64,000 nt of DNA from Mauremys mutica (lineage: Eukaryota; Chordata; Testudines; Geoemydidae): the NCBI RefSeq assembly GCF_020497125.1, contig NC_059075.1, positions 33,392,003 to 33,456,002 on the forward strand, given 5' to 3'. The position numbers and the translations under genes were made by a program. The notes under the pieces are model-generated. The model did no database searches, had not been told where the DNA came from, and saw only the letters and a program-made list of their open reading frames with translations. Shown piece after piece: positions 1 to 64,000 of the stretch (its first letter is position 1; each line of letters opens with the position of its first letter).

Positions 1-1075
1 GCAGATAGGAAAGACAAATGATATGCTTTTCTGGCAGTGCCACCAATAATCAGATGACTTAAATGTGCATTTGATCAAACTCCATCTGATGGAGTCTGTC
101 AGGCCTTCCCTGTCCCCCTGCAGGAGTTATCACTCTGAATACCTCCTTGCTCAGGCTGGGCTATCAACAAGGCACACTCCTCCAGAGGTTTGCAGGGCTA
201 AGAGGGGACACTGACCAATCAAGAGTCAGCAGGCCAGTTAAGTAGGCTTGTTTGCTAATACTCATGGTCAGAACTTGGTGAGACTGGAACAGATGAGATT
301 TTCAGTGCTAGCCCAGAACCCCAGTGCCAGGTCAGGTTCTTGCCTTCTAGCACTGCAACTAAATGCTTGCCTTTGAGGTTTCATTTGTTTATTTAAAGGT
401 GCAGACAGATTCTGAATTTGCTATTATTTAACTCCAAGCTTATGGCACTGGCCGCTCTGTTCTAACCACGTGGCCCTAACTTGTGGACTGAGGAAAGGGA
501 CACCTGCAATACTACATTTGACCCCGCAGGCGGCAATATGGGGCAGCCCCTACCTGTGACACTCTGATACTGAGATCTTTGTGCTTTTATGATACCTCAT
601 GGAAATGAGAATGCACGTGAGTGAATTGATTAGTGCTCATTTGCAGTAAGACAGAAGTGAATCTAATAATATGGGGAAGGATCTAATGACATGAACAGTT
701 GCAAATGTAACATTAGTCTTCATCAGTGTGTTTCAGAATCTCAGGCACGTATCACCAGTTCACCAAGATCTGTAGTATGTATATGTCTACATTTGAGTGT
801 AATTCACTTTCTTTGTTATGATCTCTCAATGATCTAAGATCCATTTATATGAAAGGGGCTTTCTGCTTCTGAACCACCACTGAAGTTAATATCTGTTGGG
901 TCATTCTCACTGTTGGCTCCAGAATTTAAACTTTACATATCTGGTAACAAGACATTGTCAGTGGAGGACCCATGCCTCTGGAATTTGCTCCCAAAAGTAA
1001 ATATGACGCACTGGGTCCAATATTCAAAGGTGAATAAACTTGTATCTACAAAAAACTGCTTTTGTGCATACATAT
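1..1075. other. intron, no feature recognised
   Basis: Intronic sequence upstream of exon a. It is moderately AT-rich, with no coding signature or terminal repeats that I can identify. Confidence 0.4.
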
Positions 1076-1125
1076 TATAGAATCAGAGAAATGTGGGCTG
1101 GAAGGGACCACAAGAGGTCATCAGT
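1076..1125 (-). mobile_element. CR1 LINE 3' end fragment
   Basis: Contains AGAATCAGAGAAATGTGGGC followed by TGGAAGGGACCACAAGAGGT, the reverse complement of the conserved CR1 3' end of birds and turtles (…CTTGAGGTCCCTTCCA…). Too short to show coding sequence. Confidence 0.6.
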
Positions 1126-1126
1126 A

Positions 1127-1250
1127 GGGGAAGCTAAGGTACAGACACATCTTGCCCAGGTTCACTTAGCAGGTCATTCACAGAGCCAAGAATGGAATCC
1201 AGGTCTTCCAGTCAAGTGCCCTGTCCACTGGACCACACTGCCTGTGAAGT
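1127..1250 (+). repeat. MIR/CORE-SINE-like fragment
   Basis: Carries CCAGGTTCACTTAGCAGGTC, AGAGCCAAGAATGGAATCCA, GGTCTTCCAGTCAAGTGCCC and a CCACTGGACCA end. This is the tRNA-related and core arrangement of MIR-type SINEs. A related but more diverged copy lies at 38895-38995. Confidence 0.5.
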
Positions 1251-1452
1251 GAGTTTAATACGTGAAGCCTAGCTATCAAAAAGGAATAAAAAAGCAAGCA
1301 GTCCAAATTTGAAAGTACTGTTGTATTAAGAGAATTGATGATAATTTCAGATGATCTTATCATGGTTTAGTAGTTCATGTTGTAGTAAATATCAGCAGTC
1401 AGGCATAAGCTAGAAGTGTTGCAGTATTTTTCTGAACCATATACTATTTTAA

Positions 1453-1614
<162 letters not shown>

Positions 1615-1617
1615 TAA

Positions 1618-1759
1618 TGGCACAGGGCCAAATCCTGAAATATTTCCCAAGGGTTTACTTGGTCCTTTCTCAACAAAAGCACTGAAGTCAATGGGAGTTT
1701 TACCTGAGTAAGGACTGAATAGAAATTGAGCAAGGATGTTAGGATTTGGCCCATTGCCA
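1618..1759. mobile_element. MITE with 19-bp inverted termini
   Basis: A 142-bp unit bounded by TGGCACAGGGCCAAATCCT on the left and its near inverse on the right (17 of 19 positions, 12 perfect in a row). There is no coding capacity, and the superfamily is not clear from the termini. It sits 18 bp downstream of the exon a donor. Confidence 0.55.
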
Positions 1760-1945
1760 GTAGCTGACATTCAAAGACAACAGAAAGCTCAGTGGCTAGA
1801 TGTATTCACAACACTTCATATCATGCTGTATTGTTTGTAATTTAAAAACAAATTGTATGCCCAGTTGGCTACAGTCATTGCAAATATCTGCAGTATGTCA
1901 ATGTGCCATTCTGAAACTGAGCTGATCTATAGGTTTATTTCTTAG

Positions 1946-3179
<1,234 letters not shown>

Positions 3180-4385
3180 AAGGGAATTAATCAAAGAAGT
3201 CAACTGGACTGAACAGCTCAAGGACTCAAATGTGTAGGAGGCATGACATTTCTTCAAATCAGTTATTCAAAAATTATCTGATATTGGCATCCCCAGCAAA
3301 GGAAAAAACTTGTAAGGAAAGTTGTGAACCAAGTTACATGAATAACCACGTCAAAAAGGTTATTAAAAGTAAACAGAGACCCTACAGGAAATGGAAAAAG
3401 AGGTTAATCAGCAAAGAAAGCTACATTGTGGAGGTTAGAAAATGTCAGTGAAATTTACTACAAGTCAAACTGAATTAGCTCTTGCCAAGGAAGTTAAAAT
3501 AAATATTAAGGTTTTTTTAGTTATATAAATAAAAAGAGAATAATGAAGGTTGTGGTTGGGCTGCTATGCTGTGTGGATGTGAAGGAGTTTAAAGATAATC
3601 TAGGTATAGCCCCAAAACTAAATGAATACTTGACCTCAGTTATCAATAAAGATGCTAACATGGAACATGCGCATGAAGGCAATACGGCTGAAGGAAATGA
3701 GTGCTAGAAATGGAAATCACCACATCTAAGGTGGAAGGAAAATTTAGACCTTAATGTGCTCAAATCAGGGGAATTGGATAACTTTCATCATGGAATACAG
3801 AAAGCACTGGCACATGGGTTTGCTAGTTTGGTAGCAAGGATGTTTAATAATTCTTTATTTACGAGTAGTACCATTTGACTGGAGAATAACTAATGTGATA
3901 TCTATATTTAAGAAAGGGAAAAGAAGTGATCCAGAAAATTACAATTCTGGTTATCTTATCTCAGTAGTATGCAAGGCTTTAGAACAAATTATTCAGGAAA
4001 GAATAATTAAATGAATGGTAAAGGGGATGTAATGTAACATGGATATATCAAAGGTAGATTATGCCAGACTACCTGATTTCCATTCTTGAAAAAATAACTG
4101 ATTTCTTAGATAAGGGAAATGCAGTAGGTCTAATATAGTTGGACTTCGGTCAAGAATATGACACAGTACCACAAAGGAAATTATTTGTTAAATTAGAGAA
4201 GATGGGGATTGGTACTAGAACTGTAAGGTGGATAAGGAACTGGCTAACAGGGAAAGGGCAGTGGGTTGTGCTGAAAGGTGTGGTATCAGACTGGAGAGAG
4301 GTTACTAGTGGAATCCCTCAGGGATTGGTTTTGGGACCAGTCTTATTCAATTGTTTGTTAATAACCTTTGGACAAGGCATTTATT
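3180..4385 (+). mobile_element. CR1-like LINE fragment (reverse transcriptase)
   Basis: Degenerate non-LTR retrotransposon. Around 3340-3450 a frame reads RPYRKWKKRLISKESYIVEV, resembling the domain upstream of the reverse transcriptase. Around 3900-3990 the text resembles the 'IFKKGKRSDPENY...' segment and 4139-4350 gives DFGQEYDTVPQRKL, VRWIRNWLTGKGQWV and TSGIPQGLVLGPVLFN. These are the conserved RT blocks of the CR1/Jockey group; the PQG..LGP..F box is unmistakable. Several stops and frame changes show it is dead, and the 3' part after the palm domain is missing. It lies in the sense direction of the host gene. The family within the CR1/L2/L3 group is uncertain. Confidence 0.75.
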
Positions 4386-5028
4386 GATATTGCCCATATT
4401 TGAGTATCAATATGTAACTTGAACCTGGTATTCACAAATTTGGGATCACGTTGGCTCTTCAGCTTGTTCTAGATGCCAAGATATAAGCAATCAGTTTTTG
4501 TAAATATCCATTTTATGAGGAGGTTATTTTTTTCTTTTGCAAGTGACTGTCACCACAACCCATACCATTGTCACCTCCATATAGCCTCATTTATGTATGT
4601 TATACTTAAAGCATTACTTGAAGACGATTCGGAAACTTCAGCTAATTTAGAGTGCAGCTGTTCATTTATTTTGTGGTGCTTTGTTTATGGTACATATTGT
4701 ACCTATACTCCAGTCTGTATGGCTGCTTTTCTTTAGTGGTCCCAAGGAGTCTCTCAGAATCCAGATCCAACTCATCCTTCTCTAGGTCACTGGGTTCTGG
4801 AGTTTCATTTTGCTGATCCTCCTGCTTGATTCCTTTGGTTTCATCTAGTCACTTTTGGACCATGTTATCATTCATCAACTGTAAACCATTCATTGGAGTT
4901 GTTTATATCAGAGTCTGACAAATAGAAGGAGACTGTGCTCTGGGTAGGATTGTTCCATTACTGAGTCTGATTCACCAAATACTGGTTCAAATTTCCAACC
5001 ATCTCTAAACTGTTTTGCACTAGGACAC
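4386..5028. other. intron, no feature recognised
   Basis: Between the LINE remnant and the solo LTR. Some of it may be LINE 3' sequence too diverged to recognise. Confidence 0.35.
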
Positions 5029-5948
5029 TGTAGCGAGGCAGAGCGGCCTCCCTCTGACTCTGACAGGGAGGACTCCCTACCCCGGGGTGGGCAGAGCCAG
5101 GCTGAACAAGTATAAGAGGCAGAGCCTCCAGCTCAGTTGAGGGGGAGCCAGGGAAGGAGTCAGATGTTGCTGCCTTGTTGCTGGCCCCTGAACCAGTGAC
5201 TGAGCTCTATCAACCCTTACTTCTGAAGTAATACCAGGAAGAGCTGCTGCCAGGCAAATACCCTGAGGAGCTGCTGGAACTGCCGGTGGCAGAGTATCCC
5301 AAGGAGCCTGCGGTCCCATGAGTGATTAAGCCCTAAAAACAAGTATGAGTAGGAAGTAGCCCAGGGAAACCAGACATTAGTCTGGTTGTGTTGCTGAAAC
5401 CATGGTCAGCATGTTTTGGCAGGATCCCTGCTGACCCAGTGGCGGGATTTCCCGCCACTGTTAGGGCCCTGGGCCCTAGGGTGAGCCCAGGTCCTCTTAC
5501 TCCACTGCTGCCAACCCTACCCTGGGTTGGCAGCCCACCCACCATAGGCCGAATGGCCTGCAGTTGTTTGCTGTCTGCCCAGCCAAGGAGCTGAGCCATA
5601 GATTTCTTTTTCTCAGCCCTCTGAGAGGGTTTGAGCCTGACTGTGTACTATTGCTCTGCGCTGCTTAGAAGGCGGAGCCTGACCTGCTTGCTGCCTGCTC
5701 CAGCCAGACTGTTATTGCTCTGCCTGGCCCAGAGGGCCTGAGCCTGATTGTGGTGGTTGTCTGCCCCAGCCAGGGGGCTGGGCTAAAGGCTGCCAATTGT
5801 CCTGTCATGAGGAGCCAGCACCCTAGACTCTTTACTGACTTACTTTGCTTAATCCCCTGTTGATCAGCTCTCAGCTGCTAAGTGGCGTAGCGAGTTCAAG
5901 TGGTCTCCCTCTGACGCTGACAGGGAGGGACCACTCCAAGCCACTACA
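5029..5948 (+). mobile_element. solo LTR with 5-bp target duplication
   Basis: A 920-bp unit beginning TGTAGCG and ending CCACTACA (TG...CA with TGTAG/CTACA inverted ends), flanked on both sides by the perfect 5-bp duplication GACAC (5024-5028 and 5949-5953). Its ends share an internal motif: CTCCCTCTGACTCTGACAGG near the start and CTCCCTCTGACGCTGACAGG near the end. No internal retroelement sequence remains, so this is what LTR-LTR recombination leaves. From the ends I judge it Ty3/Gypsy- or ERV-type; the strand assignment is tentative. Confidence 0.82.
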
Positions 5949-5953
5949 GACAC

Positions 5954-6739
5954 TTTTTATTAATAGCTTACGTTTTATATATCTTTTAGCTATAATTTTT
6001 TTTTCCAATACATCCTTTTTCATACATTCCTGGGCCTTTTATGGTGGCTTCAGTAACTTGGGGGGACCAAATAATGTTGTTTTTTATCTGCTTTCTTCTA
6101 TCTTTAAACAGAAAGTAAAGTGAGGAGCAAGCCCTGGAGTCAGGGAGATAAGGGTCTGTTGTGGGTTGTTCATGCATTGTTCAATGGGCACAGAAGTTTC
6201 CACAGCTGGGCAGTGCTGACAGCACATCTCCACAGCATGAACATGTAGAGTCAGTATTCTCCAAGAACTATAGTGACTGCTGTTAAATAACCTTTCCTTG
6301 TTGGATCTACAGAAGATGTAAAATTGTTCACGAAGTTATATAAGTGTTTGTTTTTCACAAGTATTTGAGAGCAACGGATGCTCAAAACATAAATCAATAT
6401 GTTGCTCTGAGTTGTATATTTAAGTCTGCTTTACAAAAGAGCTTTACATATTTTCTGAATGTGCCTCTCCTGCTGAAATAGTCACTTTACAATGAGGCAG
6501 GTAGCCTCACTCTGTGTTATCTGTAATGAGTGTCAGTGGTTTAAATAAGACAGATTGCCTTCTGATGCTATAGTATACCAACTTAAATCATAATTACAGA
6601 TAACTGTCATGGGAGTAAGCATGGAGATATTTAATGGAGAAGCTAACTTTTGGGAGACGAATGCTGGTGGATCACTATTGGTAACTAGATCAGATAGCTA
6701 CAATGGGATTAAGTTATGAATGTCCTTAAAGTTTAAAAC
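5954..6739. other. intron, no feature recognised
   Basis: No terminal repeats or coding similarity seen. Confidence 0.35.
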
Positions 6740-7450
6740 AAGAGGCTTGTGTTTGATGTGGAGCTGAATGAGTAGCCAGTGGAGGAAACTTAAAGAGCAG
6801 GTTGATTTGGTCAGAGTGACAAACCTCAAAGATTATTTCAGCAGCAGCATTCTAAATAGATTGGAGGAGTGAAGAAAAGTTGTAATAGAGAAGGCATGAA
6901 ATGTTGATAAAAGGATGTGAGTTTTCAGTTTATAGTCAGAGAAAAGGCTTGATTTCAGAGATTCTGTCTAAGAAAAAGAGGCAAGATTTATAAATGGCTT
7001 GAATGTGTGTGTGCAATGAGAAGATCAAGTGAAAAATGACACCTAGGTTGTGGGCCTGAAAGACTGGGGTGGTGATAGTGTTGACATGGTGATAGAGAGT
7101 GGGAGCAGAAGGAAGGACTTGTGAGGAAAGGTCAAGTGCTCAGTTTTTGTTACGTTGAGCTTAAGATGCCGAGTGGACATCCACAAAGAGATGTCAGAAA
7201 GACAGACCAAGATACTACATTGGATGAAGGAGGATAACTTATCAATAGAGGGGTAGATTTGTGAATCATCAGCATAATGATGGTAGTAAAAGCCATGCTT
7301 GTGCACATTGATGTCTATGGCATACTTACCGAGCTAGATAAAGAGCAATGGAGCCAGCCTAAGGAAAGGAGTCAAAGTGGGTTTCTGGAATGAGAAAGTG
7401 AAGAGGGGAGGCATCCTTGAATAGATGTCAGGAGGAATTCCTCTGGGAGG
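6740..7450 (-). mobile_element. L2-like LINE remnant
   Basis: On the minus strand, 7306-7043 reads HKHGFYYHHYADDSQIYPS and later CLSDISLWMSTRHLKLNVTKTE. These match the YADD catalytic box and the W(M)..HLKLN..KTE block of L2/CR1 reverse transcriptases. Flanking minus-strand text near 7330-7400 resembles the preceding PQGSxLGPLLF block. It is broken, antisense to the host gene, and its boundaries are approximate. Confidence 0.6.
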
Positions 7451-7764
7451 AGCCAGCCATCAGATTGGTGATGGCAAAATGATCTTTGACATTGGGAAGG
7501 ATCCAGACAGTAGATGTTTTGGGGTTCTGATGGCATGATGAATCCTTCTTGTCATTTTTTTGGTATGTACTTACAGTAAAGATATTTTTATTTCTGATCA
7601 TGACACTGATATACTGTCTGCAGTCATCATATTATCTTGTTCTGCGATCCTCTTAGATTTCACAGACTAAGTAAGTTTTGGCTCACTACTTGAATGATAT
7701 AGACTCCAAAAAACTCCTCGATACTGCAAGAAGTAACGCAGGTACTGCAACTCCTCAGTACTGC

Positions 7765-7892
7765 ATGAATCAGTAGGTGGCACTTTGGTTGACTACTGGC
7801 TCAAAACAATACTCCAGCATTGTGGTAATGGAGCCCATAATGGAGTATTGTTTTGACCCAGAAGTCAACCAAAGTGCCAGCTACTGAATTAT
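7765..7892. mobile_element. palindromic MITE (hairpin)
   Basis: Two arms of about 50 bases fold on each other. The left arm contains CAGTAGGTGGCACTTTGGTT and GGCTCAAAACAATACTCCA; the right arm carries the inverse with a few mismatches, around a loop of about 24 bases. There is no coding sequence. Such long imperfect palindromes are typical of non-autonomous DNA elements. Confidence 0.6.
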
Positions 7893-7939
7893 GAGCTACA
7901 CTGAAAACCAAAAACTAGCGCTAAATGAAAAGCAGAATT

Positions 7940-8520
7940 TCTGTCCTGTGAGAAATTCAAATTTTTCAATATTTGTTTTTATGTCAAATCAGGACAAAAA
8001 TTTGAAATATCCAAATCTTTGAAAGAAAAGTTCCAAAGATTTAGATTTTGAGATGGTAAAAATGATTTGTTTTGATATGTTCATTGAAACTAAATGCCTT
8101 ATTTTGAGTCTTTTGGACAACTGCATCTGCCTGTGCTGCTGCATTTCCTTCTGGGAGTTGTATTTTGGGTGCCTCATGCTTTCATTTTTCCTTATCAACT
8201 AGACTACATCTCCCACGGTGCAGCCACAGTCAGATGGCTCCCAGGATGCACCACACAGTTGGGTCAAAAGAGAAACTATGGTGCCTCAAGAGAGATGAAG
8301 TCCAGCCCCAAACCCTAGCCTTTAAGAGAGAATGAGGCATGAAGCACTGCAGTACCACAGGAAGGTGCAGTTGAACACTAAACTGACTCAAAACAAAATG
8401 TTTTAGCTCAGTTCAACGAACTGAAATGTTTTGATCTGGGTTGAACCAACCTGAAATAAAATGCATTTTGCATTGAAAAATCATTTTGACTGAAAATTCC
8501 TGACCAAATTCACCCAAGGA
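7940..8520. mobile_element. long fold-back element
   Basis: AT-rich outer arms are partly inverse to each other: TTGATATGTTCATTGAAAC and TTATTTTGAGTC at 8071-8110 against GACTCAAAACAAAATG and GAACTGAAATGTTTTGAT at 8386-8440. Inside, CTGGGAGTTGTA near 8152 opposes ACTACATCTCCCA near 8202, giving a second inverted pair. This nested inverted layout fits a non-autonomous DNA transposon. Boundaries are approximate. Confidence 0.42.
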
Positions 8521-8873
8521 TCTTGGCCACTTGTGATGTAGAAAGAAAATGTTAAGCCTGGTATTCCAGACAAATTCCAACCTGTACAATTGTATGCAGT
8601 CTAACTAAATTCCCCCTGCAGTTTCATTTGGAAAAAAATATTAGTCTTCCTGTTTTAAACTTCTTATAAAGCATTACTGTTAATAAACGTTCTCTTTCAA
8701 GTTAGGGGTAGGTGTAATGATCTTTGCGTATTAATTGAAGTTTGTAAAGTGGTATTCTTTGGGAATAGAGATGTGAATCATTTTAATACTCCTATGTAGT
8801 ACTTGGTATATTATTTGTAAGGTGTTACCTAATTTAAGAATTAAATGTGTCCTGATTGTTTTCCTATCGTTAA

Positions 8874-9212
<339 letters not shown>

Positions 9213-9650
9213 TGAATTTTTGAAATTGTGTTGGGGACAGAGAGAGGTCTAAAACTTGAGAACCTCAGCTTTTCTCTAGGGCTGCCAAGCGATTAAAAAA
9301 ATTAATCACGATTAATCATGCAATTAAAAAAATTAATCACGATTAATCGCACTGTTAAACAATAATAGAATACCATTTATTTAAATATTTTTGGATGTTT
9401 TCTACATTTTAAAATATATTGATTTCAATTACAAGTGTACAGTGCTCACTTTATATTTATTTTTATTACAAATATTTGCACTGTAAAAAGCAAAAGAAAT
9501 AGTGTTTTTTCAATTCACCTAATACAAGTACTGTAGTGCAGTCTCTTTATAATGAAAGTTGAACTTGCAAATGTAGAATTATATACAAAAAATAACTGAA
9601 TTCAAAAATAAAACAATGTAAAACTTTAGAATCTACAAGTCCACTCAGTC

Positions 9651-10127
9651 CTACTTCACCCACTCAGACAAACAAGTTTGGTTACAATTTGCACGAGATA
9701 ATGCTCTCCACGTCTTGTTTACAATGTCACCTGAAAGTGAGAACAGGCATTCGCATGGCAATGTTGTAGCCGGCATTGCAAGATATTGATGTGCCAGATG
9801 CGCTAAAGATTCATATGTCCCTTCATGCTTCAACCATCATTCGAGAAGACATGCGTCCATGCTGATGGGTTCTCCTTGATAACGATCCAAAGCAGAGCAG
9901 GCCGATGCATGTTCATTTTCATCATCTGAGTCAGATGTCACCAGCCGAAGGTTGATTTTCTTTTTTGGTGGTTCGGGTTCTGTAGTTTCCGCATTGGAGT
10001 GTTGCTCTTTTAAGACTTCTGAAAGCATGCTCCGCTCCTCGTCTCTCTCAGATTTGGGAAGGCACTTCAGATTCTTAAACCTTGGGTCAAGTGCTGTATC
10101 TGTCCTTAGAAATCTCACATTTGACAA
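9651..10127 (-). pseudogene. hAT transposase C-terminal fragment
   Basis: Reads TALDPRFKNLKCL, a conserved hAT RNase-H-fold segment, then an acidic linker (TSDSDDENEHAS). After one in-frame TGA stop at 9837-9839 it continues with YLAMPATTLPCECLFSLSGD, the hAT C-terminal dimerisation block. About 158 codons of a protein normally near 600. The N-terminal zinc finger and the first catalytic Asp are absent, so it cannot be active. Confidence 0.72.
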
Positions 10128-10220
10128 AACGCAAAGAAGGTACCAGTCTGCTGTGAAAGTGTTCTTAAAATTACAATTTGCTGAGTCATCATCCGAGACT
10201 GCTATAACATGAAATATATA

Positions 10221-10372
10221 AAAACAAGAAGTCTGGTAGCACCTTAAAGACCAACAGATTTATTTGGGCATAAGCTTTTGTGGGTAAAAAATCTACTTTC
10301 TGTTAGTCTTTAAGGTTCCACCGGATTAGTTGTTGTTTTTGTGGCTATAGACTAACATGGCTACCCAGCAAT
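10221..10372. mobile_element. Penelope-like element end, inverted pair, with 14-bp TSD
   Basis: Holds one piece in minus sense (CACCTTAAAGACCAACAGAT then GGGCATAAGCTTTTGTGGGT) joined to one in plus sense (TGTTAGTCTTTAAGGTTCCA then TTTGTGGCTATAGACTAACA). Both match the 3' tail of the Penelope element at 33157-34790. The insertion is flanked by a perfect 14-bp duplication ACATGAAATATATA (10207-10220 and 10373-10386). Confidence 0.72.
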
Positions 10373-10469
10373 ACATGAAATATATAGCAGAATTTGGGTA
10401 AAACAGAGTAGAAGACATACAGTTCTCCCCCAAGGAGTTCAGTCACAAACTTAATGCATTATTTTTTTA

Positions 10470-10703
10470 ATGAGCATCATTGGCATGGAAGCGTGTTCTC
10501 TGGAATGGTGGCCGAAGTATGAAGGGGCATATGAATGTTTAGCATATCTGGCACGTAAATACCTTGCAAAGCCGGCTACAAAAGTGCCATGTGAATGCCT
10601 GTTCTCACTGTTAGGTGACATTGTAAATAAGAAGCTGGCAGCATTATCTCCCAGCAATGTAAACAAACTTGTTTATCTTAGCAAATGGCTGAACAAGAAA
10701 TAG
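10470..10703 (+). pseudogene. hAT transposase C-terminal fragment, second copy
   Basis: An open frame of 77 codons with YLAKPATKVPCECLFSLLGD followed by IVNKKLAALSPSNVNKL, the same dimerisation block as the minus-strand copy at 9651 but from a slightly different lineage (KVPCEC against TLPCEC). It ends naturally at TAG and is followed by the 3' non-coding region and terminal repeat. It lacks all catalytic residues. Confidence 0.7.
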
Positions 10704-11115
10704 GACTGAGTGGACGTGTAGGCTCTAACGTTTTACACTGTTTTGTTTTTGAGTGCAGTTATGTAACAAAAAAATCTACATTTGTAAGTTATATTTTCAC
10801 GATAAAGAGATTGCACTATAGTTCTTGTATGAGGTGAATTGAAAAATACTATTTCTTTTGTTTATCATTTTTACAGTGCAAATATTTGTAATAAAAATAG
10901 TAATATAAAATGAGCACTGTACACTTTGTATTCTGTATTGTAATTTAAATCAATATATTTTAAAATGTAGAAAAACATCCAAAAATATTTAATAAATTTC
11001 AGTTGGTATTCTATTGTTTAACAGTGCGATTATTCACTATTAATTTTTTTAATCACAGTTATTTTTTTGGTTAATCACGAGTTAACTGCAATTAATCAAC
11101 AGCCCTACTTTTTTC

Positions 11116-11878
11116 CAATTAAATATATTTGATCAAATTTGACAACTGACTGAGTTTATAACTGATTAACTCTCAAATAAGCATGAATAAATTAACATTT
11201 TTGTTTTATTTTTTTAAAATCAACATTATATTGTGTTTCAACTGTAAGATAACATATAGAAAAAAACTGAATACATATAACATTTTTTATATTGTTAAAG
11301 GTAGCTGTCAAAAACAAATGTTCTCATATTCTGGATTTCCAGTTTAGACTGTTTTATATGATAGTATGTCTGAATTCTATATGTATGCTCAAAATCGCAG
11401 TGCTGTTAGTTACAATAAGATGCTATTTTATCAATCTTGCCTCTTTTTCTTAGACAGCATCTCTGAAATGAAGCCTTTTCTCTGACTGCAAACTGAAAAC
11501 TCTCATACTTTTATCACCATTTAATACTTTTTCACAGGCATAATTTTCTGATAAACATCTTCTTTCAAAAGCTTTGTTCTCACGTCAAGAATTTATGGCT
11601 TGATTTTGAGAGAATATTTTGAGTTTTAATTAGTGAACCCAGCTAAGAAACTGTGTTGGTATAGATAAAGACAAATGATTATTAACTAGACAGCTCACCA
11701 AATTCTCAGTAAAGAATTTATACTTATATTGGTAATATTTGTAATCTGGGTAAAAAGTATGTTTGAGATTAAGCAAACAAATTGGCCTAGTTAGAGATTT
11801 TTGATTATATAGTAAACTGCTTTAAGTGATGACCAACTACAAGATGCAAAAGAATGCCTAAAATCCTTTATATTTTAG
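11116..11878. other. intron, no feature recognised
   Basis: AT-rich. From 11440 to 11520 a few words (CTTAGACAGCATCTCTGAAATGAAGCC) resemble the inverse of the L2-like text at 6940-6970, so a short LINE piece is possible. Confidence 0.3.
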
Positions 11879-11992
<114 letters not shown>

Positions 11993-12817
11993 TAAATAGA
12001 TATATATACGTATTTCATGTTTTTTTTTAACGTACAGTGCTAGTCAATTTTAATTTGTAAGTGTGATCTCCTCTTTCAGCTTAGATATGGACCACATTCA
12101 AGTTTTGCAATTGAAAATGCTTTCTAGTGATCATCCTGAAATGACAAATATTCTCTAATAGTAAATATTCTCTGTAAAAAGCTACTGTTGAATTTCACAC
12201 ATCTGGAACAAGATCAAAGAGCATGATATCCAAATCAAAAGAACGGGAATGAATCACTTTAATAATAACTAGTCCTTTCCTTGTCACAGGCAGTGCCACA
12301 GATCCTAAGCCTTATCTACACTACCAAGTTTTGTTGATAAAAGTGATGTCAACACTTAAAAATCGGCATAATAAAAATCGGAATGTCATGTTCACACTCG
12401 CTCTCTTTGTCAGCAGAGCATATCCACAGTAAGGGCACTATCATCGACAGTGTGAGCAATGCACTGTGGGTACCTATCCCACAGTTCAGTTCGACACCTT
12501 CTGTCGCTAGGTGTTGTGGGAAGGCAGAGCAGATCGCGGCACATCGTTGGATCAGGCTCAATGTCCCATAATGCATCGCTTTCAGTCCCAGGACTCCATG
12601 GGCTTCCAGCTTTCTTTCATGGCATTTTTCAATGGCCCTTCTTTGCTGTGCACCCCAGCATCTTTGTGAGAAGGATGGATCTTGCACTGCTATCCTATGC
12701 TCTGATACTGTCATGAAGACATCGTGGATGGCAATGCAGTTAATCGCGAAGTTCCTAAGTGAAGAAGACCCCCAGTCGCCTGACATGCTGTAGGATATGG
12801 ATAGGAGCAACTTTTGA

Positions 12818-13850
12818 TTGCTTTTGGCATTCACAGAACAACTGCAGAGGGTGGACCATCGCTTTTGGACTGGCGAAACAAGCACTAAATGGTGGGATTG
12901 TATAATCATGCAGGTGTGGGATGACGAGCAATGGCTACAGAACTTTCAAATGCGGAAAGCCACCTTCTTGCAACTCTGTGCGGCGCTCGCCTCAGCACTA
13001 TGGCACAAGGACACCAGAATGAGAGCTGCCCTAACCATAGAGAAGTGTATGGCAATTGATGCATGGAAGCTGGCAACTCTAGACTGCTACCTGTCGGTCG
13101 CAAATCATTTTGGAGTCGGGAAGTCGACCATTGGGGCTGCGTTAATGCAAGTGTGCAGGGCAATTAATCACATCCTGCTGACTCTGGGAAATGTGTGTGA
13201 AATAGAGGATGGCTTTGCAGAAATGGGTTTTCCTGACTGTGGAGAGGCGATAGATGGCACACATATTCCAATTTTGGCACCAGACCATCTTGCAACAGAG
13301 TACATCGATAGGAAGGGGTACTTCTCCATGGTGTTGCAGGCACTTGTGGATCACCTTGGGCGTTTCACTGACATCAATGCGGGGTGGTCCGGGAAGGTGC
13401 ATGACACACACATCTTCAGGAACACTGGCCTGTATAGAAAGCTACAAGCGGGGACTTTCTTTCCAAACCAGAAGATTACAGTGGGGGATGTTGAAATGTC
13501 CATTATAATCTTGGGAGACCTGGTGTACCCCTTTCAGCTGTAGCTCATGACACCTTACACTGGAAACCTGGACAGCAGTAAGGAGTGGTTCAACAACAGG
13601 CTGAATAGGTGCCAGATGACAGATTAAAGGTGTACTGGCAATGCCTTTATGGCAGGTTAGACCTTAATGAGGATAATATTCCCATAGTCATAGCCACATG
13701 TTGTACATTGCATAATCTTTGTGAAGCTAAGGGTGAAAGGTTTGCACAGGGTGGAGTGTTGAGACAGGCTGCTTGGCTGCTGATTTTGAGTAGCCAGATA
13801 CCAGGGCTATCAGAGGAGCACAGAGGGGGGCAATTCGAATCAGGGAGGCT
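12818..13850 (+). pseudogene. Harbinger DDE transposase (HARBI1-like)
   Basis: The first 241 codons are open. Landmarks include NHFGVGKSTIGAALMQVCRA (the helix-turn-helix-like part), ECGEAIDGTH-type text at 13232-13270 (first catalytic Asp in AIDGTHIPI) and AGWSGKVHDTHIFRNTGLY at 13380-13435 (second Asp). After a stop at 13541-13543 the sequence continues in other frames with PYTGNLDSSKEWFNNRLNR and LDLNEDNIPIVIATCCTLHN, the C-terminal block. The stretch that should carry the third catalytic acid (the VE.AFG.LK box) is deleted or scrambled around 13605-13640. The family length is about 350 residues. Dead transposase; it sits head-to-head in space with the Myb gene's 3' end. Confidence 0.8.
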
Positions 13851-14071
13851 TTGAGGCAACACTTTGAAAATGAGAACCAGTAATGTATATATCTGTGATT
13901 GGTGCTGCAATGTTACATTACATGTAATTTTCCTAGGAAGTAATGGTGACATTTGGAACCTTACATTCCAGCAAGCACATGAATAAACTGCCTGTATATG
14001 TATTGGCAGTGCCTACTATCTCAGTTTGTAGAAAACAAATAAAGATGAGTTACCATTCAAAAATTTTGTTA

Positions 14072-15780
14072 TTATTGCACAAGAAACAGCACACAGAAAC
14101 ACACAAACATACAAAGATGCTTGGTGGGAAAGAAGGTACCAGGGAAGGGCAGACTTTCAGAGTTGTGTGTAGGTCCAGCTCTCATTATGAAAGTTGTCTG
14201 AGGGGGTGGAGTGAAGGGGAAACCTAGAAGTCGCAGAAAGTGGAAATGACTGTGCAGGCGGAGTTGGGGGAGAGAGGGACATGGAAAAGAATTCTGAATG
14301 TGCTGCAGGGGAGGGTGGGCATGGATCTGCTTGGTCTGCAGCTTTATTAAGGACTTCAGCATTTGCGTTTGCTCCTCCATTACTTTAATCACCCGCTCAG
14401 TAGCATCCTTAACAAATTCCTGATTTTCTTTTCTGTCCTGCCTTTTGGCTTCCCAGTACTCCTTGCATTCCCTTTTCTCTGCATTGAAGGAGTACAGTAC
14501 CTCCCAGAACATGTCTTCTTTGCTCCGTCTTGGGCACTTTCTTATCTGGCAGAGACGCTTGGCCAGCGTGTGTGGGGTGTTTCTGAAGGCCACATCTGCC
14601 AAAGCCCAAGGAACAATGCACAGAAGCATGATTGTTAAATTCACGCACAGCATTGAACCATTTCAATAAAATACACTCTTTGCAACATAACAATCACTTT
14701 CTCACTGACCTTGGGCAAGCACAAGCTCTGCGAACACCCAAAGCATGGTGAGTGTTGGCAGGGGGGATGGGGCTTCATATGGGGAAAAGAGCACTCACTC
14801 TGCAAGGAACTGGGGGAAAAGTTCTAAAATTCTCCTACACTTTTCTAGAGGCGGGGGTCATTCTAGAAGACATCTCACGGCTAAGGGTAAGCAGGGAAAT
14901 GAAGGTACATCTATTACATACTTCTGGCTTCCACCCTACTCCCTATGCTGCTCACTTGTGTGCCGCTTTGATCCCCGCACAAGCAATGGCGCAGGAAAGT
15001 TCCCTACAATGGGGGAAGGAACAAAGCTGCTCTGCCAAGGAACCTTCAGCAGTGGATTTCCAAGTACCTCCAGGAAACTTTCCTGGAGATCGCTCTGGAG
15101 GATTCCCATGAGATCTCAACATACATCAACACCCTGTTCTGCTGTACTGATTAGCTACATAGGGAAATGTCCAGCTCACAGAAACACAGCCAGCCTTCCA
15201 CATTTCTATATCCTGAACCCACCTCCACACTACACAAACCACAGCCATTTACCAGGTGTCTCCTCTCCTGCTTCTTGCTCACTGGAGAGTAACTGCTGAG
15301 ACTGGCTGTACACCTCTGGAGTGGTGAACAGTTCCTGGCTGCCTGCCCCACGGGGCGAACCTGCCGGGAGCGCCACATCATCTAACTCTACCTCTTCATT
15401 AATGATTTCGTCCTCCAGGTTAGGTCCTCTTTCCACTGCTTCCAGGCCCACCGAAGTATCCACGGGTCTCGGCAGTGGAGGTGGGGTCGCGACTGAGGAT
15501 AGTGTCCACCTTCTTATAGAACCGGCAGGTCTTAGGTGCAGCACCGGAGCGACAGTTTGCCTCCCTCACCTTATGATACACCTGCCTCAGCTACCTTATA
15601 TTTGCTCTGCACTGCAGCATGTACTGATCATAGCTCTTCTCACACAAGAAATGTGCCCATATCCCAATTCCTACGGCTCAAGCGCAGCTGTGACTGCACA
15701 GCTTCCTCTCTCCATATGCTGATCAGATCCAGCAGCCACACAGTGGTCCAAGCGGGAGACCATTTTCTGCAATAACCTAT
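14072..15780 (-). pseudogene. Harbinger Myb/SANT-like DNA-binding protein, broken
   Basis: The first part (about 15700-15500, minus) reads LRQVYHKVREANCRSGAAPK and TCRFYKKVDTILS, the trihelix Myb/SANT fold found in Harbinger accessory proteins, where it guides transposase to the ends and the nucleus. Next comes an acidic segment (DEIINEEVELDD, about 15420-15380). The second part (14600-14330) reads LAKRLCQIRKCPRRSKEDMF and ECKEYWEAKRQDRKENQEF, ending in a coiled-coil-like RVIKVMEEQTQMLKSLIKLQ. Frames change between the parts, and an intron may lie between about 15240 and 14610. Stops in the first part show decay. Confidence 0.68.
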
Positions 15781-16172
15781 CATGGTCATCTGGGAAGATG
15801 CTCCACACCGAGCAAAGAGGAAATGGAATTTCAGAAATTCCCAGTGCTTCTAAGGGGTAGGGGTAGATGGTTGTTTACCTGGCTGCAGGGCAGTGGAGTT
15901 CAAACTGCTGACTAGAGCGGTCACGATGGGCCTTGTGGGACATCTCCTGGAGGCCAATTAAAGCAATACAATGATGTGTAGTGTCCACACTGGCACTTTG
16001 TCGACAAAAATTTAGAGGAAAAAGATTTGTCTCTCTCAGGGTGGTTGTATTTTGTCTTCAAAGCAGGGCATTTTTGCCAACAAAAGTCACATCGCAGTGT
16101 GTAAGCATTCACTGTTTTGTCAACAAAAACTGCCTTTTGTCAACAAAACTTGGTAGTGTAGAGAAGGCCTTA

Positions 16173-17039
16173 GACAATGAGTCGGCAATGTCTCCTTGGA
16201 ACTTTAGAGGAACGCCAATCTTGAGAGCCACTGCTACAGGCTAGGCTCTGCCAGTAAAAGCCCTTCAGTGTTGTTCTTCCTCTAAAAACGGTCAGAAGGA
16301 TAAAACTTTCTATGCATGGTATTCATGTCTTTTATTTTATTTCCCCAAAAATTTACTTCAGAAAATCCATTGCAAAGACTCCTTGAGGCTTCAGAAAGAA
16401 TTTGGAGTCCAAAACTATTGTTTTTATTTGAGCCTTTGAAGAATTTAAGTCTTTTAGTACTGCTTATGGAATTTGTTATTAATGAATAATATACATTAAA
16501 CACAAATCTTCTTTAAATGTAAAATCTCTATTTTTATTTATTTTTTCTCTTTACTCATTTTTCTTATCAACATGATGGTTTGGGTTCTGTTAGTATCTGC
16601 TCTGGGAAAATAAACATAAAAACTCTTTGGTAACTCTTTGGTAGCCAAGTAATAAAATTAATCCATTCTTTAGCATTTTAGTCCATCCTTTAGGAGCAAA
16701 GTTGAGCTATCTCAAACTGCAATAAACAAAAGTCTATACTCTGATGTGAGACCATCAGCAAAAATCCGTTAGTTTTAATAAAACATTGAGCCCCTCCAGG
16801 TTCCAACAAAACACCTGGTTGCTTCCGCTAAAGATGAAATTCATACAGAATAGTTTTTAAAATTTGCATTGTTTTGACTATTGTCTTCATGGCCAGAACT
16901 CTTTCTGTTTGTCAGTTCTCTGGCTTAATCAATCATTGGTAAAATATTAGCAACATTGCATTTTAGCATCTATTTTAACAGCTTGTATCTTAGAAAGATG
17001 AGCTGAAGGCTAGATTCAATCTTTTCTTGCACAGGAGGA
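16173..17039. other. intron, no feature recognised
   Basis: AT-rich spacer with no inverted termini or coding blocks seen. Confidence 0.35.
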
Positions 17040-17775
17040 AGTGCAGCAATTGACATACTGGACTAGACCACTGGCTCATCTAGTCCTGTATTCACCCTCT
17101 GATCGTGGCCTCTCATTGTTTCAGAGAAAGGTGCAGAACACCTCTTTTATCTGCTTCTTCCAAAAGTACTTCTGCACATTCTAATACAGGGCCTCTTTGT
17201 GTATATAATGCCCTTTCTCAGTCACTCTGCAAAGCCAGTACCCTCTGCATATTCATATCTTTCTAAAGACCCTCTTATGTCATGATGCATACAAGAAATG
17301 AACTGACTGACTATGGATAGTGTGTGAGCATTTTGAAATTATTTATCTTTTAAAAAACCAAAACAGAATATTTATCATGCCAAGTTACCTCCATCTCTGT
17401 TTTATTTGTTTTTGTTTGTTTGTGTGTTTGTTTTTTAATGCAAACTCTTGGAAAGTACATAATACATGATGTTCACTGCCAGAAGAAAAATTAAACAATA
17501 CTAATAATTCAGTAGTGGAAATTGATATGAGAGGCTAAAACTTTTTGAATTCTTCTAAGTTCTTGCCTTCAATTATAAATTGTGGCAACGAGTTCCACAG
17601 ACTAATCATGCATTCTTATTTAACTCTATCATGTCTCTTTTTATTTGTTTCTTCTCTAAAATGAAGAAGCTCAGCTTTTCTGTCACTCTTCATATAAAAG
17701 TCTTTCCATGCCTCTAGCTCTTTTTCACACATCTCTTGACCTCTTCTATTTCTTCTATAACTCTTTTGAGATCCG
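17040..17775. mobile_element. LINE 3'-region-like fragments (CR1/L2 group)
   Basis: TGGACTAGACCACTGGCTCA, TCTAGTCCTGTATTCACC and CAGAGAAAGGTGCAGAACAC resemble a common sauropsid LINE tail. GTGGCAACGAGTTCCACAGA at 17582 and a pyrimidine-rich run to 17775 resemble another CR1 segment. This is similarity of words from memory only; orientation and family are uncertain. Confidence 0.4.
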
Positions 17776-17830
17776 AATTGATAAAAGTATTCTGGGTAAA
17801 GGTGTAAATATGTTTGTGTATCTATATATT

Positions 17831-17890
17831 AGTGTGTGTGTGTGCACGTGGAGAAATTTTGAAATAGCGTGTGTGTGTGTGTGTGTGTGT
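17831..17890. repeat. (GT)n microsatellite, interrupted
   Basis: Two GT runs (17832-17844 and 17869-17890) separated by a 24-base interruption. Confidence 0.9.
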
Positions 17891-18147
17891 AAGGCTTTGA
17901 AGTAGGTTTATTTTGTTTGTATGTGCGGTAGGGAGCTTTAATTGGTTCTTCTTTTTCATTTACTTTTTATTGGTTTTATGTTGCACACTTCGTTTTTTGT
18001 TTTTCTTCATTATTTGCCGTTTTAATATTTTTGTTTTCACAGTCTAATAGTACTGCAGGACAAATAATGGCAGATACAGTGTGTAATATGCTTCTTTGCC
18101 TGAATTTATCTTTTGAGAATCTGAGAGGACAAGCCTCTGACTAAACC

Positions 18148-18960
18148 AGTGTCATAGACCTTTCTGGACATTCACCAAGCTGCTGTGGTTGGATCCAAAT
18201 ATTGGATCCAGCATGCTTCTAAGTGCACTCAGTCTGGGTTGTGGCTAGGTGCTTGGCTTTGGCTTCCAGGCTTATGCCCAGAGTGCAGACTCCCTGTCTG
18301 GTATCACTTCTAGGAAGTGAGAACCTGTGGTCCAGCTGCTTTAATCCCCAACACCAGTGCTGAACATCCCCCCCATCCGAGGCCTCTCCAGGAGCTTAAG
18401 CACACTATTTCCCAGAGCTCCACCTTTATAGGTAAACTTGTTCACTGTTTAACCTTTCAGCAACGTATAACAGTTATGACAAGGAATCCAGAAGCTTTGA
18501 AAAGTAATCCCTTAAACACGTACACACATTTTATTCATAGAGAAAGCATCCAGACTTACAGATCCATGCAAAAATAACACAATCCGCACAGAATAACTGT
18601 CCCTTCAGTGTCCTCACCACTCAAAGAGCCCACTTGGGTTTTAGTCAGTCCTTGCAGGGTCCCCAAACCCTCCTCACCTTGTGTTTTTTAAAAGCAAGTT
18701 CTTATACTTTGTTACTCCTTTACTGCTGGGGGATTTCCACTGATCCGACCAGGGCCCCGCAGACAACCTGGGAAGAAGAACCAGTTTTCTTCATCTTGGC
18801 CAATCTTTTTAGCATATCCATTATATTGCCAAGGCAAAGTCATTCCATATTAATGACATTTTTGATTGTCTTGTAGCTGCTTCCAGATGTGACAGCCTCC
18901 CTGTTAGCAAATTGCTAATTTTGTACACACTGAGAATTAGAGTTATACATAGAGTCCGTA
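18148..18960 (-). mobile_element. possible retroviral LTR, old
   Basis: Starts TGTCATAGACC and contains, read on the minus strand, an AATAAA (about 18530) and a TATAAAG (about 18425). The layout around CACATTTTATTCATAGAGAA resembles the better-defined minus-strand LTR at 49313-50082 (GCACATTTATTCTTAAGG). No paired LTR or duplication is visible, so this is a weak call. Confidence 0.3.
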
Positions 18961-19990
18961 AAACCAGTCAGAAATCATGAGATGTACACAGATTTCTCAA
19001 ACCAGCACAACGAGCAACAAGTCCTGTAAGCAGATGGTGCAGAACTTGTTGTTATTCTTCAAGTGCTTGTTCATGCGATTCCATTCTAAGTGTGTGCTTG
19101 CCCACATGCACAGTTGTGGGAATTTTTTGCCTTAGCGGTATCCATAAGGCTGGCTCTGGCACCCTCTAGAGTGCCGCGCTCGTGCACCAGTATATGAGGT
19201 GCCACCAGCCCTACGCCCTCTCAGTTCCTTCTTACCACAAATGACGATTGGTCAGAGAGCCTTCCTCTTGTCTCGCAAGTGGATAGTGGTTTCTAACAAC
19301 CTATAGATTGTCTCTTTCTATATAGTTGTTAGTACTTAGTGATTAAGTGTTAAGTGTTAGTGAGTTAGTCCCAGCAGGGACTTTGCCCCGAGGCGGGGCA
19401 TGTCCCGGTCTCCAGGCTTTAAACCCTGCTCAACTTGCAACAGGCTTATGCCTGTTAGTGACCCCATTAGCAGCTGCTTAAAGTGCTTGGGAGAGTCACA
19501 CATAAAGGAGACGTGCAGAATCTGTGAGAACTTTCCCACTCTTTTTGAGTCCTGGGCTGACATTCACCTAAAGACCCTCCTCACGGAGACTGCACTTTGC
19601 CCAGTGTCAGAACCATCCCACTCTGATTCAACTCCCAGTACATTGGCGTGGGTGTGGAGCACCCTACTGGACGTGAGTTCTGCCTGGCACCGTTTGCCCT
19701 CGCCGGTACCCAAGAAATGCCCGAAAAAGCAGTGTGGCTCTTTGGCACAGAGTAAAGAGGGGAAGGGGGTGTTCAGCAAAGGACCAATTTCAGGCCTCAC
19801 GGCCACCTTGGAGCTCCAAGGGGGTGTATCTCCAGCTGGACACCCCCAGCCCATCCAGGGATCTGCCTCCGACTCCTGGGTGCAGTAAGGGACTCTGGCA
19901 CCTCTTAGTGTCTTCCAGATGGCTAGGGACCTAATGGCCATTCCGGTACTGCCCACACTGCGACCTGCAACAGATTCGACTAAGGCTCCC

Positions 19991-20374
19991 TGTAACCGGG
20001 TCCTTTCCTGGGCCGCCCCCTGCTGAGCTCTGTGCTCCCTGAATAAAGCACTGTGAGGATTTTCTTGCTGCAGCACCCGTGGCTTTTATTTACATACAGT
20101 TCCCACCACCAGCGATACTATGTACAAACTTACAGGTCTTCCTATCTCCTCTTTACAGGGGGTCTCCCTTCAGCCTGGAGACTACCCCTTCCCTGGCCAT
20201 CCCCTTGCACTGGCTGCCAGCCAGCCTTTATAGCTCTTCTACTAGCAGGCCCACAGGTGCAGCCAGTTCCAGAGGCCAGGCACCAGACTTCTCCCCAGCC
20301 CCAATCTATTTCCCCTGATTGGGGCTGGCTGAGCAGGGGCTAATTAGGTGCCTTTGCACCAGCACCCTGCTACA
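19991..20374 (-). repeat. 3' LTR of the Gypsy element
   Basis: Paired copy of 22259-22642. On the element strand it is preceded by a polypurine tract (plus-strand CCTCCCCCCTTAAG at 20377-20390). Confidence 0.9.
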
Positions 20375-20385
20375 CACCTCCCCCC

Positions 20386-21366
20386 TTAAGCTGGTGCCGG
20401 GCCTGGTCTTCCTCGGCCTCGCCTTCCGCGGCCAGGGATTTTCTTCTGAGGTTGGGCCTCCTGCCCAGCCGAGGGGTCCCCTGAAACAACCCCATAGGGC
20501 TTTGGCACTCCACACCCACAAAAGGTACATTGGGTAGGGGGTGAGGCACCCCACAGGTCCACGCTTACCCAGAGGTCCTCACACCATTCACACGGCTGGG
20601 CCAGCCACCCCAGAGGCTCCTCTTTCCTTTCCAGTGGGGGTGATGGCTCAGAGCTCACTGCCCCGAGTTGGCCCCCTATCTCTGGTCCAGGTCCTCTGTC
20701 CCTTTGCTGTTGGGCCTCACTCTGCTGAACGCCTTCTACCTCCCCGAGGGCTCCCTCCCCCAGGTGGTCCTGCCCCGGGAGCTCCCTGGGCTCCTCAGTC
20801 ATTCCCTCCTGTTTACTTTCTTGGCTCTGTTGTCTAGGCTGTTCTACTTCTCCCCCCGGAGGTTGTGGGGCCTTCTCTTGCTCCCGATCTGCCTCCCCTG
20901 GGGCCTTGCTCTCCCTTTCTAGGGTTCTTTTTCCCCTCATTCTCGGTTGCTTCCCCCCGGCCGCCTTTCCCCTCAGGGGAAAGTGCCAGTCTTGCCCTAG
21001 GACCACGGGGTAAGCTAACCCTTCAATTACCCCCACCCGCTTCCAGGTAAACCGCCCGTCTACTTCGAGAGGTACCTGGGCCACGGGACAACATTTCCTA
21101 TCCCCGTGGATGCAGTCCACCCACATCCGTCCCCCGGGGATAAGCCAGTGCGGCTTCACCAAGCGCCGCTGTGCAAAGGAGCGGGCGGAGGCCGTGTCCA
21201 CCAGACCCCTCTGGGGCCTTTTGCCTACCCGCACCGGGATGGTGGTCAACCCACGCCTCCTTTCCCCCACCCCAGCCCTAGTCCATCCGCAAAAGTCCGC
21301 CGCCCCACACTCCATCACCGGGCAGTCCCGACTTTTGTGTCCCAGCTGACCACACCGCCAACACAC
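20386..21366 (-). CDS. Gypsy CCHC knuckle and retropepsin-like protease, partial polyprotein
   Basis: An open frame of 326 codons. CWRCGQLGHKSRDCP near the start is a nucleic-acid-binding CCHC zinc knuckle. Residues 50-135 form an aspartic protease-like domain: RGLVDTASARSFAQ has D-T-A-S in place of the usual D-T/S-G, and AYPVVLGQDWHF matches the end of the fold. The last 190 residues are Glu/Gln/Pro-rich with a Cys-rich patch (CEWCEDLW, CTFCGCG). Where reverse transcriptase should follow, the frame ends beside the polypurine tract. The DTAS variant may weaken catalysis. The frame is open but is the downstream part of gag-pol, so translation alone is doubtful. Confidence 0.7.
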   Translation of the reverse strand: MCWRCGQLGHKSRDCPVMECGAADFCGWTRAGVGERRRGLTTIPVRVGKRPQRGLVDTASARSFAQRRLVKPHWLIPGGRMWVDCIHGDRKCCPVAQVPLEVDGRFTWKRVGVIEGLAYPVVLGQDWHFPLRGKAAGGKQPRMRGKRTLERESKAPGEADREQEKAPQPPGGEVEQPRQQSQESKQEGMTEEPRELPGQDHLGEGALGEVEGVQQSEAQQQRDRGPGPEIGGQLGAVSSEPSPPLERKEEPLGWLAQPCEWCEDLWVSVDLWGASPPTQCTFCGCGVPKPYGVVSGDPSAGQEAQPQKKIPGRGRRGRGRPGPAPA

Positions 21367-21389
21367 GAACTGCCCCGGGCGGCTAGGGG

Positions 21390-22206
21390 TCCCCTTGGGC
21401 TCCTCTCATCGCTTGTCCGGCGGCTTCACCCCGCCGTGCTCACGGGGTTTCCTGCCCCCCTCTGGGTCTCGCAGGACTCGATGCTCCCTCACTGGGAAGT
21501 CAGCCTCCGCATATTCCTCGGTCCTTTGCACGGCCGCTTCCAGAGTGGCCAGCTGGTGTCGCCGCACCCAAACCCGCACGCTGTCAGGGAGGCCCTGTAG
21601 AAACTGTTAAAGGACCACCTGGTCCATTATCTGGCCCACCGTGTGGGCGTCAGGCCTCAACCACCAGGTTGCCCAGTCCGATAACTTTTGCGCAAAGGCC
21701 CGGGGCCACATACGCCCTATCCATCGGGCTGCCCGAAGCTTCTGGCGGTATTTCTCGGCCGACAACCCGAGGCGGTCTAAGATTGCCGCCTTCACCACAT
21801 CGTAATCCCTGGCTTGGGTCTCCGTCAGGGCCATATACGTGGCCTGAGCCTCCCCGGTGAGATAAGGGCCCAGCCGTAGGGCCCAGGTGGTATGATCCCA
21901 ACCGGCTCCCAGGGCCACCCACTCAAAGGTGCCCAAAAAGGCATTGGGGTCATCGGCGGGGGCCATTTTACAAAGGCTGAGGCCTGGCGTTCGGGTCCCA
22001 TCCCCCACAGCAGGACTCACCAATTTCTGCAGGAGCTGTTGCTGTACAGTTGACTGCTCTTTGATAAAGTCCTGGAGGGCTTTCTGCTGCTCGGTCTGCC
22101 AGACGAGGAGAGCCTGCCGCTGCACCTGTTGGGACTCCTGGAAAGACTGTAGCGCCTTTTGCATTTCGGTTTGCTGCTCGGCGAGCCATTGCAGGGTGCC
22201 CTCCAT
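21390..22206 (-). pseudogene. Gypsy gag (capsid)
   Basis: Starts at 22206 (MEGTLQWLAEQQTEMQ), a Gln-rich coiled-coil-like N-terminus of about 70 residues. It continues with the capsid-like block AFLGTFEWVALGAGW...GPYLTGEAQATYMALTETQA (about residues 95-135) and the R...WARWWLRPD region. A TAA at 21604-21606 interrupts it, after which FLQGLPDSVRVWVRRHQLAT and AAVQRTEEYAEADFPV continue in frame to the CCHC region. A second stop lies near 21408. Only two lesions in gag indicate a recent insertion. The fold class is the Ty3/Gypsy capsid, related to the vertebrate SCAN and PNMA domains. Confidence 0.75.
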
Positions 22207-22238
22207 GCCCAGGCTGCCACACTGCGTCTATGGCACGA

Positions 22239-22256
22239 TTCCCGGACAAGCCCCCA
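22239..22256 (-). promoter_or_regulatory. primer binding site, tRNA-Pro type
   Basis: Two bases inside the 5' LTR the element strand reads TGGGGGCTTGTCCGGGAA. This matches the tRNA-Pro 3'-end complement known from gammaretroviruses (TGGGGGCTCGTCCGGGA) with one mismatch in 17. Confidence 0.8.
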
Positions 22257-22258
22257 CG

Positions 22259-22642
22259 TGTAACCGGGTCCTTTCCTGGGCCGCCCCCTGCTTAGCTCTG
22301 TGCTCCCTCAATAAAGCACTGTGAGGCTTTTCTTGCTGCAGCACCCGTGGCTTTTATTTACATACAGTTCCCACCACCAGCGATACTATGTACAAACTTA
22401 CAGGTCTTCCTATCTCCTCTTTACAGGGGGTCTCCCTTCAGCCTGGAGACTACCCCTTCCCTGGCCATCCCCTTGCACTGGCTGCCAGCCAGCCTTTATA
22501 GCTCTTCTACTAGCAGGCCCACAGGTGCAGCCAGTTCCAGAGGCCAGGCACCAGACTTCTCCCCAGCCCCAATCTATTTCCCCTGATTGGGGCTGGCTGA
22601 GCAGGGGTTAATTAGGTGCCTTTGCACCAGCACCCTGCTACA
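22259..22642 (-). repeat. 5' LTR of the Gypsy element
   Basis: On the minus strand it starts TGTAGCAGGGTGC and ends CCCGGTTACA. A TATAAAG box lies at about 22497 (plus-strand CTTTATAGC) and AATAAA at about 22354 (plus-strand TTTATT), in the correct order for U3-R-U5. It differs from the 3' copy at four sites. Confidence 0.9.
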
Positions 22643-24416
22643 CTCCCCAATCCAAGGGCAAGCCAGCCATGGGACTGCTTCAAAGGGCAGTGGAGCATCG
22701 TCGGTCCCCAGAGCAGAGGCGTCCGTTCCCTGACTCCACAACTGTGACTCCCAGCTCTGGAACCTTGGTCTCTGGCCAGATGGCCCATATCCCTGGCACT
22801 GCGCTCGCAGTCCCCCGCATCGAGGCACCAGTCTCTCAATTCCTGGTACCGACCCACCTCCCACCAGTCGATGCCCCGACATAGGTCTTCATCCCCTAGA
22901 TGGTCTTCAACACATCAGTCTCTGCCAGTGCGAGATCGCTTGCTGCCACAGCACTGGTCCCTGTTGCCCTGGCACCGTTCCCCAATGAGGCATTGGTCAC
23001 CGACTTCCAGGCACTGGTCCCCCGCTCCTAGAGTGAGCCTCCAGATGCAAGCCTCCTCAGCCCCACCTTGGTCCCTGGAAAGTGATTGGTCTGAGTGGGA
23101 GTTTAGCCCCTCACCAAGGAAGCACCGATCTCTTTTGGCTCCGGAGACCAGTGCAGCACTGGCTCTGGCTGTATGGCAGCAGGGCCAATGGCCCTGTTGT
23201 AACCCGTGGGGCATGCTAATGATGCTGGTGTCATATTCATACAACTCCTTGGCCGCTTCGGACAAGCAACTGCTGGTATCAGGCTTGGAACACAGCGCAG
23301 ACTCCAACATGGGGTTGGAGGATCAGGTGCCAATGTCAAGGGAAAATGCCCCAGCTCCTTCCCCCATGGTGCTGTTATCGTCTGAGGCACCTCACATGCC
23401 AGCCCTACTGATGACTTCAAAGAGCACCAAGCTCTGCTTAAAAGAGTGGCTTCTAACCAGGGCTTGGAGGCCGAGGAACTGGCAGAACAATCAGACACCC
23501 TTTTTGACATGCTAACAGCGGCAACCCCAGCATGGCTTGGACTGCTGGTCCATGAGGGTGTTCTAAAGATGGCTAAGGTACTGTGGCAAACCCCTTCATC
23601 CATTCCACTCACCTCCAAACAGGCCAGAAAGAAATATTATGCCTCTGCTAAGGGGTTTGAATATCTCTACACCCACCCACCCCGCAGGTTGGTGCTTGTA
23701 TCGGTGGCCAATGAAAGGGGCAGGCAGGGTCAGGTGAGTGCCATGCCTAAAAATAAGAATGTCAAGGGATTGGACCTTTTTGGAAGAAAAATGTATTAGA
23801 CGGCTAGTCTCCAGTTTAGGGTGTCCAACAACCAGGTCCTGTTGGGAAGGTATAACTTTAATCTGTGGGACTCCCTCAACAAGTTTAAGGATGCTTTGCC
23901 ACAGGACCTTGGCCAGGAGTTTGTGACCATCCTGGAAGAGGGCAAGGGGGTGGCTAGGGGCTCCCACCAGATGGCCTGGGATGCAGCCAATTCAGCTTCA
24001 AGAGTCGTTGCCTCTACTATGGTAATGAGGCACAGTTCCTGGCTTCAATCCTCAGGTTTATTCCAGGAGATGCAGTCCTCCATTCAAGACCTTCCATTTG
24101 AAGGCAAGGGGCTCTTCTTGGAGCAAATGGATGAGAGACTGCATGGTCTCAAAGACTCCCAAGCCACTCTGTGCCCGCTGGGCCTCCACACACTACAGGC
24201 ATCAAGAAAGCAGTTCTGTCCTCTTCTGCCACCCAGGTCCTGGAGGTCTCCTCAGCAAAGTGCCTTCAAAGTTGCCTCTCTTCCTCCCATTCACCTGCCC
24301 AGCCCGGCCCTGTGAGACACCAAGGGGGCCTGAGACAGGCATTTTGAGGGTGCGCACAAGGACAGTGCCCCAGTCAGACTCCAGGATCCACCATCCAATT
24401 CTTATCTCAACCATCT

Positions 24417-24876
24417 GTGTCCCTTCCGGTCGGCATGGTCACAAATAACCTCAGACTGTTGGGTGCTCAGTATAATATCTTTGGGCTACACCCTGCAGTT
24501 CTCAACTCCCTCCTCCCTCCCACTCCCCCTTCCCCTTCCCTCTTTCGGGACCCTTCTCACAAGCAACTCCTTGTTCAGGAGGTGGAAAACCTTCTAGGAA
24601 TGGGGGCAGTGGAGGAGATGCCTCAAGACTTGAGGGGGAGGAAAGGATTTTACTCCCACTATTTCCTAATCCTGAAAGGGGGCTTAAGACCCATTTTGGA
24701 CCTGCAGCATCTCAACAGATATCTCAAGACCATGCAACATGGTCTCCCTAGCCTCCAACATCCCCTCCCTGGATCTAGGAAATTGGTACACCACCCTTGA
24801 TTTGAAGGATGCATACTTTCATATTTCTATCTTACCAGGGCACAGATGATTCCTCCATTTTGTGGTGGGTCAGCGC
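24417..24876 (+). pseudogene. DIRS-A reverse transcriptase, N-terminal part
   Basis: Reads GMGAVEEMPQDLRGRKGFYS, HYFLILKGGLRPILDLQHLN and then, after a frame change, LDLKDAYFHISILPGHR at about 24797-24848, the RT motif A region with its catalytic Asp (LDLKDAYFHI). It is cut at 24876 by the retroviral insertion, and the remainder resumes at 31496. Confidence 0.72.
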
Positions 24877-25420
24877 TGTTGCCGGCTTAAAGAGCCCGAG
24901 GCGGAGCAACAGCAGGGTTCGTTGCCCGGTGTGCGTCGCACTAATTATCACACCAGGGTGGAGAAGCAAAACCAGGTTTATTTGGGCCCAAAGAAAGGTG
25001 CCAGGGAGAAAAGCCTTCTCAAATCCTGCACGCCCGCGCGCAGGCGGGGTCCCAGCATTTATACCCCACTTGTTTGTGTAAGCCTTTTGTTCGGTTTTCC
25101 CCCTCACCCCTCCCTTCCCAGCAGCAGCTACATTAGGCATTACATTTCAGTGTGTTAGAAAAGGTTCTCATGCACAAGCTTATCTGTGGCCTTGACAGAA
25201 CAAACACATACAGATTTTCCTTCCCCCTCTCCCCCTCCTCCCCGCCGCTTTTGCTGTTCCAAACTCCTACATTTGCAAGCGGAGATTGCTGACAGCTACA
25301 CATTTTGCTTGCAGTCTGTTAGCATCTTAGGCTGGTTAAAGTTTACAGCATGTAAGAACTTTGGTTCACTTCAGGCCCAAAGTCACAACTTTGGTTTACT
25401 TAGGCCTAGTGGCACCAACA
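24877..25420 (-). repeat. 3' LTR of the retrovirus
   Basis: Pair of the LTR at 30953. On the element strand it is preceded by a polypurine tract (plus-strand ATTCCCCCCTTTGAG from 25421). Confidence 0.88.
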
Positions 25421-25559
25421 ATTCCCCCCTTTGAGAATACTCAACAAACTTTTGGCGAGTTTTCTCAAACTTTAAAAACAAAAAACAAGGAAGCTTTACA
25501 GATATATGTACAACTGCTCTTTTGAGCTTAGTTACCCCAACCCAGGAATGAATGCATGG

Positions 25560-26340
25560 ACAAAAGAGTGGAATGTCCATTTAACAACTAAGGGATTGGG
25601 ACACTGACTATAAATCAGGTAGGTATACCAAGTGGTTTAATTTCCCAGATGTCTTCGTGAATAATTCAGTCCCATATGCATGCTCCCCATGGACCCAGCA
25701 GGATTCGGTATGTGGAAACCACACCCACCCTAACCGATCCATATGCTTGGAAGGAGCACTTTGAATGTCCCCACTTCCATCCAGAAAGTGTCCAAGTATG
25801 TCTTCATGACCACAGATCAGATGGTACTCCTGATGCATCTGTAAGGGCAGTGGGCCAAGTCTAGTCTAGATCCCACTGCAATGCCTTCCCAGCCTCAGTG
25901 ATATGCAATACCATCTCTGTCAGTAACTTCTGGGTCATGGAATTAAGGGCTGAAATGACATGTAACTCACCAACTCCAGCCTGTACTTAAGATAGCTGAG
26001 TTTCAAGAATAAGGCTAGTAGCCTTTTCTAGTTGGCCCAATTTTTTATCATGTTCTTTGCTTTTAGATATTGGCCCTAGCCCACAGGGATCTGCTCAATT
26101 CTCTTTCTTTCCAGAGGAAATAACCCAGGCCCTCTGTTGTGCTAATCTAATGGCATCCCCTTGTGAGCAATCTGGGTATGTAGAAGTGATTTGAAAACTG
26201 GATAAGGGCAATGTCATTACATACTGAAGGATTTATCCAAAACACAGGGCACAGCCTGTAGATTAAACCCCAAAAGTCAATTAATACCACATTCCCAATC
26301 ATGGGTCCCATAAATTTCTTCCTGCCAGTGTACAATTCTT
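25560..26340 (-). pseudogene. envelope-like remnant (tentative)
   Basis: Downstream of the integrase end on the element strand. Minus-strand reading around 26060-25880 gives KKLGQLEKATSLILETQLS and then HVISALNSMTQKLLTEMVLH, a heptad-like helix as in transmembrane subunits. Several stops break it. The placement fits env; the sequence alone does not prove it. Confidence 0.35.
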
Positions 26341-26607
26341 TGTTTCTTCACCAGGGTCAGTTCTCAATGTCCTTTTAGTCAGGAATTCCTGGACTTTGGC
26401 AATGTCAGTGGAGTGAGTGTTTCTTCTTCTTTCCCAAAACAATTGTGGTTTAGCATCCTACAGGGGAGAGGTTTCCAGCACATATCACCCGGTAATGGCT
26501 TTGCTTTTTCTAGAAAAGTCTAAAGGCACAGTTGGTCTGTCAGTGGACAAGGGAGAGGTTGTCCAGAAGCTGTCCAGAAGCACAGTAGAACTAGAAGAAA
26601 GAATAGG

Positions 26608-26802
26608 CTAATCATCAATAGGAAAATTCTTCTGATATGGAGGGGTCTTTTTGCAGTGAGAATCCTGGGTCCAAGCAGTCAGTCTTTGGCACTTCACAGC
26701 AGTGTTGGTAGACAGGAGGACTTGGAAAGGGCCTTTCCAGCGTGGAGCCAAGGCAGTCTTTCGTTGATGGATCTTTATGTAGACCCAGTCTTCTGGTTCC
26801 AA
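26608..26802 (-). pseudogene. retroviral integrase C-terminal domain
   Basis: Reads PEDWVYIKIHQRKTALAPRW, GPFQVLLSTNTAVKC and then SHCKK. This is the GPY/F-type C-terminal integrase domain of gammaretrovirus-like pol (W..R..L.P.W.GP..V). The catalytic core is not present. It ends at a TAG followed by degenerate sequence. In viruses of this type the envelope gene overlaps or follows directly, which agrees with the next feature. Confidence 0.72.
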
Positions 26803-29800
26803 GGAGTGGGCAGGGCTGCTAGGATCTTTGGGTTGTTTCTTCTTTACCTGTGAGAAAAAAAAAACCTAACACATTGCATTAGTGTCTTTGCAGATTTTAC
26901 AAATTTTATAGTTGCATGGGCAAATTTAAGTCCCCCTTTTTTTTCTGGTTTTTAGCCAAGTAATGGTTCTTATACTTATTAGTGCCAAAGGAAGGGCATC
27001 TGGCCACGTTAAGTTTGTCTCAGCACAAATCTTGGCCAGTTTATTTTTAGCATGTTAACTATTCTTTTTCCTTTTCCCATTTTTTTCTTTAACCTATAAA
27101 GGAAACTTTTACTTATACACCTTTTGTTAACAATGAACACATACACAGTACATTAGTCTTATTTAATGTATGCCACATATACCCTTTTACTAAAATAACC
27201 TTATTACAGAGCTTTAGAACAACAGGCCAGGACAAGCACACCCACTTTGATGAGTTCACTTAATATAACCTCTAGTCCAATAGCTTTCCACCATCCCCAG
27301 CCCTCTGGCTAGAAGTCTGAGGTAGCCAGAAGGATCCCATGTACAATATGGGGAGTGGGTTAACTTTCCATGTCCTTGCTTTCAAAGACTGTTAGTATGC
27401 AAATTTTAATAACCATTCTAAATTAAAAGATTTGGCCAATGAAGTTTCTTTCTCTTACTTAAGAAAATGTATTAGACTTTAGTATATCACATTTTTTTGA
27501 TATATCCAAACACTTTGTATTCTAAGTAGAACAAAACAAGTATCTGCATTTCAATTTGACACTGCTGCTTAATTTTAAATCAAACCATCTCATAAAAATA
27601 TTAAACACAACAATTTTGGCCACGGGACAAACACCACAAGACAGAACATAGAACACAAAACATAATTGTTACTCTGTCAGTAAATGCATGATATGTTGAA
27701 TGCTGTTCAGCTGGCATTAGTTTTCTTTGATTATCTGAAAGACAAAACAGAAGTCTACCCCCTTCTGGGCAGTCAATCATTACTTAAAATATACGAATAC
27801 TCTTGTTAATTCAGGAGAATTACCCCATATTTTCTTTGCCTGAATTTATTTACAAACATTTCAAAGACACCAAAAACTTCTCTTTAGCATTTTTACAAAG
27901 TTCAACTGCTGTTCCCTCCAGCAACTAAAGAGTTAACTTTTCACTTTCCCTTAAAAATCACATGCTCTTCCCTTAAATCACTTGCTTTTTCCTTCAGCAG
28001 CCACTTACCAATTCAAATCACCATTTCAAATATCCTCCTGAGTATTTGAAATTTCCATGCTTATACTCACTTACTCCTTTTCACTACACCCTCAAAAGTT
28101 TCCAACCTGTTTTCCAATCTCTCTGCTGCCTGTCCGCCTGGGCCCGATCCTGCTTTTCTCGCTGAACTGTTCTTATCCTGGACACAAACTTATTCCACTA
28201 CCAGTTTAGCTAGGAGGGTGGGCTTCACAACTAGCCCCCACCCTTCTGGTCTTTTCCCTAAAATATTTTACTCCCAAAACTACTCAAGTCCTCCCTAGTA
28301 AGGCTTGCCACCTGGCAAAAATACATGGCCATTGGGTAGAGGCCATTTACTTAACACACAATCCAAACTCCTAAAGGGGGTCTACCCAGAGACCCACCCA
28401 TTTGTCTGCTGACACTTAAACAGAAAAGAAAATTACACAGAGAGCAGAGAAAATTACAGTCTAAGCCAGATTTTTCCTACTTCTATTACATTGTCCGTCA
28501 CGGGGGGGCGGGACAGAATTATCTCAATACAACCTCAGAGCTTCATCGCACACATGGCTTCCACCCTGAGGAATTACGAACGAGAAGTTCAGTTCCGCCC
28601 ACACACCCAACGCCCAAATAAACAGAGCAGAAAAACCAACAGTAACCGGTTAAACAGAACAGAGCTAAAACTAGATAGTGCACCAAAACCAGATAGTGTT
28701 TCCTTATTCTATTAGGGCTCACCTTTAACCATACAATCCTTATTATATAATACCAAACAATACCAAACAAAGCAAACATAAAATAACAAGGGTAAAACAG
28801 ATGGTGTAAATTCTGCAGGGCTTCCCAATTCTCTATTGCTCACCAAACTGACAAATTTCTGTTACCAATTATCCCTTATGTCAGGTGATCAAACTGACAT
28901 TGCAGGACTGGGGGGGGTAGATAGAGAAATCACACCATATATCCAAATTTTAAAGCTTCATTAAAAATAATAAAACAACAATGGAAAGTATTGGGAACAC
29001 TCCCACATCACTCAGGAAAAAATATGAATGCTCCAAGCCTTAAGCCACTTTAATACTTACACATATCCAGACTGGCATGTCTGTGTATAATGTTCAGAGA
29101 AGGAAAATAGGTGGACGGGAGAGTATCCTGTATACAGCTTGTCCAGAATTTCCAACATGCTTCCACTCTTGGGATGGCTGTTCTTTTACACCCTGGACTC
29201 TCCTGCGGCGTCTCTTTCAGAGATTCCAGTTCAGGTCAGCTGCCCTATGGCTTTTCCAGTGTCACCGAGCCATACCAGCTACAGGGTTGCAGAAGCACAC
29301 TGTTGGATCTCACTGGAGAATTAAGCTTTGCAAATGCAATCTCAGTTCTGTAATTTATACTGCCCTTGGTTTGCCTCTGTTTATTTTCCACAACCAGCTG
29401 GAGCTGAAAGTAGTTTTACTTAGCATAGTCTGTGTGCTGGCTCTTGACCTTGTAGGCAGAGCAGCTCTCTCTTTATCTCTGGGGTTAGCCGAGTTTCAAA
29501 TTAACCCGTTCCTAGACAAATTGCTCACACTGTGTCAGAGGCTTTTCTTTGTGATTAAAAGCTCCTCTGAGATATATGATCTTATCTAGATTGAAGATAC
29601 CTTCTAATGGGCACTGTTTAGATGGATTTTTACACATGTGAAGATTCCAATTCTCTAAATACCTGCAGGTTTTAGGACCATAATGTACGTACATGTACTA
29701 TGCTGGGGTACCCTTAGGGGGTGAGGTAGAATTTTTAGACTGTCTCTTACCCATTTTCCACTTACACACACAGAGAGGGTACCCTGTCCGCACTAGCGGC

Positions 29801-30374
29801 TCATAAACTAAGAATCTCTCCCTACAGAACAGTCACACAGGGGAGACTAACAAGGATGACTGACTCTCCTACATCCCCTTTCAGCAAAGAGCGTCGGCTA
29901 GTCTCTGGGAGACACAGCGCCGTATACTCTAATTGCATCCAATGAGATGATCAGACTGTCAGTAGCCCACACGGAAAGGAAGGGGGGGAGGGAAGATGGG
30001 TTCACACATTCCTAGACCCAGGCAGCTTCCTCGCCGGACGATGCCAGGCTGAGTCAGCCCACCGTGGGTCGGATCTCCTAAAGATCCACTAGTTACTGGG
30101 CTTGCGTTAGACTACTCCTGATCATTAGCAATCGCTTCACAGGGCAATCTGGGCGTCTTCCAGCAACGAACACTCACATAGGTATACACACACACACACA
30201 CACCAAGGCCATTGTTTCCTATTGCCACGATGCATCTTATCTTGCTGCACAGTCAATAAATTCAAATGGCATGAGCCCAGCAGAGACAGACATTCCCACG
30301 GACAGTTCTCCTCCCAGTGCAGCTCTGGGGCATATGATGAGGGATTTTTACAAGAGCTCTACATACAAACAGCT
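26803..30374 (-). other. interior of the retrovirus, no coding blocks recognised
   Basis: I could not find capsid, protease, reverse transcriptase or RNase H signatures on the minus strand here. It contains an (AC)n run at 30185-30204 and AT-rich, stop-dense DNA. Open frames on the plus strand at 28491-28715 and 29077-29589 are antisense and look accidental. Confidence 0.45.
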
Positions 30375-30638
30375 TCAGAAGCTACCCATTCGCTGACAAA
30401 ACAGAAATAATTGAAGGATCATGTTGGAATTAAGTGATCCTTCTGGTGGCCACCTTTCCTGGCTCTCTAACTGATACTGAGGCCAGTCTACTGTATAAAA
30501 TCTTTTCAGTTTACTTTTAGTCATTGGATTCAAACCAAATACCTTCCAATTTGCTAGAATGCATTCTAGGGGCGTACACCTTGCCCTACTAACCTTACCC
30601 TGTCCTTGCCCCATACCATGGGCTTGTCCTTGACCCAC
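30375..30638 (-). pseudogene. retroviral gag matrix fragment
   Basis: A frame of 87 codons starting MGQGQ, so a Gly at position 2 could be myristoylated. It has CTPLECILANWKVFGL, a Trp-Pro-Gln-Tyr block and LQLFLFCQRMGSF, the pattern of gamma-type matrix proteins. It stops just after the matrix core; no capsid follows. The leader from the primer site to this start is about 290 bases. Confidence 0.6.
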
Positions 30639-30926
30639 TATAAAACGCTCCCTCGTCTAGTGGGAATTACAACGGCTGGGCGTCCCGAGCCTCGGGCAAA
30701 AGTCCACACCACTGGACTGTTCCTACCTGATCCACAGGACCGGTTCCCCACCGTCGCCCGTAGCTGCTTCTCCACTATCTGAGTGCGTTGCACCGTTGTG
30801 CCCTCCAAGGTCAGCCTGACGCGTCTCTGCCGAGGCCCCCGGTAAAGACACCAGTGCGCGCTAGGCATCGGCTGTGACCATCGTCCACCGGCCATTGGAG
30901 GAGTCCGGGCAAGGCACAATTTTGCC

Positions 30927-30948
30927 TCGAGCCCACCCAGGGACGCCA
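30927..30948 (-). promoter_or_regulatory. primer binding site, tRNA-Asn
   Basis: Four bases inside the 5' LTR. The plus strand GCCCACCCAGGGACGCCA with its preceding TCGA equals, as I recall it, the 3' end of vertebrate tRNA-Asn(GTT) plus CCA over all 22 bases. A clear tRNA-Asn primer site is uncommon among retroviruses. Confidence 0.78.
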
Positions 30949-30952
30949 AAAC

Positions 30953-31495
30953 TGTTGCCGGCTTAAAGAGCCCGAGGCGGAGCAACAGCAGGGTTCGTTG
31001 CCCGGTGTGCGTCGCACTAATTATCACACCAGGGTGGAGAAGCAAAACCAGGTTTATTTGGGCCCAAAGAAAGGTGCCAGGGAGAAAAGCCTTCTCAAAT
31101 CCTGCACGCCCGCGCGCAGGCGGGATCCCAGCATTTATACCCCACTTGTTTGTGTAAGCCTTTTGTTCGGTTTTCCCCCTCACCCCTCCCTTCCCAGCAG
31201 CAGCTACATTAGGCATTACATTTCAGTGTGTTAGAAAAGGTTCTCATGCACAAGCTTATCTGTGGCCTTGACAGAACAAACACATACAGATTTTCCTTCC
31301 CCCTCTCCCCCTCTCCCCGCCGCTTTTGCTGTTCCAAACTCCTACATTTGCAAGCGGAGATTGCTGACAGCTACACATTTTGCTTGCAGTCTGTTAGCAT
31401 CTTAGGCTGGTTAAAGTTTACAGCATGTAAGAACTTTGGTTCACTTCAGGCCCAAAGTCACAACTTTGGTTTACTCAGGCCTAGTGGCACCAACA
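30953..31495 (-). repeat. 5' LTR of the retrovirus
   Basis: Minus-strand TATAAA at 31139-31134 and AATAAA at 31058-31053 define U3, R and U5 in the proper order. The tract between them is GC-rich (CGCGCGGGCG). Confidence 0.88.
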
Positions 31496-32305
31496 AGCGC
31501 CATTTCCAGTGTATGGTGCTACCTTCGGCCTCTCATCGACCCTGAGAGTATTTACAAAGGGTATGGCACCAGTGGCCACTTACCTGAGGCATTGAGGCAT
31601 TCAGGTCTATCTATATCTCAACAACTGGATCATCAAGGGAAAATCTTGGGACCAGGTGCAAAGGAGCCTCAGTCTGGTACGATCCACCTGTCCTGAGCTG
31701 GGTCTGTTGATAAATGAAAAGAAATCAACCCTGACCCCAGTGAGGTGTATAGAGTTCATAGGAGCGATACTCGACTCCACACAAGCCAGAGCTTTCTTCT
31801 CGGAAAGCCGTTTCCAAGCTATAGCTGACCTGATAGCTCATGTGATGGCCTACCCTCTCACCACTGCGTCCATGTGCCGAAAGCCCTTGGGCAACATAGC
31901 AATGTGCACTTACGTGGTGCGCATGCGCAGCTTCATTTCCGGCCCCTGCAAGTATGGTTGATGTCCGTCTACATCCCCAACAGACATGTTCTGGACCGGG
32001 TAGTCATGGTACCAAGTCACATCTGGTCATCCCTGAAGTGGTGGTCAGACCCTGACTCAGTCTTAGAGAGAGTTCCCTTTGCGACCCCGTCCCCATCGGC
32101 CACTCAAGGCTCCGATGCTTCAGATCTGGGTTGGGGAGCCCACCTCTGTGATCTCAGCAAGGTTGTTGGTCGCGGGACAATTGATCCCTCCACATAAACG
32201 TCAGAGAGCTCAGAACGGTTCGCTTGGCCTGCCAGGCTTTCCTGCATCACCTGAAGGGCAAGGTGGTCCAAACCTGACGGACAATGCTGTGGCAATGTTT
32301 TACAG
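31496..32305 (+). pseudogene. DIRS-A reverse transcriptase C-terminal part and RNase H
   Basis: After the retrovirus, RHFQCMVLP continues the RT palm. Further on SLVRSTCPELGLLINEKKS and IEFIGAILDSTQARAFF form the thumb region, then VSIPNRHVLDRV-like text at 31965-32000 and SDASDLGWGAHLCDLS at 32107-32157 (RNase H; the D.S..GWGAH block). The YxDD segment lies in scrambled frames around 31560-31620. The copy ends at 32302 where a DNA element begins. Confidence 0.62.
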
Positions 32306-33156
32306 TAACTCCTCACTTAACGTTGTAATTATGTTCCTGAAAAATGCAACTTTTTGTACACATCAATGATGATTGTGAAGTTTGGTTGAGATGGTGAAGA
32401 CAGAGGGTGGGATATTTCTCAGGGAATCCCTTACTACTAAATGATGAACTAGCACTGGCTGAGCCCTCAAGGATTAACCCATTATTGTTAATGTAGCCTT
32501 ACACTCTTCAAGGCAGCACGAATGGAGGGAAGGGAGACAGCATGGCAGACAGAGACAGACACACACCCCCTGTGAGAGAGAGAGAGAGATGCGCATTGCC
32601 CCTTTTAAGTACGCTGACCCCACTCTAAGTACACTGCCTTTTTAAGTAGATCAGCAAGTTGAGACAGAAGCTGCTGCAAGTAAGCTCTCTCCGTCCTGAG
32701 CCCTGTCGTGTCCCCAACCTGCTCTGTGGAGATGGGGTAAGTGGGGTGCAGGAGGGCGGGGGACACCTTGACATTAGCCCCCCCCCCTTTTCTCCCTCCC
32801 TGCACAGGAAGCAGGAGGCTCCCGGGAGCAGCTCCAAGGCAGAGGGCAGGAGCAGCACATGGCAGTGGGGGAGGGACAGCTGAACTGCCCAGCAATTGAT
32901 AGTCTGCTGGGTGGCTGTGGCACAGGGAACTTAGAAGAGTGGGGAGCTGATGTGGGGGCTGCCAGTCCACCCTCCAAGCCCCCACCAGCTAGCTCCAATG
33001 GGCTGCTCTTTCTGCAAGCAGTGGACAAAGCAGGCAGCTGCCAAACGACGTTATAAGGGAGCATTGTGCAATTTTAAACGAGCATGTTCTCTAATTGATC
33101 AGCAATGTAACAGCGAAGCAACATTAACCGAGATGACTTTAAGTGAAGGTTTCCTG
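32303..33156. mobile_element. non-autonomous DNA element, Tc1/mariner-Tigger-like ends
   Basis: Starts CAGTAACTCCTCACTTAACG after a TA. Its other end (GACTTTAAGTGAAGGTTTCCTG) is roughly inverse, though worn. TA target and CAG..CTCACTTAACG ends recall pogo/Tigger-type elements. The interior has a (GA)n run at 32575-32590 and no transposase. It interrupts DIRS-A in its RNase H region. Confidence 0.55.
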
Positions 33157-33172
33157 AGAAAACTACAATGCA

Positions 33173-33775
33173 TTGGTGACCTTCCAGAAAAACCCCATCC
33201 TAGCCACCATGGATGTAGAGGCTCTCTACACAAAGATCCCACACACAGATGGAATACAAGCTGTCAGGAACAGTATCACTGATGATGCCACAGCACAACT
33301 GGTTGCTGAGCTCTGTGACTTTATCCTCACACACAACTATTTCAAATTTGATGACAATATATACTTCCAGACCAGTGGCACTGCTATGGGCAGCCACATG
33401 GCCCCACAATATGCCAACATTTTTATGACTGACCTAGAACAATGCTTCCTCAGCTCTCGTCCACTCACGCCCCTTCTCTACCTACGCTACATTGATGACA
33501 TCTTCATCATCTGGACCCATGGAAGGGAGACTCTGGAAAAATTCCACCACAATTTCAACAGCTTCCACCCCACCATCAACCTCAGCCTGGACCAATCTAC
33601 ACGAGAGGTTGACTTCCTAGACACCACGGTGCAAATAAGTGATGGTCACATTAACACCACCCTATACCGAAAACCCATCGACCGCTATGCCTACCTTCAT
33701 GCTTCCAGCTTCCATCCCGGACACACCACAGGATCCATTTTCTACAGCCAAGCACTGAGGAACAACCGCATCTGA
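33173..33775 (+). pseudogene. Penelope reverse transcriptase, N-truncated
   Basis: 200 codons open. TMDVEALYTKIPHTDGI is motif A with the catalytic Asp, FQTSGTAMGSHMAPQYANIF is motif B and LRYIDDIFIIW is motif C (YIDD). VDFLDTTVQI and LYRKPIDRYAYLHASSFHPG follow, the typical Penelope thumb text. It ends with a TGA; the linker to the endonuclease continues in another frame from 33835. The fingers domain is absent, so it is inactive. Confidence 0.82.
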
Positions 33776-33834
33776 TCAAACCCCTCAGACAGAGACCAAC
33801 ACCTACAAAATCTTCACCAAGCATTCTCAAAACT

Positions 33835-34533
33835 ATGGTACCCGCACAAGGAAATAAGGAAACAGATCAACAGAGCCAGACGTGTACCCAGAAGCCTCTA
33901 CTGCAAGACAAGCCCAAGAAAGAAACCAACAGAACTCCACTGGCCATCACATACAGTCCCCAGCTAAAATCTCTCCAACGCATCATCAGTGATGTACAAC
34001 CCATCCTGGACAATGATCCCTCACTTTCACAGGCCTTGGGTGGGAGGCCAGTCCTTGCCCACAGACAGCCCGCCAACCTGAAGCATATTCTCACCAGTAA
34101 CTACACACCGCACCATAGTAACTCTAACTCAGGAACCAATCCATGCAACAAACCTCGATTCCAGCTCTGCCCACATATCTACACCAGCGACACCATCACA
34201 GGACCTAACCAGATCAGCCACACCATCACCAGTTCATTCACCTGCACGTCCACCAATGTAATATACACCATCATATGCCAGTATTGCCCCTCTGTTATGT
34301 ACATCAGCCAAACTGGACAGTCCCTACATAAAAGGATAAATGGACACAAGTCAAATATTAGGAATGGCAATATACAAAAACCTGTAGGAGAACACTTCAG
34401 TCTCCCTGGACACACAATAGCAGATTTAAAGGTAGCCATCCTGCAGCAAAAAAACTTCAGGACCAGACTTCAAAGAGAAACTGCTGAGCTTCAGTTCATC
34501 TGCAAATTTGTAACACTATCAGCTCAGGATTAA
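33835..34533 (+). pseudogene. Penelope GIY-YIG endonuclease region
   Basis: 232 codons open. A linker (ISDVQPILDNDPSLSQAL, GRPVLAHRQPANLKHIL) precedes a Cys-containing module and NVIYTIICQYCPSVMYISQ, where the two tyrosine motifs of the GIY-YIG fold stand (Y-T-I and Y-I-S, the second altered from Y-I-G). Then SLHKRINGHKSNIRN holds the catalytic Arg-helix, and EHFSLPGHTIADLKV follows, as in other Penelope elements. The frame is intact though separated from the RT by a stop. Confidence 0.78.
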
Positions 34534-34799
34534 ACAAAGACTGTAAATGGCTAGCCAACTACAAAAGCAGTTTCCCCTCCCTTAGTGTTCACACCTCAAC
34601 TGCTAGAAGAGGGCCTCATCCTCCCTGATTGAACTAACCTTGTTATCTCCTTGTTATCTTGCCTGCATATTTATACCTGCCTCTGGAAATTTCCACCTCA
34701 TGTGTCTGATGAAGTGGTTATTCACCCACAAAAGTTTATGCTCCAATACATCTGTTAGTCTGTAAGGGCCACAGGACTCTCTGTCACTTTTTAATGGTT

Positions 34800-35690
34800 A
34801 TGATGGCCTTGTTGCTGCATGGCTGAATGCAGAAGAACGGGCATGCTTGGCTTGTGTTCAACAGGTCCTCATGGGTAGCAGAAAGCCCTGGGCTTCGGAC
34901 CAGGGTTTCCGGCCTGACCAGGCCTCTCTCCAGTTTATCCTGCACTATCTTCTTCACCACAAGCTTCGGGGCCTGTCTTTCTCAACAGCCAAGGTCCGCT
35001 TGGCAGCTATTTCAGCCTTCCACCCTCCAACACAAGGCAGTTTGATCTTTGAACATGACATGGGGGTTCGGTTTCTGAAAAGCCTGGAGCGGTTCTACCC
35101 TCAAGTCCACGACCTGTCCCACCTTGGGACCTGAACGTCATGCTGTCTAGGCTCACAGGTCCACCCTTTGAGCCATTAGCTTCTTGTTCCCTTCTGCTGC
35201 TCTCGTGGAAGGTCTCCTTTCTGGTGGTTGTAACGTCAGCCTGCAGGGTCTCCGAAATTAGAGTTCTCACTTCGGAACCACTCTATACAGTGTTCTATAA
35301 GGATAAAGTTCAACTGCGACTGCACCCAGCCTTCTTGTCCAAGTTAGTTTCACAGTTTCATATGAACATTTACCGGTTTTCTTCCCAAAACCTCATAAGT
35401 CAGATGAGGAGTGCAGACTACACTCTCTTGATGTTACAAGAGCGCTGGCTTTTTATACTGGAAAGGACTAAACCATTCTGGAAGTCAACACAGCTCTTTG
35501 TTGCAGTAGCAAACAGAATGAAGTGCCTCCCTATGTCTACAGAGAGGATTTCATCACGGATCACTGCCTGCATCAAGTTTTGCTGTGAGCTGACAAAGGT
35601 ACCTTCTATGGTGACTGTAACTGCTTATTCTGCTACAGTGCAAGCCTCTTTAGCAGCCTTCTTGGCCCGGGTGCCGATTTGAGATATCTG
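34800..35690 (+). pseudogene. DIRS-A tyrosine recombinase
   Basis: The core-binding part at 34850-35130 includes AKVRLAAISAFHPPTQG. The catalytic part at 35140-35682 has TGPPFEPLA, TSACRVSEIRVLTSEPLY (catalytic Arg I in ACRVSE) and TVFYKDKVQLRLHPAFLSKL. The place where the H-x-x-R box should stand reads AYSATVQASLAAFLARVPI, so that box is lost. DIRS elements use this enzyme in place of an integrase to insert a circular DNA. The frame is open for 180 codons but the enzyme should be inactive. Confidence 0.72.
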
Positions 35691-35730
35691 CAGGGTCGCT
35701 ACTTGACATGAACAAGCACTCAAAGAAGAA

Positions 35731-36035
35731 AAAATGGTTACCTGCCTTTAGTAACTGTTCTTCGAGATGTGTTGCTCATGTCCATTCCATTAACTGCCCT
35801 CCTACCCCTCTGTTGCAGTTATCGGCAAGAAGGAACTGAGGGGGCATAGGGACGGCGGTGCCGCATATACCAGCACATGAGCACGGCACTCCAAAGGACC
35901 CCAGAGCTGGCCCTACGGATACCACTAAGGCAAAAAATTCCGACAACTGGGCACGTGGGCACATACACACCTTGCATGGAATGGACATGAGCAACACATC
36001 TCTAAGAACAACAGTTGCGAAAGGTAGATAACCGT
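35731..36035. repeat. DIRS-A right terminus, self-complementary
   Basis: GAGATGTGTTGCTCATGTCC at 35765 is opposed by GGACATGAGCAACACATCTC at 35983, so the right end folds into a stem of at least 27 bases around a loop of about 190. The same sequence is also inverse to the left terminus at 19070-19240, the usual terminal and internal complementarity of DIRS elements. Confidence 0.75.
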
Positions 36036-36039
36036 TTTT

Positions 36040-36979
36040 TACCTGGAAGTAGCAAATTGCACTTTTTAATGCACTTTATAAACCTTTAAGCTGAGGAAGC
36101 AATAGAAGCATCAGCTGTAATTCAAGGAGCTATTGGAGTGGAAAATATGGGCACATCTTGTGGTCATTCAACAAAATTAGCCATTTTCCTTTCTATGCAG
36201 GTCAAAAACATGCTTCCACAGGTGTACAAAACAAGTCATCTGGCTGTTTTAAATGTATATAAGAAAATAATAGACCTTTTTGATAATCTTTTAATAGCAC
36301 GGGAGTTTGTTCAAAAATATGATTAATGACATGCTACTTTGGAAATGTCTAACTAGGTATCAGATGATTGATGTAATACATTGTATCATTTGTGGATTAG
36401 TGCAGTTTTTGGTTTGCATTCGTTCTGCATCAATATAATCTATTGAAATAACATCCTGAATGGCTAGCTACATTCAATTTGCATTTTTTTAATAAACAAG
36501 CAACCCTACCTATACTATACTTGTAGGCCTGTGCAGTGCAAGGTAGGTCTGATATGCTTCAAATGCAGAACACAAAAAACCCTTCCTGTAGACCTATAAA
36601 ATATTAGATTGTATATTTTTGGCGTTTACTGCGACTGCTGTCTGATGCCTTTGTGAAACTGAGATGTATATAGTATTTTTTACATTTTAAGAATGAACCA
36701 TTTAGTCAAGTATGAGGCATATTAAAGAACTAAGGAGATTTTATAATATATAACTGTTTTATTTTTCTTTGTGTAGTATAATCCAGTCTGGAAAACTGGC
36801 AGCAATTTTGCTACCATTCATCCCCTCCATCTCTCCAACTTTGATTTTGTGGTTGTGCCTATCACATTGTCTTTTGGAAGCATGTCACTAGTCACTTGGG
36901 AATATGAATATTTGGATCAAAACTTTGTAAGGAGTCATAGCCACAGACAACTCTGAGTTACTTTGATCATTGAGGCAGT
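36040..36979. other. intron, no feature recognised
   Basis: AT-rich spacer between two DIRS-related segments; no repeats recognised. Confidence 0.35.
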
Positions 36980-38660
36980 AAAACAAGAACTCAATTCCTG
37001 TTCCTTCATCTACTGTAACTTTGACCATTCTTTATTATGTTTTATTGTTTCTAGGTACTATAATTATACAGCCCCTCATCATCATAGTATCTAATTATCT
37101 TGTTTTGTTTTATTAGTTAAAGTTTATTTTATTAGTAGTTAGTTTTAATTAATATTATTGCAGTTGTGTGAGCCTAATGACACTTCAGTGAATCTCTGGT
37201 TCTATGCTATGGCCTGTCACCATTTTTTATTTGTCTGCTATATCCCTCGGCTAGCCTTTTGTTCAGGATCGTGGTATTTTTGGACCAACAGAAGAAATCA
37301 GATCATTTTTGTTATGGGAAAAAATGTTGGTCTCTGACCAATCTACGTGCTGCCTAACATGTCTGGATGAGGGATGCCTGCCCAGCTGATGCCTGATGTA
37401 TCAAAATGTTATGCCTTCAATATGGAAAGATGAATTTTCACTTTTCTCATCTTCAAAGTGGCATTAAAGGCATCTAACTCTGACTCCGAAGGACAGAGAG
37501 TCTTTACCTTGTTTGTACTCAGCTTCCTAAGTGGAAATTAAAGGATGGAGCCAAAGTTTGTTCATATCTGAATATTATAAGAAACTGTAAAGATTGATTA
37601 ACCCAGTGAGTTCAGGATCTTGGGTCTGCTCAAAAGAGAGGAAAGCAAAGAAGAAAAGAAAGAGACCAAGCTTATTTACTTCCTGTTTCTATTCTTAGAA
37701 TGACAAGAATCGTGGATCTGGTGGGGTGGTTGGCTGGTGCCGAAAGTCCTCCTAGATTCAAATGATTTCAGCAATTATGATGTTTTGTGTCAAATACTTC
37801 AGATTCAAAGGTGACTGTAGTCCCGGAGCCAGGATCCATCCTTGGCACAAAATGAATGCAGTGAGTTGAGAAACTTGAATCATGTCTGTTCCCTGGAAAG
37901 GATCTGGCTCTCTCTTCCTTGGTTTCCACTCCACCATAGTAGGCAGCCTTTGCCCATTAAATCTTTTGAGTTTTCTCTGCCCAGGAAATTGAACTCTGAT
38001 AGAAGCTGATTCCTTGTTCTCTTGTAGTAGGCCTCACTGCATTCTAGGATGGTATTTGGTTTCACTGGAAATAATCTCATCTCAGGCACAACTAAAGTGT
38101 GTGCTGAGATTGTGCATACTGTTGGATCTTGGGCCTCTGACATTAGAGAATTTTGAATCCTTCTTGGCTACTACCTTTCAAGATGTTATCCTCTCCCCCA
38201 ACCCTCCAAAGTTTCCAGGAAAGAAGCTCCGCAGCTTCAGAAGATGTGCACATGCCAGGAAGAGATCAGTTGCAAATGAGCACAAATGCTGCATCTTCTG
38301 ACTTGGAGTGAATCATGACATACCTGAGAGTCAGATCTGCCTCAAGATGTTAACCAGAGTCTTCAAGCTTGGGAATATCTCAGAAACTTCCTAGAAGTAC
38401 CTCTGAGACACTTCTTTAAACCAAATCTGCAGTTACCCCAGAGTTTCTGCTTTGTCAGGGTAGGGAATACTAAATTCAACACAGAGATTCTTGGTGCCCC
38501 CCTGTGTTGAGGGATTTTGTGGAATTGGCATCAACACTTGGTAGAGCGGTGTCCTTACCTACCCACCCCTGTCAGCACACCATGGAGGTTTGCAGTGAAT
38601 TACTTACAGGTGCCTGAGATGGACTTGTTCTCTTTTTAGAAGCCCATCACAGGGAACCTG
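36980..38660 (+). mobile_element. possible old DIRS 5' region
   Basis: TTCCTGTTCCTTCATCTACT at 37000 resembles the leader of DIRS B (CTGTTCCTTCTCTACCATCT). CTGCCTAACATGTCTGGATG then AGGGATGCCTGCCC at 37350 parallels the Cys-rich gag start of the DIRS copies (C-x-x-C-x-D/E-x-G). No open frame remains. If correct, this is the oldest DIRS in the window. Confidence 0.4.
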
Positions 38661-38894
38661 GGCTCTGACTTCCCTTAAAGAGGTCAATTACCATGTTACA
38701 AAAGCATGTTCTTGAAGATGAGTACTGATATGGAGGATACTAAAGTGAAGTATGCGTCTAGTGTAGAGGAACAGGAAGGCAATGACTCTGCTTTAGGTGA
38801 CATGACATATCCCAATTTTTTAAAAAGCTAGCAACATCAATAATTCCTGTGCCAAAATGCTAAAAGACCAAGATTAAAATGTATAACAAAAATA

Positions 38895-38995
38895 AATGAC
38901 TAGCCTAAGGTCTTGCACTAAGTTAATGGCAAAGGGAGGATTAGAACTTGGAAATTCTTGGCTTCAAGTCCTATACTCTGTCCACTAGACCATCC
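38895..38995 (+). repeat. MIR/CORE-SINE-like fragment, diverged
   Basis: AAGGTCTTGCACTAAGTTAA, then AGGATTAGAACTTGGAAATT and TGTCCACTAGACCA follow the same order as the fragment at 1127-1250. Confidence 0.5.
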
Positions 38996-39114
38996 ATATA
39001 AAAAATCTGCCTAAATACAACACATCAACTGTGGTTTATCTGTTTGTACATTCTTTCATCTCATAATATAACAAGTAGTGTTTTGTATGATTTATAGTAT
39101 ATCTAGTATAATAA

Positions 39115-40707
<1,593 letters not shown>

Positions 40708-41106
40708 AGGCTATGTTCTTGTTCAAGGAGCATCCCTGTGAGTGCTCCACTTTAGGTGTCTTGACGCCCTGAACTTGTAATTGGAGATTTTTGGTAGCAG
40801 TGCCCGGTTGGGCTGCGCAAGCGCTATAGCTGTGTCACACCGCTCCGAGAAGTCTTTACACAGCGGCGCACAGCCAACCGTCCTCCTGTTCCTTCTCTAC
40901 CATCTTTGGCTTGAGTCGGAGTGATCAGCAGCACCTTCTCTTACCTCATATAAGATTTATAGTAGCTAGTTCATAGTGATACGGTTAGCTTAATTGTAGT
41001 TAGCTTCCCTATCCCCTTACCTTACTCTAATTTCTTTAATTTTCACACAAAAAAAGTCTCCCTTTACCTTTCTACCCCTGTCTTTCCAGCAGGTTTATCC
41101 CTGTTT

Positions 41107-43398
41107 TTGTCTAAGAGACCGACTCTCTCGGGCATGCCCAGCTCACCTGGTTTTAAATGCTGCCTGACTTGCAGACTCTCCATACTGGTCTCTGACAGCC
41201 AGGCTCAGTGTGTCCACTTCCTCGTCGAGACACACATTACTCAAAAGTGCCCACACTGCAAAAAGCTGACAGCCAGGACAAGAAAAGTCAGAGATCTCTA
41301 ACTGAAGCTCCTCATGATGGAGAAATCCCTCAGGCCAGTCTCTGACCCCAAGTCCAGGCCACCCCCTGGCAACGGTTGCTCTACTTCAACAACAGCTGCC
41401 AAAGAGCCTGTTCCTAGAAAGGTTACCAAAAAGCGGTCACGGACATCCCTGCATGGAGAATCACCTAAAAGAAAGCGATCTCCAACTGAAAAATCTGCCC
41501 TGGTATCGATGGCACCGAGATTGCCAGACTGCGAGGCACTGGGATTGTCTGGCACAGAGAGTTCCTGAAGAGCTAAAGACCCTATGCAGGCAAGCTCTAA
41601 AGGAGGTTTACACACTAAACTGAAACATTCCAGCTCATCACCCACGGAGCCGAAGAAGATCTTGGCATGGAGTGGTATAATGGTGCCACTTGCTGTACCT
41701 ATGCCACATAGCCCTAAATCCTCGGCACCGCAGCTTCAACTCATGCTCCCAGGCGGTCCACCATGTCGTCTCTGGCACCGAGCCTCACGGTTCCACAGTA
41801 ATTCATAAGGCATGCGGACCTGATAGTGGCCTCAGTGCCTGAATATTTACTCGCCACCGAGGATACCTCATCCAAATCAGTACCAAGCCACCTGACTATT
41901 CCTTGCAGATCAGCCCCCCCATCTCTAGTGATGAAGAAGAAGAGGATGATGGAGTAATATATATTGCTTGCCACTTCTCACCCAAGCCAGGACCATCTCA
42001 TCACCAACCACTTGTGGATATATGAGGATGTGGTCACCTATGGACACCCCCCCCATACCATTCCCACCTAACTGGTCATACTGGGATCCATGGGCAATGT
42101 ATAGGGCCCAAAACCACAGTTCCCCTAGCTTCCTTAGGTCCAGAACAGCCAGGTCTCCTTCATCAACTGTTCTGGCACCCTTGGAAACACAAGAGGAAGA
42201 CACTGAGGAACCTGAGGATATAGCTGAGCATGACACTTTTCTGCCTACTCACCTCTCTTTGTTGTCACCGGACGAAACTATAATGCCACCACCCCCCACC
42301 ATGGGGGATGATTTCAAATCCTTTCAGGACCTCTTCAAAAGGGTTGCTGAATCCCTAGACATTACGTTGGCTCAGCTACCAGAAGCCCAACATAAGCTCT
42401 CAGACATACTCCAGGCATACCCATCAGCAAAGATATCTCTGCCAATTAATTATGCAATCATGGAGCCTGCAAAAATAATCTGGCAGATACCTTCTACAGC
42501 ACTACGCTCATGTAAAAGATTCGACAAAAAATATTATGTGCCAGAAAAAGGGGCTGAGTTCCTATTTACACATCCCATGCCAAACTCCTTAGTAGTGGAG
42601 ACAGTGAACCAAAGGGGAAAACAACACCAGTCCCAAACGACCCCATACGATAAGGATTGGAAAAGGCTGGACCTTTTTGGGCAGAAAGCTTATTCCTTAG
42701 CTACACTTCAGTTTCGCATAGCCAACTACGCAACCCTGCTGGCCAAATATACATGCAATCTGTTCTCCAAAATATCAGCTTTTATTGAAAATGTATCCAA
42801 TGACAAAAAAGAACAGTATAAGGCAAACATTTCTGAGGGGTCTCTCATCGCCAGGATGGCCCTACAGGCCTCCTTTGACTTTGCAGACACGGCAGCATGT
42901 TCCATCGCAACATCTATGGTCATGCGCTGTGCATCTTGGCTCCACCTCTCCAAGTTCCAAAAGGAGATCCAGGCAACCGTTGAAGACTTACCCTTCGAGG
43001 GTCAGAAACTTTGCAGACAAAACGGATGTCTCATTGCATACCCTAAAAGACTCAAGGATGACCTTAAAAACCCTTGGTATTTACATATCTGCAAACAAAA
43101 AGAAACAGCAGGTTTTACAATCAGAGATTCTTGTCTACGCCATACTCTCAGCTCCAAAGACAGTATGACCAATGACGTAAACAAAGAACAGACGTTGGCA
43201 GGACCAAGATCAACCTTTGACGTCTTAATAATCCACCTCTACACAATCATTTTGAAGGTGTGGTCGAGGGCACGAGACCTCCACACACTGTTACTCTGGA
43301 ACCAGAAAAGGTCCCCTGCCCATTCGGAGACTCTGTCACCATACTACTCAGTCTGGAACAGCATCACGACAGACAAATGGGTTTTAGGGATTATCTAA
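41107..43398 (+). pseudogene. DIRS-B gag-like gene, mostly open
   Basis: The Cys-rich start at 41122-41301 (SPGFKCCLTCRL, CPHCKKLTARTRK) is followed by frame changes, then a 476-codon open frame from 41968 to 43398. That frame contains PNWSYWDPWAMYRAQ, an acidic stretch (TQEEDTEEPEDIAEHD) and the conserved DIRS core: DITLAQLPEAQHKLSDILQA, MEPAKIIWQIPSTA, FDKKYYVPEKGAEFLFTHP, WKRLDLFGQKAYSLATLQF, CSIATSMVMRCASWL and ATVEDLPFEG. It is the longest open frame in the window. The last 100 codons diverge from the core, perhaps after a frameshift near 43010. Confidence 0.7.
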
Positions 43399-43439
43399 AA
43401 GGGCTACTCTATCCCCTTTATTTCTGTCACCTACCCACC

Positions 43440-44090
43440 CCCCTTTCCTGTTCCTCTTCAGGGACCCCTCTCACGAGCACCTGTTACAACAGGAAATAAA
43501 CCACCTTGTACAAATAGATGCCATGGAACTTGTACCATCGCAACACAGGGGAAGAGGTTTTTATTCACACCACTTTCTAACTCAGAAAAAGACCAGTGGG
43601 TGGAGACCCATCCTGGATTTACAAAAACTCAACAAATTCATGAGAATATATCAAAATGGTGACTCTAACCACAATAATTCCGGCATTAGAGAAGGGAGAT
43701 TGGCTCTTGGCCCTTGACCTACAGGATGCTTATTTTCATATTAATATCCACCCGTCTCACAGAAGATTTTTGAGAGTCACCCAAGGGAAACAGTATTTCC
43801 AATGCAGAGTACTACCCTTTGGCCTATCCACTGCCCCAAGGGTTTTTCCCAAGGTTTTCACTGTCGTTGCAACTCAGTTCCGCAGACACAGAGTAAGGAT
43901 ATTTCCATACTTGGACGACTGCCTCATATGGGCACCAACATGGCAAGAAGTTATAAACGCCATGCAGAGCACAATAACCCTTTTCACGAACCTAGGGTTG
44001 CAAACAAATACGCAAAAGTTTACACTGGTTCCTCTCCAAAAGTTAGATTCACAGGCGACTATCTCGACTGTCTAACAGCAACAACAACAT
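43440..44090 (+). pseudogene. DIRS-B reverse transcriptase
   Basis: HRGRGFYSHHFLTQKKTSGW and RPILDLQKLNKFM in one frame. Then, after a frameshift near 43650, LALDLQDAYFHINIHPSHRR (motif A), RVLPFGLSTAPRVFPKVF (motif B) and IFPYLDDCLIWAP (motif C, Y-L-D-D), followed by FTNLGLQTNTQKFTLVP. All three catalytic Asp are present. The frameshift and a stop at 44073 break it. Confidence 0.78.
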
Positions 44091-44302
44091 TACCCCAACA
44101 ATGCTTCCTCACTCTAGTCAATCTAATTTCAGTGTTGAGGGACAGTCCACAAACATCTGCTAAAATGTGTTTACAACTCTTGGGGCACATGTCAGCAACA
44201 ACGTTTGTGGTAAAGCATGCCAGACTCTGCATAAGATGCTTGACAGGTCTGGCTTTGAACAGTGTATATACTGCCAAATAGTCTCTCAACAGATGCCTCA
44301 CA

Positions 44303-45120
44303 ATGCCACGCAGAGTAAAAAACTCATTAACATGGTGGATGCAACCAAGGAATGTCTGCCCTATCCAACAAAGAACTCCAACCCTGACAATCATGACAGA
44401 TGCTTCCCTAATAGGTTGGGGGTGGGGGGCACATCTACTCAACAATATGGTCCAAGGCCACTGGTTCCCAGCAGAGTCCAACCTCCACGTAAACTTACTG
44501 GAGCTAAGAGCAGTCCGAAATGCATGTGACCACTTTCTCCCTCTAATCAAGAACAATGCCATTAAGATCCTCATGGACAATATAGCTTACATGTTTTACA
44601 CAGTATAAACCACCAAGGGGAAGCAGAATCATACTCCCTATGTACAGAGGCAATGTGCATTTGGAATTGGTGCATCACCAACAACATAGAGATATCGGCA
44701 TCCTATCTGCCGGGATGTCAGAATACAACAGCAGATGTACTAAGCAGGGATTTTTCACAAACTCACGAGTGAGAGATGGACTCTGGAATTCTCAAATCCA
44801 TATTCAAACTATGGGGGTTCCCCACCATAGATCTATTCGCAACAGCTCAGAATGCCAAGTGCCCACAATATTGCTCCAGAGCTGGATTGGGACACCACTC
44901 CCTAGGCGACACTCTCATTATCAAATGGGAGGCGCCACTGATGTATGCATTTCCTCCAACCCCACTCCTAAGCCACGTCATTAAGAAGATCAATCAAGAC
45001 AAATCCAAGGTCATTCTCAGAGCCCTCACATGGCCCGGACAAACGTGGTTCCCATACTTGTGTCAGATGGCAGTGAAACCACTTCAAAGCCTTCCCTTAG
45101 TACCTCACCTTCTATCATAA
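44303..45120 (+). pseudogene. DIRS-B RNase H and following region
   Basis: IMTDASLIGWGWGAHLLNNM (RNase H first Asp in TDAS), NLHVNLLELRAVRNACDHFL (Glu) and IKILMDNIAYMF (second Asp). After further frames comes ILKSIFKLWGFPTIDLFATA and CSRAGLGHHSLGDTLIIKW, the DIRS-specific region between RNase H and recombinase. Two frameshifts are seen (about 44610 and 44780). Confidence 0.72.
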
Positions 45121-45511
45121 GATGTGGAACATGTCCGTCACCCCAACCTTGCAGTACTCCACCTCAAGTCCTGGTTACTCCATGGCTGACTTGGGTTGAG
45201 AAGGCCTGTTCAGAGGAAGTAAAAGATATATTACTGAACAGTCAGAGACTAAGTACAAGGAAGACATATATCCATAAGTGGAAACAATTCTGCACCTGGT
45301 GCCAAGATAAACAGATCTTACCACAATCGTCCCCCCAACCGAGGATCCTGGACAATATACTAGGACTTAAAAAAACAGGTCTATCCACAGCCTCCATCAG
45401 AGTACACTTGGCTGCTATTACCTCCTTCCATGACAAGGTGGACAGGGTCACCATATTTGCTCTCCCGACAATTAAGCGCTTCCTTACAGGCATTGAAAAC
45501 ACTTATCCCAC
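45030..45511 (+). pseudogene. DIRS-B tyrosine recombinase, N-terminal part
   Basis: SQRLSTRKTYIHKWKQFCTW and LSTASIRVHLAAITSFHD form the SAM-like core-binding domain. The copy stops at ENTYP just before the catalytic domain, where an LTR starts at 45512. Confidence 0.72.
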
Positions 45512-45834
45512 TGTGACAGGGTGCTGAGCAGAAATACTGCAGAATCAGCCCCCTGCCACACCAACCCCATTTAAGTGAATAAAGTGGAGCTGGCTGGAAA
45601 GAACCTGCCCAAATTGAGGAATGAGAGCCAGCTGCCAGCCCAATTAGCCAAAGGCTATATAAGAGGCTGAAAAGAAGGAAGCCAGGATGTTGGGCTGGAG
45701 GAAAGTGAGGGAGTCTAGGCAGGGAGAAAGCCCTTCCCTCCTGGGTTCAGACACAAGGAACCGAGAGCTGTGTAAGCAGTATGGTAAGAAGGTGGTGGGA
45801 GCACAAACTTGTAAATAAAAGCACCAGTGGTTCC
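45512..45834 (+). mobile_element. LTR fragment
   Basis: Begins TGTGACAGGGTGCTG, with a TATATAAG box at 45656 and AATAAAAGCACCAGTGG at 45817, a normal LTR order on the + strand. The 3' end is not evident: at about 45835 the sequence passes into a MITE. Confidence 0.5.
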
Positions 45835-46495
45835 TGTAATTGTAGGGGTCCTGACCCAAAAAGGAGTTGTCGAGGGGTCGCAAAGTTATTGTAGTGGGGG
45901 TTGCGGTGCTTCTACCCTTACTTCTGCATTGCTGATGATGATTGTGCTGCCTTCAGAGCTGGAGAGCAGTGGCTTCTGGCTGGGATCCTAGCTCTTAAGG
46001 TGGAGCTGCTGGTAGCAGCAGCGCAGAAGTAAGGATGGACTGGTATGATATTGCCAACCTTCTAGGCTGCTGCCTGCTGAGCTGGACCCTCACTCAGTCA
46101 GCAGCACCACCCTCCAGCCGCCCCGCTCTGAAGGCAGCAGCACAGGAGTAAGGGTGGCATGGTATGGTATTGCCACGCTTATTTTTATGCTACGGCTGGT
46201 GGGGGTGCTACCTTCAGAGCTGAGCGCCCGGCCAGCAGCCACCTCACTCTGGCCACCCAGCAATGAAGGCAGTGCAGAAGTAAGGACGGTAATACCCCGC
46301 CCCCCTAAAATAACCTTGCGACCCCCCTGCAACTCCCTTTTGGTTCAGGACCCCCAATTTAGAAATGCAGGTCCCCCCCTGAAATCTGTATAGTCGAGAA
46401 TAAAAGTACACAAAAGACCAGATTTCATGGGGGGACACCAGATTTCATGGTCTGTGATGCATTTTTCATGGCCATGAATTTGGTAGGGCTCTATA
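45835..46495. mobile_element. fold-back MITE, left end truncated
   Basis: GTAGGGGTCCTGACCCAAAA, GGAGTTGTCGAGGGGTCGCA is opposed by TGCGACCCCCCTGCAACTCC, CTTTTGGTTCAGGACCCCC at 46317-46360. Between them are shuffled pieces of GAAGGCAGCAGCACAGGAGT and TAAGGGTGGCATGG in both orientations. The right end has CATGAATTTGGTAGGGCTCT. It matches a hAT-like MITE layout that I remember from turtle DNA. Confidence 0.6.
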
Positions 46496-46519
46496 TATGA
46501 GTAAGCTCAGCAGACCCTG

Positions 46520-47410
46520 CAGTTCCAGTAACTTTCAGGAACTTTCGCATCTCATCTGATGGCAGACGGTCTCCAGGCTACTCTGACCTGTTGACAGTTC
46601 AGGAACAATCACCAATTACAAATTGACTTTTTAAAATACATCCTCTCCAAACTGTAGCAGCCACAGATGTGTCTAACCTGGGATGGGAAACCAATACAGA
46701 GGACTACACAATAAGAGAATTTTTATCTCTATAGGAACTGCACTTGGACATAATTATTCTGGAGATGAGGGCAGCTCTATACTGATAGAGGGCTTCCAAG
46801 GAGACTTGAGAAGCACCTACAACTCCAGTTCCTACAGTTAAAAAATGGTTTGTGGTGTCATGCAAACAGGACTGAGTAGACACTTTGTCCTCACCAGAAA
46901 AGCTACTTGACTAGTCTTTTCACCTGTCTAAGTGAAAGACTAAGTACTTCCAGGTACATTTGGCAGCCATTCTGGCCAATAGTGAACTAATTGAAGGTCA
47001 ACCAGTGTAATGTCTATGCAGTCCCTTGTCAGGTTCATGAAGGTCTTGACGCTTTTAAAACTTCTGATTAAAAAGCCTCCTGTGTCATGGGATATTACCG
47101 TAATATCAAGATGACAAAACTGATGAAAGCTCCTTTTAAGCCACTCAGTCTCTGTGAGCTTAAGTTCCTCACATGGCAAGTAATTTTTACCTGGTAGCAG
47201 TGAGTTCACCTTGCAGAGCCCTTGTAACAGACCCAATGTGTACCATATTTTACAAGGATAAGACAGTGCTGTGGACATATTGCAGGTTGCTCTCTAAGTT
47301 GGTGTCTGAATTCCACTTTAATAAGCTGTTTGTCCTGCCAGTGTGTTTTGCATGGCCATTCCGGAATACTCCTCTCCCTACACTTGATGTCTGAAGGTGC
47401 TTAGTGTTGT
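46520..47410 (+). mobile_element. DIRS fragment C (RNase H to recombinase)
   Basis: Around 46650-46780 the text ATDVSNLGWETNTEDYTIRE resembles the RNase H start. Around 46950 YFQVHLAAILAN matches the recombinase core-binding block (RVHLAAI). At 47215-47340 ALVTDPMCTIFYKDKTVLW and LLSKLVSEFHFNKLFVLP align with VFYKDKV...LSKLVSQFH of DIRS A. Stops are frequent. It repeats a region already present in DIRS B, so it is a separate older copy. Confidence 0.62.
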
Positions 47411-48931
<1,521 letters not shown>

Positions 48932-49146
48932 TAAAGGCATTTTTTGTGTGTGTTTTTTAACTGCAGCATTTTCTGTTATATCTAAGATAGTAATTATTAT
49001 GCATTCTTTATGATTTTTGACACATGTATATATTAATAGGTTCTCTTTCTAACTCCTATTAATAATAAAGATTAATTTCTGTTATGGTAGTGTCAGAGAC
49101 CCCAAGAAAGATCATCTGCCCATTGTGCTAGGTGTAGTACAGCATG

Positions 49147-49258
49147 CAGAGGTTTTTTATCCACGAAAGCTTATGCCCAAATAAATCTGTTAGTCTTTAA
49201 GGTCCCACTGGACTCCTTGTTGTTTTTGTGGATACAGACTAACACAGCTACCCCCTGG
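49147..49258 (+). mobile_element. Penelope-like 3' tail fragment
   Basis: TTTATCCACGAAAGCTTATG, CCCAAATAAATCTGTTAGTC, TTTAAGGTCCCACTGGACTC and GTGGATACAGACTAACACAG match the end of the Penelope element at 33157-34790 and the scraps at 10221. Confidence 0.72.
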
Positions 49259-49312
49259 TGCCTTGGAGAGGTTAGTCTAGTTTTTATAAATAATAGTTCT
49301 GCAATTAATAGT

Positions 49313-50082
49313 TGTCACAATTCAGGGCAGTTGCACCATATTTCCCCTCCATGGTCCCTTGAGGCACCCCTGAGGCTCCAGGCTCCTCAGCTGTCACATC
49401 TCTTGGGTGGAGACCCATGTCTCTCTCCCCCCGGACCAGGGGCTTTTCCAGGCTACACAGTTCCCTGCTTACACTGTGATAGTCCCAGCAAGCCAGACTG
49501 CCTAACCAGGCCAGTGTCTGCACTTTGCTTTCTCTTTGAAGGCTACGAACAACATAATTGGTAGCAGTTATAACTTACCACACAGCCCTTTATAAGCAAG
49601 CACATTTATTCTTAAGGGGAAAGTATTACAGAGAAAACATTAAAAACAATAAAAGAACCTGCATGCATGTTAATAAGCTTACCCAAGATCACCTGTGTCT
49701 TATGGGGCCCCGGTAGGCCAAAGTCCTTCCATCCCTTCCCAGGAAGAATTGGAACCCCATTGGACAGAAGGGCCTGTCCATTTGTTTGATCAGAAAGAAA
49801 GGCCCTGAGTCAGTTTAAACTCAGGCTATTTATCACAGAGTCTTTTCTTTGCCTGTTGGTCTCTGTGGAATCTAGTTTGAATTAGTATATGCGAGCCTCC
49901 CCAGGAGGTGGTATCTCTCTGGGGAGATTACAAACTGCCTGATTTGCCTTAACCACCTATTGTTTTAGTTCCTGTAGGAGCTGTGGTAGCCCTTCCCCAT
50001 GGAATAGAACAGTCCTACAGAAACTATTCATTTAAAACAATGGACCCCAAAGATGCTGCATGGAGTTGCAATGTTTGTCACA
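49313..50082 (-). mobile_element. retroviral LTR with polypurine tract
   Basis: A 770-bp unit TGTCACAATT...GTTTGTCACA (TG...CA on either strand). On the minus strand it is directly preceded by CATGGGGAGA, a polypurine tract, so it is a 3' LTR. Internal retroviral sequence seems to be lost beyond about 50280. No flanking duplication is found. Confidence 0.58.
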
Positions 50083-50899
50083 TCTCCCCATGAAGAAGTT
50101 ACATACATTTAACACCATAAGGTGTTTCAAGAGTATTTCAGGAAATACCATATCTGTCACAAAAGTTATATAGCTCAAAATATCTCATGCACAGCTGTAG
50201 GATAATGTAATAAATCCCACTCAACATATACAAAAAAAGTTTTCAGGTGATACCAAAGAGGACAAGTAATAATTTCAGACCTTCAATATTTAGTTGGTAA
50301 AATACATAGATAGATACATATATAAAATAGAGATATAATGATCTAAATCACAAAGGAATGCAATTTTAAAAATCTAAGGTCCGCCTGTAAGAGGCACAAA
50401 TAAGGTTGCAGACAAGGCTCTTGCAGTGAATATACCTACTAATTATACTTTGTGTGGCTGTCTTTGCTAAACATGACTACAAAAACTCAAGAAGTTAAAG
50501 AATAGATGCATGTTTAATCTATTTGAAAACGTTTAATTTAGAACAATGGAAAAACACCATCTCAATGGTATTCTGAACTCCAGTGTATCAGATCTTTAAA
50601 GGCATATGGAGCCAAAAGGGTCTTTGAAAAGATTACCTCTTTTGCTGGAGAAAACTACTGTGTCAACAGGACCTGCAAATACTCAGACATCATTAGTAGT
50701 TCTGAAAATACACTGGCTCGGGTGAATCCTTCCCATTCATTTTAAGATTAATCCTTAAGAGCTATAGAACATTTAACTGCAGGGAAAACAGCCACCCTCG
50801 TCATTTCAGTCATGGACTGCCCAAGAAATTAGCCAGGTTGAACCCAGGCTACAGTAGGCTGCTGTTTAATAAAGTTATTAGAATGCTGGCAGGCTGCTG
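50083..50899. other. mostly unassigned, possible retroviral leftover
   Basis: The first 200 bases may belong to the retrovirus whose LTR precedes them; the rest is ordinary AT-rich DNA. Confidence 0.3.
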
Positions 50900-51329
50900 C
50901 TGAGATTAACTCTTCTTTGAATAGTGTCCCTATGGGTTCTCCACTGTAGGTGCAGCAGCACTCCCTGCCCCTAGGATCGGAGATCTTCATCAGCAGTGCC
51001 TGTCAGACTGCACATTCGCACCTCCCCTCTCTTGTGCTGTGAGCGGGACGTATATATATATTATTGTGCTGTCTGACTGCCCCCCGCCCAGTTTCTTCTC
51101 TACCACCTTTGGTTTGGGACGGAATCCGCAGAAGAGCCCGCTTCTCCTTTTTCCCTCATTAGAGTAGTGCCTTACCTGTCAGTTTTAGTGTAGTTTAGAA
51201 CTTCTTCTTCTTCTTTCCTCTTATATAAAAAAAATTGCTTTCGCTTCACCTTTATTATTATCTCATCAATTAGGTTTTCATTTCCCTGCTTCTCACACTT
51301 CCGAACAGGAAGCTTTTTTCCTCACCCTT

Positions 51330-52274
51330 ATGCCCAGATCTCCCAGGTTTAAGAGGTGCATCTCTTGCTGTAATGCCCTCCAGTAATGGACAGCCACCTG
51401 CAGTGTGTTCGCTGTCTGGAAGAGGGACACATTCCAGAAAAGTGTTCCTACTGTCACAACTTGACTGCCAGGGCCAGAAAAGACTGGAACATTCGGTTAT
51501 GATTTCTTCTCATGGAGAAATCACAGCGCCCAGCATCGAACCCAGACTCTCCCCCTGTGTGGCTTTCACGCTCTGCCAGGTTGCCTGCCGATCCTCATTC
51601 CCTACGTCCCTCTAAGAGAAAGTTGTGTCTTTCTCGCTCTGACAAGAAAACAGGCTCCCTCCTCACACTCTGAGGCACAGCCTGCCAGAACACCTTCCCT
51701 TGTGAGGTCAGTTGTCTCAACATCATCTGACAGGGGACATAGCTCCAGGACCCAACTACCTCTGGTTCCGGGATGAAACTGCAGTCTAGGGACCCTAACC
51801 AGGCAAAGCTACAGCCCTCAGCACCATCTCTTGGCACTGGAGACCACGACATTCTGACTTCAGGAGCTTGGCACTGACAAAACCACTGGCACTGGCGTCC
51901 TTTTCAGCACAGCTGAAACCGTTGACACAGAGCAAGTCCTTGGCCCTGCCAAAACTGCCAGCACCGACCAAGTCCTTAGCACCAACAAAGCTGTCAGCAC
52001 CGAGCAAGTCCTCAGCACTAACCAAGTCTTCAGCTCCACCTGGGCACCCAGTCATCTACTGGTGCTGATGATGCTCCTTCCTCCTCCCCAGGAATTTAGA
52101 TACCGTAAAGACCAGCTTGTATCTGACATGCCCGAGTCACCTCTGCTCAGACATGACCTCCTCCCACTTCCACCCTCCTCTCTGGACTCATGAGATTCCT
52201 CCCTTTTCCCCCTGACAAGGGCACCCTCAGTGACAGGGAGGAAGAGGAGAAGGAGGAGTGCTCCATCACACCCT
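51330..52274 (+). pseudogene. DIRS-D gag-like gene, first part
   Basis: SPRFKRCISCCNA at 51338 and CHNLTARARKDWNI-type text at 51450-51490 form the Cys-rich start. A Ser/Pro/Thr-rich stretch with LPAPTKSLAPTKLSAPSKSS (51945-52010) follows. Frames change often. It stops at the retroviral insertion and continues at 55375. Confidence 0.6.
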
Positions 52275-52380
52275 TGTAGTAGTAGAATTTTAAACCACAC
52301 TTCCATATAGAGTTAATCGGGCCATCAAACACATAAACAACAAATTCAAAAACAAAATCCCACAAAAACAGCCCTATAAA

Positions 52381-54240
52381 AAACAAAAACTCAAATCATA
52401 TATCTCAAAATAAAATTAAAAATCACTCACTAAAATCAAAATAAATAAGCCCTTACTCCATAGTAAACCGCCTTAGCCCATTACTATACCATATTAAAAA
52501 AAATAAAAAATAAAATAAATACATATTTCACAAATTAAATTATTTACATAAATAATATTGTTTACATTCTTTGGGGGAAAAAAATCCCAAAACCTAAGCA
52601 CAAGGTGCTGCTTACCCACCACAATTTTAATCCACAAAAAATAAAATTCCAGTATAAGGTCTGGCTTTAGCTACTTCTAAAAACTTTTAGAACCCAAATA
52701 ATGAAAGCAATGATAAAAAAAAATGCAGCCCTCCTTATAAGTCAATATTTTTACAAAATAATTCACTCCCTGCCAGCCAATCATAAATTCCTACCCATAA
52801 TCCAATAATCCTCAAAAAATGGTATAATAAAAATACTAGCCAACTCTTAAACCCCTTTAAAATACCAATATATATGCCTTAAAAAAACAAAACAAAAAAA
52901 CCCTTAAGGTTCACCTTATAAACACCACAAAAATACCAAAACACTAAAAAATAAAGGTTAAAATAAAAATTCCCTATAAAAATACCACCTAAGTTCCAGC
53001 TACCCACAATTACCATATTAATAAAATAAGTCCATTAAAACATAAACAATACTAACAGTTATTGTAAAATACTATCCAGTACCCTGTAATAAATTAAACC
53101 TGTAGTTCCCAAACACGTGCACCAAAACCTAAACCAAAAACTATGCATTCAAAAAAACACCCCAATTAAAATTTAAAAAAACAATTCAAAGTAGTCCAGT
53201 AACAGTCTTATTAAATCCCCTGTTAATAAAAATAAAAATTAGTAAGTATTAAACTCAATTAAACATATCTAAATTAAAACCCAAATGTCCACCCTACTCC
53301 CTCCCTATTATAACAGCCTAAATAAAAACATATCAACACTCCAATAACAAAACAAAACAAAATATAATAAACACCATATTAAAAATTTTAGCTTTAAAGC
53401 AAAAATTATAATTACTATAAACCTAAAGGTAATTAAAAATAAGTTAAGTTTCTTGTCACAACTGCAAAATAATCTCATTCACAAACAAGCAAATAATACT
53501 ATAAATTTAATACAAATATATCTAATAAACCTGAAAGAAACATTAAAATATGTAGCGGTGGCAAAATAACCTTCTAGCTGCTATATAAACAACATATACA
53601 AATAAAAAATAAAACTGCCTTAGCCATAAAATGTACTAAAAAGCAAATTTTTAGTTTAGCATCACTTAAACACTAAATGTTTTGGGTAATATCTAAAATG
53701 TTCAAATATTAACACATCTTTTAAAGCAACAAAAAAAAAATCCTTATTCACATACAAATATAAATAAATTAAATATGTTTCCAGCATAATTAAGCCTAAT
53801 TTGTTATTAAGTAAAATTATTATTAAAATTACTCACCAACAATCTATAAAAACAAAAATATAAAAAATAAGCCTTCTCCCAAAATTAACCATAAAATCCT
53901 TTTGGCTCCTCCGGGTTATAGGTCAATAAGCTAAAAATAAATAAATAAATAATCAAAAATGTACAAAATAAAGCCCTCAAAAATGGGTGTGCTTTTCCCT
54001 ACCTGTCACCACAAAACCATGCAAGAGAAACACATCACTAAAAACATATATATAAAATAAACTAAAAAAGTAACTCAGTTTTTACAACACACACACAAAA
54101 AGCCCTTCCCACCCTTCAAATATTACATGCCAATCAAATATTCTATGCCAATAAAAACATACTAAAAATTGCTAAATCTAAAAAAACCCTAACAGCCTAT
54201 CATTTAATACAATATTTTTACAGGCTGGTTCCTGACCTCT
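52381..54240 (+). other. GA-depleted tract (candidate G-to-A hypermutation)
   Basis: In these 1860 bases I count about 127 G on the + strand: about 49 followed by T, 46 by C, 23 by G and only 9 by A, although A makes up nearly half of all bases. Tracts of 180 to more than 400 bases contain no GA at all (for example 52741-53520). No + strand open frame over 60 codons exists. The pattern is directional and context-specific, as left by deamination of TC on minus-strand cDNA. Confidence 0.72.
52545..52850 (+). pseudogene. reverse-transcriptase fragment with altered catalytic box
   Basis: A frame from 52545 reads Y-I-N-N followed by IVYILWG where an RT carries Y-x-D-D. Both Asn codons are AAT, one GA-to-AA step from Asp. 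The frame then stays open for about 85 codons with one TAG, including NFNPQKIKFQYKVWL, resembling the RT region after motif C. The two catalytic Asp are therefore lost. Identification as RT rests on this box, the frame and the retroviral context. Confidence 0.5.
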
Positions 54241-54455
54241 AAGAGAACATTGTCTATTAAGTTTCATCCATTAATGTTCGTCCATTAATATTGTCCTGTG
54301 TTTGCTTGCTAAAAATGTATTGTGTGCTATTAAGCAAAAAAAAAGTTTATTAAATTACAACCACAAGCTCAAATTATCTCTCAATATATTGTTATAAAAA
54401 TTGTATTAAATATGACCCACTCAAGTATTTTTCTTGAGGGGTCAAAAGGGGGACA

Positions 54456-55374
54456 TGTAGTATTAGAATTTTATGTTTATATTAATATAATTTAAAATAA
54501 AAAAAGAATAATATAATGAAGCATGTATTAAATGTATTGGTGTATTATTTGATCATATCCTGCCAGCCACTCTTTTTAAATAACAGAAAGGAATGGTCTA
54601 ATGGGCCATTGGTAAAAATACATCAGCCAGAATCTGTGTCTGGACTGATTTCAAGGCAGTGACAAACCTTTAAGGCTCACCAATTTGTTGTATGTTTAGC
54701 ATTTTAAAATAAGTTAAAAAATGCAGTAATTGTCCTTCTTTTACACTGCAGTGTTCCTGTTCAAAATGTTCTGTGTAAATTAATTGTTTTGTGTGTAAAT
54801 AAAAAAAGTATGTGTTAAAAAATAAATGTAAAGGCCATCGCTAAACCAAATGTACAAAAAAAAACCAGCCAAAGACAGGTGCAAGAGTGCCGGAAGGCTG
54901 CAACACGCTCCTATTGAAATGTCAAAAAAGGGCAAATTAACAGCTCTAAAAATGAGACAGGTATCCATCAATAGGAACAAAATAGCTGTAATAAAAAATA
55001 AAAGAAACAATTAAAAAAAACAAGCCCTCGTCAAACAACAATTACTGCATAACAGAGCAAAACTCATTGGTCCCAGTAAAAAAAAATCACTATATAAACA
55101 GGGTGCCTTGCCATAAAATTTTGGGTTCGTCCTGCCAAGACTTCCCCAGAGCATCGTGTCACAACCGACAGAACCTGGCTCCTCCCTACTGGTGATCAAC
55201 CTAGCTGGCCACTAGGTTGATCTGGACTGGTAACTATAACATCGACTGGCGGGACAGTGTGCATGGTGTGTGTATGTGTAACTAAAAAACATGCTAATTG
55301 CTGTATTCTCAATAAATGCAGCGTGTTGCCTTCTCCCCTATAAAAAATCTTGTGTGCTTTGTATAAGCATAACA
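54456..55374 (+). repeat. 3' LTR of the defective retrovirus
   Basis: 919 bp, TGTAGTATTAG...ATAACA, with TATATAAAC at 55092 and AATAAATGCAG at 55312 in proper order. GA occurs about 27 times by hand count, unlike the interior, so the LTR composition is ordinary. Confidence 0.72.
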
Positions 55375-56750
55375 CCCTCTTATTCAAAACAGGCTTCATC
55401 TACACATCCTCACTATTCACAATCCACATCTGGACCACTGTCCTCTTGTGGACCACTGTGGATGCAACTACATTTTCCACTCCCTCCACATTGGTCATAT
55501 TGGGACCCTTGGGACATGCACAGGGCAAAATTTGGGAAGCCTCTCGTGGAGCAAAGCTGGAGACCTATATCTCTCCCTTCTCCATTGGTCTCTCGAACAT
55601 CAGAGATTGAACCTCCCCCAGTACTGGATGAGGAGGAAGAACAGGAGGAGGAAGCTCCACCAACATTTATATTTCTCCTCTTCTTCCCCCAATGAGGCTG
55701 TCAGGCCCCCACCTCCTGCTGCTGCTGACAGCTTCAGACACATTCACGAATTATTCCACAAGATGCAGTCTCCCTACAGATTCCTTTGGAGGAAGTGAAA
55801 GATCAGCAGCATAAATTGCTCAATGTCCTGCACACATTATTTTCCTCCAAAATTGCCCTACCTATCAACAAGGTTCTTCTCAATCCTGCAAAAGTGCTCT
55901 GACAGACCCCAGTGACCATCCCTCCAACCTGAAAATGGGCAGACAAAAATGTTCTTGCAAAAGATGTGGAATTTCTTTTCTTGCATCCCACCCCAAATTC
56001 CTTAGTAGTTAATGTGGTTCAAGAGAAGGGATTACAAATATCAATATTGATCTACCCATCACGACAGACAGTGGAAAAGCTTAATTTATTCGGACGCAAG
56101 ACTTATTCATCTGCCAGACTCCAATTTCTAATAGCTAATTACGAGGCTCTTACGGCCAAGTACAACTACTCCAAAATATAGGAACACGGCCATAACCTTC
56201 CTGGGGCCAAGAAAGAACAATTCCAGGTGCTTATATCTGAGGGACACCTCTTGGCCCATACAGCCCTACAGGCCTCATTAGACTCTGTGGATATCACCGC
56301 CCACTCCATCGCAACTGCATGGTTATGAAGTGGGCGCCATGACTGCACCTTTTAGGCTTTCCTAAGGAGTTACAAACCACAGTTAAAGACTTACCCTTTG
56401 AGGGCCCCAAACTATTCATGGCACATATGGTTGATTCCCTATCCACCCTTAAAGACTGCCGAGCTACTTGCCACTTCCTTAGTATTTACAAACCAGTGCC
56501 AAAGAGACACCTACGAAAGTATCATCTCCCGATGCGATCCTGACCACTGCGGTACATTCCTCAGCAGCACTATGACACTCAGCACCAACAATAAAAGCCC
56601 CCTACCAAATGTAGACAGGCCACTCCTCAATGGACTAGCTCTCAAATACCTGCAGCCAAGCAACAGTTTTGAAGGTGTGGTCAAGGCCTCAAGGAGGCTC
56701 CCCCCTTTTCCAGTCATATCAACCATCTTCGACATCCCACCAGTTTGGTG
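55375..56750 (+). pseudogene. DIRS-D gag-like gene, second part
   Basis: PPHWSYWDPWDMHRAKFGK is the same motif as in DIRS B. Acidic DEEEEQEEEAPP (about 55627-55660), then VEFLFLHPTPNSLVVNVVQE and KLNLFGRKTYSSARLQFLI at 55966-56150, and a degraded repeat of the ...TVKDLPFEGP block at 56380. Stops at several places. Confidence 0.65.
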
Positions 56751-57055
56751 ATCGATTAGCTCCGTTCTTTCCATCCTGGAGACTAATCACCTCAGACATA
56801 TGGATTCTAGAGATCATCAGGGAAGGATATTCCGTCCCTTTCCTATATCCTGCCCCTCCCACCTCTCTCCCCATCCCTCTTCAGGGACCCCTCTCATGAA
56901 CCCATTTTACGAGAAGAAATAAATCATCATCTGCACCTGTGAGCCATAGAACTGGTCCCTTCCCAACATAGAGGAATGGGTTTCTATTCCCATTTTTTCT
57001 GATCCAGAAGAAATCCAGTGGCTGGTGGCCGATCCTGGACCTTCAAAACCTAAAC

Positions 57056-57838
57056 ATGTTTGTCAAACTTCAACACTTCAAGATGGTTACCTTTTCTACC
57101 ATTATCCCAGCACTGGAACAGGGGGACTGGTTCTCGGCCCTTGACCTCCAAGATGCGTATTTCCATTTCACAATACACCCGGCCCACAGATGGTTTCTCT
57201 GTTTCACCATGGGAGCCAACCATTATCAGTACAAGGTACTGCCTTTTGGACTATCAACAGCCCCTTGTGTATTCTCCAAAGTCTTTGCGGTAGTTGCTGC
57301 CTACCTAAATAAAAAAGGCACTGTCATCTTTCCATACTTAGACGACTGTCTCCTCAAGATCTCATCCAAAGCCAACACTCTTAGTACAGTCCAGGTCTCA
57401 ATGGACCTTTTCATGAATCTAGGCCTCCATGTGAACTTGGAGAAGTCTACTTTAATACCAATACAACACCTGGAGTTCATCACCACACAACTAGATGCCA
57501 TACAAGACAGAGCCTTCCTTCCGCCTCACACATTCTTGACTGTAGTGGATCTTGTATCCAAGGTGCAAGCCTGTGCCCAGATTTCCAACAGAATGTGTCT
57601 CCAGCTAATAGGATACATGACAGCCACCACATTCATGGATAAAGCACGCACAATTACACATGCAATGTCTTCGGTCATATGTCTGTACAGCATATGTCCC
57701 TCACAGACACAGCAGCCACAAACTGTTATCCATGCTGAGGACGGTCAAGGACTCACTACTCTGGTAGACACAGCCCAAGAACATCTGTGTCGGGGTTCAT
57801 TTCCTTCAGCCAGCACCAATCACGATTCTAACAACTGA
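57056..57838 (+). pseudogene. DIRS-D reverse transcriptase, long open frame
   Basis: 260 codons open. FSALDLQDAYFHFTIHPAHR (motif A), KVLPFGLSTAPCVFSKVFAV (motif B) and VIFPYLDDCLLKI (motif C, Y-L-D-D), then LFMNLGLHVNLEKSTLIPIQ and CLQLIGYMTATTF in the thumb. The catalytic residues are all there. The finger region upstream (about 56880-57050) is in other frames (GFYSHFF, GWWPILDLQNLN), so the protein is N-truncated. The best-preserved RT in the window. Confidence 0.8.
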
Positions 57839-58632
57839 TGCCTCCTTCATCGGTTGGAGAGTGCACCCTCACACTCATACAGTGGAGGGCAGATGGTCTT
57901 TAACCAAATCTACCCTACACATCAGCCTCCTAGAGCTACAGGTGGTCTGCAATGCCTGTTGATGTTTCCTCCCACTGATTGCATATCGCACCATCAAAGT
58001 CATGATAGACAATATCGTCTGCATGTTTTTACATCAACAGACAAGGCAGACCAAGGTCCCACTCTTTACACTCGGGGGCACTGATATTATGGTGATGGTG
58101 TATCCAACATGACATCAACATCTCAGCCACATACCTCCCTGGACACCAGAACATCACTGTGGAGTCATTGAGCAACAGATACTTCCATGATCACAACTGG
58201 GAACTGGATAAGCAAATCCTTCAGCTTATCTTCAGCCACTGGGGATTCCTTAACATAGATCTTTTTGCCACACCACAAAATGTCCAATGCCCTCAATTCT
58301 GCTCAAGAGTGGGATTGGGACACAGGTCTTTAGGAGACACATTCCTCATCACATGGGGATGCACCACTGCTTTATGTCTTCCCTCCCTTCCCCTTTCTGT
58401 TTTGAGTACTCCACGAGATTCAGGGGGATTGAGCCCATGTCATCCTTATCACTCGAACATGTCCACAACAGATCTGGTATACTTACCTCTTTCACATGAT
58501 AGTATGCCAACCCATCTCCTCCATCCAACTCCACAACTCATTTCACAGGATGTGGGTCACATCCTCCATCCCAATCCACAGATGCGCCACCTCAAAGCCT
58601 GGCTCTTCTGTGGTTCTAGGATTTGGAAATAA
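57820..58632 (+). pseudogene. DIRS-D RNase H and following region
   Basis: LTTDASFIGWRVHPHTH near 57832, LHISLLELQVVCNAC near 57915 and IKVMIDNIVCMF near 57990 are the RNase H blocks. 58159-58380 (ESLSNRYFHDHNWELDKQIL, GFLNIDLFATPQNVQCPQFC, GLGHRSLGDTFLITW) is the DIRS-specific region. Three frame changes. Confidence 0.7.
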
Positions 58633-59935
58633 CCTGTTCAGATGCAGTTAAACAGATACTCTTGAATAGCAGACGCAGCACGACTAGATGCACTTAATGT
58701 CACAAATGGACTAGGTTCCTATGCTGGTGCGTCTCCCATCAGGTTGATGCAATAAGCGCTTAACTACCACTTATCCTAGACTATATTTTACACCTTAAAT
58801 AAGAGGTGGGCCAAACTACAGTGGCCCGTGGGACCATCCTGCCCAGCCCCCGAGCTCCTGCACCGGGAGACTAGCCCCTGGCCCCTCTCCTTCTGTTCCC
58901 CCTCCCCCGCAGCCTCAGCTCTCTCGCTCTGCCACCGGTGCAGTGCTCTGGGTGGCAGGGCTCTGAGCTTCTGGGGCAGCGTGGCTGCAGAGCTGGGCCT
59001 GACCCAGTGCTGTGTGGTGGCGGTGGTGGCGTGGTCTAGCTCCAGCCGGGCGGTGCGGCTGTAGCACCGCTAGCCACCAGTGTGTCAGGCAGCACGGTAA
59101 GGGGGCAGGGAGCAGGGGGGGTTGGATAGAGGGCAGGGGAATTTGGGGTGGTGGTCGGGGTGGGGATGTGGATAGGGGTCGGGGCAGGAATGGGGTTGAA
59201 TGGGGGTAGGGGTCCCATGGGGGCAATCAGGAAGGAAGGGAGGTTGGATGGGGTGGTGGGCAGTCAGGGGCAGGGGTTCCACGGGCAGTCAGGGGTCAGG
59301 GAGAAGAGGTGGTTGGATGGGGCAGGGGTCCCGGGGGGGGGGAACATCAGGAATAAGAGGAGGGGTTGGATGGAGCGGCGGGGGTCCAGGGGCAGTCAGG
59401 AGAGAGGGAGCGGGGGTGTGTGGATGGAGCAGGGGTCCCGGGGGGGGTGTCAGGGAACAGGGGGGCTTAATGGGGCAGGGGTCCAGGGGGGCAGATAAGA
59501 AGTGGGGCCCAGGCCACGACTCCCTCCCCTAACCAGCCCTCTATACAATTTATGAAACCTGATGCGGCCCTTGGGCCAAAAAGTTTGCCCGACCCGGCCT
59601 TAAATGGTCAGGATTATCCACCAGCTCCATTCATGTGCATTTGGCAGCCATCTCCACTTTTCACTGCCACAATAGATGGTCATTCTGTCTTCACACATCC
59701 ACTCATAAAATGTTTCCTGAAGGGTCTCCAAAATATTTATCCCCACATACAAGATCCAACCCTGGCCTTGTTCTACACTCTCTTACTAGACCTCTGTTTG
59801 AACCAATGGCGACATTCTTACGTTCACTTATCAATGAAAACAGCCTTTCTTGTCTCTATCACCTCTGCCCGAGGGGTCGGCGAAATTGGGGCGCTTATGA
59901 CCCTTATATCCTCCATACACACTTTTTCATAACTC
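58633..59935 (+). pseudogene. DIRS-D tyrosine recombinase, split by a MITE
   Basis: Before the MITE: AVKQILLNSRRSTTRCT-type text at 58650-58700. After it: VHLAAISTFHCHN (about 59633-59672), KGLQNIYPHIQDP and ARGVGEIGAL (59863-59895, the catalytic Arg I region). It ends near 59935, so the C-terminal catalytic residues are missing. Confidence 0.62.
58801..59597. mobile_element. hAT MITE with 8-bp TSD
   Basis: Flanked by the perfect 8-bp duplication CCTTAAAT (58793-58800 and 59598-59605). Inverted ends: AGGTGGGCCAAACTACAGTG, GCCCG on the left against GGGCCAAAAAGTTTGCCCGA on the right. The interior from about 59090 to 59490 is a G-rich array (GGGGCAGGGGTCCCGGGGGG and variants). It cuts the DIRS-D recombinase. 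Confidence 0.82.
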
Positions 59936-61469
<1,534 letters not shown>

Positions 61470-62615
61470 GGGTTGCCAACTTTCTAAATGCACAAAACCA
61501 AACACCCTTACCCTGCCCCGCCCCTTCCTTGAGGCCCACTCCTGCCCTGCCCCTTCTCTGAGGCCCCGCCCCCACTCACTCTAGCCCCCTCCCTCCATCG
61601 CTCGCTCTCCATCGCTCGCTCTCACTTTCACTGGGCTAGGTCAGGAGGTTGGGGTGTGGGAGCGGGTGAGGCCTCCAGCTGGGGGTGGAGGCTCCAGAGT
61701 GGGGCCAGAAATGAAGGTTTCAGGTTGTGGGAGGGGGCTCCAGCCTGGGCTAGGGAATTACGGTGCGGCGGGGAAGGCTCTGGGGTGGGGCTGGGGATGA
61801 GAGGTTTGGGGTGTAGAAGGGGGCTCTGGGCTGGGGCCAAGGGGTTTGGAGTGCGAGAGCAGACTCCGGGCTGGGGCAGTGGGTTGGGGTACGGGAGGGG
61901 GTGCAGTCCCCAGCTGAGGGTGTGGGCTCTGGGGTGGGGATGAGGGATTTGGGCTGCAGGAGGGGGCTCAGGGCTGGGGGAGGAGGTTCCGACCTGGGGC
62001 AGGGGGCTGGGGTGCGAGTGGGGGCTGTAGGATCTGGGAGAGAGTTAGGGTGTGGGAGGGGATTCTAACCTGGAGCAGGGGGTTGGGGGCCCAGCGTCTG
62101 GGGCACAATTAAGGTGTGGGACGGGGTTCCGACCTGGGGCAGGGGGTTGGGGTGCATGAGGGAGTTCGGGATGCAGGTTCCAGCCGGGCACTGCTTATCT
62201 CAGGCGGCTCATAGTCGGCGGTGCAGCGGGGCTAAGGCAGGCTCACTGCCTGCCTTCCCTGGCTGCACACCACATCCCAAAGCAGCTGGCATGTCCATGT
62301 GGCCCTTAGGCAGAGGGGCCAGTGGGCTGTGTGTGCTGCCCGCGCCTGCTGGCACGCCCCCGTAGCTCCCATTGGCTGCTGTTCCTGGCAGGGTCAGCGC
62401 TGGGGGCAGGGTCAGCACACGGAGCTTCCCTAATCGTCCCTGCGCCTAGAGGCTGCAGGGACATGCCAGCCACTTCCGGGGTGCTGTGCAGAGCCAGAAC
62501 AGGCAGGTAGCCTGTCTTAGCCCTGCTGCGCCGCCGATCAGACTTTTAACAGCCCGATCAGCAGTGCTGACTGGAGGCACCAGGGTCCCTTTTCAACCAG
62601 GCATTCCCGGTTGAA
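61470..62615. mobile_element. GC-rich MITE with minisatellite-like interior
   Basis: Starts AGGGTTGCCAACTTTCTAAA and ends near AGGGTCCCTTTTCAACCAGG. The interior 61630-62170 is an array of 20-30 base units on the theme GGGGCTGGGG, GGTTGGGGTG, CGGGAGGGGG. The open frames on both strands here are by-products of the GC-rich repeat. It resembles a turtle DNA element I remember but cannot name. Confidence 0.5.
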
Positions 62616-62820
62616 ACTTTCTACCATTTATAGCAATTTTCACTATTTTATGCATAGGAAATTTCTTCCAAACTGGTAGAAAATCCGTAAATGAAATAAA
62701 CTTTTTAACTACATCCATTGTATATAATCCTGTATCCTTGTGTATATAATCTAGTAACTATTATATGGGCTTTATTGGATTACAAATTGAAAACTGTTAC
62801 AGTGTCAACATACAGTAAGG

Positions 62821-63153
62821 CAGGGATCGGCAACCTTTGGAATGCGAGCCGTCAGGGAAATGCGCTGGCGGGCCGGGACGGTTTGTTTACCTGCAGCGTC
62901 CGCAGGTTCGGCAGATTGCAGCTCCCACTGGCTGCGGTTCACCGTTCCAGGCCAATGTGGGCTGCAGGAAGTGGCGGCCAGCAAATCCCTCAGCCCGTGC
63001 CGCTTCCCGCAGCCCCCATTGGCCTGGAACGGCAAACCGCAGCCAGTGGGAGCTGCGATCTGCCGAACCTGTGGATACTGCAGGTAAACAAACCGTCCTG
63101 GCCCGCCAGTGGATTTCCCTGACGGCCCGCGTGCCAAAGGTTGCCAATCCCTG
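62821..63153. mobile_element. palindromic hAT MITE
   Basis: CAGGGATCGGCAACCTTTGG at the left and its near inverse CCAAAGGTTGCCAATCCCTG at the right. The two halves (about 165 bases each) are inverse copies nearly throughout, including CAGCTCCCACTGGCTGCGGT against ACCGCAGCCAGTGGGAGCTG-type text. Flanks CAGTAAGG and AAGTGAGG agree at 6 of 8 positions. Confidence 0.78.
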
Positions 63154-63159
63154 AAGTGA

Positions 63160-63428
63160 GGCCTTGTCTACACTATACCACTTTAACTCTTCTTGCATAG
63201 TTAAAGCAACACAAGCCCTCTAGTTTGGTATACTTCTATTAATATAAAGATATATTGGTATGGGTATTCCAATATGGGAAGGGGAATAAGCTCCATCAGT
63301 ATAAGGCACTTTTATATCAGTTCAGCTGCGTCCCCACAGGGGGGGACTATTTCAGTTAAAAAAAAAAAAAACACCGCTGACTAAAATAGTAACATTGGTA
63401 CAAAACTTGTATGTAAACTAGGCTTTAG
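63160..63428. mobile_element. Harbinger-type MITE
   Basis: Begins GGCCTTGTCTACACTATACC and ends TTGTATGTAAACTAGGCTTT. The left terminus shares GCCTTxTCTACACTA with the Harbinger element at 12307-16172. There is an A-run at 63358-63371 and no coding sequence. Confidence 0.55.

Positions 63429-64000
<572 letters not shown>

Follow-up and report, generated by a model that had tools for sequence, protein, structure and literature searches.

Graded G-to-A hypermutation of an endogenous retroviral family in the turtle Mauremys mutica points to an APOBEC1-like deaminase

A truncated retroviral insert on contig NC_059075.1

The window analysed here, a stretch of 64,000 nucleotides of the Mauremys mutica genome, carries on its + strand an insert at positions 52275-55374 that is flanked on both sides by the target-site repeat CCCT; the left copy (52271-52274) closes the string ...ACACCCT that precedes the insert, and the right copy (55375-55378) opens the string CCCTCTT that succeeds it. 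Of its 5' LTR, the insert retains only the initial 18 bases (52275-52292, 94% identity to 54456-54473), followed by a hypermutated integrase C-terminus/env-like region (52293-54240) in which 96 of 98 non-CpG GA sites are edited. Comparison with relatives shows a less edited stretch at 54241-54455, terminating in a polypurine tract (54436-54455), and the comparison with copy L006 shows that the 3' LTR of 919 bases (54456-55374) is partly edited, chiefly at GA and GG. The LTR with its TG...CA ends, the tract and the target repeat, together with RNase H and integrase in the related copy L035, mark the insert as a retroviral LTR element.

All 11 relatives that were printed extend upstream of the point where the 5' LTR remnant stands, which reveals a large internal deletion in the focal copy. 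In L035, the sequence upstream of that junction lies within or beside integrase-coding frames, and RNase H frames adjoin it too; the focal copy has thus lost the greater part of its 5' LTR together with the genes as far as the end of pol. The label "env-like" is our reading from the position of the pieces and not from a Pfam match, as four such pieces of L035 matched no Pfam family and a homologue search with one of them found none. An alignment spanning the insertion point, as expected of an empty target site, was not obtained with any unbroken copy of the flanking element in the window.

Loss of G and GA from the internal region

The 1,860 bases at 52381-54240 contain 872 A, 368 C, 127 G and 493 T, with 49 GT, 46 GC, 23 GG and only 9 GA dinucleotides, exactly the counts of G and of these dinucleotides made by hand in the preliminary description of this DNA. 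G thus amounts to 6.8% and A to 46.9%, against 20-22% G and 33-34% A in the related copies L035, L022 and L038. The observed/expected ratio of GA is 0.15 in this region and 0.90 in the entire window, and none of 10,000 base shuffles of the region reached 9 GA (mean 59.6, minimum 41). Among same-sized spans across the window, the lowest GA or TC ratio away from the insert (span starts outside 49500-54500) was 0.61, versus 0.14 at the insert. GA sites are scarce from about 52290 to 54230 and reappear near the polypurine tract.

Substitutions against relatives in the same genome

Relatives were collected by searching the same genome with the LTR and with two internal pieces, which gave at least 46 matches for the LTR and at least 66 and at least 49 for the internal pieces; these lists are lower bounds, and only the best candidates were scored. 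Against the little-edited copy L035, the focal copy has 274 G>A, 17 A>G, 48 C>T and 15 T>C differences, such that 68% of the aligned G are now A while 2.8% of A are now G and 12% of C are now T. The G>A changes depend on the next base (GA 109/119, GG 105/132, GT 45/90, GC 15/64), and the dependence persists at non-CpG sites (GA 102/110, GG 96/119, GT 42/83, GC 13/60), where the Fisher test of GA against GC/GT gives p=2e-20. With all seven references used (L035, L022, L038, L019, L017, L023 and L031), the Fisher p ranged from 3e-5 to 2e-20. At the coding level, the focal copy has stops at 12 of 17 comparable Trp positions of the L035 frames, Lys at 18 of 23 Glu positions and Asn at 13 of 16 Asp positions.

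The preliminary description had read the plus-strand pattern as GA-specific editing of TC on minus-strand cDNA, removing GA while sparing GC and GT. The pattern fits such editing, and both outcomes that would speak against it were looked for. Relatives rich in GA do occur: 8 of 19 loci (L052, L054, L055, L056, L058, L064, L065 and L070) have a GA observed/expected ratio of 0.89-1.02, the 19 being the fetched loci minus the query copy, itself at 0.92; and G>A is far in excess of C>T and strongly dependent on the following base. The loss and dominance of GA are thereby upheld. Exclusivity is not, as about 80% of GG and 50% of GT sites are edited and GC sites a little, so that GT, GG and GC were edited less rather than spared. 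In other relatives (L012, L015, L025, L026 and L005), GA is as scarce as in the focal copy.

The 3' LTR shows the same direction of change against L006 (G>A 60, A>G 10; GA 43/68, GG 13/47, GT 2/63, GC 2/36) and L007 (G>A 63, A>G 14). The excess is missing or reversed against several other LTRs, among them L002 (20 G>A versus 24 A>G) and L008 (12 versus 45), which are GA-poor themselves. For the internal region, the density of G>A amounts to 147.0 per kb against L035 and 136.9 per kb against L022, figures that refer to diverged reference copies and to part of the provirus, with the less edited LTR not counted.

Graded editing in many copies

The preliminary description dealt with a single insert; hypermutation is, however, not unique to the focal copy. 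We scored 18 distinct insertions, of which 13 have 37-98% of their GA sites edited and five have 2-21%, after exclusion of L014 (of L013), L020 and L021 (of L018) and L026 (of L015) as likely duplications. The five lowest copies (L017, L019, L022, L035 and L038) also define the sites, and their low values arise partly by construction, although low editing in them is borne out independently by their GA content and by a separate survey seeded with L035. As the 18 insertions were found with an edited copy as the query, 13/18 is no rate for the family. In the L035-seeded survey (at least 46 matches, 20 loci fetched, 16 distinct copies after removal of the query copy and three duplicates), at least 35% of GA sites were changed in 7 of the 16 copies; ten of the 16 coincide with or overlap the 18 insertions (e.g., L052, L053 and L054 are L022, L017 and L019). 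Edited copies lie on both genomic strands, and the editing is each time in the sense of the element. No editing is apparent in three gag loci from other families (GA observed/expected 0.97-1.16), taken from a profile search that favours intact copies.

Transversion distances to L035 are 0.039-0.071 in the 13 edited copies and 0.038-0.061 in four little-edited ones; editing is therefore not a matter of age. This bears directly on ordinary decay, in which an old element drifts towards AT and loses its CpG. Transversions separate the copies from L035 at about 5% of positions, so that the family is not young, and CpG is low (4 in 52381-54240), as decay would have it. Yet on one strand G>A is about six times as frequent as C>T, the signal persists without CpG, plus-strand C>T has no TC bias (3/65 non-CpG), and copies at like transversion distance differ from 2% to 98% in editing. 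We regard decay as extremely improbable, and the earlier argument that simple AT drift is inadequate is borne out by the strand asymmetry and by the equally diverged unedited copies.

A different history would be that one edited source was amplified and its A-rich sequence inherited by the copies. In a tree built with A and G merged, the inner branches are short and mostly poorly supported; the focal copy clusters with L010 and L005, all of them edited (support 0.986), as inheritance from one source would predict, while the heavily edited L015/L026, L025 and L012 are placed elsewhere, against it. The edits themselves are mostly weakly shared: among moderate copies, the GA phi of the tested pairs is 0.01-0.45 outside L018/L020/L021, a further point against a common source. 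Close sharing, which would favour such a source, is found in L018/L020/L021, where all GA states are common (phi 1.00), and in L015/L026, where nearly all GT/GC states are (0.93). The sets whose members agree in their edits or are almost identical in sequence are each confined to one contig (L018, L020 and L021 on C12; L013 and L014 on C4; L015 and L026 on C1), which suggests segmental duplications postdating the editing. Even with the GT sites that the focal copy shares with L025 (see below) counted in its favour, an amplified source is highly unlikely. Editing is recurrent and graded among the copies, and the copies would have been edited independently.

Sequence context and stepwise editing

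The context of editing was resolved in five heavy and seven moderate copies. Genuine GA sites are edited at 344/353 in the heavy and 370/554 in the moderate copies, and where a GG has its next G now A, the first G is edited at nearly the same level (215/220 and 145/200). GG sites of which the next G is retained are edited at only 36/124 and 28/347, GT at 128/307 and 61/454, and GC at 21/197 and 15/299. As GG with its next G now A is edited like GA, a fresh U on the minus strand counts as a T, and the editing of GG is mostly stepwise. With the G-runs taken as stepwise, the order on the minus strand is TC >> AC > CC > GC. AC exceeds CC at p=0.016 in the heavy and 0.017 in the moderate copies; these per-group values apply, as the pooled p=1.5e-6 mixes the groups in unequal proportions. 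CC exceeds GC at p=0.0014 (pooled).

The footprint has the 5'-TC preference of the APOBEC1 type. A preference of the APOBEC3G type (CC over TC) is absent, given the 36/124 of GG with its next G kept against the 344/353 of GA in the heavy copies. A second, GG-preferring enzyme was also considered and rejected on account of the stepwise pattern. In heavy copies, an apparent GG preference may thus arise mostly from stepwise editing, which has a bearing on how enzymes are deduced from footprints.

Activation-induced deaminase (AID) was weighed as the agent, its gene AICDA being apparently present, by our reading of locus L040. AID prefers WRC, i.e., AC and GC. In the footprint, TC is dominant and GC lowest, and in the five heavy copies the corresponding GYW sites (GTA 33/72, GTT 27/89, GCA 7/72, GCT 9/58) are not favoured over non-GYW sites (GTG 47/91, GTC 21/55, GCC 5/64). 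We therefore consider AID a very improbable agent; that its context differs from the footprint had been anticipated in the preliminary description.

Particular GT sites are edited in several copies more often than under independence (variance 3.41 versus a simulated mean of 1.46 and maximum of 2.33), and 28 of 39 focal-edited GT sites overlap with L025 (p=5e-4). This recurrence probably reflects site preference, and partly shared history may contribute. One GT site is A in all eight copies that cover it, and at some GT sites the difference may be an old one between subfamilies.

Editing along the element

The profile of GA editing was pooled from 14 rows, including L020, the duplicate of L018. 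Editing is 0.68-0.84 in the internal region up to 54092, 0.61 at 54093-54242 (37/61) and 0.68 at 54243-54392 (13/19) before the polypurine tract, 0.52 across the tract and 0.37 (49/132) at 54543-54692, the start of U3; beyond 54692 it rises to 0.84 and 0.80, then declines to 0.63 at 54993-55142 and 0.28 (29/105) at 55143-55292, towards R-U5. The GA at the end of the tract, read by eye, is retained in all eight edited copies that cover it, and within the tract run there are other changes in five of these copies (L010, L012, L015, L018 and L023).

These observations help to separate deamination from misincorporation by reverse transcriptase under dCTP shortage. Such misincorporation also favours GA and could also yield stepwise G-runs, and the GA preference and the stepwise runs found here are compatible with it. 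The retained tract end and the low editing just downstream, however, point to post-synthesis damage of exposed single strands, and 98% of GA sites have changed while other substitutions run from a few percent to 12%. We consider dCTP shortage very unlikely, and infer that a deaminase acted during reverse transcription rather than that the polymerase erred.

Editing drops at the tract and in the stretch that follows it (49/132 versus about 0.8 inside), and a reduction just downstream of tracts is likewise described for A3G-edited HIV-1 in PMC3310730. A peak immediately 5' of the tract, of the A3G/HIV-1 type, is absent, although the sites are few (13/19 and 37/61 versus about 0.8 further upstream); according to PMC12548423, the endogenous mouse mammary tumour provirus Mtv61 likewise departs from the A3G upstream-peak pattern. 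The low value towards R-U5 and the missing upstream peak are not predicted by a simple exposure model. The sequence in which the plus strand is synthesised does not account for the second LTR dip (55143-55292).

A GGGGGA run at 52573-52577 resembles a central polypurine tract and is private to the focal copy among the readable copies. Where the focal copy has GGGG, 9 of 12 readable relatives have GCAG or GCAA, L015/L026 have GGCA and L031, a fragment, is different again. GGGGGA occurs in none of the 12, L025 has a gap at 52573, and a central polypurine tract was rejected.

Candidate deaminases in the genome

A search of the genome with the APOBEC_N profile gave 14 matches, which we read as putative A2, A4, AICDA (three exons), a degenerate copy on C1 at 266.7 Mb and APOBEC1-type exons. 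Beside AICDA lies an array of about 150 kb (C1:137487072-137646364; L040-L047 and L050) with seven open and one degenerate APOBEC1-like exons, and the seven open exons carry the HAE...SWSPCxxC motif, all at the level of exons only. The NAD1 profile matched the same 14 places, and a separate NAD1-type deaminase was consequently rejected. No separate A3 was found across the genome with these two profiles, APOBEC_N and NAD1.

Comparisons of two exons with solved structures gave APOBEC-1 as the best match, with 160 bits versus 90 for A3G for the first exon and 132 versus 100 bits for the second. In Pfam scans of two exons, APOBEC1 came second to APOBEC4_like for one and fourth for the other, where SNAD4 led, among profiles that cross-match strongly. 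For one exon the nearest proteins are tortoise APOBEC-1 sequences, from Chelonoidis (89%) and Gopherus (81%), in keeping with a turtle host that is probably close to the tortoises. In an exon tree, the seven open exons fall into four groups, three of them with other turtles; the remaining group, of four exons, had no outside member in a sample gathered with a single exon.

The 5'TpC preference of APOBEC1 enzymes of five mammals and the use of TpC and CpC in nuclear DNA by mouse A1 are reported in PMC6854741. AC over CC is no recognised A1 order on DNA. The TC preference and the array of APOBEC1-like exons fit the APOBEC1-like agent proposed in the preliminary description, and the enzyme class named there is probably right, the agent itself being deduced from spectrum and gene content.

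A probable deaminase acting on retroviral cDNA

Taken together, these data make it very probable that a 5'-TC-preferring deaminase, most likely APOBEC1-like, edited minus-strand cDNA during reverse transcription, separately in many copies. In the turtle lineage, such an enzyme would have acted on exposed single-stranded minus-strand cDNA while it was being made, and the uracils would have been copied as A, leaving plus-strand G>A chiefly at GA. Runs of C would have been edited stepwise, with every new U taking the place of a T beside the following C. After that, the hyperedited copy would have integrated, with the CCCT repeat as its mark, and been retained, and separate events would have struck many copies at differing doses. 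The likeliest agents would be the APOBEC1-like enzymes of the array adjoining AICDA, and the acting enzyme may be extinct by now.

An arms race between APOBEC1 and retroviruses has reportedly been described by Wang and Han in 2023, with A1 genes said to be recurrently amplified in tetrapods and to have left footprints in ERVs. Editing of this kind is already known from zebra finch, mouse and lizard, and the insert is an extreme further case. Among 111 vertebrates, editing of LTR retrotransposons was strongest in zebra finch (Knisbacher and Levanon 2016, as summarised in PMC6523648); in that account, as here, the changes are plus-strand G>A in LTR elements, while the turtle case resolves single insertions, a dose series, stepwise runs and a deaminase array. 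The hypermutated endogenous MMTVs of PMC12548423 resemble the turtle family in their graded copies, stepwise editing of C-tracts, Trp codons turned into stops and extreme loss of G. The agent differs, being mouse APOBEC3 in the Mtvs, whereas the turtle genome has no separate A3 by the APOBEC_N and NAD1 profiles. Mtv21 has 10.8% G, and Table 3 of that paper puts its density of G>A at 120.8 per kb, compared with 71.5 in the zebra finch element that ranks highest; the turtle values of 137-147 per kb and 6.8% G are more extreme than those of Mtv21, although they derive from part of a provirus and diverged references and those of Mtv21 from a whole Mtv. In the lizard, according to Lindic 2013 (PMC3880073), L1 elements are edited (about 0.26% of them) and LTR elements are not, with APOBEC1 implicated. 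Both hosts are non-mammalian with APOBEC1 implicated, and they differ in that the edited family of the turtle is a retroviral LTR family. Our literature search found nothing on turtle APOBEC1 or turtle ERV hypermutation within its coverage, outside of which most subscription journals lie.

The turtle genome offers a natural dose series, from 2% to 98% of GA sites edited, in one retroviral family and one genome, beside countable candidate enzymes. Two questions thereby become directly testable: whether the ancestral DNA mutator directed against retroviruses was APOBEC1, and whether the duplications of this gene in turtles parallel the mammalian APOBEC3 cluster. Conceivably, in a host without APOBEC3, the turtle APOBEC1 array plays the role of the placental-mammal APOBEC3 cluster, its paralogues jointly hyperediting retroviral cDNA to near saturation of TC, and the insert is among the most heavily edited ERV segments recorded; we put this forward tentatively, as a proposition with somewhat less than an even chance of being right.

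Other elements of the window

Reverse-transcriptase frames of other retroelements were found at 56972-57835, 43644-44072 and 33158-33772, the insert lying directly before the first of these. At 44985-45524, a tyrosine-recombinase domain is matched below threshold, which suggests that at least one retroelement may be DIRS-like. An open frame of 482 residues at 41950-43395, inside a retroelement-like region, has a sub-threshold LAP2alpha match. At 12818-13540, there is a DDE_Tnp_4 transposase frame, which we take to be Harbinger-like.
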